Positions 1-64,000 of a DNA stretch of 64,000 nucleotides are shown here, one piece after another; the first letter of the stretch is position 1; each line of letters starts with the position of its first letter. The translations under genes were made by a program, and so were the position numbers. The notes under the pieces are model-generated. The model had not been told where the DNA came from. It did not search any database and saw only the letters and a list, made by a program, of their open reading frames with translations. The DNA comes from Pseudomonas parafulva (GTDB lineage: Bacteria; Pseudomonadota; Gammaproteobacteria; Pseudomonadales; Pseudomonadaceae): assembly GCF_000800255.1 (NCBI RefSeq), contig NZ_CP009747.1, forward strand, positions 4,216,001-4,280,000, written 5' to 3'.

Positions 1-1202
1 CCCTGTTCGGCGGCTTTTCCGCCAAGATCGGCCCCATGATGCTCGAGGGCATCAGCAAGCTCGCGCCCACCGGCGTGATGCTGATGTTCGCCATCCTCTA
101 CTTCGCTCTGATGATCGACTCCGGCCTGTTCGACCCGGCCGTGCGCAAGATCCTCAAGCTGGTCAAGGGCGACCCGCTGAAAGTCTCGGTCGGCACCGCC
201 GTGCTGGCCCTGGTGGTCTCGCTCGACGGTGACGGCGCCACCACCTACATGATCTGCTGCGCCGCCATGCTGCCGCTGTACAGCCGCCTGGGCATGAGCC
301 CGCGCATCATGGCCGGGCTGATCATTCTTGCGGGCGGGGTGATGAACATGACCCCTTGGGGCGGACCGACCGCCCGTGCCGCCAGCGCCCTGCACGTAGA
401 CCCTTCGGACATCTTCGTGCCGATGATCCCGGCCATGGCCTTCGGCGTACTGGCGATCCTCGCCATCGCCTACCTGTACGGCAAGCGCGAACGTGCGCGC
501 CTGGGCGAGCTGCACCTGCCGACCGACGACATCGACCACAGCGAAATCAGCGTGTCGCAATTCCCCGAGGCGCGTCGGCCGAAGCTGATCTGGTTCAACG
601 GCGCCCTTACCGTCGCGCTGATGGCCGCCCTGATCGCCGGCCTGCTGCCGCTGCCGGTGCTGTTCATGATCGCCTTCAGCATCGCCATGATCGTCAACTA
701 CCCGTGCCTGCAACAGCAGAAAGACCGCATCGCGGCCCACGCCGGCAGCGTGCTGGCGGTGACCGGATTGATCTTCGCTGCGGGCATCTTCACCGGCATC
801 CTGTCCGGCACCGGCATGGTCGAGGCCATGTCCAAGAGTCTGCTGGCGGTGATCCCGGAGGCGCTCGGGCCCTACCTGGCGACGATCACCGCGATCGTCA
901 GCATGCCGTTCACATTCTTCATGTCCAATGACGCCTTCTACTACGGTGTCCTGCCGGTGCTCGCCGAGGCCGCCAGCCATTACGGCATCAGCCCGGTGGA
1001 AATGGCCCGCGCCTCGATCGTCGGTCAGCCGGTGCACCTGCTCAGCCCGCTGGTGCCGTCCACGTATCTACTGGTGGCCCTGGCCGGCATCGAATTCGGC
1101 GATCACCAGCGCTTTACCCTCAAGTGGGCAGTGTTGGTGTGCCTGTGCATAATGCTCGCCGCCCTGCTCATGGGAGTTTTCCCGCTGTTCAGTAGTCTTT
1201 AA
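1..1202 (+). CDS. CitMHS-family citrate/metal symporter, 3' part (cut by window start)
   Basis: The reading frame is open from the first bases of the window to TAA at 1200-1202, so the 5' end lies outside and the internal ATG at 36 is not the start. About 399 residues remain of a family usually about 430 long. The protein is polytopic, with many hydrophobic segments, a conserved DGDGATTYM stretch near residue 75 and an MTPWGGPTARAAS loop near residue 117, both typical of CitMHS transporters. These take up citrate complexed with divalent metal together with protons across the inner membrane. Family assignment is firm; the exact substrate and metal are not visible. Confidence 0.88.
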   Translation, partial: LFGGFSAKIGPMMLEGISKLAPTGVMLMFAILYFALMIDSGLFDPAVRKILKLVKGDPLKVSVGTAVLALVVSLDGDGATTYMICCAAMLPLYSRLGMSPRIMAGLIILAGGVMNMTPWGGPTARAASALHVDPSDIFVPMIPAMAFGVLAILAIAYLYGKRERARLGELHLPTDDIDHSEISVSQFPEARRPKLIWFNGALTVALMAALIAGLLPLPVLFMIAFSIAMIVNYPCLQQQKDRIAAHAGSVLAVTGLIFAAGIFTGILSGTGMVEAMSKSLLAVIPEALGPYLATITAIVSMPFTFFMSNDAFYYGVLPVLAEAASHYGISPVEMARASIVGQPVHLLSPLVPSTYLLVALAGIEFGDHQRFTLKWAVLVCLCIMLAALLMGVFPLFSSL

Positions 1203-1269
1203 TACAACTGCAGCACCCTACCGCGGCGGCCCTTTGGGGTCGTCGCCTTCACCGCTCGAAGGAATACAC

Positions 1270-2040
1270 ATGGAATGGCTGACCAGCCCGGAAATCTGGG
1301 TTGCCTTTTTCACCCTCACCGCACTCGAGATCGTGCTCGGGATCGACAACATCATCATGATCTCGATCCTGGTCAGCCGCATGCCCAAGCACATGCAGCC
1401 GCGCACGCGTATCTTCGGCCTGGCGCTGGCGATGGTCACGCGGATCATGCTGCTGCTGTCGATCACCTGGGTCATGCGCCTGACCGACGACCTGTTCGTG
1501 GTGCTCGGCGAAGGCATCTCCGGACGTGATTTGATTCTGTTCTTCGGCGGCCTGTTCCTGCTGTGGAAAAGCTCGCAGGAGATCTACCACGGCCTGGAAG
1601 GTGAAGACGAAAGCGGCGAGGCGCCCAAGGGCGGCGGCGGCAAGTTCTTCTACACCATCATCCAGATCGCGATCATCGACATCGTGTTCTCCCTGGACTC
1701 GGTGATCACGGCGGTGGGCATGGTGTCCCACGTCCCGGTGATGATCGCGGCGATCGTCGTCGCCGTGCTGGTGATGATGCTCTGCGCCGGTACCATCAGC
1801 GACTTCATCGACAAGCACCCCTCGCTGAAGATGCTCGCGCTGTCGTTCCTGATCGTGGTCGGCACCGTGCTCATCGCCGAATCGTTCGATGTGCATGTGC
1901 CCAAGGGCTACGTGTATTTCGCCATGGCCTTCTCGCTGGCGGTGGAGGCGATCAACATCCGCATGCGCACGGCACTGGCGCGCAAGGATGGCAAGGAGCA
2001 AGACCCGGTCAAGCTGCGCAAGGACGTGCCCGGCCAGTGA
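1270..2040 (+). CDS. TerC-family integral membrane protein
   Basis: This is a 256-residue TerC/Alx-type membrane protein. The ATG at 1270 is chosen because GAAGGA sits 7 bases upstream; an in-frame start at 1234 has no ribosome site. Hydrophobic helices carry the family's acidic motifs, EIVLGIDNIIM near residue 21 and a second FSLDSVITA near residue 142, separated by a charged glycine-rich loop (about residues 112-128). Members are linked to metal (manganese, tellurite) homeostasis or to membrane-protein insertion partners; the role here is not determined. The gene is monocistronic and followed by a strong hairpin. Confidence 0.85.
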   Translation: MEWLTSPEIWVAFFTLTALEIVLGIDNIIMISILVSRMPKHMQPRTRIFGLALAMVTRIMLLLSITWVMRLTDDLFVVLGEGISGRDLILFFGGLFLLWKSSQEIYHGLEGEDESGEAPKGGGGKFFYTIIQIAIIDIVFSLDSVITAVGMVSHVPVMIAAIVVAVLVMMLCAGTISDFIDKHPSLKMLALSFLIVVGTVLIAESFDVHVPKGYVYFAMAFSLAVEAINIRMRTALARKDGKEQDPVKLRKDVPGQ

Positions 2041-2064
2041 CCGCCCGGCTGTGCGTCGTTACCG

Positions 2065-2087
2065 TTGGGGCCGCTTTGCGGCCCCAA
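2065..2087 (+). terminator. Terminator-like hairpin after the TerC gene
   Basis: A perfect 10-bp stem, TTGGGGCCGC with GCGGCCCCAA, encloses a TTT loop. It starts 25 bases after the stop codon. There is no clean T-tract behind it, so its efficiency is uncertain. Confidence 0.55.
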
Positions 2088-2262
2088 TGCTATCCATGAC
2101 ACAAATGTTTCAAATAAATGCCTGCCATGCGAAGCTGGCGTCTCCTGCGCAAACCCACTAAAGCTTCAGTGAGCACTGACAGAACCGCCCAGCCCCGGGC
2201 CAGGCTCACCGCTTCACCCATTGGCCCCGCACTGGGGCGTCGGTAACAAGGGGGCCCCGACC

Positions 2263-3921
2263 ATGCTGACCCTGCTCAACCTGCTGTCTGCCGTGACGCT
2301 GCTCGTCTGGGGTACGCATATCGTGCGCACCGGCATCCTGCGCGTGTACGGCTCGCACCTGCGCCGGGTACTCGGCCAGAACATGGATCGTCGCCCGCTG
2401 GCGTTCATCGCCGGCATCGTGGTCACCGCCGTGGTACAGAGCAGTAACGCCACTGCCATGCTGGTCACCTCTTTCGTCGGCCAGGGCCTGATGGCCATGA
2501 CCCCGGCACTGGCGATCATGCTCGGCGCCGACGTCGGCACCGCACTCATGGCCCGGGTGCTGACCTTCGATCTGTCCTGGCTGTCACCGCTGCTGATTTT
2601 CATCGGGGTGATCTTCTTCCTCTCGCGCAAGCAGACCCGGATCGGCCAACTGGGCCGAGTGGCCATCGGTCTGGGCCTGATCATCCTGGCCCTGCAATTG
2701 ATCGTGCAGGCGGCAGCGCCCATCACCCAGGCCCAGGGCGTGAAGGTGCTGTTCGCCTCGCTCACCGGCGATATTCTGCTCGACGCGCTGGTCGGCGCGC
2801 TGTTCGCGATGATCTCCTACTCGAGCCTGGCCGCCGTGCTGCTCACCGCGACCCTGGCCGGCGCCGAGGTGATCAGCCTGCCGGTGGCCATCGGCCTGGT
2901 GGTCGGGGCCAACATCGGCAGCGGGCTGCTGGCGTTTCTCAGCACCAGCATGCAGAACGCCGCCGGTCGTCGGGTCGCGCTGGGCAGCCTGCTGTACAAG
3001 CTGATCGGCCTGCTGCTGATCATTCCGGTTCTGCACCCGCTGGTGGACTGGATGGACTCGCTGAGCTTCAGCCCGCAAGAGCTGGTGATCGGTTTCCACC
3101 TGCTCTACAACACCGCCCGCTGCGTGATCATGCTGCCGACGGTCAAACCCATGGGCCGCTTGTGCAACACCCTGCTGCCCGAACGCGAATTGGCCAACGG
3201 CCAGGTCAAACCGCGTCACCTCGACCCTACGGCCTTGCAGACCCCCAGCCTGGCACTGGCCAATGCTGCCCGCGAGACCCTGCGCCTGGGCGATATCGTC
3301 GAAAGCCTGCTCGATGCCATGCTCGGTGCTCTGCGCGGCACTCAGACCGCGCTCGCGCAACAGACCCGCGCCCTGGGCGAAGATGCCGAAGCGCTGTACA
3401 GCGCAATCAAGCTGTACCTGGCGCAGATACCGCGCGAAGACCTGGGCGAACATGACAGCCAGCGCTGGGCAGAGATCATCGAGCTGTCGATCAACCTCAA
3501 GCTGGCCAGCGACCTGATCGAGCGCATGCTGCGCAAAGTCCAGCAGCAGAAGACCTCCCAGCGCCGGGAGTTCTCCGAGGTCGGGCTGGAAGAGCTGGCT
3601 GGCCTGCAACAGCAATTGCTGGCCAACCTGCGCCTGGGGCTGTCGGTGTTCCTCAGCGCCGACCCGCAAAGCGCGCGCCTGCTGCTGCGCGAAAAGCGCA
3701 GGTTCCGCGCTCAGGAGCGGCGCCTGGCCCACGCCCATGTCAGCCGTTTGCAACGCAAGGTGGTGCAGAGCATCGAGACCAGCTCACTGCACCTGGAACT
3801 GATCGCCGACATGAAACGGTTGAACTCTTTGTTCTGCAGCAGTGCCTATGTGGTACTGGGCGGCGCGGACACCGGCGGGCTTTTGCTCGACGATCAGCCG
3901 GAAGACGCCAGCCCGACTTGA
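2263..3921 (+). CDS. Na/Pi-cotransporter family protein with C-terminal PhoU-like domain
   Basis: The protein has 552 residues. The N-terminal ~310 residues are membrane helices containing the repeated phosphate-cotransporter signature, VVQSSNATAM near residue 59 and a second copy SYSSLAAV near residue 186. The remaining ~240 residues are a soluble alpha-helical PhoU-like region, as in YjbB and NptA relatives. The ATG at 2263 follows AAGGGGG with 8-base spacing; the in-frame TTG at 2221 is less likely. The likely function is sodium-linked phosphate transport, possibly efflux as proposed for YjbB. It is followed 37 bases later by an M16 peptidase gene on the same strand, so cotranscription is plausible. 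Confidence 0.85.
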   Translation: MLTLLNLLSAVTLLVWGTHIVRTGILRVYGSHLRRVLGQNMDRRPLAFIAGIVVTAVVQSSNATAMLVTSFVGQGLMAMTPALAIMLGADVGTALMARVLTFDLSWLSPLLIFIGVIFFLSRKQTRIGQLGRVAIGLGLIILALQLIVQAAAPITQAQGVKVLFASLTGDILLDALVGALFAMISYSSLAAVLLTATLAGAEVISLPVAIGLVVGANIGSGLLAFLSTSMQNAAGRRVALGSLLYKLIGLLLIIPVLHPLVDWMDSLSFSPQELVIGFHLLYNTARCVIMLPTVKPMGRLCNTLLPERELANGQVKPRHLDPTALQTPSLALANAARETLRLGDIVESLLDAMLGALRGTQTALAQQTRALGEDAEALYSAIKLYLAQIPREDLGEHDSQRWAEIIELSINLKLASDLIERMLRKVQQQKTSQRREFSEVGLEELAGLQQQLLANLRLGLSVFLSADPQSARLLLREKRRFRAQERRLAHAHVSRLQRKVVQSIETSSLHLELIADMKRLNSLFCSSAYVVLGGADTGGLLLDDQPEDASPT

Positions 3922-3958
3922 CCCCCGCACACCTGGAGACCGGCCCGGAAGCCTGCCC

Positions 3959-5365
3959 ATGCGTTGCCTGATGTTCGCCTGCTGCATCCTGTTCAGCCTG
4001 CCCTCGCTCGCCCTCGACCGCTCGCGGGTCGAGGGCTATCTGTTGCCCAACGGCCTGCAGGTGATCCTCAAGTCCGGCTACGAGCGCGACCACGTCGCGA
4101 TCCGTCTGGTGGTCGGCGTCGGCCTGGACGACTTCCCCTGCGACCAGCGCGAGCTGCCGCACCTGCTCGAGCACCTGTTGTTCAGCGGCCTGGACGACAG
4201 TGGCGAAGGCGGCCTGGAACAACGTCTGCAAGCACTGGGCGGCGAATGGAATGCCTTCACCAGTGCGGCCGATACCACCTTCGTGGTCGAGGCCCCGGCG
4301 CGCAACCAACGCAAGGTGCTCGACCTGCTGCTGGCGGCGGTGCGCGACACCCGCATCGACGCCAAGGCCCTGGCCACGGCGAAGCGGATCGTCGAGCGCG
4401 AGGACGGCGGCCACTACGGTCACCTGCAACGCTGGCTGGACCGCCAGGACATCGGCCACCCGGCCAGCGATCAACTGGCGGTCGAGCTCGGGCTGAAATG
4501 CGCCGAGCGCTCCGACATCGCCAGCATGAGCCTCAAGCAGGTCCAGGCCATGCGCGAACATTGGTATGCCGCCAACAACATGAGCCTGATCGTGGTCGGT
4601 GGCCTCGATCGTTTGCTACCCGCCTACCTGGAGCGCACCTACGGCGAATTGCCTGCCACCGAACCCGGCGAGCGGCGCGACCTGGACAGCATCACCCAGC
4701 AGGCCGAACAGCGCCGCGACCTCACCCGCGGCTGGCTCGGCGACAGTGCCAAGCTGCACTGGCTGTTCATCGAGCCGGTGCTCGACAGCGACCACGAGCA
4801 GACCCTCGACCTGCTCTCGCGCTACCTCGACTGGACGCTCTACGATCAACTGCGCCTGCGCCACGGCCTGTCCTACGGTCCCTCGGTGCGCCGGGAAAGC
4901 TTCGGCGACAGTGGCTTGCTCAGCTTCAACGCCGACCTGGAACGCGGCGACATCGACCAAGCCGTCACCGTGCTGCAAGCCACGTTCGATGACCTGCGCA
5001 AGCATGGCCTGGACCCCGACACCTTCGCCCGCCTCAAGGAAGCCGCCATCGCCCGGGAAAGCTGGACCAGCCAGGGCAACAGCGCGTTGGCCGACTATTA
5101 CTGGGGCGCGCTGAACGACTACGAGGACGGCCGCTTCGGCGATCCGATCGGCAAACTGCGCAAGGTCAGCCTGGCGCAGGCCAACGACGCCCTGCGCCAG
5201 TTGCTGGCCACGCCCGGTTATGTGCGCATCGAGAAACCGCTGCTGGGCTACGACGAGTTGTACGGGCTGGTGGCGCTGGTGCTCGGGCTGATCCTGGCCA
5301 TCGGGCTGCTGCGACGCCGCCGCCAGCCGGCGGATCGTCCCAGCGGTGCTACGCGTGAACGTTGA
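3959..5365 (+). CDS. M16-family (insulinase-like) metallopeptidase with signal peptide and C-terminal membrane anchor
   Basis: The protein has 468 residues. It opens with a signal peptide (MRCLMFACCILFSLPSLA), followed by an M16 N-terminal domain with the inverted zinc motif HLLEH at about residues 66-70, then an M16 C-domain. It ends in a single hydrophobic helix near residues 435-455 followed by RRRR. This layout predicts a periplasmic peptidase domain tethered to the inner membrane. The ATG at 3959 was chosen because the signal peptide starts there and GGAAG lies 8 bases upstream. The length is that of a single M16A/M16C pair, and the substrate is unknown. It sits between a Na/Pi transporter and a DUF2914 protein on the same strand. 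Confidence 0.8.
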   Translation: MRCLMFACCILFSLPSLALDRSRVEGYLLPNGLQVILKSGYERDHVAIRLVVGVGLDDFPCDQRELPHLLEHLLFSGLDDSGEGGLEQRLQALGGEWNAFTSAADTTFVVEAPARNQRKVLDLLLAAVRDTRIDAKALATAKRIVEREDGGHYGHLQRWLDRQDIGHPASDQLAVELGLKCAERSDIASMSLKQVQAMREHWYAANNMSLIVVGGLDRLLPAYLERTYGELPATEPGERRDLDSITQQAEQRRDLTRGWLGDSAKLHWLFIEPVLDSDHEQTLDLLSRYLDWTLYDQLRLRHGLSYGPSVRRESFGDSGLLSFNADLERGDIDQAVTVLQATFDDLRKHGLDPDTFARLKEAAIARESWTSQGNSALADYYWGALNDYEDGRFGDPIGKLRKVSLAQANDALRQLLATPGYVRIEKPLLGYDELYGLVALVLGLILAIGLLRRRRQPADRPSGATRER

Positions 5366-5448
5366 ATTGGCGTTATTCTGAGCCGGCCGTGTCGCGGGTG
5401 AATCCGTGACACCGCCAGAACCGTCACCTCACCTTGCTGCCAGCCTCC

Positions 5449-6471
5449 ATGCCCCCCATACCCCAGATCGTCCAGCGCATCATCGAACTGCTCAAACGCT
5501 ACCCAGGGGTCATCGCCTTGGGCGGTTTCCTGTCGGGCATCGGCAGTTTCATCCTGGTCGACCGCCAGGCCGGGCTGGCCAGCTGGATCGCCATCCTGCT
5601 GTTGGTCAGTTGGATATGGCTGATGCTCGAGAACACCCTCACCGGCCTGTTCGCCCGCACCTTCAAGCGCGAAATCCCGCAGCCGCTGCTGCGCTATGCG
5701 ACGCAGATGATCCATCAGGAGAGCCTGTTCTTCGTCCTGCCGTTCTTCTTCATCACTACCACCTGGAACAGCGGGCAACTGGTGTTCACCGGTCTGCTCG
5801 GCGCAGCGGGGCTGATTTCCATCGTCGACCCACTGTACTACCGCTGGCTCGCCCCGCGCCGCTGGCTGTTCCTGGCCCTGCACACGCTCACCCTGTTCGC
5901 CGCGTTGCTCACCGCACTGCCGATCATCCTGCACCTGACCACCGCGCAGAGCTTCAAGCTGGCGCTGATCGCCGCCATGGTGCTGTCGTTCCCGAGCCTG
6001 GCCAGCAGCTTCCCGATCAACACCTGGCGACGCGGCGTGATGCTGGTGGTGCTGACCCTGGCGATCGGCGGCGGCGGCTGGTTGCTGCGCTCCTGGGTGC
6101 CGCCGGCGACCCTGTGGATGACCGAAGTGGCGGTGACCACGCAGATGCAGGACCGAGAGCCGGGCGAGTCGCTGGAGCAGATCGACGCCAGCCGCATCCG
6201 CAGCGCCGGGCTGTACGCCTACACCTCGATCAACGCCCCACGCGGCCTGAACGAGCGGATCTTCCACGTGTGGCAGCAGGACGGCAAGGAAGTGGACCGC
6301 ATTGCCCTGGACATCCATGGCGGGCGCAAAGAGGGCTATCGGGCCTGGACCCACAAGCAGAATTTCCCGCCCAACCCGGTGGGCAAGTGGCAAGTGCGGG
6401 TGCTGACCGAGGACGGTCAGGTCATCGGCGTGCTGCGCTTCAAGGTGGTCGAGGATGGGACGGCGGGGTGA
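5449..6471 (+). CDS. Membrane protein with C-terminal DUF2914 domain (DUF5924-like N-terminus)
   Basis: The protein has 340 residues. Six to seven hydrophobic helices fill about residues 20-215. A soluble C-terminal ~110 residues then shows the DUF2914 pattern (YTSINAPRGL, then W, then GYRAWTHKQ, then GKWQVRVLTEDG). The function is unknown; the C-terminal fold is thought to be an extracytoplasmic binding domain. The ATG at 5449 was preferred to the TTG at 5434. It lies 83 bases after the M16 gene on the same strand and is followed by a REP-type inverted pair, which suggests the operon ends here. Confidence 0.75.
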   Translation: MPPIPQIVQRIIELLKRYPGVIALGGFLSGIGSFILVDRQAGLASWIAILLLVSWIWLMLENTLTGLFARTFKREIPQPLLRYATQMIHQESLFFVLPFFFITTTWNSGQLVFTGLLGAAGLISIVDPLYYRWLAPRRWLFLALHTLTLFAALLTALPIILHLTTAQSFKLALIAAMVLSFPSLASSFPINTWRRGVMLVVLTLAIGGGGWLLRSWVPPATLWMTEVAVTTQMQDREPGESLEQIDASRIRSAGLYAYTSINAPRGLNERIFHVWQQDGKEVDRIALDIHGGRKEGYRAWTHKQNFPPNPVGKWQVRVLTEDGQVIGVLRFKVVEDGTAG

Positions 6472-6494
6472 GGTTCGATCACTGCATTGTCTTC

Positions 6495-6550
6495 ATCGCG
6501 GGACGAGCCCGCTCCCACAGGGAGTTGTGGAAGTGGGCTTGTCCGGCGAT
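6495..6550. repeat. Paired inverted REP/BIME-type element
   Basis: Two 25-base arms (6495-6519 and 6526-6550) are inverted copies with about 21 matching positions around a 6-base spacer. The core GGACGAGCCCGCTCCCACA is the form of the abundant intergenic REP sequences of P. putida-type genomes. It lies between the DUF2914 gene and the MCE operon. Such elements can act as gyrase or IHF sites, as transcription attenuators, or as targets of RAYT transposases. Confidence 0.75.
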
Positions 6551-6612
6551 GCAGCCACCACCGCTGCAACAGGCTATGATCTGCCCCACCGCCGTCGTGC
6601 AGAGCCAAAGAC

Positions 6613-7734
6613 ATGGAGCCCAGCGTCACCCTCGACACGCGCCAGCACCCTACGCGACTCGCCATCACCGGTGACTGGACCCTGGAGCATTACGCTCGCC
6701 TGCGGCGCGACAGCGAGCGCCTGCGCGACCAGTACGGCGCCGAGGCTCAGGTCGATCTCACCCAGCTTGGCCGCCTCGACACGGCGGGCGCCTCGCTGCT
6801 GGCCGAGCTGCTGGGCGCCGAACGCCTGGCGCACTGCACCCACGAGCTGCCCGCCGCCAGCCGCGCCTTGCTGCAGACGGTCTATCGCTCGCTGCAGGAC
6901 TACTGCATCCCGCTCAAGGAACCCGAGCAGCCCGTGCTGCTGCAACTGCTCGCGCGCATTGGCTGCGCTGTCGACACACTGTGGCAGGACACCCGGCAAC
7001 TGCTGGGCTTCGTCGGCCTGATCCTGGCCACGCTCGCCACCCGCCTGTTCCAGCCTCACCGCTGGCGCCTCACCCCGGTGGTGGCACACATCGAGCAGAC
7101 CGGCCTGGACGCTGCCCCCATCGTCGCCCTGCTGACCTTCCTGGTCGGCGCCGTGGTCGCCTTCCTAGGGGCCACCGTGCTGGCCGACTTCGGCGCCACG
7201 GTGTTCACCGTCGACCTGGTGGCGTTCTCCTTCCTGCGCGAATTCGCCGTGCTGCTCACCGCCATCCTCATGGCCGGGCGCACCGCCAGCGCCTTCACCG
7301 CGCAGATCGGCTCGATGAAAGCCAACGAGGAAATCGACGCCATCCGCACCCTGGGCCTGAACCCGATCGAGCTGCTGGTGGTGCCTCGGGTGCTGGCGTT
7401 GCTGATCGCCCTGCCGCTGCTGACCTTCGTCGCCATGCTCTGCGGCATGGTCGGCGGTGCGGTGGTCTGCGCGCTGTCGCTGGACATCCCGCCGGCGATG
7501 TTCCTGTCGCTGCTGCAGAGCGATATCGGTGTGCAGCATTTCCTGGTCGGCCTGCTCAAGGCGCCGTTCTTCGCCTTCCTGATCGCCGCCATCGGCTGCC
7601 TGGAGGGGTTCAAGGTCAGTGGCAGCGCCGAGTCGGTCGGCGCCCACACCACCTCGGCGGTGGTGCAGTCGATCTTCGTGGTGATCGTACTGGACGCCGT
7701 CGCGGCGTTGTTTTTCATGGAGATGGGCTGGTGA
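6613..7734 (+). CDS. mlaE: MlaE-family lipid ABC transporter permease with N-terminal STAS-like domain
   Basis: The protein has 373 residues, longer than the ~260 of classical MlaE. The first ~115 residues are soluble and resemble an MlaB/STAS domain (TLDTRQHPTRLAITGDW, then LGRLDTAGASLLAELL). The rest is a typical MlaE permease with motifs GSMKANEEIDAIRTLGL and LVVPRVLALLIALPLL. It is the inner-membrane permease of an MCE-type phospholipid transport system. It starts a four-gene operon: its stop overlaps the GTG of the ATPase gene. This is probably a second MCE system distinct from the main ttg2/mla locus of Pseudomonas, so the symbol denotes the family only. Confidence 0.85.
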   Translation: MEPSVTLDTRQHPTRLAITGDWTLEHYARLRRDSERLRDQYGAEAQVDLTQLGRLDTAGASLLAELLGAERLAHCTHELPAASRALLQTVYRSLQDYCIPLKEPEQPVLLQLLARIGCAVDTLWQDTRQLLGFVGLILATLATRLFQPHRWRLTPVVAHIEQTGLDAAPIVALLTFLVGAVVAFLGATVLADFGATVFTVDLVAFSFLREFAVLLTAILMAGRTASAFTAQIGSMKANEEIDAIRTLGLNPIELLVVPRVLALLIALPLLTFVAMLCGMVGGAVVCALSLDIPPAMFLSLLQSDIGVQHFLVGLLKAPFFAFLIAAIGCLEGFKVSGSAESVGAHTTSAVVQSIFVVIVLDAVAALFFMEMGW

Positions 7735-8525
7735 TCGGCAAGGGCGAACCGGTGATCCAGGCGCGCGGCCTGTGCAACCGCTTTGGCAGTCAGGTGGTGC
7801 ACCAAGGGCTGGACCTGGACCTGTATCGCGGCGAAATCCTCGCCGTGGTCGGCGGGTCGGGTAGCGGTAAATCGGTGCTGCTGCGCAGCCTCGTCGGCCT
7901 GCGTCGACCCAACGAGGGCCAGGTGACGGTATTTGGCCAGGACCTCGACGCACTGAATGACGACCAGCGCTCGAGCCTGGAACGGCGTTTTGGCGTGCTG
8001 TTCCAGAAGGGCGCGCTGTTCTCCTCGCTGACCATTACCGAAAACGTCGCACTGCCCTTGATCGAGCACGCCGGCCTGTCGCGCGCCGACGCCGAGCACC
8101 TGGCCGGGGTCAAGCTGGCGCTGGCCGGGCTGCCCATCAGCGCGGCGGACAAATACCCGGCTGCGCTGTCCGGCGGCATGATCAAGCGCGCCGCCCTGGC
8201 CCGCGCCCTGGCGCTGGACCCCGACATCCTGTTTCTCGACGAACCCACGGCCGGGCTGGACCCGATCGGTGCGGCGGCCTTCGATCAGCTGATTCTGACG
8301 CTGCGTGACGCCTTGGGCCTGTCGGTGTTGCTCATCACCCACGACCTCGACACCCTGTACACCATCACTGACCGCGTCGCCGTGCTGGCGCAGAAGAAGG
8401 TGCTGGTGGCCGGCCCCCTGGCCGACGTCGAACAGGCTGACGATCCCTGGATTCACCATTACTTTCACGGCCCGCGCGGGCGGGCGGCGGCACAGGCCGC
8501 TGCCGGCGCGGCACAGGAGCACTGA
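7731..8525 (+). CDS. mlaF: MlaF-type ABC transporter ATPase
   Basis: This is a 264-residue ATPase. The GTG at 7731 overlaps the stop of the permease gene (GTGA), consistent with translational coupling. Walker A GGSGSGKS lies near residue 41, the signature is the MlaF-type SGGMIKRAALARAL, Walker B is ILFLDEPTAGLDP, and the H-loop is LLITHDLDTLY. The C-terminal ~25 residues are alanine-rich. It energises phospholipid movement between membranes with the neighbouring permease and MCE protein. Confidence 0.88.
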   Translation: MIGKGEPVIQARGLCNRFGSQVVHQGLDLDLYRGEILAVVGGSGSGKSVLLRSLVGLRRPNEGQVTVFGQDLDALNDDQRSSLERRFGVLFQKGALFSSLTITENVALPLIEHAGLSRADAEHLAGVKLALAGLPISAADKYPAALSGGMIKRAALARALALDPDILFLDEPTAGLDPIGAAAFDQLILTLRDALGLSVLLITHDLDTLYTITDRVAVLAQKKVLVAGPLADVEQADDPWIHHYFHGPRGRAAAQAAAGAAQEH

Positions 8526-8528
8526 AGC

Positions 8529-9467
8529 ATGGAAACCCGCGCGCATCACGTTCTCATCGGGCTGGTCGCCGTGCTGGTGGTGGCCGGTGCCATGCTGTTC
8601 GGCCTGTGGCTGGCCAAGTCCAGCGTCGACGACGCGTTCAAGGACTACGAAGTGGTCTTCAGCGAGGCGGTGTCGGGCCTGTCGCGTGGCAGCCCGGTGC
8701 AGTACAACGGCATCAAGGTCGGCGACGTCAGCAGCTTGCGCCTGGACCCGCAGGACCCGCGCCGCGTGCTGGCCCGGATCCGCCTGAGCGCCGACACGCC
8801 GGTCAAGCAGGACACCCAGGCCAAGCTGACCCTGGCCGGCGTGACCGGCAACACCTTCATCCAGCTCAGCGGCGGCACGCCACAGAGTCCGGCGCTCAAA
8901 GGCAAGGACGGCCAGCTGCCCGTGATCGTCGCCTCGCCCTCGCCGATTTCGCGCTTGCTCGACGACAGCAGCGACCTGGTGACCAACGTTAACCTGCTGC
9001 TGCACAACGCCAACCAGATGTTCTCTGACACCAACATCGAGCGCCTGAGCAACACCCTGGCCAACCTCGAACAGACCACCGGGGCCTTCGCCAGCCAGAA
9101 GGGCGGTATCGCCCAGGCCATCGAGCAATTGGCCCAGGTGGGCAAGCAGGCCAATGCCACGCTGGCCGAGACCCAAGCCTTGATGCGCAGCGCCAACGGC
9201 CTGCTTGGCAGCGAGGGCAAGCAGGCCATCGGCAGCGCCGAGCAGGCCATGCAGTCGTTGGCGCAGAGCACCGCGACCATCAACGAACTGCTCTCGCACA
9301 ACCGCGAAGCCTTGGACGACGGTGCCCAAGGCTTGAACCAACTGGCGCCCGCCATCCGCGAGCTGCGTGAGACGCTCAACGCCCTCAAGGGCATTTCGCG
9401 GCGCCTGGAAGCCGACCCCAGCGGCTACCTGCTGGGCCGCGAGCCGAACAAGGAGTTCCAGCCGTGA
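8529..9467 (+). CDS. MCE (MlaD-like) periplasmic lipid-binding protein
   Basis: The protein has 312 residues. A single N-terminal membrane helix (about residues 8-31) is followed by an MCE domain with SGLSRGSPVQYNGIKVGDV and LAGVTGNTFIQLSGG. A long helical C-terminal region with repeated Gln/Ala/Leu segments runs to about residue 300. It should be anchored in the inner membrane and form the hexameric substrate-binding ring of the ABC importer. It is longer than E. coli MlaD (about 180 residues), because the helical tail is extended as in PqiB- or Mce-type proteins. Its stop overlaps the next gene. Confidence 0.86.
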   Translation: METRAHHVLIGLVAVLVVAGAMLFGLWLAKSSVDDAFKDYEVVFSEAVSGLSRGSPVQYNGIKVGDVSSLRLDPQDPRRVLARIRLSADTPVKQDTQAKLTLAGVTGNTFIQLSGGTPQSPALKGKDGQLPVIVASPSPISRLLDDSSDLVTNVNLLLHNANQMFSDTNIERLSNTLANLEQTTGAFASQKGGIAQAIEQLAQVGKQANATLAETQALMRSANGLLGSEGKQAIGSAEQAMQSLAQSTATINELLSHNREALDDGAQGLNQLAPAIRELRETLNALKGISRRLEADPSGYLLGREPNKEFQP

Positions 9468-10087
9468 AATCGCCTCTACACCTGCTCGTCGTGGCCGGCC
9501 TGCTGAACCTGGCCGCCTGCTCGATCCTGCCGCAAGGCGAGCCGAGCGATGTCTATCGCCTGCCGGTGCATCAGGCCAGCCACACCGCCACGCCCGTGAA
9601 CTGGTCGCTGCGCCTGAACAAGCCATTGGCCAGTGAAGCGCTGTCGGGGTCGCGCATCGCGGTGATTCCCGCAGGCGACGTGATCAGCAGCTACAAGGGC
9701 GCGCGCTGGAGCGATCCGGTGCCATTGCTGGTGCGCAACCGGCTGCTCGATGCCTTCCAGCGCGATGGCCGGGTGCAGCGCCTGAGCGCCGATGACAGCA
9801 ACCTGCAGGCCGACTACGAACTGGTCGGCGAACTGCAGGCATTTCAGAGCGAGTACGGCTCGCCCGGGGTAGACGTGGTGATCCGCTATGACGCCCGACT
9901 GGTGCAGGGACGAAGCCAGCGCATTCTCGCCAGCCAGCGCTTCGAAGTGCGCCAGCCGCTGAGCGAGAAGCAGGTGCCGGCGGTGGTCAGTGGCTTCGGC
10001 GCCGCGGGCGACACCCTGGCGCGCCAGGTGGTGGACTGGACCGTGACCCAGGCTTCAGGGTTTCAGGCTCAGGCGAAGAACCAGTAG
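9464..10087 (+). CDS. PqiC-like ABC-transport auxiliary lipoprotein
   Basis: The protein has 207 residues. The signal sequence ends in a lipobox, LNLAAC, with the lipidated Cys at about residue 19. The rest matches the ABC_trans_aux/PqiC family pattern (SGSRIAVIPAGDVISSYKGARWSDPVPLLVRN is recognisable around residues 62-92). Such lipoproteins sit in the outer membrane and link MCE rings to it. The gene overlaps the MCE gene by 4 bases and ends the operon. Its 3' end overlaps the convergent gene on the other strand by 19 bases. No MlaC-like soluble carrier is encoded here. Confidence 0.82.
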   Translation: MKSPLHLLVVAGLLNLAACSILPQGEPSDVYRLPVHQASHTATPVNWSLRLNKPLASEALSGSRIAVIPAGDVISSYKGARWSDPVPLLVRNRLLDAFQRDGRVQRLSADDSNLQADYELVGELQAFQSEYGSPGVDVVIRYDARLVQGRSQRILASQRFEVRQPLSEKQVPAVVSGFGAAGDTLARQVVDWTVTQASGFQAQAKNQ

Positions 10088-11298
10088 CACACGCAGATCG
10101 CCGCGATCACCCCGGACAGCTCGGCCAGCAGCGCGCAGCCCACGGCGTGGCGCACACGCTGGATGCCGACCGCGCCGAAGTACACCGCCAGCACGTAGAA
10201 GGTGGTTTCGGTACTGCCCTGGATCGTGGCTGCCACCAGCGCCGGGAAGCTGTCGACGCCTTGGGTCTGCATGGTCTCGATCAGCATCGCCCGCGCGGCG
10301 CTGCCGGAGAACGGCTTGACCAGCGCCGTGGGCAAGCCTTCGACGAAACGACTGTCCATCCCCAGCCATTCGACGCCGTGGCGAATGCCATCGAGCGCCA
10401 ACTCCAGCGCCCCGGAGGCGCGCAGCACACCCACCGCCACCAGCATCGCCACCAGGTACGGCAGCAGGCTCTTGGCGACGTCGAAGCCCTCTTTGGCGCC
10501 CTCGACGAACGCCTCGTAGACCTTCACCCGGCGTAGCGCGCCGATCACCACGAACAGCATGATCACGCCGAACAGCGTGAGGTTGCCGAGTATCGACGAC
10601 AGGCTGGCCAGTGCCGCCGCCGACAGCGTGCCGAGAAACGCCATGAAACCGCCCAGCAGCAGCGCGCCGGGAATGAAGTAGGCCAGCACCACCGGATCCC
10701 ACAGGCGCAGGCGCTGCATCACCGCCACCGACAGCAGACCGACCAGCGTCGAGACGCTGGTGGCCAGCAGGATCGGCAGGAACACCAGGGTCGGGTCGGT
10801 GGCGCCCTGCTGGGCGCGGTACATGAAGATGGTCACCGGCAGCAGGGTCAGGGATGAGGCATTGAGCACCAGGAACAGGATCTGCGCATTGCTCGCCGTG
10901 GTGCTGCTGGGATTGAGCTCCTGCAAGGCACGCATGGCCTTCAGGCCGATGGGTGTGGCGGCGTTGTCCAGGCCCAGGCCGTTGGCGGCGAAGTTCATGG
11001 TAATCAGGCCCAGGGCAGGGTGGCCAGGCGGCACCTCGGGCATCAGGCGGGCGAACAGCGGGCCGAGTACCTTGGCCAGCCATTCGACGATGCCGGCCTT
11101 CTCGGCGATCTTGAGAAAACCCAGCCACAGGGTGAGGGTGCCGAACAGCAGCACCATGACCTCGACCGACAGCTTGGCCATGGCAAAGATGCTCTCGACC
11201 ATGGCAGCGAAGATCCCGGCGTTGCCGCCCACCAGCCACTGGGCCAGGGCGGAGATGGCCGCTACCACGAAGAAGCCGAGCCAAAGGCCGTTGAGCAT
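10069..11298 (-). CDS. Nucleoside-recognition/SpmA-SpmB fusion-type inner membrane protein
   Basis: The protein has 409 residues and two homologous Gate-type halves of membrane helices. The N half carries GLITMNFAANGLGLDNAATPIGLKAM and the C half carries LPTALVKPFSGSAARAM and the IQGSTETTFY motif. The protein therefore looks like Bacillus spore-maturation proteins A and B joined in one chain, as is common in proteobacteria. The transported ligand is unknown and sporulation is not implied. The ATG at 11298 is in a suitable context. The gene is read in the same direction as gltP but separated from it by a clear terminator. Confidence 0.8.
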   Translation of the reverse strand: MLNGLWLGFFVVAAISALAQWLVGGNAGIFAAMVESIFAMAKLSVEVMVLLFGTLTLWLGFLKIAEKAGIVEWLAKVLGPLFARLMPEVPPGHPALGLITMNFAANGLGLDNAATPIGLKAMRALQELNPSSTTASNAQILFLVLNASSLTLLPVTIFMYRAQQGATDPTLVFLPILLATSVSTLVGLLSVAVMQRLRLWDPVVLAYFIPGALLLGGFMAFLGTLSAAALASLSSILGNLTLFGVIMLFVVIGALRRVKVYEAFVEGAKEGFDVAKSLLPYLVAMLVAVGVLRASGALELALDGIRHGVEWLGMDSRFVEGLPTALVKPFSGSAARAMLIETMQTQGVDSFPALVAATIQGSTETTFYVLAVYFGAVGIQRVRHAVGCALLAELSGVIAAICVCYWFFA

Positions 11299-11369
11299 GC
11301 GCCTGTTCCCCTGTGAAAAATGCCGGAATGATAGCGCAAACGGGGGCGACCCGACCCCTCCGCACCATG

Positions 11370-11394
11370 CAAAAAGCCCCGACAGGTCGGGGCT
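11370..11394 (-). terminator. Rho-independent terminator of gltP
   Basis: Read on the minus strand, an 8-bp stem AGCCCCGA/TCGGGGCT with a 4-base loop is followed by TTTTT. It lies 20 bases after the gltP stop and separates gltP from the downstream SpmAB-like gene. Confidence 0.85.
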
Positions 11395-11413
11395 CTTGGG
11401 TGCAACGCCAGGT

Positions 11414-12748
11414 TTACTGGTTGACGGTCTTGCCCGTCGCCACGGCGTGTGGCTTGGCGCCGGCCTGGAACAGCGAGTTGTAGTACGCCTCGCCCTTGGC
11501 GCTGTCGTACATCCCCTGCCACTTGGCGATCACCACCGCGGCCAGGGCGTTGCCCACCACGTTCAGGGCGGTACGGGCCATGTCCATGATGCGGTCGACA
11601 CCAGCGATGAACGCCAGGCCTTCCAGCGGAATACCCACGCTGCCCAAGGTCGCCAGCAACACCACGAAGGACACGCCCGGCACACCGGCGATGCCTTTGG
11701 AGGTGACCATCAGGGTCAGCACCAGCATCAGTTGCTGGCCGATGGACAGGTCGATGCCATACAGCTGGGCGATGAAGATTGCCGCGATGCTCTGGTACAG
11801 GGTCGAGCCGTCGAGGTTGAACGAGTAGCCGGTGGGCACCACGAACGAGCAGATCGACTTCGGCGCGCCGTACTTCTCCATCTTCTCGATCACCCGTGGC
11901 AGCACGGTCTCGGAGCTGGACGTGGAGTAGGCGAGGATCAGCTCGTCTTTCATGATGCGCATGATCTTGATGATCGAGAAGCCGAACACCCGCGCCACCA
12001 GACCCAGCACCATGAAGGCGAAGAAGGCGATGGCGAAGTATACCAGCAGCACCAGCTTGGCCAGCGGCAGCAGCGAGGCGAAGCCGAAGTTGGCGACCGT
12101 GGCGGCGATCAGGGCGAACACACCGATCGGCGCGTAGTTCATGATCATGTGGGTGACCTTGAACATGGTCTCCGACACGCCCTGGAAGGTCCGCACCAGC
12201 GGCTCGCGCAGCTCGGCATTGAGCGACGACAGCCCCATGCCGAACATCACCGAGAAGAAGATGATCGGCAGCATTTCACCACGCATCAGCGCGGCGAAGA
12301 TGTTCGACGGGATCAGGTTGAGCAGGGTTTCGATGAACGCATGCTCATGCTGCACCTCGGCCGCCGTGGCCTGGTATTTGGAAATATCGACGGTACCGAG
12401 GGTGCTCATGTCGATGCCGGCACCCGGATGGAACACGTTGGCCATGACCAGGCCCACCACGATTGCGATCGTGGTCACCACTTCGAAGTAGAGGATGGTC
12501 TTCAGGCCGATGCTGCCCAGTTTCTTCGCATCGCCAACCCCGGCGATACCCACGATCAGCGACGAGATCACGATCGGGACGACGATCATCTTGATCAGGC
12601 GAATGAAGATGTCGCCGGCGGGCTGAAGGACGTTGCTGATCCACCATGCCTTTTCTGCACTGAAATGATTCAGTAGCGCGCCGACTGCAACGCCCAGTAC
12701 CAGACCGATCACGATCTGCCAGGCGAGGCTCAGTTTTGCCTTCTTCAT
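11414..12748 (-). CDS. gltP: Glutamate/aspartate:proton symporter GltP (DAACS family)
   Basis: The protein has 444 residues, normal for the family. It shows the conserved serine-rich reentrant loop (ILAYSTSSSETVLPRV near residue 270) and the NLDGSTLYQS helix that form the substrate and cation site. The function is uptake of L-glutamate and L-aspartate across the inner membrane. The ATG at 12748 has AAGG 7 bases upstream. The upstream region contains a sigma-54 type promoter (12812-12826) and a TTCGG-N4-CCGAA palindrome at 13021, the form reported for the acidic-amino-acid regulator AauR. AauR/sigma-54 control is therefore inferred. Confidence 0.92.
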   Translation of the reverse strand: MKKAKLSLAWQIVIGLVLGVAVGALLNHFSAEKAWWISNVLQPAGDIFIRLIKMIVVPIVISSLIVGIAGVGDAKKLGSIGLKTILYFEVVTTIAIVVGLVMANVFHPGAGIDMSTLGTVDISKYQATAAEVQHEHAFIETLLNLIPSNIFAALMRGEMLPIIFFSVMFGMGLSSLNAELREPLVRTFQGVSETMFKVTHMIMNYAPIGVFALIAATVANFGFASLLPLAKLVLLVYFAIAFFAFMVLGLVARVFGFSIIKIMRIMKDELILAYSTSSSETVLPRVIEKMEKYGAPKSICSFVVPTGYSFNLDGSTLYQSIAAIFIAQLYGIDLSIGQQLMLVLTLMVTSKGIAGVPGVSFVVLLATLGSVGIPLEGLAFIAGVDRIMDMARTALNVVGNALAAVVIAKWQGMYDSAKGEAYYNSLFQAGAKPHAVATGKTVNQ

Positions 12749-12811
12749 GTCATTACCTTTGTTGTAGTGGTCTTGGGTTGCCCGACTATAAAGCGCGTCC
12801 CAGAGCCTTCG

Positions 12812-12826
12812 GCAATGAAACGGCCA
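12812..12826 (-). promoter_or_regulatory. Candidate sigma-54 promoter of gltP
   Basis: The minus strand reads TGGCCGTTTCATTGC, a -24 GG and a -12 GC separated by exactly 10 bases. The predicted start near 12800 would give a leader of about 52 bases. The -24 box is TGGCC rather than TGGCA, so this is a good but not perfect match. Confidence 0.55.
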
Positions 12827-13020
12827 GCGATGGGCTTCCGTCCGGCGACCCGCTTGGAAGGCCGCCGCCAGCGAGCGAAAGAACGCTCGGGCTTGCGAAA
12901 AAGGCGCAACTATTGCGACGAGGGCCGGGCCAGTCTAATGCCGTAAACGACTACCCCATGCCGAATCGGCATAACAGAAGCGGCTATTTCGGCCAATACA
13001 GCCACTGAAAAATCCCCGTA

Positions 13021-13034
13021 TTCGGTTTTCCGAA
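13021..13034. promoter_or_regulatory. AauR-type operator upstream of gltP
   Basis: TTCGGTTTTCCGAA is an exact match to TTCGG-N4-CCGAA, the inverted repeat I recall being described for the AauR response regulator of P. putida, upstream of acidic-amino-acid genes. It lies about 195 bases upstream of the -24 element, a usual distance for an activator site that works with sigma-54. Confidence 0.6.
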
Positions 13035-13236
13035 CACGACCGACGTGCCATTTCACGGCCGAAATGACCAGAGGCGCAGAGCGCTAAAAGGAGGGTGTTC
13101 GACAATCCGAATGGGCACTTTCACGGTCCACTGGCAGAACCGAAGCGCAGGTTTTTTTTCGACATACGGTTGAGACAAAATGTGTCTCGGCGGGAAATTG
13201 CGTAAAGCAGCGTTTCAAACGATCAGTGGACGCTCC

Positions 13237-13291
13237 GGAAGCCAGGTCAGCGTTGCGGGTCTGCATGTGCCCGCACTGACCTGGATCTTCC
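13237..13291. repeat. Strong interrupted inverted repeat in the gltP leader region
   Basis: CCAGGTCAG (13242-13250) pairs with CTGACCTGG (13276-13284). TGCGGG (13254-13259) pairs with CCCGCA (13270-13275), around a 10-base loop with a 3-base bulge. Outer GGAAG/CTTCC extends the stem. There is no T-tract on either side, so it is not an obvious terminator. Confidence 0.6.
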
Positions 13292-13421
13292 GATGCTGTC
13301 GCTCCTGACCCGGCCCTCATCGGGGGTACTCCCTGTACCCCTAGGCCACTCCGACCCTGAATCGATCAAAGCGGCCCGGCCCCCTGGTCATGTGCAGCCC
13401 CTCATCGGCGCCGCGCATCAT

Positions 13422-13453
13422 GGAAGCCGCAAGCTTGAAGGCTGCAAGCTTCC
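13422..13453 (-). terminator. Hairpin after the Ivy-like gene
   Basis: GGAAGC (13422-13427) pairs with GCTTCC (13448-13453), with further partial pairing of GCAAGCTT copies inside. It starts 27 bases past the stop of the minus-strand operon. It lacks a T-tract and resembles repeated AAGCTTGCAGC-type hairpins of pseudomonads. Confidence 0.4.
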
Positions 13454-13479
13454 ATCTGATTACAAACGACGACCGCTGG

Positions 13480-14445
<966 letters not shown>

Positions 14446-14493
14446 GCCGGCGACTCCTGCAAATGTTGTTATCCAACTCTTGCAGTAGGTATT

Positions 14494-14508
14494 GCAGCCT
14501 GCATGCCA
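14494..14508 (-). promoter_or_regulatory. Sigma-54 promoter of the small-membrane-protein/DUF1328/Ivy-like operon
   Basis: The minus strand reads TGGCATGCAGGCTGC: -24 GG and -12 GC with exactly 10 bases between. The predicted start near 14482 gives a 37-base leader. The 13 bases CCTGGCATGCAGG are identical to the promoter at 15482, and both are preceded by AGGTTTTTTA about 23-24 bases upstream. Confidence 0.7.
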
Positions 14509-14533
14509 GGTTTTTAATCAAATAAAAAACCTT

Positions 14534-14543
14534 ATTAATCAAT
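14534..14543. promoter_or_regulatory. Possible activator half-conserved site upstream of the 14494 promoter
   Basis: ATTAATCAAT is in an A/T-rich stretch about 26 bases upstream of the -24 element. It resembles the perfect palindrome ATTGGTTAACCAAT found upstream of the BON gene promoter, but with lower symmetry. The assignment as an AlgB site is a guess. Confidence 0.25.
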
Positions 14544-14620
14544 GACTTAACAAATAAATCAAAACCACTGGGGAACGTATCCTGCACGATGACGTCGTGC
14601 AGCCCGTGCGTTTTGCACGA

Positions 14621-15442
14621 TCACCCCTCGACCTTGCTGGCGACCTTCAAGAGATCGGCGTCGACCCCACGAACGCCCAGGATCTGCCCGGCGATCTGCA
14701 CCGCGATGGACTTCTGTTCATTACTCACCACTTCACCGGACAAGCGCACCATGCCGTCCTGGCTCGCCACCTTTATATTCGGGCCGTCCAGGTTGCGACT
14801 GAAGCGCAAGCTGCTTTGCACCTTGTCGATGATCCAGGCATCGCTGGGCTGCGGCCCGCTCGGCGCGGTCACTGGCTTGTCGCGGGCCAGCGCCATCGCG
14901 GCCGAGTCCAGGCTGATCAGGTTATTGACCAGATACACACCCTCGGTCGTTCGGGCGATCACCCCGGCCTGTTCCTTGGCCTCGACGTTGTCCACTCGCC
15001 CACGCATGGTCACCACGCCCTCGCGGCTCTCGACCTCGATCGACGCCTTCTCGGTTACCCGGCTCCACAACAGCCGAGCGCGAATGACGGAGGTGAGGGT
15101 GGCGTCTTCCAGGCGCTGGGCATAGGCCCGCAATTCCAGCGGTCGCTCGGCCAGTTGCGGATTGACCTGTAGCTGGTTGTCCACCCGCTCGATACCCCGG
15201 GTAGCCAGGGCCACGCGCTCTGCCAGATCACGCTCGACCGGGTTTTCCACTTCGCCACTAAGGCGGGCCTGGGCGCCCTCGACCTGGACTTCGATGCGGA
15301 ACGGGTTGAGCAGTTTGTTAAGGGACACCGCTGTCTGCACCGCGCCCTCCAGGCGAGCGTCCTGTACGGAATCGGCAAAGGCGGGGACCGCTGCCAACAA
15401 CAGGCTGGCGGCCAGGACGGTATGACGCGAGAACAAAGACAT
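14621..15442 (-). CDS. Periplasmic protein with three BON domains
   Basis: The protein has 273 residues. A signal peptide ends at ADA/FAD near residue 23. Three BON-like repeats follow at about residues 30-95, 105-170 and 195-270, each with the pattern V-x-G-x-V and a central hydrophobic strand (ARLSGEVEN, VTMRGRVDN, VRLSGEVVS). BON domains occur in OsmY-like proteins and bind membranes or peptidoglycan. The ATG at 15442 is preceded by AAAGGAG. It is transcribed divergently from algB. Its upstream region carries a canonical sigma-54 promoter and a palindrome, so AlgB is the likely activator. Confidence 0.82.
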   Translation of the reverse strand: MSLFSRHTVLAASLLLAAVPAFADSVQDARLEGAVQTAVSLNKLLNPFRIEVQVEGAQARLSGEVENPVERDLAERVALATRGIERVDNQLQVNPQLAERPLELRAYAQRLEDATLTSVIRARLLWSRVTEKASIEVESREGVVTMRGRVDNVEAKEQAGVIARTTEGVYLVNNLISLDSAAMALARDKPVTAPSGPQPSDAWIIDKVQSSLRFSRNLDGPNIKVASQDGMVRLSGEVVSNEQKSIAVQIAGQILGVRGVDADLLKVASKVEG

Positions 15443-15481
15443 TGGGCTACTCCTTTATTCGTGACAAATCCCACGCTCATC

Positions 15482-15496
15482 GCAACCTGCATGCCA
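15482..15496 (-). promoter_or_regulatory. Sigma-54 promoter of the BON-domain gene
   Basis: The minus strand reads TGGCATGCAGGTTGC: -24 GG and -12 GC with exactly 10 bases between, a near-consensus match including the TTGC. The predicted start near 15470 gives a leader of about 28 bases before the ATG at 15442. Confidence 0.78.
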
Positions 15497-15529
15497 GGCT
15501 GAAAAAGCGTAAAAAACCTAACTATTTCA

Positions 15530-15543
15530 ATTGGTTAACCAAT
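15530..15543. promoter_or_regulatory. Palindromic upstream activator site, candidate AlgB site
   Basis: ATTGGTTAACCAAT is a perfect 14-base palindrome in the BON/algB intergenic region, 33 bases upstream of the -24 element and 111 bases upstream of the algB ATG. It could serve both genes. Confidence 0.45.
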
Positions 15544-15654
15544 AACCTAGGCAACAGCTAGCATGCATAGGGCGTAATCCTTCAGAATCGACCATGCAAC
15601 TTGCCCGATTTTTCCGACACTAACCCAGATCATTCCCACAGGAGCGCAGGAAAA

Positions 15655-17001
15655 ATGGAATCAGCCCAGGATAACCAAGGCCGCATTCTGCTGGTGGACG
15701 ACGAGTCCGCGATCCTGCGTACCTTCCGTTACTGCCTCGAAGACGAGGGCTACAACGTCGCCACGGCCAACAGTGCTGCCCAGGCAGAGACACTGCTGCA
15801 GCGCCAGGTGTTCGATCTGTGCTTCCTCGACCTGCGCCTGGGTGAAGACAATGGCCTGGATGTGCTGGCGCAAATGCGTATCCAGGCGCCATGGATGCGG
15901 GTCGTCATCGTCACCGCACACTCGGCGATCGACACCGCGGTGGACGCCATCCAGGCTGGCGCCGCCGATTACCTGGTCAAGCCCTGCAGCCCCGATCAAC
16001 TGCGCTTGGCCACCGCCAAGCAGTTGGAGGTGCGGCAGTTGTCGGCTCGACTGGAAGCGCTCGAAGGCGAAGTGCGCAAACCCAAGGACGGCCTGGATTC
16101 GCACAGTCCACAAATGATGGCGGTGCTGGAAACCGCACGGCAGGTGGCCACCACTGATGCCAACATTCTTATCCTCGGCGAGTCGGGTACCGGCAAGGGC
16201 GAGTTGGCCCGCGCCATCCACGGCTGGAGCAAACGCGCACGCAAGGCCTGCGTCACCATCAACTGCCCGTCGCTCAACGCCGAGCTGATGGAGAGCGAAC
16301 TGTTCGGTCACACCCGCGGGGCCTTTACCGGCGCCAGCGAGAGCACCCTTGGACGGGTCAACCAGGCCGATGGCGGCACCTTGTTCCTGGACGAGATCGG
16401 CGACTTCCCGCTGACCCTGCAACCCAAGCTGCTGCGCTTCATTCAGGACAAGGAATACGAGCGGGTGGGCGATCCGGTCACCCGTCGCGCCGATGTGCGC
16501 ATCCTGGCGGCAACCAACCTCAACCTCGAGGAAATGGTGCGCGAGAGTCGCTTCCGCGAAGACCTGCTGTACCGCCTCAACGTCATCACGTTGCACCTGC
16601 CGCCCCTGCGCGAGCGCAGCGAAGACATCCTCACCCTGGCCGACCGTTTCCTGGCGCGCTTCGTCAAGGAATACTCGCGTCCGGCCCGCGGCTTCAGCGA
16701 CGAAGCCCGCTCGGCACTGCTCAATTACCGCTGGCCCGGCAACATCCGCGAACTGCGCAACGTGATCGAACGCGCCAGCATCATCTGCCCGCAGGAGCGC
16801 GTGGAAATCACCCACCTGGGCATGGGCGAGCAACCCACCGGCAACGCCCCACGGGTCGGCGCAGCCCTGAGCCTGGACGAGCTGGAACGCGCGCACATCG
16901 GTGCAGTGCTGGCCGCCAGCGACACCCTCGACCAAGCCGCCAAGACGCTCGGCATCGACGCCTCGACGCTGTACCGCAAACGCAAGCAGTACAACCTGTG
17001 A
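15655..17001 (+). CDS. algB: NtrC-family response regulator AlgB
   Basis: The protein has 448 residues. A receiver domain (residues 10-125) carries phospho-acceptor Asp59 in FLDLRLG. A sigma-54 activator AAA+ domain has Walker A GESGTGKG at about residue 175 and GAFTGA at 222-227. A C-terminal Fis-type helix-turn-helix reads [19 protein letters not shown]. The ATG at 15655 fits GCAGGA upstream and the length of known AlgB proteins. In P. aeruginosa, AlgB with its kinase KinB controls alginate and virulence genes. The intact GAFTGA loop means it can contact sigma-54, and two sigma-54 promoters lie directly beside it. It overlaps kinB. Confidence 0.95.
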
Positions 17002-18776
17002 AGTGGCACATGAAGCTGCGCACGCGGCTGTTCCTCAGCCTTTCGGCGCTGGTGACCGTCGCGCTGCTGGGCCTGGCACTGGGGCTGATCAGCGTGCTGC
17101 AGATGGCCTCGGTGCAGCAGCAGATGGTGCGCGAGACCAATCACACCCTGGAAATCGGCCTGAAGCTGCGGCAGAACCTGGGTGAGCAGCTAACGCTGAT
17201 CCTTGACCCGCAGACCGATCCGAAAAGCCTGACCCACCTGCAGGACAGCTTCAGCACGCTGTTGGCGAACGGTCTGGAGCAGGGCGGCGAGCGCACGGGC
17301 TTTGGCAAGGCGCAGAGCCACTACCCAAGCTTTCTCCGGGCCTACCGCGACAGCCCAGAGCCGTGGCGCAGCATGGGCCTGGATAACCCACTGGGCGCCG
17401 CCTTCAACCAGGTGCGCAACGACCTGATCGACTCGCATCGCCAGGCACTGGAGCAGATCGCCCGCAGTGAAGAGCACACCCGCGAGCGCGCATTGCTGGT
17501 CAGCGGAGTGCTCGGCCTGATGGGGCTGACGGTGGTGGTGCTGGGCTTCGTCACCGCGCACAACCTGGCGCGTCGCTTCGGCCAGCCGATCGAGGCGCTG
17601 GCCAAGGCCGCCGACCAGGTCGGCCAGGGCAACTTCGAGGTGACCCTGCCGATCACTCAAGCCAATGAGCTCAGCCTGCTGACACGCCGCTTCGGCCTGA
17701 TGGCCGACGCCCTGCGCAAGCACCAGGCCACTAATGTCGACGAACTGCTGGCCGGGCAGCAGCGCTTGCAGGCAGTGCTCGACAGCATCGACGACGGCCT
17801 GCTGATCATCGATCGCCAGGGCCGTCTGGAGCACCTCAACCCGGTCGCTCAGCGCCAGTTGGGCTGGGACGCTTCGCGGGTCGGCAGCAGCCTGGCCGAA
17901 GCACTCAATCGACCTGAGCTGGAGCAGCAGATACGCCAGGTCCTGCGCGGCGGCAGCCTGGACCGTGCGCCGGAAGACCTGAGCATCGAGATCGACGAAG
18001 AAACCCGGCTGCTGACCTTCAGCCTGACCCCGGTCAGCCACCCTCAAGGACCGATCCTGGGCGCAGTGATGGTGCTGCACGACGTCACCGAGCAGCGCGC
18101 CTTCGAGCGCGTGCGCAGCGAGTTCGTCCTGCGCGCCTCACATGAGTTGCGCACACCGGTTACCGGCATGCACATGGCCTTCGGCCTGTTGCGCGAGCGG
18201 GTCAAGTTCCCACCCGAGGCCCGCGAGCACGACCTGCTCGACACCATCGGCGAAGAAATGCAGCGCCTGACCCAACTGATCAACGACCTGCTCAACTTCT
18301 CCCGCTACCAGAACGGCTTGCAGAAGCTGGAGCTGGCGCCCTGCGCCATCGACGAACTGCTCGAGCGGGCGCAGGCGCGCTTCGCCGAATCGGCCGCGGA
18401 CAAACAGATCGAGCTGGTCAGCGAGCTCGAGCAACCCTTGCCGCGCATCCAGGCCGACGCCGCGCAACTGGACCGGGTGCTGGACAACCTATTGCACAAC
18501 GCCATCCGCCACACCGCCAGCGGCGGTCACATCCGCCTGCATGCACGGCGACATGCCGAGCGCGTCATCGTCAGTGTCGAGGACGATGGCGAGGGCATCG
18601 CCTACGGCCAACAGGGACGGATTTTCGAACCGTTCGTGCAGGTCGGGCGCAAGAAAGGTGGCGCCGGCCTGGGCCTGGCGCTGTGCAAAGAGATCGTGCA
18701 ACTGCATGGCGGGCGCATGGGCGTGTTCTCACGGCCAGGGCAGGGCACGCAGTTCTACATGGCGCTGCCGGTCTGA
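16998..18776 (+). CDS. kinB: Sensor histidine kinase KinB
   Basis: The protein has 592 residues from the GTG at 16998, which overlaps the algB stop; an ATG at 17010 (588 residues) is equally possible. The layout is TM1 (about residues 10-33), a periplasmic domain to about 165, TM2 (about 167-190), HAMP, PAS (LDSIDDGLLIIDRQGRLEHLN), HisKA with phospho-acceptor His382 in SHELRTPVTG, and HATPase with N, G1 and G2 boxes (DNLLHNAIRH, DDGEGI, GAGLGLALCKEI). It is the inner-membrane kinase/phosphatase partner of AlgB. The signal it senses is not visible in the sequence. Confidence 0.94.
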   Translation: MKWHMKLRTRLFLSLSALVTVALLGLALGLISVLQMASVQQQMVRETNHTLEIGLKLRQNLGEQLTLILDPQTDPKSLTHLQDSFSTLLANGLEQGGERTGFGKAQSHYPSFLRAYRDSPEPWRSMGLDNPLGAAFNQVRNDLIDSHRQALEQIARSEEHTRERALLVSGVLGLMGLTVVVLGFVTAHNLARRFGQPIEALAKAADQVGQGNFEVTLPITQANELSLLTRRFGLMADALRKHQATNVDELLAGQQRLQAVLDSIDDGLLIIDRQGRLEHLNPVAQRQLGWDASRVGSSLAEALNRPELEQQIRQVLRGGSLDRAPEDLSIEIDEETRLLTFSLTPVSHPQGPILGAVMVLHDVTEQRAFERVRSEFVLRASHELRTPVTGMHMAFGLLRERVKFPPEAREHDLLDTIGEEMQRLTQLINDLLNFSRYQNGLQKLELAPCAIDELLERAQARFAESAADKQIELVSELEQPLPRIQADAAQLDRVLDNLLHNAIRHTASGGHIRLHARRHAERVIVSVEDDGEGIAYGQQGRIFEPFVQVGRKKGGAGLGLALCKEIVQLHGGRMGVFSRPGQGTQFYMALPV

Positions 18777-18797
18777 GGACGAGCGCAGGCTGGCCGT

Positions 18798-20426
18798 TCA
18801 GGGCTTGGCCTTGCGCCAGCGCGGCTGCACTCGACGCCCGAGGCCGATCGAGTCGATCAGCTCCCGGGCGCTCAGCGGATGGGCGAACAACCATCCTTGT
18901 CCATGCTTGACCCCCTCCAGGGCCAGCAACGCCGCCTGCGCTTCCGACTCGATCCCTTCGGCGATCACCCGCAAGTGCAGGTCATGGGCCATGCGGATGA
19001 TGTGCGGAGCGATGGCACCACTGCTCGTGTCCTGGCCGAGCCCCTCGATGAAGGCCTTGTCGATCTTCAGGCCATCCACCGGCAGGGTCTGCAAGTACGA
19101 CAGGCTGCAATAGCCGGTGCCGAAGTCGTCGATCAGGATCTGGTGACCCGCTGCGCGCAGGGCCTGCAAGGTATCGCGCGCAGCGACCACATCGACCAGG
19201 CTGCGCTCGGTGACTTCGAACGCGAGTTGCTGCGCGGGTACACGGTGCTGGGCCAGTAGCCGCGCGGCGACATGACCGATGCGCGGCAGCATGACGTCGC
19301 AGGCGGCGAGGTTGATCGAAATGTACAAATGACGATGAGCCCGCAGCAGCGGGCTCAGTTGCTCCAGCACACGCTGCAGCACGAAGTCGGTGATCTGCTG
19401 GATCTGCCCGGTGTCCTCGGCCAGCGGAATGAACAGCTCGGGGCTGGTCAGGCTGCCGTCCGCACGCCGCCAGCGCACCAGCGCTTCGGCGCCCACACAG
19501 CGGCGGCTGTCGAGCTCGAAGATCGGCTGGTACAGCACTTGTAACTCACCGCGCCGCAAGGCCTTGCGCAGCTTCGCGCCCAATGAGCGGCGGCGACGAA
19601 TCAGGCGCAGCGTCAGCCATCCCAGCAGGCTGGCCAACAGCAGGCTGGCGCCGATCATCAGCCACAGCAACGTGTCGCCCGGCAGGGGCAGGCTCTGCCG
19701 GGGCACGATGAGCACGAGTTGATAGTCGGGAAACTGGGTGGGCATGCGGTAAATCAGGCGATCACTCAGTTCGAGCAGGGCCTTGGGCGAGGGCGGTGGC
19801 CAGTCGGGCGTCGGGGGCCAGGGCTGCGGCGGGCCCAGGACCGGGATGGCGCGCCGGCCGCCATCGAGCACCACCAGCAGGCTGCCGCCCTGCGGCAGGT
19901 CCACCGCGTCAGCCAGGTGTCCGCGCGAGGTCGAGACCAGAAACGAACCTCGCCCCAGTACCAGCGCGGCGAGGTTGTCGTTGGGTTCGGCGGAGGTATT
20001 GAGCCAGTAACTGTAGGTGGGGCCATGGATATCCGGAGCGCGATCAGGTCGGATGACCTGGCCGCCACCTCGGCTCGAGCACGCGACGGCTCCGTCGAGA
20101 TAGACCGCCTCGTAGACGAAGCGATAGTTCAACCCCACCTCACGCAGGGCCTGGCGCATGGGCGCATCGCATTGGCGGCTGGCGACCGCCTGCAAATGAT
20201 CGACGCCCTCGCGCAACTGCCCGAAGATTTGCTCGAGGCGCTCCAGGAAGCGCTCGCCGCGCGCGTTCATCTGCGCGCTTTCATGCTGCCTGGCTTGTTG
20301 CACCGACACGCCGACGCTGGCCGCCAGCAGCACGCTGGCGCTGGCCAGCGCCACCAGTACCGCCTGCAACCAGGGACTGCAGATAATTTGACGCACGGTG
20401 GCGATGAACAAGGGCATGCGCGGCAT
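18798..20426 (-). CDS. CSS-motif/EAL cyclic-di-GMP phosphodiesterase
   Basis: The protein has 542 residues. TM1 (about residues 15-40) and a periplasmic CSS domain to about 245 include the paired-cysteine features (RQCDAPM and VACSSRGG). TM2 (about 250-275) is followed by a cytoplasmic EAL domain with EALVRW (E314), DDFGTGYCSLSYL and KIDKAFIEG. It is predicted to hydrolyse c-di-GMP. In E. coli, CSS-type PDEs are controlled by DsbA/DsbB through that cysteine pair. It converges on kinB with only 21 bases between and lies next to the amidase gene. No GGDEF domain is present. Confidence 0.88.
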   Translation of the reverse strand: MPRMPLFIATVRQIICSPWLQAVLVALASASVLLAASVGVSVQQARQHESAQMNARGERFLERLEQIFGQLREGVDHLQAVASRQCDAPMRQALREVGLNYRFVYEAVYLDGAVACSSRGGGQVIRPDRAPDIHGPTYSYWLNTSAEPNDNLAALVLGRGSFLVSTSRGHLADAVDLPQGGSLLVVLDGGRRAIPVLGPPQPWPPTPDWPPPSPKALLELSDRLIYRMPTQFPDYQLVLIVPRQSLPLPGDTLLWLMIGASLLLASLLGWLTLRLIRRRRSLGAKLRKALRRGELQVLYQPIFELDSRRCVGAEALVRWRRADGSLTSPELFIPLAEDTGQIQQITDFVLQRVLEQLSPLLRAHRHLYISINLAACDVMLPRIGHVAARLLAQHRVPAQQLAFEVTERSLVDVVAARDTLQALRAAGHQILIDDFGTGYCSLSYLQTLPVDGLKIDKAFIEGLGQDTSSGAIAPHIIRMAHDLHLRVIAEGIESEAQAALLALEGVKHGQGWLFAHPLSARELIDSIGLGRRVQPRWRKAKP

Positions 20427-20492
20427 CCAGTTGAATAACCAAGGTATAGCAACTGGATGGTGAGTTGGCTCGTGACGATTTAGCCTGCCGGC

Positions 20493-21269
20493 TCAACGCT
20501 GGGTATTGAGCACCTGCAGCATCGCGGCTGTCTGCGCATCGGGCGTGCCGTCGAACAACTGCGGGCGGAAACGCATCTGGAAGGCGCCGATCACGTGGCG
20601 GGTGGCGACATCCAGCTCGCCGGTCTGCTCGATGGCGTAGCCAAACCGTGCCAACTGCTGCTGATACCACAGCGCACTGGGCGGGTTGGCTTCGAAATAC
20701 ACTTGCTGACGTGCCACCGCATTGGCATTCGGCCAGATGCCGAGCCCGGCATCGGCCAGGCGCTTCCAAGGGAACATCGGCCCTGGATCGAGCTTGCGCA
20801 GCGGCGCGATGTCGCTGTGACCGATGATGTTGCGCGGTGCGATGCCATTGCGCTGAACGATGTCCTTGACCAGGGCGATCACGGCCTGGATCTGCGCTTC
20901 GCTGTACGGGTGCCAGACACGCCCGGTCGGCGTGTCGGTGTAGCCAGGGTTGACGATCTCGATGCCGATGGAGCTGGAGTTGAGCCAAGTGCGGCCCTGC
21001 CACTGGCTTTCGCCGGCATGCCAGGCGCGGCGGTTTTCATCCACCAACTGATAGACCGTGGCATTGCCATCGCCAACCAGGTAATGACTGCTGACCTCAC
21101 CGTGGGTGAGCAGCGCCAGAGAGCGCTCCAGCGAAGCATTGGTGTAATGCAGGACGACGAACTGGATGCGGCTGTCCTGGTTGGCCGAGGGGTGGCTGCG
21201 GTCGATGCGCAGGCCACTGGAGCAGCCGGTGAGGAGCACGAGGAACAGGGTGGTGATCAGGGTTTTCAT
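20493..21269 (-). CDS. ampDh2: AmpDh2-like N-acetylmuramoyl-L-alanine amidase lipoprotein
   Basis: The protein has 258 residues. The lipobox LLTGC places the lipidated Cys at residue 16. The amidase_2 domain has predicted zinc ligands His41 (VVLHYT), His151 (IIGHSD) and Asp161 (LDPG). A C-terminal ~65-residue peptidoglycan-binding domain follows. Its position next to kinB and the length match PA5485/AmpDh2, an outer-membrane-associated amidase that trims cell-wall peptides. It lies 67 bases upstream of the EAL gene in the same direction. Specific activity is inferred from the family. Confidence 0.88.
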   Translation of the reverse strand: MKTLITTLFLVLLTGCSSGLRIDRSHPSANQDSRIQFVVLHYTNASLERSLALLTHGEVSSHYLVGDGNATVYQLVDENRRAWHAGESQWQGRTWLNSSSIGIEIVNPGYTDTPTGRVWHPYSEAQIQAVIALVKDIVQRNGIAPRNIIGHSDIAPLRKLDPGPMFPWKRLADAGLGIWPNANAVARQQVYFEANPPSALWYQQQLARFGYAIEQTGELDVATRHVIGAFQMRFRPQLFDGTPDAQTAAMLQVLNTQR

Positions 21270-21356
21270 TGGCGGGGCACGTCATGAGGGCAGTCAGCGA
21301 TACAGTATAACGAGCTGCTGGCGATTACCCAGTCAGGAAAACCTTGGATCTGACGG

Positions 21357-23411
21357 TCAGCCCAGCTCGATCCGATTGCGGCCCTGGCTCTTGGCCCGGT
21401 ACAGCGCCTCGTCCGCACGCTTGAGTGCCTGCTCGCCGCGTTCGCCCGAGCGCAGCGCAGTAAGGCCGATGGAGGTGGTGACCACAACGCGCTCGCCCTT
21501 GAAATGGAACGGGCAGGCCGCGACCGCCGCACGCAAGCCCTCGACCACCTGCAACGCCGCCTCCGGCGCGCTCTGCGGCAGCAGCAGAACGAACTCCTCG
21601 CCGCCGAAGCGGGCGATGAAGTCACGCCCGCGCAGGCGTTTGCGCAGTTGATCGGCGACGATCTTCAGTACCTTGTCGCCTGCCAAGTGGCCGTAGCCAT
21701 CGTTGATGCGCTTGAAGTGGTCGAGATCGAGGATGGCCATGGCCAGGTGCCCGCCCTCGGACTGCCAGTGGCCGACTTCGCGCTCGACCTGTTCGGCCCA
21801 GGCGGCGCGGTTGGGCAATCCGGTGAGCGGATCGAGCAGGGCCTTCTGCCGCTGCTCTTCGAGGTGCTCGCGATAGCCGAGCGCCTCCTGCTCCATGCTG
21901 CTGACGCGCTCGGCCAAGCCCTGCAAGCGCACGGCCAGGGCCTGCTCGCGGCGGTCGCGTTCGTGCTGGTGCTGATCGAGGGTGACCAGCAGGCCCTCCA
22001 GGCGGCTGTCCAGCAACTGCTTGAGGCTGTCCATGTCGACTGCACCCTGCACGCTGCTTTGCAGGCCGTCGACCTGCTCGCGCAGTTGGTCGTCCAGTTG
22101 GCGCGCGGCGCTGCTGTTGTCGGCGTGCCCTGCGCTAGCCTCCTGCAAATGGCTCTGGAAGCTTTCCAGGCGCTCGTTGATCTGTTGCAGATAGCGCTCG
22201 AACTCGTGCTGGCCGCTGTCGTTGATCGCCAGCATCAGCACCGCCAGATCGTCCAGCACGGGAATCAGCTCGTACCAGTTCAGCCCGCGGGCAACCCGCT
22301 CGCGCATCTCCAGGGCTTGGGCCTGATGCCGCTCCGGCAGGCTGAGGTCGTCGAGCAGGCCAAGCAGGGTGTGCTCGATATGCTCGGCAACCTGGCTGTA
22401 GGGCGGCTCCGCGGCATCGGGCAGGGCGTAGGTGGCGTCTTCATCGAGCGCACCTTCGGCCAGCGGGGTGGTGGCGGACGTATCCTCCTCAAGCGGCGTC
22501 TCAGGGGTCGCCAGTGTCTCGACAGGCGCCCAGGGCGCAACGACCTCGACGGATTCGGGTTCGCCCTGAGGCTCGGCACTGACAACAGGCTCGGCCGCTG
22601 CGACCGACGGCGGCAAAGGCTGATCGGGGTGGAGCACGGCAGGCGCTTGCGCAGGCGATTCGACACGCGCTTCGGCCAAGGACTCAGGCTCGGCACGGGC
22701 GGGCTTGGCCTCGACAACAGGCGGCATCGGCTGCGGCGGGACGGGCGCCTCAGGCTCAAGGATGGGTTCGGCAACGGGCTGGCTGGCGGGCTCGGGCTCA
22801 GGGTCCGAGCGGGACGCGATCACCGCTTCGGCAGGCGGTCGCAGCGTTTGCGCCTGCGGCTCTACGGGCTCGGCTGCAGCGCTCTCGTCCCGGCCACCGA
22901 ACAGGCGTTGGAACAGGCCAGGGCGGCTGTCCTCGCCGGCCTTGCGCAGTGACGACAGCGCCTGGGCCTGCAAGCCGCTGAGCTCGCCGAGCAGCGGCGG
23001 CAATTCACGCGACTGGCTGACGCCGCCATCGAGCTTCTTGGCCAGCTTTTTCAGCGGCCGGGACACATCGCCGGGGAGTTCCAAGCCCTGCAACTGGGTG
23101 ACCAGCGAGGTCAGCGCATCGCTGACCTGGTTCATGCGGGTTTCGCGCCGCTGTTCGGACTCCAGTACCGCCGTTTCCAGGCGCGGGATCAGGCCGGCCA
23201 GTCCGGCGTCCATGCTGTCGCCGCGGATCACCTCGCGCATTTCCTTCATGCACTGGTCGACCACCTTGTCGCTGCCCTCGGCAGCCAGGGTGCTGCGTAC
23301 CAGGCCACGGCGCAGCAGGTCGAGGCGGGCTTCCCAGCGCCGCTCCAGCTTCTCCTGCTGCTCGAGGCTCTTGAGGTACTTTTCTTTCCAGCGCTCGGCT
23401 TCGTCGGTCAT
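21357..23411 (-). CDS. Diguanylate cyclase (DgcH-like) with long acidic/proline-rich linker
   Basis: The protein has 684 residues and no membrane segment. The N-terminal ~175 residues are helical. A region of about residues 180-325 is rich in Pro, Glu, Ala and Val and is probably disordered. A helical segment of ~190 residues with coiled-coil character follows, and then a GGDEF domain with active-site GGEEF at 603-607 and an intact inhibitory RxxD (RGRD) five residues before it. It should synthesise c-di-GMP and be product-inhibited. Location and architecture match PA5487 (DgcH) of P. aeruginosa. The linker length is the variable part. Confidence 0.88.
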   Translation of the reverse strand: MTDEAERWKEKYLKSLEQQEKLERRWEARLDLLRRGLVRSTLAAEGSDKVVDQCMKEMREVIRGDSMDAGLAGLIPRLETAVLESEQRRETRMNQVSDALTSLVTQLQGLELPGDVSRPLKKLAKKLDGGVSQSRELPPLLGELSGLQAQALSSLRKAGEDSRPGLFQRLFGGRDESAAAEPVEPQAQTLRPPAEAVIASRSDPEPEPASQPVAEPILEPEAPVPPQPMPPVVEAKPARAEPESLAEARVESPAQAPAVLHPDQPLPPSVAAAEPVVSAEPQGEPESVEVVAPWAPVETLATPETPLEEDTSATTPLAEGALDEDATYALPDAAEPPYSQVAEHIEHTLLGLLDDLSLPERHQAQALEMRERVARGLNWYELIPVLDDLAVLMLAINDSGQHEFERYLQQINERLESFQSHLQEASAGHADNSSAARQLDDQLREQVDGLQSSVQGAVDMDSLKQLLDSRLEGLLVTLDQHQHERDRREQALAVRLQGLAERVSSMEQEALGYREHLEEQRQKALLDPLTGLPNRAAWAEQVEREVGHWQSEGGHLAMAILDLDHFKRINDGYGHLAGDKVLKIVADQLRKRLRGRDFIARFGGEEFVLLLPQSAPEAALQVVEGLRAAVAACPFHFKGERVVVTTSIGLTALRSGERGEQALKRADEALYRAKSQGRNRIELG

Positions 23412-23489
23412 GCCTGGGTCCGCAACGGTGATGGCATCGGGGAAGGGTAACTACTGGATGTCGGCGAGAAGCGCCAAGTCTTGAGCGCT

Positions 23490-24344
23490 TCAGCGCACCG
23501 CCGGCAGGGTATCGGGCGTCAGGGCAGCGGGCAAACGGATCTCCACGGCCACGGGCAGGTGATCGGAGATGGGCTGGGACAGCACCTCGACCCGTTCCAG
23601 GGTCAGGCTCGGACTGAGCAGGATGTGGTCCAGGCAGCGTTGCGGGCGCCAGCTGGGGAAGGTGGCCTCGACCTGCGGCGCGATCAGGCCAAGGTCGCGC
23701 AGTGGCGAGCGCTCGAGCAGGTCGTTGGCATGGGTGTTCATGTCGCCCATGAGAATCTGGTGGCGATAGCCGCCGATCAGCTCGCGGATGTAGGCCAGTT
23801 GCAACGCACGGGTCTTGGCGCCCAGCGCCAGGTGCATCATCACCACGATCAGCGCGTCCTCACCCTCGCCGAAGCGCACCAGAATGGCACCACGACCGGC
23901 CGGGCCGGGCAGGGGATGGTCTTCCAGATGCTGGGGGCGCAGGCGGCTGAGTACGCCGTTGCTGTGCTGGGCGAAACGCCCGAGGTTGCGGTTGAGCTGC
24001 TGATACCAATAGGGGAATGCCCCGAGCTGGGCCAGGTGCTCGACCTGGTTGATATAGCCCGAGCGCAGGCTGCCACCGTCCGCTTCCTGCAGGGCCACCA
24101 GGTCGAAATCGCCGAGCAGCTCGCCGATTTTCTGCAGATTGCCGGCCCGACCGTTGTGCGGCAGCAGGTGCTGCCAACTGCGGGTCAGGTAATGACGGTA
24201 GCGCTCGGTGCTGATGCCGACCTGGATGTTGAAGCTCAGCAGCCGCAGGCGACCATCTTCCGGCAGGCCGGGGGCCTGCAGGTGATGCTCGTTGACCCGC
24301 GGCTGGTGCAGGCCGACGCTTCGCGTTTGACGCAAACGGGCCAT
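23490..24344 (-). CDS. Endonuclease/exonuclease/phosphatase (EEP) family protein
   Basis: The protein has 284 residues with the EEP superfamily motifs in order: LLSFNIQVG, LVALQEAD (catalytic Glu), NSNGV-type loop (QHSNGVLS), MGDMNTHAND and a final SDHLPV. It has no signal peptide, so it is cytoplasmic. The gene lies between dsbA and the GGDEF gene in the same direction, 11 bases after dsbA, so it may share that transcript. The substrate (nucleic acid, phospholipid or phosphosugar) cannot be told from the sequence. The start at 24344 is the best available. Confidence 0.8.
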   Translation of the reverse strand: MARLRQTRSVGLHQPRVNEHHLQAPGLPEDGRLRLLSFNIQVGISTERYRHYLTRSWQHLLPHNGRAGNLQKIGELLGDFDLVALQEADGGSLRSGYINQVEHLAQLGAFPYWYQQLNRNLGRFAQHSNGVLSRLRPQHLEDHPLPGPAGRGAILVRFGEGEDALIVVMMHLALGAKTRALQLAYIRELIGGYRHQILMGDMNTHANDLLERSPLRDLGLIAPQVEATFPSWRPQRCLDHILLSPSLTLERVEVLSQPISDHLPVAVEIRLPAALTPDTLPAVR

Positions 24345-24355
24345 GGTGACGCCGC

Positions 24356-24988
24356 CTACTTGGCGGCGCGCTCCTTGGCGATCAGCTGGTCAGCAACGTT
24401 CAGCACGCCTTCCGGCCCGCCGGCGGTGCCCAGGTCGAAGCGGTACTTGCCATCGACGACCATGCTCGGTACGCCGGTGATTTCGTACTTCTTCGCCAGT
24501 TCCTTGGCCTGGTTGACCTGGCCCTTGATGGCGAAGGAGTTGAAGGTGGCGAGGAACTTGTCCTTGTCCACGCCCTGGGTGGCGAGGAAATCGGCCATGT
24601 CCTTCGGATCGGTCAGGCGCTTGCGTTGGTTCTGGATGGCGTCGAAGACGGCAGCGTGAACCTTCTGCTCGACGCCCATGGCTTCGAGGGTCAGGAACAT
24701 CTGGCCGTGGGCGTCCCAAGGGCCGCCGAACATGGCCGGAACACGCTTGAAGTGGACGTCCTTGGGCAGCTTCTCGACCCAGGGATTGAGGGTCGGCTCG
24801 AAGTGGTAGCAGTGCGGGCAGCCGTACCAGAACAGCTCGACGACTTCGATCTTGCCAGGCTCGGACACCGGCACCGGTTGGCTCAGCTCGATATATTCCT
24901 TGCCTGCCACCGGCTCGGCGGCCTGGACGGCGGTCATACCGAAGACGCTGGCGGCGACCAGCGCAGTGCTGAGAATCAGTTTACGCAT
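24356..24988 (-). CDS. dsbA: Periplasmic thiol:disulfide oxidoreductase DsbA
   Basis: The protein has 210 residues. A signal peptide ends AQA/AEP near residue 23. A thioredoxin fold carries the active site CPHC at residues 57-60 and the cis-proline loop GVPSMVV near 170. It introduces disulfides into exported proteins. The ATG at 24988 has AGGAG upstream. It follows cytochrome c4 and precedes the EEP gene, all on the minus strand, the usual Pseudomonas order. It may also feed the CSS-domain phosphodiesterase encoded about 4 kb away. Confidence 0.95.
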   Translation of the reverse strand: MRKLILSTALVAASVFGMTAVQAAEPVAGKEYIELSQPVPVSEPGKIEVVELFWYGCPHCYHFEPTLNPWVEKLPKDVHFKRVPAMFGGPWDAHGQMFLTLEAMGVEQKVHAAVFDAIQNQRKRLTDPKDMADFLATQGVDKDKFLATFNSFAIKGQVNQAKELAKKYEITGVPSMVVDGKYRFDLGTAGGPEGVLNVADQLIAKERAAK

Positions 24989-25180
24989 GCTTTACTCCTG
25001 GGCGATCTGTGGTCGCCTCGACGCGACCTGTGCTCAGACAGGCCACGACGGGCTCGAGTTCTGTAGTGTAACGGCTGAGCGCGCAAAAAAGGCAGCCAGC
25101 ACTCAGCCTGGCCATCGGTCGGATGTCCGCGCCGACCGATATTCCACGACACCGCATTAACCGAGCGTTAACGCCGTGCC

Positions 25181-25798
25181 TCAGTGCAGCCCTTGAATGT
25201 AGCTGGCCAGCGCCTCGATGTCCTTGTTGCTCAGCTTGCCGGCGATGGTGCGCATGGTCATGGCATCACCGTCGTTGCTGCGGTTGCCTTCGCGGAAGTC
25301 GGTGAGCTGCTTGGACACGTACTGGGCATGCTGGCCACTCAGGTGCGGGAAGCCGGCCAGGGCGATGCCTTGGCCATTGGGCGAGTGACAACCGGTGCAG
25401 GCTGGCATGCCCTTGTCCAGGTCGCCGCCATTGAACAGCGCGCGGCCGCGCTCGACCAGCTTCGGATCGGCGGCGCCGACGCTGCCTTTCTGGCTGGCGA
25501 AATAGGCGGCGATGTCGGCCAGGTCCTGATCGTTCAGGCCGGCGAGCATGCCGGTCATCTCCAGCACCTGGCGTTTACCGGACTGGATATCGTGCAATTG
25601 CTTTTCGAGATAGCGCTGGCCCTGGCCGGCCAGTTTCGGGAAGTTCGGCGCCAGGCTGTTGCCGTCGGGGTTGTGGCAGGCACCGCAGACCGCAGTCTTG
25701 GCCTGGCCGGCGGCGGCATCGCCCTTGATGGGCTCGGCGGCAACGGCCGCCGCTGCGACGCCCATGGTCAACAGCAGACTCACGACTAGTTTGTTCAT
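25181..25798 (-). CDS. Dihaem cytochrome c4
   Basis: The protein has 205 residues from the ATG at 25798, which has GGATGAG just upstream; an in-frame TTG/CTG region at 25813 is less likely. A signal peptide ends near AVAAEP. Two class I haem-binding motifs, CGACH (38-42) and CTGCH (134-138), each have a downstream axial Met region (MTGML, AMTMR). Cytochrome c4 is a periplasmic electron carrier to terminal oxidases. It lies upstream of dsbA on the same strand. Confidence 0.93.
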   Translation of the reverse strand: MNKLVVSLLLTMGVAAAAVAAEPIKGDAAAGQAKTAVCGACHNPDGNSLAPNFPKLAGQGQRYLEKQLHDIQSGKRQVLEMTGMLAGLNDQDLADIAAYFASQKGSVGAADPKLVERGRALFNGGDLDKGMPACTGCHSPNGQGIALAGFPHLSGQHAQYVSKQLTDFREGNRSNDGDAMTMRTIAGKLSNKDIEALASYIQGLH

Positions 25799-26308
25799 CA
25801 GCTCATCCAACACGGCTAAGGGTGAAATGTTATGTATCGGGACTGCCGCTCATCCAAAGGATGACCGACCGGTAGTCCTCGGTACTGCAGTCCATGCACA
25901 ATCCACGCGACGGCATAGCCTTGAAACCCTGAGCAACGTGCGTCAACGGCCCGCTCACAACCTGCGCCAGGCCAGGCTCCCTCGACGCTGTCTGCCCTGC
26001 AGAGGGCCGATGACGGCGATGCCGCGTGACCCTGCGCATCGCTGCGGTTGGTCACGCCTCGGGATCCTGTGTAGCCTGTGCGCTGAAAACGGTGGAACCT
26101 ACCGCTCGCCAGCAGCCGTTTCGCCATGCGCAACGACCTGACAGGGTTGGGGGCCGCGCTGCGTTCTGATGCGCAAGCTGGTGTTCGGCACCCCATGCCC
26201 GCTCTCCTACGTTGGGAGAATGAGCACACAAAAACTGGGGCATTATATACGTGCTCCCCGTAAACGGAAATGTGGCCTGGATCAGGCAACACGCACTTCG
26301 GATAACCC
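25799..26308. other. 510-bp intergenic region between cytochrome c4 and engB
   Basis: I see no convincing gene. A good sigma-70 type promoter on the minus strand sits at its far end (26242-26270), which would give the cytochrome c4 transcript a leader of about 440 bases. Small ORFs in this leader have no clear ribosome site or family features. Some pseudomonads carry a second cytochrome gene here; none is recognisable. Confidence 0.5.
26242..26270 (-). promoter_or_regulatory. Candidate sigma-70 promoter reading toward cytochrome c4
   Basis: On the minus strand, TTTCCG (26270-26265) and TATAAT (26247-26242) are separated by 17 bases. The -10 box is perfect and the -35 is a moderate match. The predicted start is near 26236. 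Confidence 0.5.
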
Positions 26309-26941
26309 ATGCAACTCAAAAACCCCATCCTCGGCCTCTGCCAGAAGGCCAAATTCGCCCTTAGCGCCGCCAAGGTCGAACAATGCCCGCAAGACCTGGG
26401 CTACGAGGTGGCGTTCGCCGGGCGCTCCAACGCCGGCAAGTCCAGCGCCCTCAACACCCTGACCCACGCCAGTCTGGCGCGCACCTCCAAGACGCCAGGG
26501 CGCACCCAACTGCTCAACTTCTTCAGCCTCGACGACGAGCGCCGCCTGGTCGACCTGCCGGGCTATGGCTACGCCAAGGTGCCGATTCCGCTCAAGCAGC
26601 ACTGGCAGCGGCACCTGGAGGCGTATCTGGGCGGGCGCGAGTGCCTGCGTGGGGTGATCCTGTTGATGGATGTGCGCCATCCGATGACCGACTTCGACAA
26701 GATGATGCTCGACTGGGCCAAGGCCAGCGGCATGCCCATGCACATCCTGCTGACCAAAGCCGACAAGCTCACCCACGGTGCGGCCAAGAACACCTTGCTC
26801 AAGGTCCAGGCGGAGATTCGCAAGGGCTGGGGCGATGCGGCCTCCATCCAGCTGTTTTCGGCGCCCAAGCGCCAGGGCCTGGAAGAGGCATACCGGGTGC
26901 TGGCGGACTGGATGGAGCTGGAAGACAAGCCGGCGGCGTGA
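26309..26941 (+). CDS. engB: Ribosome-biogenesis GTPase EngB/YihA
   Basis: The protein has 210 residues. A single GTPase domain has G1 GRSNAGKS (38-45), G2 region TPGRTQ, G3 DLPGYG (82-87), G4 TKAD and G5 FSAPK. It acts in assembly of the large ribosomal subunit. The short form without long extensions is standard. It converges on an sRNA gene and polA, the same arrangement (polA, sRNA, yihA) as E. coli spf. Confidence 0.95.
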
Positions 26942-26987
26942 GGTGCCTGTTTGCCCGCAGTGATCGACGCCGAATGGCAAATTGCGG

Positions 26988-27120
26988 GCAAAAAAAACCC
27001 CGGACTTCATATGGGGAGGGGGAAGTTCGGGGTTCAAGTCCGGACCGCTAGGGCGGGATCCAGATATCTGCCAACACTTAACACAACATAGGAGCATCGA
27101 ACGGCTTCACCAGCCATTCA
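26988..27120 (-). ncRNA. ersA: ErsA/Spot 42-like small RNA
   Basis: An RNA of about 130 bases is predicted on the minus strand between polA and engB, the syntenic position of E. coli spf and P. aeruginosa ErsA. The start near 27119 is inferred from an AlgU-type promoter. It ends in a strong terminator whose 15-base loop reads CCCCCUCCCCAUAUG, a C-rich stretch able to pair with Shine-Dalgarno sequences, as in ErsA. The length agrees with ErsA (about 132 nt). There is no open frame inside. Position, promoter class, length and C-rich seed together make this a strong call, though no alignment was done. Confidence 0.8.
26990..27033 (-). terminator. Rho-independent terminator of the ErsA-like sRNA
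   Basis: On the minus strand ACCCCGAACTT (27033-27023) pairs with AAGTCCGGGGT (27007-26997), with one mismatch, followed by a run of eight T (26997-26990 as A on the plus strand). Confidence 0.85.
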
Positions 27121-27125
27121 GGTAC

Positions 27126-27153
27126 TCTGAGTTGCACTTCACGGGTTTAGTTC
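27126..27153 (-). promoter_or_regulatory. AlgU (sigma-22)-type promoter of the ErsA-like sRNA
   Basis: The minus strand has GAACTA (27153-27148), 17 bases, then TCAGA (27130-27126), compared with the consensus GAACTT-N16/17-TCTGA. The same -10 form TCAGA occurs in the osmC promoter of this window. Confidence 0.6.
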
Positions 27154-27239
27154 CTGAGCCCGGAAAACTAATTGCACAGGTTTCATCTTTCGCACTGTAG
27201 CGGCCTGCGCGCTCACGCCGCAGACCGCCAGCGCTCGCC

Positions 27240-29987
27240 TCAGTGGGCTTCGTCCCAGTTGGCGCCGACACCGACCTCGACCAGCAACGGCACGTCCAGT
27301 TGAGCCGCGTTGCTCATGTGCGGACGAATCTCGTTGCGCACCTGCTCCACCAGATCCTCGCGCACCTCCAGCACCAGTTCGTCGTGCACCTGCAGGATCA
27401 CCCGCGCATCCAGGCCGCTGTCGGCCAGCCAATGATCGACGTTGACCATGGCCCGCTTGATGATGTCGGCGGCGGTCCCTTGCATCGGCGCGTTGATCGC
27501 CGTGCGCTCGGCACCACGGCGCAGGGCCGGGTTCTTGGCGTTGATGTCCGGCAGGTACAGACGGCGGCCGAAGAAGGTCTCGACGAACCCCTGCTCGGCC
27601 GCCTGGGCGCGGGTGCGCTCCATGTAGGCCAGCACGCCGGGGTACTGGGCGAAATAGCGGTCGATATAGTCTTGCGCCTGCTTGCGATCCACGCCGATCT
27701 GCTTGGCCAGACCGAACGCGCTCATGCCGTAGATCAGCCCGAAGTTGATGGCCTTGGCGCTGCGTCGTTGATCGTGAGTGACCGCCTCCAGTGCCACGCC
27801 GAACACTTCGGCGGCGGTAGCCCGGTGCACGTCCAGGTCATTGCGGAAGGCGTGCAGCAGACCTTCGTCCTTGGCCAGGTGGGCCATGATACGCAGTTCG
27901 ATCTGCGAGTAGTCCGCCGCCAGCAGCTTGTAGCCCGGACTGGCGACGAAGGCCTGGCGGATGCGCCGGCCCTCGAGTGTGCGCACCGGGATGTTCTGCA
28001 GGTTCGGGTCGCTGGAGGACAGTCGCCCGGTGGCGGCCACGGCCTGCTGGTACGAGGTATGGATGCGTCCGGTGCGCGGGTTGATCTGTTCGGGCAGCTT
28101 GTCGGTGTAGGTGCTCTTGAGCTTGCTCAGGGAGCGGTACTCCATCAGCACGGTCGGCAGTGGATAACCTTCGGCGGCCAGGTCGGCGAGCACCGCCTCG
28201 GCGGTGGAGGCCTGACCCTTGGCGGTCTTGCTCAGCACCGGCATGCCCAGCTTGTCGTAGAGAATCACCCCCAGTTGCTTGGGCGAGCCGAGGTTGAACG
28301 GCTCGCCCGCCAACTCGTAGGCCTGGCGCTCGAGCTCGGCCATCTTCACCCCCAGCTCGCCGCTTTGCACCTTGAGCAAGGCGGCGTCGACCAGCGCGCC
28401 TTGGCGCTCGATCTTGGCCAGCACCGGCACCAGCGGCATCTCGATGTCCATGAGTACCGGCTGCAGGCTCGGCGTACGCGCCAGGCGGGCTTGCAGCGCC
28501 AGGTGCAGCCGCAGGGTGATGTCAGCGTCCTCGGCCGCGTAGGGGCCTGCCTTGTCCAGGTGGATCTGGTTGAAGGTCAACTGCTTGGCGCCGCGTCCGG
28601 CGATGTCCTCGAATGCGATGGTACGGTGGTCGAGGTACTTCTGGGCCAGGCTGTCCATGTCATGGCGAGTGGCGGTGGAGTCCAGCACGTAGGACTCGAG
28701 CATGGTGTCGTAGGCCACACCACGCACCTCGATCGGCTGGCTGCAATTGGCCAGGATGTTGATGTCGTACTTGGCGTTCTGCCCGACCTTGGCCTTGGCC
28801 GGGTCTTCCAGCAGCGGCTTGAGCGCCAGCAGCACCGCATCACGGTCCAACTGCTGCGGCGCGCCCTCGTAGTCGTGGGCCAGCGGCACATAGGCAGCCT
28901 CATGGGGCTCGACCGCGAACGACACGCCGACCAGCTCGGCCCGCTGCGCGTCCAGCCCGGTGGTCTCGGTGTCGAAGGCGAACAGCGGTGCCTGACGCAG
29001 CTTGTCGAGCCAGACGTCGAAGCGCGCCTGGTCGAGGACGGTTTCGTACCTGGCCTCGACCTTGGCTGCCGGCGCCTCCACCGGCTCGATCGAAGCGCCT
29101 TCGCGGGCGGCGTCGCGCTGCACGTCGGCGATCCAGCTCTTGAACTCCATTTCCGTGTACAGCGCCAGCAAGGCCTCGCGGTCAGGCTCGCCGCAGACCA
29201 GCGCGTCCACGGCGATGTCCAGCTCGACATCGATCTTGATGGTGGCCAGTTCGTAAGAGAGGAAGGCCGCATCACGGTGCTCTTCGAGCTTGGCCGGCAA
29301 GCTCTTGGCGCCGCGAATGGCCAGGCTCGGCACCTTGTCGAGGTTCTCGTACAGCTCGCGCAGGCCACCACCGATGCCGGTCAGCAAGCCCACCGCGGTT
29401 TTTTCGCCAACGCCGGGGACACCGGGGATGTTGTCGACCTTGTCGCCCATCAGGGCGAGGAAGTCGATGATGTGTTCAGGCCCCACGCCGAATTTTTCGT
29501 GCACGCCGGCGACATCCAGCACGCTGCCGGTCATGGTGTTGACCAGCGTGATGTGGCCGTCCACCAGTTGCGCCATGTCCTTGTCGCCGGTGGAGATGAT
29601 CACCGGGCGCCCGGCCGCCGCGCTGCTGCGCGCCAGGGTGCCGATCACGTCGTCGGCCTCGACGCCCTCTACGCACAGCAGTGGGTATCCAAGCGCCCGC
29701 ACGCTGGCGTGCAGCGGCTCGACCTGCACCCGCAGGTCGTCGGGCATGCTCGGGCGGTTGGCCTTGTATTCGGCGAACATGGCGTCACGGAAGGTGCCGC
29801 CCTTGGCGTCGAAGACCACCGCGAACAGCGCGTCGGGGTACTGCCGGCGCAGGCTCTTGAGCATGTTCAGCACGCCCTTGACCGCGCCGGTCGGCATGCC
29901 CTTGGAGGTGGTCAGCGGCGGCAGGGCGTGGAAGGCGCGGTAGAGGTAGGACGAACCGTCCACCAGGACGAGGGGCGCTTGGCTCAT
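27240..29987 (-). CDS. polA: DNA polymerase I
   Basis: The protein has 915 residues, full length. An N-terminal 5'-nuclease domain (1 to about 290; [18 protein letters not shown], then [18 protein letters not shown]) is followed by a 3'-5' exonuclease domain with DTETTGLD. A polymerase domain follows with motif A DYSQIELR, motif B ([11 protein letters not shown]) and motif [11 protein letters not shown]. It repairs DNA and removes Okazaki primers. The ATG at 29987 was chosen over a TTG four codons upstream, which lacks spacing for a ribosome site. It is divergent from the DUF2782 gene and followed by the ErsA-like sRNA. Confidence 0.97.
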
Positions 29988-30062
29988 GAGAGGAATCAAC
30001 CTTTTCGACGGGTCCGGCGCTAGAATAGCCGGATCAGTGACGACAAAAGGACTTAGGTTATC

Positions 30063-30350
30063 ATGCGCACACCCATTCGCCTGTTACTGCTCAGCCTGCT
30101 GGCCATCACCCCGGTCCTGGCACTGGCGGCGGACGAGGCCCCATCGGCCGATCCCGATGTAACCATTCGCACGGAAGGCGATCGCACCATTCAGGAGTAC
30201 CGTCAAAACGGATTCCTTTATGCGATCAAGGTCACGCCGAAACACGGCAAGCCATATTTCCTGGTACGCGCCGATGGCTCCGACGGCAACTTCATTCGAT
30301 CCGACCAGCCGGACATGCTGATTCCGTCCTGGAAAATCTTCGAATGGTGA
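30063..30350 (+). CDS. DUF2782 small periplasmic protein
   Basis: The protein has 95 residues. A signal peptide ends LALA/AD near residue 22. A compact domain with [31 protein letters not shown] strands ends in WKIFEW. DUF2782 proteins are conserved next to polA and thrB in pseudomonads; their function is unknown. The ATG at 30063 is preceded by AAAAGGACTTAGG. It is 73 bases upstream of thrB on the same strand. Confidence 0.85.
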
Positions 30351-30423
30351 GGTAGTCACCCGTACCGTTCTCATCAACCCGGCACTTCCCAGTTGGAAGT
30401 GCCTGCATGGGCAGCTTTTCAAC

Positions 30424-31374
30424 ATGTCAGTCTTCACCCCCGTGTCCCGGCCCGAGCTGGAAACCTTTCTGGCGCCGTATGAGCTGGGCCGCCTGCTGGA
30501 CTTCCAGGGCATCGCCGCCGGAACCGAAAACAGCAACTTCTTCGTCAGCCTGGAAAAGGGGGAGTTCGTCCTGACGCTCATCGAGCGCGGGCCGGCCGAG
30601 GACCTGCCGTTCTTCATCGATTTGCTCGATGTGCTGCACGACGCCGACATGCCGGTGCCCTACGCCGTGCGCGACCGCGAGGGCCACGGTCTGCGCCAGT
30701 TGTGCGGCAAGCCGGCGCTGCTGCAACCGCGACTGTCGGGCAAGCATGTGAAAGCCCCGAACAACCAACACTGCGCGCAAGTGGGCGAACTGCTAGCGCA
30801 CATTCACCTGGCCACCCGCGAGCGCATCATCGAACGCCGCACCGACCGGGGGCTGGACTGGATGCTCAGCGCCGGCGCCGAGCTGCTGCCGGGCCTGGAC
30901 GCCGAGCAGAGTGGGTTGCTGCGTAGCGCCTTGCAGGAAATCGAAGCGCATAAGGCGCAGATTCTCGCACTGCCCAAGGCCAACCTGCACGCCGACCTGT
31001 TCCGCGACAACGTGATGTTCGAAGGCACTCACTTGAGCGGCCTGATCGACTTCTACAACGCCTGCTCCGGGCCGATGCTCTATGACATCGCCATTACCCT
31101 GAACGACTGGTGCCTGGACGCCAACGGCGGTATCGACCTGCCGCATGCCCAGGCGCTGCTCGGCGCCTACGCTGGGCTACGGCCCTTCACGGCGGCAGAA
31201 GCCGAGTTGTGGCCGGTGATGCTGCGCGTGGGCTGCGTGCGGTTCTGGCTGTCGCGGCTGATCGCCGCCCGTGATTTCGCCGGCATGGACGTGACCATCC
31301 ATGACCCCCGCGAGTTCGAGGTCCGCCTGGCCCAGCGTCAGCATGTGGCCTTGAAGCTGCCCATCGCCTTGTGA
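30424..31374 (+). CDS. thrB: Homoserine kinase (ThrB, aminoglycoside-phosphotransferase fold)
   Basis: The protein has 316 residues. It is the second type of ThrB, related to choline kinases rather than GHMP kinases. The Brenner-type motif LHADLFRDNVMFEG near residue 182 supplies the catalytic Asp, and LIDFYNACSG follows. It phosphorylates L-homoserine in threonine synthesis. The ATG at 30424 is the only well-placed start. The gene stands without other threonine genes, as is usual in Pseudomonas. Confidence 0.93.
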   Translation: MSVFTPVSRPELETFLAPYELGRLLDFQGIAAGTENSNFFVSLEKGEFVLTLIERGPAEDLPFFIDLLDVLHDADMPVPYAVRDREGHGLRQLCGKPALLQPRLSGKHVKAPNNQHCAQVGELLAHIHLATRERIIERRTDRGLDWMLSAGAELLPGLDAEQSGLLRSALQEIEAHKAQILALPKANLHADLFRDNVMFEGTHLSGLIDFYNACSGPMLYDIAITLNDWCLDANGGIDLPHAQALLGAYAGLRPFTAAEAELWPVMLRVGCVRFWLSRLIAARDFAGMDVTIHDPREFEVRLAQRQHVALKLPIAL

Positions 31375-31386
31375 CAGGCAAGCACC

Positions 31387-31414
31387 TCGTCGCGGCGATG
31401 ACCCGCCGCGATGA
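31387..31414. terminator. Hairpin between convergent thrB and znuA
   Basis: TCGTCGCGGCG (31387-31397) pairs with CGCCGCGATGA (31404-31414), with one mismatch and a 6-base loop. There is no T-tract; it may be a bidirectional terminator or a REP-like remnant. Confidence 0.45.
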
Positions 31415-31438
31415 GGCCGCCCCTTTGGGATCAGAGCG

Positions 31439-32344
31439 TCAGAGGCTCTCCAAACACCCCGCCAAATCCCCTCCGAGCTTCTCCAGCAAGCGCTCATAGC
31501 CCGTGCCGTCCACCGGGTCGGTCCCGCCCAAGGCGTCGAGCTCGGCCAACTTCACCGGCAATCCAGCCACCAAGGTTTCGGCCAGACGCGGACGAATGGG
31601 CGGCTCGCTGAACACACAAGTCGGCCCCACCGCCTGCAAACGCGTGCGCATGGCCGCCACATGCTGCGCCCCCGGCTGCACCTCGGCGGCGACGCTGAAC
31701 ACGCCCGTGTGGCGCAGGCCGTACTCGGCCTCGAAATAGTCGAAGGCTTCGTGGAACACGAAGTAAGGCTTGCCCGCGATACCCGCGACCCGCGTCTTGA
31801 TCCGCTGGTCCAGCGCTTCCAGCCGCTCGGCGAAGGCTTTCTGGTTGGCCTGGTAGCGCGCAGCGTTGGCCGGGTCGGCCGCCGCCAGGTCGCTGGCCAT
31901 CTTCGCCGCGATCACCCGCGCGTTGATCGACGACAGCCACAGGTGCGCGTCGAGCGAGCCGGGGCGGTGGTCATGGTCGTGATCGTCTTGGTCTTGCTCG
32001 TGGGAATGGCTGTCCTCGCCGAAGTGGCGCAGCTTCATGCCCGGCAGCGACTGCACCGCCACGGTAGGCTTGCTGCGGTTCTTCAACACCCGGGGCAGGA
32101 AGCTCTCCATGTCCGGTCCGATCCAGTACAGCAGGTCGGCATCGCCGACCTTGCGCACATCGGAGGGGCGCAGCGCGTAGTTGTGCGGCGACGCCCCAGG
32201 CGGCAGCAGTACGTCAGGGCGGCCAACGCCATCCTGAACCGCTGCAGCGATCTGCTGCAGGGGTTTGATACTGGTGAGCACCCGCACGTCTGCGTGGGCG
32301 GAAAAAGCGATGAAAGCGACAAAAAGGGTAAGGAATCGGGACAC
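31439..32344 (-). CDS. znuA: Zinc ABC transporter substrate-binding protein ZnuA
   Basis: The protein has about 301 residues. The GTG at 32344 begins a signal peptide (VSRFLTLFVAFIAFSAHA) and is the best start, although its ribosome site is weak. The metal-site histidines are in SPHNYALRP and in VFHEAFDYF. A His/Asp-rich loop (HSHEQDQDDHDHDH) near residues 115-130 is typical of ZnuA and helps capture zinc. It is divergent from zur-znuC-znuB and shares with them a 66-base promoter region containing a Zur-box-like palindrome. Confidence 0.92.
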   Translation of the reverse strand: MSRFLTLFVAFIAFSAHADVRVLTSIKPLQQIAAAVQDGVGRPDVLLPPGASPHNYALRPSDVRKVGDADLLYWIGPDMESFLPRVLKNRSKPTVAVQSLPGMKLRHFGEDSHSHEQDQDDHDHDHRPGSLDAHLWLSSINARVIAAKMASDLAAADPANAARYQANQKAFAERLEALDQRIKTRVAGIAGKPYFVFHEAFDYFEAEYGLRHTGVFSVAAEVQPGAQHVAAMRTRLQAVGPTCVFSEPPIRPRLAETLVAGLPVKLAELDALGGTDPVDGTGYERLLEKLGGDLAGCLESL

Positions 32345-32371
32345 GGTGAATACTCGACTCGTCAGAAACAG

Positions 32372-32384
32372 GTAACATAATAAC
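32372..32384. promoter_or_regulatory. Candidate Zur box between znuA and zur
   Basis: GTAACATAATAAC (minus strand GTTATTATGTTAC) is an imperfect palindrome similar to the GTTATA-N-TATAAC type Zur boxes of gamma-proteobacteria. It is placed where repression of both divergent zinc-uptake transcripts would be expected. Confidence 0.5.
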
Positions 32385-32410
32385 GTCTCCGCCGATAATC
32401 GTCGCCGCCC

Positions 32411-32896
32411 ATGTCTATCACCCCGCTGGCCAACCGTCCCCACGATCATTCCCGTTGCGTGCACAGCGCCTTGAGCGAAGCCGACACGCTGTGCGCGCGC
32501 CAGGGGCTGCGCCTCACCGCGCTGCGCCGGCGCGTGCTCGAACTGGTGTGGCAAAGCCACAAGCCGCTGGGTGCCTACGATATCCTCGCCGTGCTCAGCG
32601 AGCAGGACGGCCGCCGCGCTGCGCCGCCGACGGTCTACCGCGCGCTGGACTTTCTCCTGGAAAATGGCCTGGTGCACCGCATCGCTTCGCTCAACGCCTT
32701 CATCGGCTGCAGCCATCCCGAACACAAGCATCAGGGTCAATTCCTGATCTGCCGCGCCTGCCACGTGGCCATCGAGCTGGAGCAGGACAGCATCAGCGAT
32801 GCCATCGTCGCCAGCGCCAAGGCGGTGAATTTCACCGTCGAGACGCAGACCGTCGAAGTGGTCGGGCTGTGCGCCAACTGCCGGAGCGCCGCATGA
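32411..32896 (+). CDS. zur: Zinc uptake regulator Zur (Fur family)
   Basis: The protein has 161 residues. A winged-helix region ([45 protein letters not shown]) is followed by a dimer and metal domain with [10 protein letters not shown] and the two structural cysteine pairs CRAC and CANC. It represses zinc uptake genes when zinc is sufficient. The last codons overlap znuC (ATGA), so regulator and transporter are co-translated. Its position with znuCB separates it from Fur and PerR paralogues. Confidence 0.94.
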
Positions 32897-33666
32897 GCGA
32901 CGCGCTGATCCGCCTGGAGCAGGTCGGCGTGAGCTTTGCCGGCGAAGCGGTGCTCGACAGCATCGACCTGGCGGTCGCACCCGGCCAGATCGTCACCCTG
33001 ATCGGCCCCAACGGCGCCGGCAAGACCACCCTGGTGCGTGCCGTGCTCGGCCTGCTCAAGCCGCACCGTGGCACGGTCTGGCGCAAGCCGCGCCTGCGTA
33101 TCGGCTACATGCCGCAGAAAATCCAGGTCGATGCCACGCTGCCGCTGTCAGTGCTGCGCTTCCTGCGCCTGGTACCCGGCGTGGACCGCGCCCGGGCGCT
33201 GGCGGCGTTGCGCGAGGTGGGCGCTGAACAGGTCATCGACAGCCCGATCCAGACCGTCTCCGGCGGCGAGATGCAGCGCGTGCTGCTGGCCCGCGCACTG
33301 CTGCGCGAGCCCGAGCTGCTGGTGCTCGACGAACCGGTGCAGGGCGTCGATGTGGTCGGCCAGGGCGAGCTGTACAACCTCATCACCCGCCTGCGCGACC
33401 GCTACGGCTGCGGTGTGCTGATGGTCTCCCACGACTTGCACCTGGTGATGAGCACCACCGACCAGGTGGTCTGCCTGAATCGCCATGTGTGCTGCTCGGG
33501 CCACCCAGAGCAGGTCAGCGGCGACCCGGCGTTCGTCGAGCTGTTCGGCCAGACGGCGCCGAGCCTGGCGGTCTATCACCATCATCACGATCACAGCCAC
33601 GACCTGCATGGCGCCGTGATCGCCCCCGGCGCCCATGTCCACGGAGAGCACTGCAAGCATGGCTGA
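32893..33666 (+). CDS. znuC: Zinc ABC transporter ATPase ZnuC
   Basis: The protein has 257 residues. Walker A is GPNGAGKT (38-45), the signature is [16 protein letters not shown], Walker B is [12 protein letters not shown], and the H-loop is VSHDLH. The C-terminal ~30 residues are His-rich ([13 protein letters not shown], then [10 protein letters not shown]), suggesting intracellular zinc binding. The ATG at 32893 overlaps zur by 4 bases and the 3' end overlaps znuB by 8 bases. Confidence 0.94.
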
Positions 33667-34441
33667 TTTTCTTCTCTACGCCTTGCTTGCCGGATTGTCC
33701 CTGGCGCTGGTCGCCGGCCCGCTGGGCTCCTTCGTGGTCTGGCGGCGCATGGCCTATTTCGGCGACACCCTGTCCCATGCGGCGTTGCTGGGCGTGGCCC
33801 TGGGCCTGGCCCTGGACGTCAGCCCGACCCTGGCGGTGACCATCGGCTGCCTGCTGCTGGCGATCCTGCTGGTAACCCTGCAGCAGCGCCAGCCGCTGGC
33901 GTCGGACACCCTGCTTGGCATTCTCGCCCCCAGCACCTTGTCGCTGGGTTTGGTGGTCTTGAGCTTCATGCACGATGTGCGCATCGACCTGATGGCCTAT
34001 CTGTTCGGCGACCTGCTGGCCATCAGCAGCACCGACCTGGCCTGGATCCTCGGCGGCAGTGTGTTGGTGCTGGCCTTGCTGGCCGCGCTCTGGCGCCCCC
34101 TGCTGGCGGTCACCGTGCACGAGGAACTGGCGCGGGTCGAAGGCTTGCCAGTGGCGGGGCTGCGCCTGACGCTGATGCTGCTGATCGCGGTGGTGATCGC
34201 GGTGGCGATGAAAATCGTCGGTGTACTGCTGATTACCTCGCTGCTGATCATTCCCGCCGCCGCGGCACAACGTCACGCCCGCTCGCCCGAACAGATGGCG
34301 TTGGGCGCCAGCCTGCTGGGCGTGGCCGCGGTCTGTGGCGGCCTGGCGATGTCCTGGTTCAAGGACACCCCGGCCGGTCCGTCGATCGTGGTCTGCGCGG
34401 CGGTGCTATTCTTGCTGAGCCTGGCACTGCCCAAGCGCTGA
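33659..34441 (+). CDS. znuB: Zinc ABC transporter permease ZnuB
   Basis: The protein has 260 residues with seven or eight helices and family motifs [17 protein letters not shown] and [17 protein letters not shown]. The ATG at 33659 was chosen over an in-frame ATG eight codons earlier because alignment of the family's start ([12 protein letters not shown]) begins here. It forms the inner-membrane channel with ZnuC and receives zinc from ZnuA. Confidence 0.94.
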
Positions 34442-34560
34442 CACCTGAAGGTCGCACCGTGCAACCTTTACTTGGGTAAAGGGTCAGTAAGACGTGTTTT
34501 CGAGCGTGCACACCTGGGTGTAGACTTGCTCGCTTTTTGCGCAAATAGAGAGTCGCAGGA

Positions 34561-35268
34561 ATGAAGCCGTTCGCCTCCCGTTATCTGCTTGTTGCCGTCT
34601 TTTCGCTGTTCCTTGCCGCCTGCTCCTCGGCGCCGGTCGAACCGCCCGCTGCCCCGGAACAGCCCGACGCCTGGCAGCAGTTGCAACAGAACATCGCCAG
34701 CAACGAGCTGGCCACCGCCGAAGATCAACTCGCCACGCTGCAAGCGCAGTCGCCAGACGACGCCCGCGTCGAGCAGTATCATCGCCAGTTGGCCGAAGCC
34801 TACCTGCAACGCAGCCAGATCGTGTTGCAGAAGGGCGACGTCAACGCCGCTGCCACCGCGCTGGCCCGAGCGCGTGCCTTGATGCCACAGGCGCCGGCTC
34901 TGACCGGCGGCGAAGCCGTGGCACAGGCCCGCCAGGCCGAGCTGGACAAGGCCGAGGCCGCACTCAAGGCTGCCGAGTCCAAACCCCAGGCTCGGGTCAT
35001 CGATCCGGCAGCACCGAGCACGGTAATTGCGTTGAAAACCACGGACATCGCGGCCATGCGCCGGCAACTGGACGACATTGCCGCCGACGTGGTGAATTAT
35101 CACTGCGAAGTGGTTTTCCAAGTGCCGCGCATCCAGGACGCGCCTTGGCTGAAGACGTTGCTGCAAAAGCGCGTCAGCAAGCTCGATGCCAGCTTCCCGC
35201 TGAAACAGAAGCATGAAATCCAGCGCGCCTTGCCGGCCCAAGTGGTGCTGGTTCCGCATCAAAACTGA
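34561..35268 (+). CDS. Conserved lipoprotein (PA5502-like)
   Basis: The protein has 235 residues. The lipobox FLAAC gives the lipidated Cys near residue 21. Helical, alanine- and glutamine-rich repeats of TPR-like spacing cover about residues 35-140. A conserved C-terminal part reads NYHCEVVFQVPRIQDAPWLKTLLQ. The function is unknown. AGTCGCAGGA before the ATG supplies the ribosome site. The gene is alone, preceded by 119 non-coding bases and followed by a bidirectional terminator shared with katE. Confidence 0.75.
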   Translation: MKPFASRYLLVAVFSLFLAACSSAPVEPPAAPEQPDAWQQLQQNIASNELATAEDQLATLQAQSPDDARVEQYHRQLAEAYLQRSQIVLQKGDVNAAATALARARALMPQAPALTGGEAVAQARQAELDKAEAALKAAESKPQARVIDPAAPSTVIALKTTDIAAMRRQLDDIAADVVNYHCEVVFQVPRIQDAPWLKTLLQKRVSKLDASFPLKQKHEIQRALPAQVVLVPHQN

Positions 35269-35275
35269 ACAAACG

Positions 35276-35299
35276 AAAAGGGCCGCAATGCGGCCCTTT
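35276..35299. terminator. Bidirectional terminator between lipoprotein gene and katE
   Basis: The perfect stem AAAGGGCCGC (35277-35286)/GCGGCCCTTT (35290-35299) has a 3-base loop and is flanked by A-run and T-run, so it can act for both convergent genes. Confidence 0.8.
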
Positions 35300-35321
35300 C
35301 GCTACAGCGCGGCGTTAACTG

Positions 35322-37466
35322 TCAGGCTGGAATGGCCTCGGCCGCCGCTTCTCGCTCCCACACCCGATGAGCCTCGACCGCCTTGACGAAGGCCTCCACG
35401 GTCTTCTGGTCGTCGCCCAGCAGCAGCCCCTTGTCGGTCTTCAGACCCAGCGCATCGAGCAGCGCCTTGCCCTGCGGCGCCACGCCGATGGCCTTCAAGT
35501 GCTTGTAGCCTTCGAGCAGGAAGTGCTTGGCGACGCCACTGGCGCCCAGGGCATCGAGCGAGGCCTTGCCGTCCGGCACCAGAATGCCGTCGAACATCAC
35601 CGACGGCATGCCCTCCATCGACGCATCCACCGGCAGCGCCTTGCCGTCGGCGGTTTTCACCGGCGCCGAAGTCGGCCCCAGCAGCATCGGCCGCGCGCTG
35701 TGCGCCTCGAGCGCCTTGACCAGCGTGTCGACGCTGGCACCGTCCACACCGTTGGCGATCAGCAGGGCGATCTTGCGGCCCTTGATGCCGACCGTGCCGG
35801 GATGGTTCATCTGGCTCAGGGCAGGGGAGGTCTTGAGCTTGGACTGAGGCGCCTTGACGGTGCCCGCCTTGGGCGCCGGCAAGCCCAGGTTCTCGGCCAC
35901 CGCCGTCGCCAGGTCGAGATCGATGTTGGCCAGAATCTCATTCACCTGCCGCTCGCGGATGTACTCGCGCTCGACCTTGCCCAGCTCGAAGCTATAGGCC
36001 TTGATGATGTGCTGCTGTTCGTTCGGGCTCATGCTCTTGAAGAACAGGCGGGCCTGGGAGAAGTGATCGCTGAACGACTCGCTGCGCTCGCGGATCTTGT
36101 GCGCGTCGACGCGTTCTTGATAGCTCTCGAAACCGCCATCCTGAGGCCCGGCGGGCGTCTCTTTCGGCCAGCCGCCGTCGATCGAGTTCGGCTCGTAGGA
36201 CGCGCGCCCTTTGTGGATGGTCTGGCGGTGCATGGCATCGCGCTGATTGTTGTGGTTCGGCGCCACGGGGCGGTTGATCGGGATCTCATGGAAGTTCGGC
36301 CCGCCCAGGCGGCTGATCTGGGTATCGGTATACGAGAACAGGCGCCCCTGCAGCAGCGGGTCATTGGTGAAGTCGATGCCCGGCACGATATGCCCTGGGC
36401 AGAACGCCACTTGCTCGATCTCGGCGAAATAGTTGTCCGGGTTGCGGTTGAGCACCATCTTGCCCAGCGGCGTCACCGGCACCAGTTCTTCGGGGATGAG
36501 CTTGGTCGGATCGAGCAGGTCGAAGTCGAACGTGTGTTCATCGGCCTCCGGCACGATCTGCACGCCCAGTTCCCACTCGGGGTAGTCGCCGGTCTCGATG
36601 GCTTCGGACAGGTCGCGGCGGTGGTAATCGGTGTCCTTGCCAGCCAGTTTCTGCGCCTCGTCCCACAATACCGAGTGAACACCCTGACGCGGCTTCCAGT
36701 GGAATTTGACGAAGCTGGCCACGCCTTCGGCGTTGATCAGGCGGAAGGTGTGCACACCGAAGCCTTCCATCATCCGCAAGCTGCGCGGAATGGCACGGTC
36801 GGACATAGCCCAGATGACCATGTGCGCCGACTCCGGCACCAACGAAACAAAGTCCCAGAAGGTGTCATGGGCCGAGCCACCGGTTGGAATCTCGTTGTGC
36901 GGCTCGGGTTTGACCGCATGCACGAAGTCGGGAAACTTGATCGCATCCTGGATGAAGAACACCGGCATGTTGTTGCCGACCAGGTCGAAGTTGCCTTCAT
37001 CGGTGTAGAACTTCACGGCGAAACCGCGCACATCGCGCACCGTGTCCCCCGAGCCGCGCGGGCCTTGCACGGTGGAGAAGCGCACGAACACCGGGGTGAC
37101 TTTCTCCGGGTCTTGCAGGAAACCGGCCTTGGTCAGTGCGCTGTGGTTGCCGTAGCTCTGGAAGTAACCGTGGGCGCCGGTGCCGCGGGCGTGCACGATG
37201 CGCTCGGGGATGCGCTCATGGTCGAAGTGGGTAATCTTCTCGCGCATGATGAAGTCTTCAAGCAGCGAAGGCCCGCGCGCACCTGCCTTGAGCGTGTTCT
37301 GGTTGTCGGCGATGCGTACGCCCTGGTTGGTCCGCAGCGCCTGGCCGGTGGCATCGCTGCGCGCCTGCTCGAGGTTCTGCAGCTTGGTGTTGGTGTTGGC
37401 GCGGTCAGGGGTCTGGGTGCCAGCCAGTTCGCTCTGCTTGGGCGCGTCGGTCCTGTTGCTCGACAT
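35322..37466 (-). CDS. katE: Large-subunit catalase HPII
   Basis: The protein has 714 residues, the size of HPII-type catalases. The catalase core has the catalytic His92 in [10 protein letters not shown], the distal Asn in [11 protein letters not shown] and a proximal Tyr region. A C-terminal flavodoxin/DJ-1-like domain begins near residue 565 ([14 protein letters not shown]). It degrades hydrogen peroxide, usually in stationary phase. The ATG at 37466 has GAGGAG 8 bases upstream, better than the start five codons earlier. Confidence 0.95.
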
Positions 37467-37691
37467 CTTGGCTCTCCTCATCAGTCTTCAGGCTGCCCAT
37501 CGGGGGCTTGTTCAGGTAGTGACTGGAGGGGTTGACCATGCGTTCCATCGGGTTTACCGACCGTCGCGTTATGCCCAGGCGATTGGTCGAAGACGAAATA
37601 AATGCTAAGAACCGCCAGGGGAAAAGGCTAAAATGCGCGACCCCAGCTCACCGCTGACCCTAAATTCCATGCGCCCCACAAGGTTCGCTAC

Positions 37692-38699
37692 GTGATCGAG
37701 TTCCAACATGTGCACAAGACCTACCGCGTCGCCGGTAGGGACATCCCCGCCCTCAACCCGACCAGCCTGAGCATCGAAGATGGCCAGGTGTTCGGCCTTA
37801 TTGGCCATTCCGGTGCCGGCAAAAGTACCCTGCTGCGCCTGATCAACCGCCTGGAGGCGCCGTCCGGCGGCAAGATCATCGTCGACGGAGAAGACGTCAC
37901 CGCCTTCGACGCCAACCAACTTCGGCGTTTCCGCCAGCAGGTCGGCATGATCTTCCAGCACTTCAACCTGCTGGCCTCCAAGACCGTCGCCGATAACGTC
38001 GCCCTGCCGCTGGTGCTGGCTGGCGAGCTGTCGCGTGCGGCGATCGACCAACGTGTCAGCCAGTTGCTGGCCCGCGTCGGCCTGTCGGACCACGCGAAGA
38101 AGTATCCGGCGCAGCTGTCGGGTGGCCAGAAGCAGCGCGTCGGCATCGCCCGGGCGTTGTCGACCAACCCGAAGATCCTGCTGTGCGACGAAGCCACCAG
38201 TGCCCTCGACCCGCAGACCACCGCCTCGGTGCTGCAACTGCTGGCCGAGATCAACCGCGAGCTAAAGCTGACCATCGTGTTGATCACCCACGAAATGGAC
38301 GTGATCCGTCGGGTCTGCGACCGCGTGGCGGTAATGGATGCCGGGGTCATCGTCGAGCAGGGTTCGGTGGCCGACGTGTTCCTGCATCCGCAGCACGCCA
38401 CCACCAAGCGCTTCGTCCAGGAAGACGAGCAGGTGGACGAGCACGAGCAACGCGACGACTTTGCCCACGTGCCGGGCCGCATCGTGCGCCTGACCTTCCA
38501 GGGCGAAGCCACCTATGCGCCGCTGCTGGGCACCGTCGCCCGCGAAACCGGAGTGGACTACAGCATCCTGGCCGGACGCATCGACCGCATCAAGGACGTG
38601 CCCTACGGCCAACTCACCCTCGCCGTCACCGGCGGCAACATCGACGCTGCGTTCGCGCGCTTCCAGGCCGCCGACGTCCACATGGAGGTCCTGCGCTGA
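37692..38699 (+). CDS. metN: Methionine ABC transporter ATPase MetN
   Basis: The protein has 335 residues with a GTG start. The ATPase domain has Walker [10 protein letters not shown] (38-46), signature [15 protein letters not shown] and Walker [15 protein letters not shown]-terminal NIL domain (about residues 260-335) binds methionine and inhibits transport in E. coli MetN. It overlaps metI by one base (TGATG). It is the first gene of metN-metI-metQ. Confidence 0.94.
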
Positions 38700-39370
38700 T
38701 GGACGCCCTGAATTTCTTCGCCAACGTCGACTGGTCCGAGATCTGGTTGGCCACCGGCGACACCCTGATCATGCTGTTCGGCTCGCTGCTGTTCACCGTG
38801 CTGCTCGGCCTGCCGCTGGGCGTGCTGCTGTTCCTCTGCGGCCCGCGGCAGATGTTCGAGCAGAAGGGCGTGTATGCGCTGCTGTCGCTGGTGGTGAACA
38901 TCCTGCGTTCGCTGCCCTTCATCATCCTGCTGATCGTGATGATTCCGGTCACCGTACTGATCACCGGCACCTCGCTGGGCGTGGCTGGCGCCATCCCGCC
39001 CTTGGTGGTCGGTGCCACGCCGTTCTTCGCCCGCCTGGTGGAAACTGCGCTGCGCGAAGTGGACCGCGGCATCATCGAGGCCACTCAGTCGATGGGCGCC
39101 ACCACCCGGCAGATCATCACCAATGCCCTGCTGCCCGAAGCGCGTCCAGGTATTTTTGCGGCCATTACGGTCACCGCGATCACCTTGGTGTCCTATACCG
39201 CGATGGCCGGTGTGGTCGGCGCCGGCGGCCTGGGCGACCTGGCCATCCGCTTCGGCTACCAGCGCTTCCAGACCGACGTGATGATCGTCACCGTGGTGCT
39301 GCTGTTGGTGCTGGTGCAGATCCTGCAGAGCGTCGGCGACCGGCTGGTCGTGCATTTTTCCCGTAAGTAA
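38699..39370 (+). CDS. metI: Methionine ABC transporter permease MetI
   Basis: The protein has 223 residues with five or six helices and the permease coupling motif (EATQSMGATTRQIITNALLPEARPGI is split around residues 128-152). The start at 38699 overlaps the metN stop. It is the inner-membrane channel for D/L-methionine with MetN. A short hairpin follows before metQ. Confidence 0.93.
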   Translation: MDALNFFANVDWSEIWLATGDTLIMLFGSLLFTVLLGLPLGVLLFLCGPRQMFEQKGVYALLSLVVNILRSLPFIILLIVMIPVTVLITGTSLGVAGAIPPLVVGATPFFARLVETALREVDRGIIEATQSMGATTRQIITNALLPEARPGIFAAITVTAITLVSYTAMAGVVGAGGLGDLAIRFGYQRFQTDVMIVTVVLLLVLVQILQSVGDRLVVHFSRK

Positions 39371-39381
39371 CAACCCCAATG

Positions 39382-39399
39382 GGGTCGGCGTGCCGACCC
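39382..39399 (+). terminator. Small intercistronic hairpin between metI and metQ
   Basis: GGGTCGGC pairs with GCCGACCC around GT. It has no T-tract, so it more likely stabilises or attenuates the metQ transcript than ends it. Confidence 0.4.
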
Positions 39400-39436
39400 G
39401 TTCGGGGGCCGTCGCGGCCCTCACAAGGAGTGATCG

Positions 39437-40210
39437 ATGAAGAAACTGCTTGCTGTCGTCGCCGCCGTCGCGGCCTTCTCCGCCCAGGCGGCGGAAACCT
39501 TGAGCGTGGCCGCCTCCCCGGTGCCGCACGCCGAGATCCTCAACTTCGTCAAGCCGACGCTGGCCAAGGAAGGGGTGGATTTGAAGGTCAAGGAGTTCAC
39601 TGACTACATCCAGCCCAACGTGCAAGTGGCCGAGAAGCGCCTGGACGCCAACTTCTTCCAGCACCAGCCGTACCTGGACGAATTCAACAAGGCCAAGGGC
39701 ACCCATCTGGTCAGCGTTGCCGGCGTGCATATCGAACCGCTGGGCATCTATTCGAGCAAGTACAAGACACTCGACGAGCTGCCGTCCGGTGCCACCGTGG
39801 TCATCCCCAACGACGCCACCAACGGCGGCCGAGCCTTGCTGCTGCTGGACAAGGCCGGTGTGATCAAGCTCAAGGACAACAGCAACATCCTCGCCACCGT
39901 GAAGGACGTCGCCGAGAATCCCAAGAACGTGAAGTTCCGTGAGCTGGAAGCGGCCACCATTCCACGGGTGCTGACCCAGGTGGATGCCGCGCTGATCAAC
40001 ACCAACTACGCCTTGGAAGCCAAGCTCAATCCGGAAAAGGATGCCCTGGCCATCGAAGGTAAGGACTCGCCCTACGTGAACATCCTGGTCACCCGCGAGG
40101 ACAACAAGGACAGCGACGCGGTCAAGAAGCTGGTTCAGGCCCTGCACTCGCCTGAGGTGAAGCAGTTCATCACCGAGAAGTACAAGGGCGCAGTGGTTCC
40201 GGCGTTCTGA
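39437..40210 (+). CDS. metQ: Methionine-binding protein MetQ
   Basis: The protein has 257 residues of the NlpA/MetQ family. The signal peptide MKKLLAVVAAVAAFSAQA has no lipobox Cys, so the protein is predicted to be soluble in the periplasm rather than lipid-anchored. Family motifs are VAASPVPHAEIL, FFQHQPYLDEFN and AALINTNYALEA. AAGGAG lies before the ATG. It delivers methionine to MetNI. Confidence 0.93.
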   Translation: MKKLLAVVAAVAAFSAQAAETLSVAASPVPHAEILNFVKPTLAKEGVDLKVKEFTDYIQPNVQVAEKRLDANFFQHQPYLDEFNKAKGTHLVSVAGVHIEPLGIYSSKYKTLDELPSGATVVIPNDATNGGRALLLLDKAGVIKLKDNSNILATVKDVAENPKNVKFRELEAATIPRVLTQVDAALINTNYALEAKLNPEKDALAIEGKDSPYVNILVTREDNKDSDAVKKLVQALHSPEVKQFITEKYKGAVVPAF

Positions 40211-40233
40211 TTGCGCACGTCCACTTGCCCTGA

Positions 40234-40274
40234 GCGCCCGATTCGTAGAAACGGCTCCAGCCGTAATCGGGCGC
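40234..40274. terminator. Compound hairpin between metQ and sco
   Basis: The outer stem GCGCCCGATT (40234-40243)/AATCGGGCGC (40265-40274) encloses an inner stem ACGGCT/AGCCGT. It lies between convergent genes; no T-tract. Confidence 0.55.
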
Positions 40275-40289
40275 GCGACAGCGCTTGAA

Positions 40290-40922
40290 TCAGTCGCGCT
40301 TCACCAGCTTGGGCAACTGCGCCACCAGCTTTTGAGTGTCGAACGGCGCACGGATGAAACCGCGCTGCCGACCATCCGGCCCGACGATTGCCAAGTTGCC
40401 ACTGTGATCCACGGTGTAGCCAGGCTTGCGCGTGTCCGCCGGGATGAACGGGATGCTCAAGGCATGGGCCAGTGTCTGGGTGTCTTCGATGGAGCCGGCC
40501 AGCCCGACGAAATCCTTGTCGAAATACGCCAGATACTGCTTGAGCTGTTGGGGGGTATCGCGGGCCGGATCGACGCTCACCAGTACCACCTGCAAGTGAT
40601 CGAGCGTCCCTTTGGACAGCTCGCTCTTGACCTGCCGCAACTGGGCCAGCGTGGTCGGGCAGATGTCAGGGCAGTAGGTATAGCCGAAGAACAGCAACGA
40701 CCACTTGCCCTTGAGCTGGTCCAGTTGCACCGGCTGACCGTTCTGGTCGGTCATGCTCACCGCCGGCACGCTGCGACTCTGTGCCAGCAGAATGATCCCG
40801 GCCTCGGTGAGCCCGGCCGAATCGGCTTCGCCCCGGCCGTTGAGCGCTTTGGTAACGGTCAAACCCAGGATCAATGCGGTCAGGGCGAACAGGATCAGGA
40901 TGGTTTTCTGGGTTCGGGTCAT
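40290..40922 (-). CDS. Sco1/SenC copper chaperone for cytochrome oxidase
   Basis: The protein has 210 residues. One N-terminal helix (about residues 7-25) anchors a periplasmic thioredoxin fold with the copper-binding Cys84 and Cys88 (YCPDIC) and His173 (VDHSGN). Sco proteins deliver copper to subunit II of aa3-type oxidases. In related Pseudomonas this gene ends a coxBA-ctaG-coxC-ctaAB cluster; here the next gene upstream is the PA0104-like protein and no oxidase gene is seen. It may serve an oxidase encoded elsewhere or act as a thiol or copper protein. Confidence 0.9.
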   Translation of the reverse strand: MTRTQKTILILFALTALILGLTVTKALNGRGEADSAGLTEAGIILLAQSRSVPAVSMTDQNGQPVQLDQLKGKWSLLFFGYTYCPDICPTTLAQLRQVKSELSKGTLDHLQVVLVSVDPARDTPQQLKQYLAYFDKDFVGLAGSIEDTQTLAHALSIPFIPADTRKPGYTVDHSGNLAIVGPDGRQRGFIRAPFDTQKLVAQLPKLVKRD

Positions 40923-41036
40923 GGCTTGGGCATTCGATTCAGAGGGGCGAAATGGGAATGAAGGATCTCGTCGTAGGCGGCTAGATTACAGTCCTTGACC
41001 GGTTAGGGCTAACAGAGCGGCAAAATGATGGCACAT

Positions 41037-41075
41037 TGATATAACCGCATGGAGCAAGTGTCTCGCTGATATAAC
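41037..41075. repeat. Direct repeats TGATATAAC in sco/PA0104-like intergenic region
   Basis: TGATATAAC occurs at 41037-41045 and again at 41067-41075, exactly 30 bases apart (about three helical turns), in the divergent promoter region. This spacing suggests a regulator binding twice on one DNA face. Confidence 0.4.
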
Positions 41076-41151
41076 AAATGCGTCTTAGGCCTATGCGCAA
41101 CCGAGCTACCTTAGTGTCTTCCGTTTGTAACGCCTTGTCCCTGGAGTTGTC

Positions 41152-41802
41152 ATGAACACCGCAGCTGTACGCGAGCAGATCCATCAAGCCCAACTGTACG
41201 AGAGTCGCACTGGCCAATTGCAACAGCGCCTCGAGCAGCAGCTGCCGCACCTGCACCCGCTGATCCAACTACCCGTGCAGGATGCCAAGGGTACCCTGGC
41301 ACGCTTCGTCAGCGCCTACATCGACCAAGTGCCCGAACTGCTCGAAGCCGCCCATGCAGTGGCCCGCGAGGCGGGTATCGAGTCGCAGATCAAGCCCGTG
41401 CTGAAAATCGCCGAGGCTTATTTCCTGCAGCCGCCCAGCGTGGTGGGCTCGCACACCGGGCTGGACTGCCTGCTGGACGAAGCCTACCTGGCGCATCGGC
41501 TGGTCGAAGAGGTCAACGACCTGTACATCCGCCACTTCCAGCAGCCACTGATCCCGGTGGACACCACCGTGGCCAACCTCATCGCTCACCAACTGATCGG
41601 CGAAACCTTCGCCAATCAACTGGACGAAGTGGTGCATCACTCGGTGGACGAAATGCTCGACGACGAGAGCTTCGCCGTCGAATCGGTGGAGGCCTACCGC
41701 GAAACCCTGCGCAGCCCGCAAACCGGCGAAGCGTGGAAGCGCTGGCCATGCCTGTCGCGCCAGTTGAGTGTGGAACTGGACCTGCACCAGACCAGCCACT
41801 GA
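41152..41802 (+). CDS. Conserved hypothetical protein (PA0104-like)
   Basis: The protein has 216 residues, soluble and mostly helical, without signal or membrane segments. Acidic clusters near residue 165 (DEVVHHSVDEMLDDESF) and a helix-rich N-terminus are visible. I recognise it only as the gene that lies between the SulP gene and coxB in other pseudomonads. Function unknown. ATG 41152 follows CCTGGAG. It converges on the SulP gene. Confidence 0.75.
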   Translation: MNTAAVREQIHQAQLYESRTGQLQQRLEQQLPHLHPLIQLPVQDAKGTLARFVSAYIDQVPELLEAAHAVAREAGIESQIKPVLKIAEAYFLQPPSVVGSHTGLDCLLDEAYLAHRLVEEVNDLYIRHFQQPLIPVDTTVANLIAHQLIGETFANQLDEVVHHSVDEMLDDESFAVESVEAYRETLRSPQTGEAWKRWPCLSRQLSVELDLHQTSH

Positions 41803-41905
41803 GCCCGAGGGCCGTGGCGGGAGTTGCCCCCAATGACGGCGCAGTGGGGCGGACGCCGTTGCAAGCATGGCTGACGTAGACCAGGCCGAACCGTCCGGAC
41901 GCGCG

Positions 41906-43435
41906 TCAGGCCTGGGCCAGGCGCCGTAGCCGGCCCTCCACGCGGCGTTTGAGTCCATGCTGTTCGATACGCAAGTGCGAACCGGCGGCCAGGCTCGAAC
42001 GCCCCCAGTCCTCCAGCAGCTCCAGCACCGAATGGTCGATGTAGCTCAGGTTGCCCAACGGTACGTGTAGCGTGGTGCCGGGCGGCACGCTTTCCAGCGT
42101 CTGGGTCAGTGCTGGCACCTTGAGGAAGGTCGCCGCACCGCTCAAGCGCAGTTCCAGGTGTCCGGGCTCGTCGAGCGGCACCAGGTTGATCTTCAGCCGC
42201 GCGGCCTTGAACGCCAGCTTCAGCAAGGTCAGGGCGAAGCCCACCAGCACACCGGTCAGCAAATCGGTGAAGACGATGGCCAAGGCAGTCGCGGCGTAGG
42301 TGAACATCGGCATGCGGCCATACCGGCCCAGGTCACGGAACGCTTTGACGTTCACCAGCTTGATGCCGGTGTAGACCAGCACGCCCGCCAGGCTCGCCAC
42401 TGGAATCTGCTGCAGCACGCTGCCCAGCACCACCACGAAGCCCAGCAGCCACACCCCATGCAGGATCGCCGATGCGCGGGTCTGGGCGCCGGCTTGGACG
42501 TTGGCCGAACTGCGCACGATCACCCCGGTCATCGGCAAGGCGCCGAGCAGACCACAGAGCATGTTGCCGATACCCTGGGCTGACAGTTCACGGTCGAAAT
42601 CCGAACGCTGGCCATTGTGCATGCGGTCTACCGCCGCCGCCGACAGCAGGGTTTCGGCGCTGGCGATGAAGGCCAGGGCGAAAGCCGCCACCAGCAAGCT
42701 CGGATCGGCCAGTTGCAGGAGGTCATCAGGACGCAGCCAGTCGATGGCTTCGGAGAGGTCCGCCGGCACCTGCACGCGGTTGACCGGCAGCGCCAGCCAC
42801 AGGCTGAGCGCAGTCATCGCCGCCACGCCCAGCAACGCACCGGGCATGAAGCGCAGCCGCTGCGGGCGCCAGCGATCCCACCCCCACATCAGGGCGATGG
42901 TGCCCAGGCCCAGGGCGCCGGCCTGCCACCCACTGCCGGCGCTCTCCAACGGCAGCGCAGCGGCGAGGGTGGCGGGGAAGCCCAGCAGGTTGTCGACGCC
43001 AGAGGGCTGCGGCGCCGCATCGAACATCACATGCACCTGGGACAGCACGATCAGCACGCCGATGCCCGCCAGCATGCCGTACACCACGGCCGGGGCAGTG
43101 ACGCGGAACCAGCAACCCAGGCGCAGGCGCCCGGCCAGCAATTGCAGCAATCCAGCCAGCAGCAGGATCGGCCCGAGCATGGCTACGCCATGCTGTCGCA
43201 CCAGCTCGAACACCAGCACGGCCAGGCCCGCCGCCGGGCCGCTGACCTGCAGCGGCGAGCCGGCGAGAAAGCCGACCACGACGCCGCCGATGATGCCGGT
43301 GATCAGGCCTTTGGCCGGCGGCATGCCCGAGGCAATCGCGATGCCCATGCACAGCGGCAGGGCCACCAGGAACACCACGACCGAAGCCAGCAATTCGCGC
43401 GGCAGTGCCGCTTTAATCTGTGTCATGTTCACCAT
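41906..43435 (-). CDS. SulP-family anion transporter next to beta-carbonic anhydrase
   Basis: The protein has 509 residues with 10-12 helices, beginning LPRELLASVVVFLVALPLCMGIAIASG-type sequence (about residues 10-36). A C-terminal STAS domain starts near 425. The ATG at 43435 has AAGGAG 5 bases upstream; the longer frame is not used. Pairing with the carbonic anhydrase gene directly upstream on the same strand suggests bicarbonate rather than sulfate transport, as in other SulP-CA pairs. Confidence 0.85.
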   Translation of the reverse strand: MVNMTQIKAALPRELLASVVVFLVALPLCMGIAIASGMPPAKGLITGIIGGVVVGFLAGSPLQVSGPAAGLAVLVFELVRQHGVAMLGPILLLAGLLQLLAGRLRLGCWFRVTAPAVVYGMLAGIGVLIVLSQVHVMFDAAPQPSGVDNLLGFPATLAAALPLESAGSGWQAGALGLGTIALMWGWDRWRPQRLRFMPGALLGVAAMTALSLWLALPVNRVQVPADLSEAIDWLRPDDLLQLADPSLLVAAFALAFIASAETLLSAAAVDRMHNGQRSDFDRELSAQGIGNMLCGLLGALPMTGVIVRSSANVQAGAQTRASAILHGVWLLGFVVVLGSVLQQIPVASLAGVLVYTGIKLVNVKAFRDLGRYGRMPMFTYAATALAIVFTDLLTGVLVGFALTLLKLAFKAARLKINLVPLDEPGHLELRLSGAATFLKVPALTQTLESVPPGTTLHVPLGNLSYIDHSVLELLEDWGRSSLAAGSHLRIEQHGLKRRVEGRLRRLAQA

Positions 43436-43622
43436 GTCGCTCCTTTTCTGATTCACGGCCAATCCACTGGCCGATAGCACGCGGATCCCTGAATCGCGCG
43501 CAGGCGCAGGCCGCCAGCAGGATTGCCGGCAAGGCGTTCAGGGAAATTCAAGGCAGCCGAAAGCCCTGCCGCGCCAACGGGGCGCAGCCGGCTATCAGGG
43601 TTTCTTCAGGTGGTGGGGCGGC

Positions 43623-44342
43623 TTAGTAGCGGCCTCTCGGAGTCGCGCAGGGCACCGGCTCACCGGCACTGAGCGGAAGGAAGGCGTCGCTGGCCGCGTC
43701 GTAGGCTTCGATGCGGCTGGTCTCGATGTCGTAGACCCAACCATGGATGTACAACTGGCCAGCCGCCAGACGCGAAGCCACCGAAGGGTGGGTGCGCAGG
43801 TGATGCAATTGGGCGATGACGTTTTCCTTGGTCAACACCTGCATGTTCTCGTGCTCGGTGTCGCAGGTGCAGTTGTTCTCGACCACGGTGCGCGCCACTT
43901 CGGCGTGGCGCAGCCAGGCCGAGACGGTGGGCATCTTGGCCAGCGACTGCGGGTTGAGCACGGCACGCATGGCGCCGCAGTCGGAGTGGCCGCAGACGAT
44001 GATGTGGTGAACGCCCAACGCCATAACCGCGTACTCGATGGCGCTGGAAACACCACCGTTCATCTGCCCATAAGGCGGCACCACGTTACCCACGTTACGG
44101 GTTACGAACAGGTCGCCCGGCGAGCTCTGGGTGATCAGTTCGGGAACGATGCGCGAGTCGGCGCAGGTGATGAACATGGCGCGGGGTTTCTGCGCGGTGG
44201 CGAGCTTCTTGAACAGCTCCTGCTGCTCGGGGAACACGTCATGGTGAAATTTCAAGAAGCCGTCGACGATGTGCTTCAGGGCGGCATCGGCGTTCTCGGC
44301 AGGGGCAGCCGGAACGGGCTTGGATGGGTCCTTGATCGGCAT
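43623..44342 (-). CDS. Beta-class carbonic anhydrase
   Basis: The protein has 239 residues. Zinc ligands Cys60, His119 and Cys122 with the Asp62-Arg64 dyad (CADSR; CGHSDCGAM) define an active beta-carbonic anhydrase. It interconverts CO2 and bicarbonate in the cytoplasm. The ATG at 44342 has AGAGGAT upstream. It lies upstream of the SulP gene (188-base gap), and the two probably cooperate in inorganic carbon handling. Confidence 0.92.
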   Translation of the reverse strand: MPIKDPSKPVPAAPAENADAALKHIVDGFLKFHHDVFPEQQELFKKLATAQKPRAMFITCADSRIVPELITQSSPGDLFVTRNVGNVVPPYGQMNGGVSSAIEYAVMALGVHHIIVCGHSDCGAMRAVLNPQSLAKMPTVSAWLRHAEVARTVVENNCTCDTEHENMQVLTKENVIAQLHHLRTHPSVASRLAAGQLYIHGWVYDIETSRIEAYDAASDAFLPLSAGEPVPCATPRGRY

Positions 44343-44630
44343 GATTCATCCTCTAGACGGTTTTTCGGTAAGCACGAGTTTACCGGGGAAAGATTCTGGC
44401 TATGCGAGGAATTAGATGACGCGCACAGGTAATAAATCACAGCCACCTTTGGCTGAGTCCTTACGCTAGCGGAGAAAACTTAACTGAAACTGAATTCAGA
44501 GGCTCTAGAACGGGCGTTCCAGGTTCTGGCGGGGAGTTCTCGATAATAGCAAAAAAGCATCAATCGCCAATACCCTCCAGCGAAATTAATGGCAGGCATG
44601 AGTGAGATTGTGGGGTAGCCGGGCATGTGT

Positions 44631-45686
44631 TCAAAACAACGCCATCTGCGCCCCTGGCACGCAAAACGCCGAGCAGTCCAACGCCAACGCCTCGCGTCCG
44701 GCAAAGCCCATCTGCCGAGCGGCCTTGGCAAAGCGCTGGGCCAACAGCTCGGCGAACACGCCTTCGCCACGCATGCGCGTTCCGAAACGACTGTCATACA
44801 ACTCGCCACCCCGGCTCTGACGCATCAGGCTCAGCACATGCGCCGCCCGTTGCGGGTAATGATCCTGCAGCCATTGCTCGAACAGCGGCGCCACCTCCAG
44901 CGGCAGGCGCAGCATCATGTAGGCGGCGCTCTGCGCGCCAGCGTCACGCGCCGCTTCGAGCAGGTGCTCCAGTTCGCAATCGTTGATCATCGGAATGATC
45001 GGCGAGCACAGCACCCCCACCGGCACGCCTGCTTCGCGCAACACGCGAATGGCCCGCAACCGAGCCTTCGGCGCCGCTGCACGCGGCTCCAGCGTGCGCT
45101 TGAGCTCATCGTCCAGCGTGGTGAGGCTGATCATCACCCGCACCAGGCGCAGGCTGGCCAATTCGCTCAGCAGGTCGAGGTCGCGCAGGATCAGCGAGCC
45201 TTTGGTCACGATGGTCACCGGGTGGCGATAGCGCAACAGCACCTCGAGCAGACGGCGACTGAGCTGGTGGTCGCGCTCGATCGGCTGGTAGGGATCGGTG
45301 TTGGCACCCAGGTTGATCGGCGCACAGACGTAACCCGGCTTGCTCAACTGCTGTTCGAGCACCTCGGCGGCATTGGTCTTGGCGATCAGCTTGGTTTCGA
45401 AATCCAGGCCAGGGGACAGGTCCCAGTAGGCATGGCTCGGCCGGGCATAGCAGTAGATACAGCCATGCTCGCAGCCGCGGTAGGGATTGATCGAACGGTC
45501 GAAGGGCAAGTCGGGGGAGGTGTTGCGGGCGATGATGGTCTTGGCGGTCTCGATCCGCACCTCGGTGCCCTGGGTGACCGGCACTTCCTGATGCCAGCCG
45601 TCATCTTCCACCACCGAGATGCTCGGGGCGAAGCGGTTGTGAGGATTGCTGGCCGTGCCACGGCCGCGGACGGGAGCTGACTTCAT
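44631..45686 (-). CDS. PA0069-family radical SAM protein under a LexA box
   Basis: The protein has 351 residues. The [4Fe-4S] radical SAM motif CEHGCIYC places ligands at Cys72, Cys76 and Cys79. The rest follows the SplB-like Rv2578c/PA0069 family pattern (NLGANTDPYQPIE, VTIVTKGSLILRDLDLL). The reaction is unknown; distant relatives repair DNA photoproducts. The ATG at 45686 has no Shine-Dalgarno: the bases just before it are the T-run of a terminator whose stem contains a perfect LexA box. SOS control is inferred, and it fits my recollection that PA0069 is in the P. aeruginosa LexA regulon. Confidence 0.85.
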   Translation of the reverse strand: MKSAPVRGRGTASNPHNRFAPSISVVEDDGWHQEVPVTQGTEVRIETAKTIIARNTSPDLPFDRSINPYRGCEHGCIYCYARPSHAYWDLSPGLDFETKLIAKTNAAEVLEQQLSKPGYVCAPINLGANTDPYQPIERDHQLSRRLLEVLLRYRHPVTIVTKGSLILRDLDLLSELASLRLVRVMISLTTLDDELKRTLEPRAAAPKARLRAIRVLREAGVPVGVLCSPIIPMINDCELEHLLEAARDAGAQSAAYMMLRLPLEVAPLFEQWLQDHYPQRAAHVLSLMRQSRGGELYDSRFGTRMRGEGVFAELLAQRFAKAARQMGFAGREALALDCSAFCVPGAQMALF

Positions 45687-45690
45687 GATG

Positions 45691-45732
45691 AAAAAACCCG
45701 CATTGCTGTATGCGCATACAGTAATGCGGGTT
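45691..45732 (-). terminator. Terminator of the prlC-yheV operon, overlapping a LexA box
   Basis: On the minus strand AACCCGCATT pairs with AATGCGGGTT, and the stem is extended by CTGTATGC/GCATACAG inside. A T-run (A 45691-45696 on plus) follows. It lies 38 bases after the yheV stop and ends 5 bases before the radical SAM start codon. Confidence 0.8.
45706..45721. promoter_or_regulatory. LexA (SOS) box upstream of the radical SAM gene
   Basis: CTGTATGCGCATACAG is a perfect palindrome matching the CTGTAT-N4-ATACAG SOS box. It lies 20-35 bases before the ATG at 45686, the usual position for LexA repression. Confidence 0.85.
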
Positions 45733-45769
45733 AGTCATTGCCGCCAGCGGCGTCAGCCGGACGGTGCGA

Positions 45770-46048
45770 TCAGTCGGTCTTCTTCAACTTCGGGTTGGGG
45801 AAGAACTGCACGGTCTGCACCTGTACCGGCTGCGCCTTGACCGCCTGCTGGTTGACCCGGGTGCCAAGCTCCTTGGGCACCGACAGGCCTTGCTCGTTGA
45901 GCGTGTCGGTGAAACCGCAGGCCACGCATTCGCGGTGCGGCACGCCGTCTTCGCTCCACATCATCAGCTTGTCCGGCTCACTGCACGCCGGGCAGACCGC
46001 CCCGGCGATGAAGCGTTTCTTGGTCGTGCTGACAGCGCCCTCGCTCAT
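45770..46048 (-). CDS. yheV: YheV-family zinc-ribbon protein
   Basis: The protein has 92 residues. Four cysteines in two CxxC pairs (C19/C22 in CPAC and C41/C44 in CVAC) form a zinc ribbon. A basic Lys-rich tail FFPNPKLKKTD is typical of YheV. Its ATG overlaps the prlC stop (ATGA), so the pair is translationally coupled, as in E. coli. The function is unknown. Its transcript should end at the hairpin at 45691-45732. Confidence 0.85.
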   Translation of the reverse strand: MSEGAVSTTKKRFIAGAVCPACSEPDKLMMWSEDGVPHRECVACGFTDTLNEQGLSVPKELGTRVNQQAVKAQPVQVQTVQFFPNPKLKKTD

Positions 46049-48096
46049 GCCGCGGCCTCTTCGGTCAGGCCACTGTGGCGCAACAGGGCATCGATGGAGG
46101 GCTCGCGACCGCGGAAGTCGACGAACAGCACCATCGGTGCCCGCGAGCCGCCACGGGCCAGGATCGCCTCGCGGAACGCACGGCCGGTTTCGGCGTTGAG
46201 CACGCCTTCTTCCTCGAAGCGCGAGAAGGCGTCGGCCGACAGCACTTCGGCCCACTTGTAGCTGTAGTAGCCGGCCGCATAACCGCCGGCAAAGATGTGC
46301 GCGAAGCTGTTGGGGAACCGGTTGTAGGCCGGCGGACGCATCACCGTGACCTCGTCGCGCACGCCCTCGAGCACCTGCAGCACGCTGCGGCCATCGCCAT
46401 GGGTGGCGTGCAGTTCGAAGTCGAACAGGGAGAACTCCAACTGGCGCACCATCATCATGCCGGACTGGAAGTTCTTCGCCGCCAGCATCTTGTCCAGCAG
46501 GTCCTGGGGCAGCGCTTCGCCGGTTTCATAGTGACCGGAGATCAGCGCCAGGCCTTCCGGCTCCCAGCACCAGTTCTCCATGAACTGGCTCGGCAACTCG
46601 ACCGCATCCCAGGCCACGCCGTTGATGCCTGAAACACCGGCATGCTCGATGCGGGTGAGCAGGTGATGCAAGCCATGGCCGAACTCGTGGAACAGCGTGG
46701 TGACTTCGTCGTGGGTGAGCAACGCCGGCTTGCCGGGCGCTGCCGGGGTGAAGTTACACACCAGGTTGGCCACCGGGCTCTGCAACGCGCCTGCGGCGGT
46801 GCGGCGACGGTCGCGGGCGCCGTCCATCCAGGCGCCGCCGCGCTTGTTGGCGCGGGCATAGAGGTCGAAGAAGAAGCGCCCCACGTGCTGGCCGTTTTCC
46901 TTGATCTCGAACAGGCGTACGTCCGGGTGCCAGGCGTCGAAGCCCTTGAGCTCAGCGATTTCGATGCCGTACAGGCGCTGGACGATGCTGAACAGACCGC
47001 CCAGCACCTTGTCGATCGGGAAGTAGGCGCGCAGGGCTTCCTGGGACACGCTATAGCGCTGCTCGCGCAGTTTTTCCCCATAGTAGCCGGCGTCCCAGCT
47101 CGACAGCTCGGCGCAGCCCTGCTCGGCGGCATAGGCCTTGAGCTGCTCGAGGTCCTGGGCGGCGAACGGCTTGGAGCGCTTGGCCAAGTCGCGCAGGAAG
47201 CTCAGCACCTGATCGCTGGACTCGGCCATCTTGGTGGCCAGGCTCAGTTCGGCGTAGTTGGCGTAGCCGAGCAACGTGGCCAGTTCCTGGCGCAGATCGA
47301 GAATCTCGGCCATGACCGGACCGTTGTCGAACTGACCGGCATTAGGCCCCTGATCGGACGCGCGGGTGCAGTAGGCGGCGTACAGTTCTTCACGCAAGGC
47401 GCGGTCGTTGGCGTAGGTCATCACCGCGTAGTAGCTGGGGAACTCCAGGGTGATCAGCCAACCGTCCAGCCCTTTGGCCTGGGCGGCGGCGGCCATCTGC
47501 GCCTTGGCCGACTCGGTCAGGCCGTCCAGCGCGGCTTCGTCGGTGACGTGCTTGGTCCAGGCCTGGGTGGCGTCGAGCAGTTGGTTGGAGAAGCGGCTGC
47601 CCAGTTCGCTGAGGGTGCTCTGCACATGGGCGTAGCGCTGCTGTTTGTCGGGCGACAGATCGATGCCCGACAGACGGAAGTCGCGCAGGGCGTGTTCCAG
47701 AATGGTTTTCTGCGCCACGTCGAAACCGGCGGCTTCCGGGCTGTTGGCCAGGGCCTGGTAGGCGTCGAACAGCGCGCGGTTCTGCCCCAGCTCGGTGGCG
47801 TAGGCGCTCAGCGCCGGCAGGCACGATTCGTAGGCCTCGCGCAGCGCCTGGCTGTTGCACACCGCATTGAGATGGCTGACCGGGCTCCAGGCCGCGCCCA
47901 GGCGGTCATTGAGTTCATCCATCGCCAGCACCAGGCCAGCCCAGGAGGGGTTCTTGCCCTGCTGCTCGAGGATATCGGCGATGGCCTTGCGGTTGTCGGC
48001 CAGGATCTGCTCGATCGCCGGCAGCACGTGTTCGGCACGGATCGCGGAGAAGGGCGGCAGGTCATGGGACTGCAGAAGCGGGTTGTTCGCACTCAC
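46045..48096 (-). CDS. prlC: Oligopeptidase A (M3 metallopeptidase)
   Basis: The protein has 683 residues, standard length. The zinc motif HEFGH lies at 470-474, with the third ligand Glu in the following GVAWDAVELPSQ helix. GTG 48096 starts the conserved VSANNPLLQSHDLPPFSAI; the ATG 12 codons upstream is less likely. It is a cytoplasmic peptidase that degrades signal peptides and other short peptides. First gene of prlC-yheV. Confidence 0.94.
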   Translation of the reverse strand: MSANNPLLQSHDLPPFSAIRAEHVLPAIEQILADNRKAIADILEQQGKNPSWAGLVLAMDELNDRLGAAWSPVSHLNAVCNSQALREAYESCLPALSAYATELGQNRALFDAYQALANSPEAAGFDVAQKTILEHALRDFRLSGIDLSPDKQQRYAHVQSTLSELGSRFSNQLLDATQAWTKHVTDEAALDGLTESAKAQMAAAAQAKGLDGWLITLEFPSYYAVMTYANDRALREELYAAYCTRASDQGPNAGQFDNGPVMAEILDLRQELATLLGYANYAELSLATKMAESSDQVLSFLRDLAKRSKPFAAQDLEQLKAYAAEQGCAELSSWDAGYYGEKLREQRYSVSQEALRAYFPIDKVLGGLFSIVQRLYGIEIAELKGFDAWHPDVRLFEIKENGQHVGRFFFDLYARANKRGGAWMDGARDRRRTAAGALQSPVANLVCNFTPAAPGKPALLTHDEVTTLFHEFGHGLHHLLTRIEHAGVSGINGVAWDAVELPSQFMENWCWEPEGLALISGHYETGEALPQDLLDKMLAAKNFQSGMMMVRQLEFSLFDFELHATHGDGRSVLQVLEGVRDEVTVMRPPAYNRFPNSFAHIFAGGYAAGYYSYKWAEVLSADAFSRFEEEGVLNAETGRAFREAILARGGSRAPMVLFVDFRGREPSIDALLRHSGLTEEAAA

Positions 48097-48198
48097 GGTT
48101 CGGATACCTTGGCAGGAGAAACACTGCACCATCTTAATTACAATCGACGCCGACCGCAGCAGGCAGCCTGCCTATCGGCACTGTAGAGGAATACGATC

Positions 48199-48753
48199 AT
48201 GGCCATCCGCACCTTTCGCGACCACACGCCAAGCCTCGGCCCACGTGCCTTCGTCGACCGTTCGGCGGTGGTGATCGGCGACGTGCAGCTCGGCGAGGAC
48301 AGTTCGGTCTGGCCATTGACGGTGATTCGTGGCGACATGCACCGCATCCGCATCGGTGCGCGCACCAGCGTGCAGGATGGCAGTGTGCTGCACATCACCC
48401 ATGCCGGGCCGTTCAATCCCGACGGCTTCGCGCTGATCATCGGCGACGAGGTGACCATCGGCCACAAGGTCATGCTGCACGGCTGCACCTTGGGCAACAG
48501 GATCCTGGTCGGCATGGGCAGCACGGTGATGGACGGCGCCATCGTCGAGGACGAGGTGATCATCGGCGCCGGCAGTCTGGTACCGCCCGGCAAGCGCCTG
48601 GTCAGCGGCTACCTGTATGTCGGCAGTCCGGTGAAGCAGGCCCGACCACTGAGCGAAAACGAACGCGCGTTCTTCGCCTACAGCGCCAACAACTATGTGA
48701 AGCTCAAGGACCAGCACCTGGCCGAAGGCTACGATCAACCGGAGCAACCCTGA
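48199..48753 (+). CDS. Gamma-carbonic-anhydrase-like hexapeptide-repeat protein (YrdA family)
   Basis: The protein has 184 residues. Left-handed beta-helix hexapeptide repeats fill about residues 10-150, with the metal-site histidines in HITHAGP and GHKVMLHGC. The family is related to gamma-carbonic anhydrases, but members such as YrdA often show no CA activity. AGAGGA lies before the ATG. It is divergent from prlC and 3 bases upstream of the HAD phosphatase gene, so these two form an operon. Confidence 0.88.
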   Translation: MAIRTFRDHTPSLGPRAFVDRSAVVIGDVQLGEDSSVWPLTVIRGDMHRIRIGARTSVQDGSVLHITHAGPFNPDGFALIIGDEVTIGHKVMLHGCTLGNRILVGMGSTVMDGAIVEDEVIIGAGSLVPPGKRLVSGYLYVGSPVKQARPLSENERAFFAYSANNYVKLKDQHLAEGYDQPEQP

Positions 48754-48756
48754 TCC

Positions 48757-49407
48757 ATGCACCAGCAAACCGTTCTTTTCGACCTCGACGGCACCCTCAC
48801 CGATCCACGCCTGGGCATTACCCGCTCGATCCAGTACGCGCTGGCCAAGCTGGGCATCGACGAGCCGGACCTGACCCGCCTGGAGCACTTCATCGGCCCA
48901 CCGTTGCTCCAGGCGTTCATGCAGTTCTATGGCTTCGACGAGGCCAAGGCCTGGCAGGCGGTGAATTTCTACCGGGAGCGCTTCAAGGTCACCGGGCTGT
49001 ACGAGAACCACGTGTTCGAAGGCGTGCCTGCGCTGCTGCAAGCCCTCACCGAGCAGGGCCGCACGCTGTATGTCGCCACCTCCAAGCCCTGGGAGTTCGC
49101 CCGCGAGATCGCCCGACACTTCGCCTTCGACCGGCACTTCAAAGTGATCTACGGCAGCGAGCTGGATGGCACGCGCACCAACAAGGTCGAGCTGATTCGC
49201 CATCTGCTGGATGAAGAGCGGCTGGATCCGGCGCAGACGCTGATGATCGGTGACCGCAAGCACGACCTGATCGGCGCCCACAGCAACGGCCTGCAGGCGG
49301 TCGCCGTGGGGTATGGCTTCGGCAGCCGCGAAGAGCTGGCCGCCGAGACCCCGGCCTTCCATTTCGAGACGGTGGCCGACCTGCACCGGGCCTTCCTGGC
49401 CGCTTGA
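48757..49407 (+). CDS. HAD-superfamily phosphatase (Gph-like)
   Basis: The protein has 216 residues. Motif I FDLDGT has nucleophile Asp9 and acid/base Asp11, motif II is VATSKP, and motif IV is GDRKHD. A helical cap lies between residues 15 and 85. It resembles phosphoglycolate phosphatases, but the substrate is not assignable. It follows the hexapeptide protein gene by 3 bases and is followed by a GC hairpin (49417-49433) before a convergent gene. Confidence 0.85.
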   Translation: MHQQTVLFDLDGTLTDPRLGITRSIQYALAKLGIDEPDLTRLEHFIGPPLLQAFMQFYGFDEAKAWQAVNFYRERFKVTGLYENHVFEGVPALLQALTEQGRTLYVATSKPWEFAREIARHFAFDRHFKVIYGSELDGTRTNKVELIRHLLDEERLDPAQTLMIGDRKHDLIGAHSNGLQAVAVGYGFGSREELAAETPAFHFETVADLHRAFLAA

Positions 49408-49416
49408 CCGCCACAA

Positions 49417-49433
49417 GGGCCGCCTGGCGGCCC
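49417..49433. terminator. GC-rich hairpin between convergent genes
   Basis: GGGCCG(CC) pairs with (GG)CGGCCC around a short loop, 9 bases after the phosphatase stop. No T-tract. Confidence 0.45.
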
Positions 49434-49439
49434 CGAGCG

Positions 49440-50531
49440 CTACCGGCTTGCGCCCAACCGCTGCAACGCCGCCTGGCGCTCATCGACCGGCAGTCGTCCT
49501 ACGTCCTCGACCCGCCGATAGAACTTCGTCCAATCCCCGCCGACCTCGCGGTACAGCGCGGCGAAGGCCGGCACCCACTGGTCATACAGCCCGAACGGCA
49601 ACAGCTTGGCGTTGCTCATCGGTCCATAGACCCAGGCGTCGTAGCGGGTATCACCGCCCCAGTCGCGGTCGCGTATCTGTCGGTAGTCCCGGCGCAGGCG
49701 CTGGAACTCGGCTTGCTTGGCCACGCGCTTTTCGCCATCGCTCGATGGCTGCGCGTAGATCGCCTGCAGTCGATCGCGGCTGGCCAGCACCAGGCGCACG
49801 AACTGCTCACGCTGGCCCGCGCCATCCCCATGTTCAGCCGGTAGCCCCCGCGCCCGGCGCCATTGGCGGGTGCCCTCCTGCTCGACGAAGGTGGCGAAAG
49901 ACTCGTTGAATGCGGTGTCGTCCTTCACGTAGAAGCGCTGATGCGCCAACTCGTGGAAGATCAAGGTGGCCAGCCGCTCATCGTCCCAGCGCAGCATCGA
50001 CGAGAGAAGCGGATCGTCGAACCAGCCCAGTGTGGAATAGGCCTCCACGCCCCCTACATAGACATCCAGCCCTTCCTGGCGCATCACCGCCGCCGCGCCA
50101 CGCGCCGCGCCCTGATGGTAATAGCCCCGGTAGGCTACGCACCCGGCGATGGGAAAACAGTGGGTGATGGGCTGTAGAGACAGCTCCGGCGTGGCGAAGA
50201 CGTTCCACACCACATAGGGGCGGCCGAGGTCGGCGTAGACGCGATAGCTGCGGTTATCCGGCAGTTTCAGCCGCTCGCTGGCAAAGACGCGCGCCTGCTC
50301 GGCCTGGGTCAGGCGCTGGCGCAGCCGTGGGTCGGTCGCCGGATTGGCCACCACCTGCTCGACCGGCTGGCGCGCCCGAAGCAGTTGCCATTGCCCTTGG
50401 GCCAGTTGCCCGTAATAACCCACGGTGGCGCAGCCGCTGATCAGCAGCGCCGCCGCCAGCGGAACAAACACCGTGAAAACGCGGTCCAGAGCCCGGCGGC
50501 CTGAGCGCTGTCGTGCAAAACGTCGAACCAT
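49440..50531 (-). CDS. Predicted aminopeptidase lipoprotein (COG4324-type)
   Basis: The protein has 363 residues. A basic N-terminus, a hydrophobic stretch and lipobox LLISGC give Cys34 as the lipidation site. A metallopeptidase-like motif HELAHQ (His193, Glu194, His197) is followed by FNESFATF with a possible third ligand Glu210. These proteins are annotated as putative aminopeptidases without biochemical proof that I know of. The start at 50531 gives a long n-region and a later start is possible. The gene is isolated between convergent and divergent neighbours. Confidence 0.75.
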   Translation of the reverse strand: MVRRFARQRSGRRALDRVFTVFVPLAAALLISGCATVGYYGQLAQGQWQLLRARQPVEQVVANPATDPRLRQRLTQAEQARVFASERLKLPDNRSYRVYADLGRPYVVWNVFATPELSLQPITHCFPIAGCVAYRGYYHQGAARGAAAVMRQEGLDVYVGGVEAYSTLGWFDDPLLSSMLRWDDERLATLIFHELAHQRFYVKDDTAFNESFATFVEQEGTRQWRRARGLPAEHGDGAGQREQFVRLVLASRDRLQAIYAQPSSDGEKRVAKQAEFQRLRRDYRQIRDRDWGGDTRYDAWVYGPMSNAKLLPFGLYDQWVPAFAALYREVGGDWTKFYRRVEDVGRLPVDERQAALQRLGASR

Positions 50532-50597
50532 AGGGGCTGTTCATCCCGCTCAAGGCCAGTGCGTGCCAAGACTATCTTGCCAAGGGACCTTTTCGCC

Positions 50598-51011
50598 ATG
50601 CGTACACTGTTTGCCATCGGCACCTTCGGGCTGCTGGGCGCCTGCTCCACCTTGCCCGACCCGGACCCCAACCAAGCCTGGGTCGATCTCGCCCCGGGCG
50701 ATGACACCTCGCTGCACGCCGTGCAGGTCGATGAACGCGACTGGAGCGACAACCGCTATTTCGAAGTCCCGCCCGGTCGCCATGAGCTGACCGTGCGCTA
50801 CCAGTTCCCAGTGTCGCCGAGCAACATCGGCCCGGTCGCAGAACCGCTGTGGCGCGACTGCCAACTCAACCTCACCTTCAAGGACTTCAACGCCGGGCAG
50901 CGTTATCGCCTGCAAGCGGGCAGTATCGGTTTGCGGCCTTGGGTGAAGCTTTATGACGGGCAGCAGAAACTCATGGGACAAGGCGAGCCAGCGGGATGCC
51001 AGCATGGCTGA
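50598..51011 (+). CDS. Small lipoprotein, first of a tandem pair
   Basis: The protein has 137 residues. The signal sequence ends in lipobox LLGAC (Cys near residue 16). The mature domain holds NQAWVDLAPGDD, RYFEVPPGRHELTVRY, CQLNLTFKDFNAGQRYRLQA. Its neighbour 46 bases downstream has the same length and motif order, so the two are tandem paralogues. The ATG at 50598 was chosen because the signal peptide starts there. Function unknown; the PGRHEL-type motif recalls PEGA-like surface domains. Confidence 0.75.
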   Translation: MRTLFAIGTFGLLGACSTLPDPDPNQAWVDLAPGDDTSLHAVQVDERDWSDNRYFEVPPGRHELTVRYQFPVSPSNIGPVAEPLWRDCQLNLTFKDFNAGQRYRLQAGSIGLRPWVKLYDGQQKLMGQGEPAGCQHG

Positions 51012-51056
51012 TCGACGCTATGCTTGTGCCTTGTGACCCGCAAGCGGAGTTTCACC

Positions 51057-51470
51057 ATGCGCCAGCCCATGATGCTGTTCGCCCTCAGTGCACTGGGGGC
51101 TTGCGCCAGCCCCTTGCCCCCGAAAGATCCGGCCCAGGCGTGGATCGACCTCTACACCGTCACGCCGGGTCGCGTGATCATGGCCGACAAGCTCGACGGC
51201 AAGCGCCTCGATGACGGCCGATACTTCCAGGTCGCCCCCGGCCGTCACGAGCTGGTGGTGCGCTTCGACTACGAACTTACAGCGGGCCTGTTCACCACCA
51301 GCCCAACCGAGCGCACGTGTTACCTGACTGTGCGCTTCGACGACTTCAAAGCTGGTGAGCATTACCGCCTGGAGGCGCGGGCACCGGCGATGCAGCCGCA
51401 GCTATACCTCTACGATGCCGATCGCCAGGTGCTGGTGGACGAGCCTGCCGAGGTGTTCTGTATTCCTTGA
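51057..51470 (+). CDS. Small lipoprotein, second of a tandem pair
   Basis: The protein has 137 residues. Lipobox ALGAC is followed by a domain parallel to that of the preceding gene: AQAWIDLYTVTP, RYFQVAPGRHELVVRF, CYLTVRFDDFKAGEHYRLEA. AGCGGAG precedes the ATG at 51057. Two cysteines in the mature part (CYLT and the C-terminal FCIP) match the two in the first copy, suggesting a conserved disulfide. Function unknown. Confidence 0.75.
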   Translation: MRQPMMLFALSALGACASPLPPKDPAQAWIDLYTVTPGRVIMADKLDGKRLDDGRYFQVAPGRHELVVRFDYELTAGLFTTSPTERTCYLTVRFDDFKAGEHYRLEARAPAMQPQLYLYDADRQVLVDEPAEVFCIP

Positions 51471-51477
51471 AAGCAGC

Positions 51478-51498
51478 GGGGCCACTCGGCGTGGCCCC
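51478..51498. terminator. Hairpin between convergent lipoprotein and DUF1161 genes
   Basis: GGGGCCAC (51478-51485) pairs with GTGGCCCC (51491-51498) around TCGGC. Confidence 0.6.
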
Positions 51499-51503
51499 AG
51501 GGC

Positions 51504-51737
51504 TTATTCATCATTCTTCTGGTAGATGATCTTGCGGGTACCGTTATCGCAACTGCCCACGACCATGTTCTGGTCGCTGACTTCGCTGTTGGAGACGATT
51601 TCCAGCGTGTAGGAGGGCACTCCAGCGGCCTGGATCTTGGCTTCGATCTCAGCCTTGAGTTCCTCGCAAGGCTTGGGTGCGGCCAATACCGAAGTGGCCA
51701 CCAGCGAGCCCAGAACGACGGATGCTACGCGGATCAT
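51504..51737 (-). CDS. DUF1161 periplasmic protein (copy 1)
   Basis: The protein has 77 residues. A signal peptide ends LAA/P near residue 20. The DUF1161 core is KPCEELKAEIEAKIQAAGV, then SYTLEIV, GSCDNGTRKIIY, with two conserved cysteines likely to form a disulfide. A paralogue lies at 53481. Function unknown. The ATG at 51737 (AGGAG upstream) replaces a much longer frame reading. It is read in the same direction as osmC upstream of it. Confidence 0.82.
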   Translation of the reverse strand: MIRVASVVLGSLVATSVLAAPKPCEELKAEIEAKIQAAGVPSYTLEIVSNSEVSDQNMVVGSCDNGTRKIIYQKNDE

Positions 51738-51798
51738 GGAACGGCTCCTGAAGGGGCAGGCAATCTGCCGACCCCTGCAGAGTACAACAAAGCCCGGC

Positions 51799-52224
51799 TT
51801 ACGAAAGCAGGGTGGCGTCGAGGGTGATCTTCGCGTTGAGCAGCTTGGACACCGGGCAACCGGCCTTGGCCTTGTTGGCAATGTCATGGAACTGCTGATC
51901 GCTGGCGCCCGGCACCTTGGCCTTGAGAATCAGGTGCACGGCCGTGATAGCGAACCCGTCATCCTGCTTTTCGAGGGTGACTTCGGCGGTGGTATCGATA
52001 CGCTCGGGCGTGAGTTTTTCTTCGCCCAGCATCATCGACAAGGCCATGGAGAAGCAGCCGGCATGCGCCGCACCAATCAGCTCCTCCGGGTTGGTCCCCG
52101 GCAACCCCTCGAAACGGGTGTTGAAACCGTAGGGGTTCTGCTTCAGCGAGCCGCTCTCGGTGGACAGCCGGCCCTTGCCATCCTTGAGCCCACCTTCCCA
52201 GATCGCCGATGCTGTCTTTTTCAT
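51799..52224 (-). CDS. osmC: OsmC-family organic-hydroperoxide peroxidase
   Basis: The protein has 141 residues. The redox cysteines are Cys57 (AGCFSMAL) and Cys123 (AGCPVSKLL), as in OsmC, which reduces organic hydroperoxides with dithiol donors. AGGAGG lies before the ATG. About 30 bases upstream of the predicted start is an AlgU-type promoter, consistent with osmotic and envelope stress induction known for Pseudomonas osmC. Confidence 0.93.
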   Translation of the reverse strand: MKKTASAIWEGGLKDGKGRLSTESGSLKQNPYGFNTRFEGLPGTNPEELIGAAHAGCFSMALSMMLGEEKLTPERIDTTAEVTLEKQDDGFAITAVHLILKAKVPGASDQQFHDIANKAKAGCPVSKLLNAKITLDATLLS

Positions 52225-52260
52225 GTTGCCTCCTGGACATACGGTTAAGGTCTACAAGGT

Positions 52261-52287
52261 TCTGAGGCTCCACCCCACAGCAAGTTC
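52261..52287 (-). promoter_or_regulatory. AlgU (sigma-22)-type promoter of osmC
   Basis: The minus strand has GAACTT (52287-52282), 16 bases, then TCAGA (52265-52261). The -35 is perfect and the -10 differs at one position from TCTGA. The predicted start near 52255 gives a leader of about 31 bases. Confidence 0.7.
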
Positions 52288-52382
52288 AGACCAATCCACG
52301 GTCTGCCATTGAATCGTTCAAGCAGCGCCCATACAGAGAACTGTAAGGCCCATTGGCCAACCCACTGCCTGCGGAGGTTGCG

Positions 52383-53384
52383 ATGACGCAGCTGCATGAC
52401 CTGAAGATCTCCACCCTCGACCTGGTACCGGTGCGCGCCGACAGCGGCCCGGCCCAGTCCCTGCACAACGCTCTGGACCTGGCCCGGCATGTCGAACGCC
52501 TGGGCTACCACCGCTTCTGGGTGGCCGAGCATCACAATATGGATGGCATCGCCAGCTCGGCGACCTCGGTGCTGATCGGCTATCTGGCTGGCGGCACCTC
52601 GCGCATCCGCATCGGCTCGGGCGGCGTGATGCTGCCCAACCATGCACCGTTGGTGATCGCCGAGCAGTTCGGCACCCTGGCCAGCCTTTATCCCGGTCGC
52701 ATCGACCTGGGCCTGGGCCGTGCGCCGGGTTCCGACCAGATGACGGCCCGCGCCCTGCGCCGCGAGCGCTCGGGCAGTGCCGACGATTTCCCCGATGATG
52801 TCGAGGAGCTGTCACGCTACCTCGGCCCGCGCACCGACGACCAGAAGGTCATCGCCGTGCCCGGCCACGACACCGAGGTGCCGATGTGGCTGCTCGGTTC
52901 GAGTCTGTTCAGCGCCCAGTTGGCCGGTATGCGCGGCATGCCTTACGCCTTCGCTTCGCACTTCGCACCGCGCTACATGCATGAGGCGATTCGCATCTAC
53001 CGCGATCACTTCAAACCCTCGACCACGCTGGACAAACCCTACGTCATGCTGGGCATTCCGATGGTGGTGGCGGAAACGGACGAGCAGGCCGAGTACCTGG
53101 CTACGTCGGTGTACCAGCGCATCCTCGCGCTGATTCGCGGGCAGAGCCTGATGCAGCGCCCGCCGGTGAAGAGCATGGACGGCCTGTGGCTGCCGCACGA
53201 ACGCGACGCGGTGGGGAGTTTCCTCGGCCTGGCGATGATCGGCAGCCCGGAGAAAGTCAGGGCTAAAGTTGAAGTGCTGCTGGAGCAGACCGGCGCGGAT
53301 GAGCTGATCTTCACCTGCGACCTTTACGAGCATGCCGATCGCTTGCGCTCCTACGAGTTGCTGGCGCAGGCCTTGAAGGCTTGA
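52383..53384 (+). CDS. Luciferase-like (LLM-class) flavin-dependent monooxygenase
   Basis: The protein has 333 residues of the group 1 'MsnO8/YhbW-like' LLM proteins: [63 protein letters not shown] lies 5 bases before the ATG at 52383. It probably uses FMN and an unknown small substrate. It is divergent from osmC and ends in a strong hairpin. Confidence 0.85.
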
Positions 53385-53396
53385 GGCATCAGGAAC

Positions 53397-53430
53397 GACA
53401 AAGCCGCTACCTTGCAGTAGCGGCTTTGTC
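53397..53430. terminator. Strong terminator between LLM gene and DUF1161 gene
   Basis: A perfect 14-bp stem, GACAAAGCCGCTAC/GTAGCGGCTTTGTC, has a 6-base loop. It lies between convergent genes and could act in both directions. Confidence 0.75.
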
Positions 53431-53480
53431 ATGAAACGTGATCGATTCGCGAGGCGCGATGAGTGGGCGCCCGCATCGCC

Positions 53481-53702
53481 TCAACCGCGCTTGTAGCTGA
53501 TTTCCTTGGTATCGCCTTCGCAAGTGCCTACGACCTTGTCCTTGGCGGTACCTTTGTCGACGATATCCAGCGTGTAGCTTTGCACACCCTTGGCATCGAG
53601 CTTGCTCGCAATCTCAGCCTTGAGTTCTTCACACGGCTTGCCGGCCGCCATTGCGCTGCCTGCAAGCACCATCAAACCTGCTGCGAGAAACACTTTCTTC
53701 AT
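53481..53702 (-). CDS. DUF1161 periplasmic protein (copy 2)
   Basis: The protein has 73 residues. Signal peptide MKKVFLAAGLMVLAGSAMA is followed by KPCEELKAEIASKLDAKGVQ, SYTLDIV and GTCEGDTKEISYK. It is a clear paralogue of the protein at 51504, with the same two cysteines and overall layout. Function unknown. Ribosome site AAGGAACG before the ATG. Confidence 0.85.
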   Translation of the reverse strand: MKKVFLAAGLMVLAGSAMAAGKPCEELKAEIASKLDAKGVQSYTLDIVDKGTAKDKVVGTCEGDTKEISYKRG

Positions 53703-53813
53703 CGTTGTCGTTCCTTGTGCGGATCAAAAAAGCAGAGTAGGGCAGCGGCCCATCCCGGTGCCCCTGGAAACTCATACCCTATAACGCCGATACAGGCCAG
53801 CGCGGCGCTGTTT

Positions 53814-54029
53814 TCAGCTGTTGGCGATACGGAAACCGACCTTCAGCGTGACCTGATAATGGGCCACCTTGGCATTCTCGATATGGCCACGGGTTTCGAC
53901 CACTTCGAACCACTGCATGTGCTGGATGCTCTGGGAGGCCTCCGACAGCGCATTGTTGATGGCGTCTTCGATGCTGGTGGTCGAGGAACCGACGATTTCG
54001 ACCTTCTTGTAGGTGTGATGCTCGGACAT
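53814..54029 (-). CDS. Dodecin flavin-binding protein
   Basis: The protein has 71 residues and one dodecin domain with the flavin-stacking tryptophan Trp40 (HMQWFEV) and the VTLKVGFR C-terminal strand. Dodecins form 12-mers that store or buffer FMN or riboflavin. AAGGAG lies upstream of the ATG at 54029. A weak AlgU-like GAACTT is seen farther upstream on the minus strand, but without a convincing -10. Confidence 0.9.
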   Translation of the reverse strand: MSEHHTYKKVEIVGSSTTSIEDAINNALSEASQSIQHMQWFEVVETRGHIENAKVAHYQVTLKVGFRIANS

Positions 54030-54181
54030 GGATGCGCTCCTTGGATCAAGTGTCTGACAGGGCCGGACAGCCCAGGCCTGGTTTACCTGCGAGCCTGGAA
54101 TCGCCTGGAAAGTTCGATCGCACTTTCGCGCCGCAGCGCAGTCGCACCTATATCACCCCTACTCAGCGAAGGAGAGTCCAC

Positions 54182-54505
54182 ATGGCCCGTAACGCACTGC
54201 GCAAGACCTCACTGGAAAGCATGGAAGCCGAGATCGAAAGCCTGCTCAAGACCCTGGAAGAGCTCAAGGGCGACGCTTCGGAAGAAACCCAGAAAACCAT
54301 GAAGGCCCTGCGCGGCAACGCTCAGAACGCCCTGAAGCATTCGCGCAACCTGCTGACGGACGCTTACGAGGAAGTGAAGACCCGCACCAAGGAAACCGGC
54401 ATAGCCACCCGCGACTACGCTCAAGAGCACCCTTGGACCACCGCTGGCGTTGCCGTTGGCGCCCTGGGCCTGCTGGCTGCCTTCCTGCTGTGCCGTCGTA
54501 ACTAA
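54182..54505 (+). CDS. DUF883 (ElaB/YqjD-like) membrane-anchored protein
   Basis: The protein has 107 residues. A long amphipathic helix (about residues 8-80) rich in Glu, Lys and Ala is followed by the HPWTTAGVAVGALGLLAAFLL anchor split around residues 83-103 and a short RRN tail. Relatives bind ribosomes and sit in the inner membrane in stationary phase. AAGGAG lies before the ATG at 54182; the longer frame upstream is not used. Confidence 0.85.
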   Translation: MARNALRKTSLESMEAEIESLLKTLEELKGDASEETQKTMKALRGNAQNALKHSRNLLTDAYEEVKTRTKETGIATRDYAQEHPWTTAGVAVGALGLLAAFLLCRRN

Positions 54506-54526
54506 GCCTTTACCGCTAAGCCGGCC

Positions 54527-55423
54527 CTACTCAGCCGGCCCTTGCAACTCCTGGCGCAGCCACTGCGCCAGTTGCTCGGCGCGCCCATCTGCGGCGCGTC
54601 GAGGCACCCACAACGCCAGCGCCGCCGGTGTCGGGGAGAAGCCCCAAGGTGCTGCCAGGCGTCCAGCCCGCAAATCGTCCGCCACCAATGGTTGCGGGGC
54701 GATCGCCACCCCCAGTCCTGCCATTGCCGCTTCCAACAGATAGTACAAATGCTCGAACGCCTGACCGTAGGTCAGCGCGTCAGGGTCGAGCCCGTGGTGT
54801 GTGGCCCATGTCGGCCAAGCCTGGGGCCGAGAGGTGGTATGCAATAGCGCTTCGCCTAGCAATGCCGGCGCGGGTGCGTCGCACAACTGGGCGAATCTCG
54901 GAAAATGGGGACTGACCACCGGCCCGATACGCTCTTGCGCCAGCACATGCACCTGCATGTCGCTCGGCCACGGTGGTTCGGCGTACACCAGCAACGCGTC
55001 GAGTCCCGGACGCCGTGGATCGAGGTCGCCTTCCCCAGCCGACAGGTGCAGTCGCAGGTGCGGTAGGTCGGCCTGCAAACGCCCCAGACGCGGAATGAAC
55101 CAACGTGCCAGTAGACTGCCAGAACAGCCCAGCACGAAGGGCGCCTGGCTAGGATCGCGACTCAACTCGCTGCAGACGCCACGCAGCCGGTCGAATGCCT
55201 CCGCGCTGGCATCACGCAGGCGGATGCCGGCATCTGTGAGTTTGACGCCACGGCCGTCCTTGACGAACAAGGCCACCCCCAAATGCGCTTCGAGCCCCTT
55301 GATCTGGCGGCTCACCGCACCATGGGTGACATGCAGCTGTTCTGCCGCTTGGCTGACGCTATTCAGCCGAGCGGTGACCTCAAAGGCCCGCAGGGCATTG
55401 AGCGGTGGGAGATCTTGACCCAT
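54527..55423 (-). CDS. trpI: LysR-type activator of tryptophan synthase genes, TrpI
   Basis: The protein has 298 residues. An N-terminal winged helix ([24 protein letters not shown], about residues 20-43) precedes a periplasmic-binding-like effector domain. It is divergent from trpB with a 133-base shared region, the TrpI/trpBA arrangement of pseudomonads, in which indoleglycerol phosphate is the inducer. The ATG at 55423 ([14 protein letters not shown]) was chosen over an upstream in-frame start that would run through the trpB promoter. Confidence 0.9.
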
Positions 55424-55556
55424 GACGTGTGAGTTTTCCTGACGTGTTGCTGCAATCTTATCGGTTTTCAGCGCGACCAGGGCTGGGTAGAGTAAAGCCC
55501 ATCGACCGATGGCATGCCGCACGGTCCTCTCTTTTCGAATCCAGATGGAGCGCCCC

Positions 55557-56774
55557 ATGACCCAGCCCAAATACCGTCCCGGCCCCGACGCCAACGGCCT
55601 GTTCGGTTCGTTCGGCGGCCGCTACGTGGCCGAAACCCTGATGCCCCTGGTGCTGGACCTGGCCCGCGAATACGAAGCGGCCAAAGCGGACCCTGAATTC
55701 CTCGAGCAACTGGCGTATTTCCAGCGCGACTACATCGGTCGGCCCAACCCGCTGTACTTCGCCGAACGCCTGACCGAACACTGCGGCGGCGCGAAGATCT
55801 TCCTCAAGCGCGAAGAGCTCAACCACACGGGCGCGCACAAGGTGAACAACTGCATCGGCCAGGTCCTGCTGGCCAAGCGCATGGGCAAGAAGCGCCTGAT
55901 CGCCGAGACCGGCGCCGGCATGCACGGCGTGGCCACCGCCACCGTCGCTGCGCGCTTCGGCCTGCCCTGCGTGATCTACATGGGCGCCACCGACATCGAG
56001 CGTCAGCAGGCCAACGTGTTCCGCATGAAGCTGCTGGGCGCCGAGATCGTTCCGGTCACTGCCGGCACCGGCACCCTCAAGGACGCCATGAACGAGGCGC
56101 TGCGCGACTGGGTCACCAACGTCGATGACACGTTCTACCTGATCGGCACCGTCGCCGGCCCTCACCCGTATCCGGCGATGGTGCGTGACTTCCAGTCGAT
56201 CATCGGCAAGGAAACCCGCGCCCAGTTGCAAGAGAAGGAAGGTCGCCTGCCCGACAGCCTGGTCGCCTGCGTCGGCGGTGGTTCCAACGCCATGGGCCTG
56301 TTCCACGATTTCCTCGAAGATGACAGCGTGCAGATCATCGGCGTCGAAGCCGGCGGACATGGTGTGCACACCGACAAGCACGCAGCCAGCCTCAACGGCG
56401 GGGTACCGGGCGTGCTGCACGGCAACCGCACTTACCTGCTGCAGGATGCCGACGGCCAGATCACCGATGCCCACTCCATTTCCGCCGGCCTGGACTATCC
56501 CGGCATCGGCCCGGAGCACGCCTACCTGCACGAAGTGAAGCGCGTCGAGTACGTCAGCATCACCGACGACGAGGCCCTGGATGCCTTCCACGCCACCTGC
56601 CGCCTGGAAGGCATCATCCCGGCCCTGGAAAGCGCTCACGCCCTGGCCGAAGCGCTCAAGCGCGCGCCGAGCCTGCCCAAGGATCACTTGATGGTCGTGT
56701 GCCTGTCCGGCCGCGGCGACAAAGACATGCACACCGTGATGAATCACATGGCAGCCCAGGAGAAACAGGCATGA
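55557..56774 (+). CDS. trpB: Tryptophan synthase beta chain
   Basis: The protein has 405 residues. The PLP-binding Lys95 sits in [10 protein letters not shown], and the phosphate-binding loop is GGGSNAMG. It condenses indole with serine. GGAG lies 6 bases before the ATG at 55557, so an ATG four codons upstream (55545) is less likely. Its stop overlaps trpA (ATGA). TrpI is divergently encoded and probably activates it. Confidence 0.97.
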
Positions 56775-57580
56775 GCCGTCTTCAACAACGCTTCGCCGAG
56801 CTGAAGGCCGAAGGCCGCTCGGCACTGGTCACCTTCGTCACTGCAGGCGATCCGGGCTACGAAGCTTCGCTGGAAATCCTCAAGGGTTTGCCCGATGCCG
56901 GTGCCGACGTGATCGAACTGGGCATGCCGTTCACCGACCCCATGGCCGATGGCGTGGCCATCCAGCTCGCCACCCTGCGTGCGCTGGAAGCCGGCCAGAC
57001 CCTGGCGAAAACCCTGCAGATGGTTCGTGAATTCCGCGTTGGCAACCAGACCACGCCGATCGTGCTGATGGGCTACTACAACCCCATCCATCGCTATGGC
57101 GTGCAAGCCTTCGTCGCCCAGGCCCAGGAAGCCGGGGTCGATGGCCTGATCATCGTCGACCTGCCGCCGGAGCACGACGCCGAACTGGCCACCCCGGCCC
57201 AGGCTGCCGGCATCGACTTCATTCGCCTGACCACGCCGACTACCGACGATGCACGCCTGCCGCGTGTGCTGGAGCGCAGCTCCGGCTTCGTCTACTACGT
57301 GTCGGTGGCAGGTGTGACCGGTGCCGGCTCAGCCACCACCGAACACGTACAGGACGCCATCGCCCGCCTGCGTCGCCACACGGACCTGCCGATCAGCGTC
57401 GGCTTCGGCATCCGCACGCCGGAGCAGGCGGCGGCTATCGCCAGACTCTCCGATGGCGTAGTGGTGGGTTCGGCACTGGTCGACAAGATCGCCCAGGCAA
57501 AAACGCCCGGCCAGGCGGTCACCGATGTGCTGAGCCTGTGCTCGGCGCTGGCTGAGGGCGTACGCGGCGCTCGTCGCTGA
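56771..57580 (+). CDS. trpA: Tryptophan synthase alpha chain
   Basis: The protein has 269 residues of the TIM-barrel family. Catalytic Glu49 (ELGMPF) and Asp60 (DPMADG) are at canonical positions, and the phosphate-binding loop is [10 protein letters not shown]. It cleaves indoleglycerol phosphate to indole. It overlaps trpB by 4 bases, and a 19-bp inverted repeat follows 15 bases after the stop. Confidence 0.96.
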
Positions 57581-57595
57581 TCTAGCGTTACGCTG

Positions 57596-57639
57596 ATCGT
57601 GGGTGAATCCGCTCTGCCAGGAGCGGATTCACCCACGAT
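57596..57639. repeat. 19-bp perfect inverted repeat after trpA (REP-like / terminator)
   Basis: Arms 57596-57614 and 57621-57639 are perfect inverted copies around TGCCAG. The core GTGGGTGAATCCGCTC resembles the GCGGGTGAACCCGCTC repeats of P. putida-type genomes. It overlaps the end of the convergent LysR transcript and could block both. Confidence 0.7.
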
Positions 57640-57643
57640 GAGG

Positions 57644-58546
57644 TCACAAACCGCCACGCTCCTGCTCCAGCCACTCCACGAACCGCCCGATCAATGCCCC
57701 GCGTCGCTTGCGCGGCGGCAGCACCACGTAATAGCCACGCGCCGAGCGCAAGCTGCCGTGCAGTGGCCGGCACAACAAGCCTTGCTCGACCAGCCCATCC
57801 ACCAGATGACGCCAACCGATGGCCACGCCCTGTCCGGCGATTGCTGCCTGGATCAACAAGGTGTAGTTGTCGAAACGCAGCTGCCCCGGCGGCGGCGGGC
57901 TGACCAGGCCAAGCCCGCGAAACACGCCGTTCCAGTCGAACCAGCGGCTCGTTTGCTCGCCGCGCAAGTGCAGCAGCGGTAGTCGTTGCAGGGCCTCGGC
58001 TGCCAGCGGCCGGTCTGGGGCCAGGGCAGGGCTGCACACCGGGAACACTTCCTCGTCGAACAACCAGCGGCTCTCGCCATGCTGAAAGCGGCCATCGCCG
58101 AACAGCACCGCGACGTCGATGTCCGGCCTGAGCATGGCCTGGCTGCGTTCACCGGTCACCAGGCTCACGTCCACCTGTGGATAAGCCTCACGAAAGCGTT
58201 GCAAGCGTGGCATCAGCCAGAACGCAGCGAAGGCGAAATCGGTGGCCACCTGCAGCACCTCGTGCTGAGTGCGCCCCGTGGCGTCAGCCACCCCCGCGTC
58301 CATCGCCTGCAATGCCCCGTGAACCTGCTCGAACAATGTCTGGCCCGCCTGGGTCAGCTCGATGCCGCGGTAAATGCGGTCGAACAAGCGCGTGGCCAGT
58401 TGCAGTTCCAGGCGCTTGATCTGCTGGCTCACTGCCGGCTGGGTAGTACCCAACTCCAGTGCTGCCGGTGTGAAGCCGCGTAGGCGCGCAGCGGCTTCGA
58501 AGACGCGCAAGCTCTCCAGCGACAGTCCCGCCAGGTGATCGAACAT
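57644..58546 (-). CDS. LysR-type regulator of choline-sulfate utilisation
   Basis: The protein has 300 residues. The helix-turn-helix region is GFTPAALELGTTQPAVSQQIKRLE (about residues 24-47), followed by an effector-binding domain. It is divergent from betC with a 109-base intergenic region, the usual arrangement of the regulator of choline sulfatase. The inducer (choline sulfate or choline) is inferred from context. Confidence 0.85.
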   Translation of the reverse strand: MFDHLAGLSLESLRVFEAAARLRGFTPAALELGTTQPAVSQQIKRLELQLATRLFDRIYRGIELTQAGQTLFEQVHGALQAMDAGVADATGRTQHEVLQVATDFAFAAFWLMPRLQRFREAYPQVDVSLVTGERSQAMLRPDIDVAVLFGDGRFQHGESRWLFDEEVFPVCSPALAPDRPLAAEALQRLPLLHLRGEQTSRWFDWNGVFRGLGLVSPPPPGQLRFDNYTLLIQAAIAGQGVAIGWRHLVDGLVEQGLLCRPLHGSLRSARGYYVVLPPRKRRGALIGRFVEWLEQERGGL

Positions 58547-58655
58547 AAGCTCAGCTAATCCCAGTCATTGCCCGGCCTGGGCTTTACCCACTCTTCCATG
58601 GATCCCACTCTTGAACGCAGAGATTACACATAACGTTCAACGATGGAAGGCCCCC

Positions 58656-60173
58656 ATGAAACGACCAAACATCCTCTTCATCATGGCCGATCAGATGGCC
58701 GCGCCGCTGCTGCCGATTCATGGCCCGTCCCCCATCAAAATGCCCCACTTGGCGCGCCTGGCCGAGCAGGCGGTGGTCTTCGATTCGGCCTACTGCAACA
58801 GCCCGCTGTGCGCGCCATCGCGTTTCACCCTGGTCAGCGGCCAGTTGCCCAGCCGCATCGGCGCCTACGACAACGCCGCCAATTTCCCCGCCGACGTGCC
58901 CACCTACGCCCACTACCTGCGCTCGCTGGGTTACCGCACGGCGCTGTCGGGCAAGATGCATTTCTGCGGTCCGGATCAACTGCATGGCTACGAAGAACGC
59001 CTGACCAGCGACATTTATCCGGCCGACTACGGCTGGGCGGTGAACTGGGATGCCCCCGACGAGCGCCCGAGCTGGTACCACAACATGTCCTCGGTGCTTC
59101 AGGCCGGACCTTGCGTGCGCACCAACCAGCTGGATTTCGACGAAGAAGTGGTGTTCAAGGCGCGGCAGTATCTCTACGACCACGTGCGCGAGGACGCCGA
59201 CCGTCCCTTCTGCCTGACCGTGTCGCTGACCCACCCGCACGATCCTTACACCATCCCCAAGGCGTACTGGGATCGCTACGAGGCTGTGGATATCCCGCTG
59301 CCCCGCGACAGCTACGCCCAGCACGAGCAGGATCCACACGCCCAACGGCTGCTCAAGGTCTATGACTTGTGGGACAAGCCGCTGCCTGTGGACAAGATCC
59401 GCGACGCGCGCCGCGCCTACTTCGGCGCCTGCAGCTATGTCGACGACAACATCGGCAAGCTGTTGCATACCTTGGAAGAGTGCGGTCTGGCCGATGACAC
59501 GATCATCGTGTTCTCCGGCGATCACGGCGACATGCTCGGCGAACGGGGCCTCTGGTACAAAATGCATTGGTTCGAAATGGCTGCGCGAGTGCCGCTGCTG
59601 GTGCACGCGCCTCAGCGCTTCGCCGCCGCACGGGTGAGCGCCAGCGTGTCCACCTGCGATCTGCTGCCAACGCTGGTGGAATTGGCCGGCGGCGCTGTGG
59701 ATAACCAACTGCACCTCGATGGCCGTTCGCTGCTCGGCCATCTGCAAGGGCAGGGCGGGCATGACGAGGTGATTGGCGAATACATGGCCGAAGGCACGGT
59801 CGGGCCGCTGATGATGATCCGTCGTGGCGCCTACAAGTTCGTGTACAGCGAAGACGACCCGTGTCTACTCTATGACCTGAGTCACGACCCGTACGAGCGG
59901 GAGAACCTCACCGGCAGCCCGGATCATCAGGCGCTGCTGCAGGCATTTGTCGATGAAGCCCATCAGCGCTGGGATATTCCCACCCTGCGCCAGCAGGTGC
60001 TGGCCAGTCAGCGCCGCCGCCGCCTGGTGGGCGAAGCACTGGCCATCGGCAAGCTGAACAGCTGGGACCACCAACCGGTGGTGGATGCCAGCCAACAGTA
60101 CATGCGCAACCACATCGATCTCGACGACCTCGAGCGCAAGGCACGTTATCCACAGCCCGCCCCCCTGGATTGA
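58656..60173 (+). CDS. betC: Choline-sulfatase
   Basis: The protein has 505 residues. The sulfatase signature CAPSR contains Cys52, which is converted to formylglycine, and metal-ligand residues lie in MADQ and FSGDHGDMLGE. It hydrolyses choline-O-sulfate to choline and sulfate in the cytoplasm. The ATG at 58656 (GGAAGG 5 bases upstream) is preferred to the upstream in-frame start. It is followed by the choline-binding protein gene with a short gap. Confidence 0.93.
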   Translation: MKRPNILFIMADQMAAPLLPIHGPSPIKMPHLARLAEQAVVFDSAYCNSPLCAPSRFTLVSGQLPSRIGAYDNAANFPADVPTYAHYLRSLGYRTALSGKMHFCGPDQLHGYEERLTSDIYPADYGWAVNWDAPDERPSWYHNMSSVLQAGPCVRTNQLDFDEEVVFKARQYLYDHVREDADRPFCLTVSLTHPHDPYTIPKAYWDRYEAVDIPLPRDSYAQHEQDPHAQRLLKVYDLWDKPLPVDKIRDARRAYFGACSYVDDNIGKLLHTLEECGLADDTIIVFSGDHGDMLGERGLWYKMHWFEMAARVPLLVHAPQRFAAARVSASVSTCDLLPTLVELAGGAVDNQLHLDGRSLLGHLQGQGGHDEVIGEYMAEGTVGPLMMIRRGAYKFVYSEDDPCLLYDLSHDPYERENLTGSPDHQALLQAFVDEAHQRWDIPTLRQQVLASQRRRRLVGEALAIGKLNSWDHQPVVDASQQYMRNHIDLDDLERKARYPQPAPLD

Positions 60174-60187
60174 GAAAAGAGGCCGCC

Positions 60188-61120
60188 ATGCAGATGTTCT
60201 CCACCGCCGTACTCGCCATGACCTTGAGCCTGAGCGCCTTGAGCGCCCAGGCCGCCGACGACGACAAGCAGTGCAGCACCGTGAAACTCGCCGACCCCGG
60301 CTGGAGCGATATCGCCTCCACCAACGCCATCGCCCGGCTGCTGTTCGAACCGCTGGGTTACCAGGTGAAGATCGAGACGCTCGCGGTGCCGATCATCTAC
60401 GGCGGCCTGAAGGACGGCAGCGTCGATGCATTTCTCGGCAACTGGATGCCGGCGCAACAGGGTTTCCATGACAAATTCGTCGCCAGCGGCCAAGTGAAAC
60501 AATGGTCGCGCAACCTGCAAGGCACCGAGTTCACCCTGGCCGTTCCGGATTACGTGTGGAATGCCGGCATCAAGGACTTCGCCGACCTCAACACGCACGC
60601 CGAGGCGTTCGGCAAGAAACTCTACGGCATTGGTGCAGGGGCCCCGGCCAACCTGTCGCTCAAGGACATCATCGAGCAGAACGCCTTCGACCTCGGGCAA
60701 TGGAAGCTGGTGGAGTCCAGTGAACAGGGCATGCTGTCGCAGGTCGATCGGGCGGTGAAGAACGACAAGTACATCGTGTTCCTGGGCTGGACGCCGCACC
60801 CGATGAACGTGAAGCTGAAGATGCGTTACCTCACCGGTGGCGAGAAATGGTTCGGTAGCACAGGCGAGGTATTCACCTTGGTGCGCAACGGTTATCCCCA
60901 AGCCTGCCCGAATGCAGCCAAGCTGTTGAGCAACCTGACCTTCACCCTCGACATGGAAAACGCGATCATGGCCGAGGTTGTGGATAAAAAGATCAGCTTC
61001 GATCAGGCTGCTCAGCAGTGGGTCAAAGCGCACCCTGAGGTGCTCGACGCATGGTTGGCCGGCGTCAGCGGCAAGGATGGCGGTACGGCGCTGGAGGCGG
61101 TGAAGGCCGCAATGCGCTAG
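60188..61120 (+). CDS. choX: Choline/betaine ABC transporter substrate-binding protein ChoX
   Basis: The protein has 310 residues. The signal peptide is cleaved at AQA/AD near residue 22, and the fold is OpuAC/ChoX type with aromatic box residues in FLGNWMPAQQ, DYVWNAG and FLGWTPHP. It binds choline or acetylcholine-like ligands in the periplasm. ATG 60188 follows AGAGG and lies 14 bases after betC. No permease or ATPase gene is adjacent; it must use a transporter encoded elsewhere. Confidence 0.9.
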   Translation: MQMFSTAVLAMTLSLSALSAQAADDDKQCSTVKLADPGWSDIASTNAIARLLFEPLGYQVKIETLAVPIIYGGLKDGSVDAFLGNWMPAQQGFHDKFVASGQVKQWSRNLQGTEFTLAVPDYVWNAGIKDFADLNTHAEAFGKKLYGIGAGAPANLSLKDIIEQNAFDLGQWKLVESSEQGMLSQVDRAVKNDKYIVFLGWTPHPMNVKLKMRYLTGGEKWFGSTGEVFTLVRNGYPQACPNAAKLLSNLTFTLDMENAIMAEVVDKKISFDQAAQQWVKAHPEVLDAWLAGVSGKDGGTALEAVKAAMR

Positions 61121-61168
61121 GGTCTGTTTCGTGTAAGGCCACTGAACCTTCGGAATTGTCGATATGCC

Positions 61169-62734
61169 ATGCGTCGCTTGAACCCCCTGCTGCCCTTTCT
61201 GGCCTGGCTGCCCCGCCTGAGCGGGCGTAGCCTGCGCCAGGATCTGCTGGTAGGGCTGAGCGGGGCGATTCTCGCCCTGCCGCAATCCATCGCCTACGCC
61301 CTGATCGCCGGGTTGCCCGCTGAATACGGGCTGTATGCGGCCATCGTGCCGGTGCTGGTCGCCTGCCTGTGGGGCTCCTCGTGGCATTTGATCTGTGGCC
61401 CCACCGCCGCGATCTCCATTGTGCTGTACGCCAGCGTCAGTCCACTGGCCATCGCCGGCAGCAGCGACTACGTCACCTTGATCCTGCTGCTGACGTTCCT
61501 CGGCGGCGTGTTCCAGCTCGTGCTGGGGCTGCTGCGGTTCGGCACGCTGGTGAACTTCGTCTCCCATTCCGTGGTGCTGGGTTTCACCCTCGGCGCCGCG
61601 GTGGTCATCGCGCTCGGCCAATTGCCCAACCTGCTGGGCATGCACCTGCCCAGCCAGGCTACCGCGCTGAAAACCGCGCAAGACCTGTTCGAGCACCTGC
61701 GCGAGGTGGACCTGCCCTCGCTGGCGCTGGGCCTGGCCACGCTGGCCATCGGGATCGCCCTCAAACTCTGGCGTCCGCGCTGGCCGGCGCTGTTGCTCAG
61801 CCTGGTGCTGGTCAGCCTGGTGGCCTGGACACTGCCCGGCTACTTCGGCCATGTGCCCCGCGTGCCGGCCTTCATCGGCCAACTACCGCCGCTCAGCCCG
61901 CTGCCGCTGCTGGACCTGGAGCTGATCCTGCGCCTGCTGCCCAGCGCCGTGGCGATCGGCATGCTCGGCCTGGTGACCAGCTTGTCCATTGCCCGCTCGC
62001 TGTCGGCGCGTTCGGAACAGTTGATCGATGCCGACCAGGAAATCCGCGCGCAAGGCTTGTCCAACATGGTCGGCGCGTTCTTTTCGGGGTACCTGTCGTC
62101 CGGCTCCTTCACCCGCTCGGGACTGAGCTTCGAGGCCGGCGCCCGCTCGCCGATGGCCGGGGTGTTCTCGGCCTTGTGGGTGGCGCTGTTCGCGGTGGTC
62201 GGCGCCGGGCTGATCGCCCATCTGCCCATTCCGGCGATGGCCGGCAGCATTCTGCTGATCTGCTGGGGACTGGTGGATCGCCGCGCCATCGCGGCGCTGT
62301 TCCGGGTCAGCCGGGCGGAATTCGCGGTCATGGCGCTGACCGCTGCGGCCACGCTGCTGCTGGAGTTGCAGACCGCAATCTATGCCGGGGTGCTGGCCTC
62401 GCTGTTCTTCTACCTCAAGCGCACCTCACGCCCGCGCATCCAGCACAGCCGCGAAGAGCAGACGGACGTGCTGCGGGTCGGCGGCTCGATCTTCTTCGGT
62501 GCGGCGCACTACCTGCAGGTGCGCTTGCAAGCCTGCCAGGGCCCGCAGGTGGTGATTGACGCGCGGCAGATCAACTTCATCGACTATTCCGGGGTGGACA
62601 TGCTGCACCGTGAAGCACGGCGGCTGCAGCGCAGCGGCGGCAGCCTGACCTTGCGCGGCGCCAGGCCTCAGGTGGAGGAAGAGTTGCAGAAGCTGGAGGG
62701 GGTGCAGGGGTGCCCCATTCTTTTCCAGGAATGA
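61169..62734 (+). CDS. SulP-family sulfate permease with STAS domain
   Basis: The protein has 521 residues. About 11 helices (ALPQSIAYALIAGLPAEYGLYAAIVP is split around residues 35-60) are followed by a C-terminal STAS domain from about 430 with VVIDARQINFIDYSGVDML. It probably transports sulfate. It follows choX by 48 bases on the same strand, so it may be part of the choline-sulfate unit and handle sulfate released by BetC. There is no clear ribosome site before 61169, so the start is less certain than the family. Confidence 0.85.
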   Translation: MRRLNPLLPFLAWLPRLSGRSLRQDLLVGLSGAILALPQSIAYALIAGLPAEYGLYAAIVPVLVACLWGSSWHLICGPTAAISIVLYASVSPLAIAGSSDYVTLILLLTFLGGVFQLVLGLLRFGTLVNFVSHSVVLGFTLGAAVVIALGQLPNLLGMHLPSQATALKTAQDLFEHLREVDLPSLALGLATLAIGIALKLWRPRWPALLLSLVLVSLVAWTLPGYFGHVPRVPAFIGQLPPLSPLPLLDLELILRLLPSAVAIGMLGLVTSLSIARSLSARSEQLIDADQEIRAQGLSNMVGAFFSGYLSSGSFTRSGLSFEAGARSPMAGVFSALWVALFAVVGAGLIAHLPIPAMAGSILLICWGLVDRRAIAALFRVSRAEFAVMALTAAATLLLELQTAIYAGVLASLFFYLKRTSRPRIQHSREEQTDVLRVGGSIFFGAAHYLQVRLQACQGPQVVIDARQINFIDYSGVDMLHREARRLQRSGGSLTLRGARPQVEEELQKLEGVQGCPILFQE

Positions 62735-62749
62735 ACCACCCCTGACAGG

Positions 62750-63574
62750 CTAGCCGCGCGCCAACTGTCGGCGCAGTTCGTCCAGCACCGGCCCGGTCTC
62801 GGGCCGAACGCCACGCCACACAAAGAACGCCTCGGCGGCCTGCTCGGCGAGCATCCCCAGCCCGTCCAGCACCTGCGCGGCGCCCAGGCGAGTGGCCCAC
62901 TGGCAGAAGGGCGTAGGCTCCTTGCCATACATCATGTCGTAGCACACCGTGCGCCCGGCCTCGACCAAGGTGTCGGCGATCGGCGGCAACTCACCGGCGA
63001 GGCTGGCCGAGGTGGCATTGATGATCACATCGACCGGCTCGTGCAACCAGGCGAAGCCGCTGGCCACCACCGGCCCCAACTCGTCGAATTCGTGGGCCAG
63101 TCGCTCGGCCTTTTCCACCGTGCGGTTGGCGATCACCAGTGATTGCGGTCGGTGGGCGAGGATCGGCTCCAGCACACCGCGCACCGCGCCCCCGGCACCG
63201 AGCACGAGCACGCGCTTGCCCGCGAGGCTGACGCCAGCATTGACCGTCAGATCGCGTACCAGGCCGGCACCGTCGGTGTTATCGCCCTGCAGGCTGCCGT
63301 CAGCCAGCTTGGTCAGGGTGTTCACGGCACCGGCGCGCTGCGCACGTGGGGTGAGGCTGTCGCACAGGCGATAGGCCTCTTCCTTGAAAGGGACGGTGAC
63401 GTTGGCGCCACTGCCCTGCTTGAAGAAGCCGCGAGCGCAGTCGCTGAAGTCGTCCAATGGCGCCAGCAGCGTGCGGTATTCCAGATCCTGGCCGGTCTGG
63501 TCGGCGAACAGCCGGTGGATCAGCGGCGACTTGCTGTGGCCGATGGGGTTGCCGAAAACGACGTACTGGTCCAT
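62750..63574 (-). CDS. aroE: Shikimate dehydrogenase
   Basis: The protein has 274 residues. The shikimate-site motif [10 protein letters not shown], catalytic Lys64 (VTVPFKE) and Asp101 (NTDGAG) are followed by the NADP-binding loop [11 protein letters not shown] and NRT. It reduces 3-dehydroshikimate in aromatic amino acid synthesis. The ATG at 63574 has GAGGAG upstream; the start seven codons earlier is less good. It lies 13 bases after hemF on the same strand. Confidence 0.95.
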
Positions 63575-63587
63575 GCACTCTCCTCGC

Positions 63588-64000
<413 letters not shown>

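Follow-up and report, generated by a model that had tools for sequence, protein, structure and literature searches.

Two sigma-54-type promoters beside algB and a predicted AlgB-IHF-sigma-54 envelope regulon in Pseudomonas

The 64,000-nucleotide stretch of Pseudomonas parafulva DNA analysed here (the window) carries two promoters next to algB, one (P1) upstream of a gene for a BON protein and the other (P2) upstream of an operon for a small protein (orf94), a DUF1328 membrane protein and an Ivy-family lysozyme inhibitor. Both are most probably sigma-54 promoters activated by AlgB, within an envelope-stress regulon in which KinB-AlgB would act together with sigma-54 and IHF. An earlier note on this DNA had proposed the two promoters as AlgB targets, and the proposal gained strong support from the conservation of the elements, from unlinked promoters built in the same way and from co-occurrence with AlgB; direct activation is what we infer from these three lines. 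In the mechanism envisaged, which extends to sigma-54 dependence, to the roles of phosphorylation and KinB and to a putative physiological purpose, AlgB, probably phosphorylated, would bind two tandem 15-bp CGTGCA-N3-YGCACG sites, IHF would bend the DNA where a further site begins, 40-41 bp before the -24 box, and the AAA+ ring of AlgB would then open the RNAP-sigma54 complex. P1 and P2, together with unlinked promoters of genes for an OsmY-like BON protein, a DUF2383 protein, a DUF3509 protein and, in relatives, a membrane protein of about 300 aa, would thus make up an envelope and osmotic-protection regulon under KinB-AlgB.

The two promoters and the genes around them

The genome was searched as a single contig of 5,087,619 bases. 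The word TGGCATGCAGG-N-TGC was found in exactly 2 copies in these 5.09 Mb, both at the places where the earlier note had put its promoters, and a whole-genome search with the pattern TGGCATGCAGGNTGC likewise returned 2 matches, P1 and P2, and 0 in the reversed control. Both elements keep the GG-N10-GC spacing attributed to them, and inspection confirmed that they have 13 identical bases in common (CCTGGCATGCAGG) as well as an upstream block, AGGTTTTTTA, which adjoins the IHF-type sites of both promoters (Table 1). Judged by sequence, it is nearly certain that P1 and P2 are sigma-54 promoters, and dependence on rpoN is predicted for both. The long identity between them was nevertheless rejected as a sign of shared control, since P1 of most close relatives reads TGGCACATTGGTTGCG and what is conserved is the core plus the upstream activator sites (UAS). 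The letters of the -24/-12 spacer of P1 differed in most of the fetched relatives with the sigma-54 core kept, and across loci the spacer varied (TGGCACATTGGTTGCG, TGGCACAGGGCTTGCG and others) around constant core letters, a drift that fits the prediction from sigma-54 recognition. The window holds two other sigma-54-like sites with 11/12 consensus letters, at 35176-35191 (-) and 53591-53606 (+); these share an identical word, TGGCATCGAGCTTGCT, and their likeness is confined to those 16 bases.

Table 1. Coordinates of promoter elements and genes in the window (1-based positions of the stretch).
Feature	Position	Strand	Remarks
Ivy-family lysozyme inhibitor, P2 operon	13480..13950	-	PF08816, E 1.2e-43
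DUF1328 small membrane protein, P2 operon	13947..14108	-	PF07043, E 4e-16
orf94, small protein with hydrophobic stretch, first after P2	14161..14445	-	ORF
P2 sigma-54 -24/-12 element TGGCATGCAGGCTGCA	14493..14508	-	putative promoter of orf94-DUF1328-Ivy; 11/12 consensus letters
P2 IHF-type site TAAGTCATTGATT	14537..14549	-	9/9 letters; starts 41 bp upstream of -24 T
P2 UAS2 CGTGCAGGATACGTT	14574..14588	-	8/12 letters; starts 80 bp upstream of -24 T
P2 UAS1 CGTGCAAAACGCACG, proposed AlgB site	14605..14619	-	11/12 letters; starts 111 bp upstream of -24 T
BON gene, 273-aa protein with three BON stretches, putative P1 target	14621..15442	-	PF04972, E 5e-48
P1 sigma-54 -24/-12 element TGGCATGCAGGTTGCG	15481..15496	-	putative promoter of the BON gene; 11/12 consensus letters
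P1 IHF-type site TAACCAATTGAAA	15525..15537	-	8/9 letters of YAANNNNTTGATW; starts 41 bp upstream of -24 T
P1 UAS2 TACGCCCTATGCATG, degenerate	15562..15576	-	7/12 letters; starts 80 bp upstream of -24 T
P1 UAS1 CGGGCAAGTTGCATG, proposed AlgB site	15593..15607	-	10/12 letters; starts 111 bp upstream of -24 T; also just upstream of algB
Putative AlgU-type promoter of algB, CAACTT-N16-ACTAA	15597..15623	+	overlaps UAS1; conserved in an alignment-free listing of algB upstream regions
algB	15655..17001	+	PF00072, PF00158, PF02954; response regulator, sigma-54 activator domain, Fis-type HTH
kinB, sensor histidine kinase	16998..18776	+	PF16767 KinB_sensor, HAMP, PAS, HisKA, HATPase_c

AlgB carries the features of an enhancer-binding protein, with the phosphoacceptor D59 and, as the earlier note had pointed out, the GAFTGA loop, located at residues 222-227. 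Its HTH core, LGID[A/V]STLYRKRK, was shared by all ten AlgB sequences compared, including that of the window. In NCBIfam the protein scored best against TIGR02915, the model of a PEP-CTERM-box response regulator, without reaching the cut-off (379.2 vs 502.6 bits). No family match was found for orf94 in Pfam or NCBIfam. Between the Ivy gene and the next gene, at 13420-13455, lies an imperfect inverted repeat, ATGGAAGC...GCTTCCAT, which contains CAAGCTT words and is REP-like.

Conservation of the upstream architecture

Orthologous loci were sought in 149 Pseudomonas genomes, of which 146 were matched in the BON protein search (many only by short, weak BON matches) and 121 in the Ivy protein search. 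Eighty stretches were fetched and annotated by tblastn, three named contigs being added to the genus genomes; this named collection (L008-L010) may duplicate genomes already in the genus sample, and the nearest of its three relatives was Pseudomonas wayambapalatensis, with a BON protein 86% identical. In most of the 80 stretches algB-kinB is divergent from [BON]-[orf94]-DUF1328-Ivy; tblastn did not find BON in 46 of them (L095-L140), and six (L141-L146) have DUF1328-Ivy unlinked to algB within the stretch fetched, the P2 cassette still being kept. A P2 element with at least 10/12 letters, accompanied by UAS1, was present upstream of DUF1328 in 100 of 103 loci, the combination being missing from L154, L159 and L161, and a P1 element with at least 11 letters preceded the BON gene in 46 of the 57 loci with BON and algB and was missing in the other 11. 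Neither the 57 nor the 103 loci include L171-L173, BON relatives of 32-34% identity that do not lie beside algB, or L174, from the same genome as L027.

Upstream of the -24 box, tandem 15-bp inverted repeats of the form CGTGCA-N3-YGCACG were conserved, starting about 110 and 80 bp away. We scored them in 153 site rows (48 P1, 51 P2 and 54 P2 in loci without BON), which include L174 and extra sites in L036, L102, L122 and L163. UAS1, with at least 8/12 letters, started 106-113 bp upstream of the -24 T in 147 of the 153, mostly at 109-111, and UAS2 mostly at 77-82 bp. Between enhancer and -24 box a candidate IHF site was present at both P1 and P2, scored against YAANNNNTTGATW, which we take as the IHF consensus. 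Such a site, with 8 or 9 of 9 letters, was predicted in 93 of 99 P2 sites (4.5% in shuffles), and 92 of those 93 started 40 or 41 bp upstream of the -24 T; the corresponding figure was 28 of 47 for P1 (2.7% in shuffles), L174 being counted within both the 99 and the 47. P2 of the window has every element: UAS1, UAS2, IHF-type site and -24/-12.

The earlier note had pointed instead to a perfect palindrome upstream of P1, ATTGGTTAACCAAT, as an activator site. The palindrome does exist, at 15530-15543, as the only exact copy in the genome, but the role assigned to it did not hold: it was not conserved in relatives, including L008, where only the IHF-type core remains, it has no copy at the second promoter, and it overlaps the IHF-type site TAACCAATTGAAA. 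A better candidate for the activator site is the tandem CGTGCA-N3-YGCACG repeat, which that note had overlooked. One 15-bp UAS by itself does not suffice for genome searching, giving 46+47 matches with one mismatch allowed vs 49+61 in the reversed control.

Unlinked promoters, co-occurrence with AlgB and alternative readings

A loose composite pattern of these elements matched five places in the own genome and none in the reversed control: P2, an OsmY-like BON gene (C1:78311), a DUF2383 gene of the PA2169 family (C1:164485), C1:2693062 and C1:4704422. P1 itself escaped, as the pattern does not admit its GGCA variant. The search for tandem sites added a gene for a DUF3509 protein near C1:2714926, which has both a sigma-54 element and an IHF-type match, TAAGTCATTGATT; this gene (about 1925-2368 of L325, C1:2713000-2717500) is preceded by three TGCA-N3-TGCA repeats. 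In relatives the cassette also stands upstream of some small proteins and of a membrane protein of about 300 aa (L185, L192, L198, L203), for which Pfam gave no convincing match. A common upstream site at fixed spacing thus recurs at several promoters, those with identical sites having been listed once. Seven further matches (L209, L210, L212, L213, L226, L256 and L280) have a UAS2 of only 4-6/12 and look like chance matches or other promoters. UAS2 is no clean discriminator, given that the accepted OsmY-like promoter L271 also scores 6/12. The composite matches of L226 and L280 lie upstream of GlnA-like ORFs, recognised as such by us and presumably regulated by NtrC, so the pattern is not AlgB-specific. 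Tandem sites sought without a sigma-54 element in ten genomes, among them the AlgB-less G118 and G138, gave many coding or terminator-like matches.

The composite pattern was found in 144 of the 149 Pseudomonas genomes, with 1-5 matches each and 2 matches in all in the reversed control. AlgB (E <= 1e-170) was present in 144 as well, and the genomes without the pattern were the very ones without AlgB (G079, G093, G118, G123 and G138), so that all 149 agree. Of 293 genomes sampled across the order, 14 carried AlgB (E <= 1e-140). The pattern matched 19, made up of these 14, 5 of which also belong to the genus sample, and 5 of the 279 AlgB-negative ones; the reversed control gave 0 in the rows listed. 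The five AlgB-negative matches (L209, L210, L212, L213 and L226) all have a UAS2 of at most 6/12, and an IHF-type match of 8/9 occurs at L213 alone. Fisher values of 1.7e-9 (genus) and 4e-20 (order), uncorrected for kinship, overstate the evidence because the genomes are related. Only weak OsmY-like matches, 29-42% identical over part of the protein, and no close orthologue were found in the AlgB-less genomes, so that regulator and targets may have been lost together. In G224, a genome of another family, an AlgB 75% identical is directly divergent from tandem UAS, a 9/9 IHF-type site, a sigma-54 element and a BON gene; its loci L211 and L249 place the divergent cassette beyond Pseudomonadaceae, for which transfer and ancient origin are both possible.

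Taken as a whole, the sequence evidence makes AlgB very likely the activator of P1 and P2. What counts against it is the weak UAS2 of P1 (7/12), the loci in which P1 or P2 elements are missing, the IHF-type site found at only 28 of 47 P1 sites, the five AlgB-negative genomes with the pattern, and algD, for which the tandem-site search of ten genomes found no promoter with the motif. The strongest competitor, which we consider improbable, is that the sigma-54 promoters are driven by another enhancer-binding protein distributed nearly as AlgB is, algB being a passenger neighbour. AlgB was the one activator profiled and its binding is predicted from sequence, and in L141-L146 the P2 operon keeps its cassette away from algB, as this alternative would allow; yet no AlgB-like activator gene was found in those six fetched stretches, presence and absence match AlgB exactly in 149 genomes, the cassette of G224 lies directly beside algB in another family, and an order-wide activator is excluded because 274 of the 279 AlgB-negative genomes lack the pattern.

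Less probable still is that AlgB binds these sites mainly to repress, or works via the AlgU-type promoter in front of algB, with a minor part left to the sigma-54 elements. Such a role would suit the algB-proximal site (CGGGCAAGTTGCATG), which remains in most loci without P1 or the BON gene and overlaps the putative AlgU-type promoter. It sits poorly, though, with the intact GAFTGA loop and with the fixed UAS/IHF/-24 spacing at unlinked promoters, near which we know of no AlgU-type element. Chance consensus matches in A/T-rich intergenic DNA are a negligible explanation: a consensus match is weak by itself, as the two further 11/12 sites in the window illustrate, but the drifting spacers, the fixed spacing and the reversed controls all speak against it.

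Possible link to AlgU and relation to known systems

The spacing of the CAACTT-N16-ACTAA element upstream of algB resembles that of AlgU promoters, and its function as the promoter of algB is presumed from this. AlgB may thereby exert feedback on the AlgU-type promoter of its own gene. We lean, if only a little beyond an even judgement, towards a broader interpretation, in which the conserved main task of AlgB in Pseudomonadaceae would lie outside alginate, in a dispersed AlgB-IHF-sigma54 regulon whose products protect the envelope and guard against osmotic stress (BON proteins, DUF1328, Ivy, DUF2383, DUF3509 and the membrane protein of about 300 aa), with a tandem site of its own. Its connection to AlgU would come from the overlap between the algB-proximal AlgB site and the -35 of algB's AlgU-type promoter. 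If true, this would join the sigma-22 and sigma-54 envelope responses by feedback. In P. aeruginosa AlgU activates algB (PMC13001231), and Lol inhibition raises algB 5.2-fold and kinB 4.2-fold (PMC7685553).

Published P. aeruginosa data also point to co-regulation. One expression table lists PA4738, PA4739, PA5481 and PA5482 (PMC3557286), a second has PA4738, PA4739 and PA5482 (PMC10413270), and a third shows PA5481 (Ivy) along with the BON domain-containing PA4739 (PMC9431628). PA4738 and PA5482 have been termed protective against osmotic stress (PMC10734507), and PA5482-PA5481 is treated as an operon whose expression falls under low shear (PMC4981712). The passages on the co-regulation of these four genes do not name AlgB. 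PA4739 is probably the orthologue of the OsmY-like gene of this genome.

The kind of system, an enhancer-binding protein with IHF and sigma-54, is already known, while the AlgB assignment, the site model and the target set appear new, provisionally, as set against the portions of the literature searched, in which neither a site model for AlgB with sigma-54 nor any of these genes as a direct AlgB target was found. That literature includes, in the passages covered, an HT-SELEX atlas that contains AlgB (PMC8041468) and mention of a P. syringae AlgB/KinB ChIP-seq study (cited in PMC11957545). The analysis provides a concrete AlgB site model with predicted direct targets in 144 of the 149 Pseudomonas genomes sampled, and would tie the uncharacterised families DUF1328, DUF2383 and DUF3509 to one predicted regulon. 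P2 could serve as a ready reporter for finding the signal of KinB, whose ligands are still called unknown in a 2026 review (PMC13001231).

The gene pair is the same as KinB-AlgB of Pseudomonas aeruginosa, where AlgB is described as a member of the NtrC family that has GAFTGA and D59, with KinB acting as its phosphatase (PMC6932827). The portions of that literature covered here deal with algD, biofilm and virulence, with no sigma-54 regulon of BON, DUF1328, Ivy and DUF2383 genes and no such site, and treat AlgB as a regulator of alginate, biofilm and virulence even though its sigma-54 contact loop is intact. Unphosphorylated AlgB binds three sites at the algD promoter according to a review (PMC10418997), whereas the motif described here found no algD promoter in the ten genomes searched for tandem sites.

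The promoter layout itself, with tandem enhancers, a -24/-12 element and an IHF site between, is that of NtrC-dependent and other IHF-assisted sigma-54 promoters. The NtrC site is GCACCA-N3-TGGTGC; the half-sites found here differ from it, the activator is probably AlgB and the predicted targets are envelope genes. A second parallel is the ZraSR envelope response, in which a sensor kinase and a sigma-54 activator serve envelope protection. KinB-AlgB likewise pairs a kinase with a sigma-54 activator, but AlgB matches the ZraR model far below cut-off and is not a member, and its sites and targets are different.
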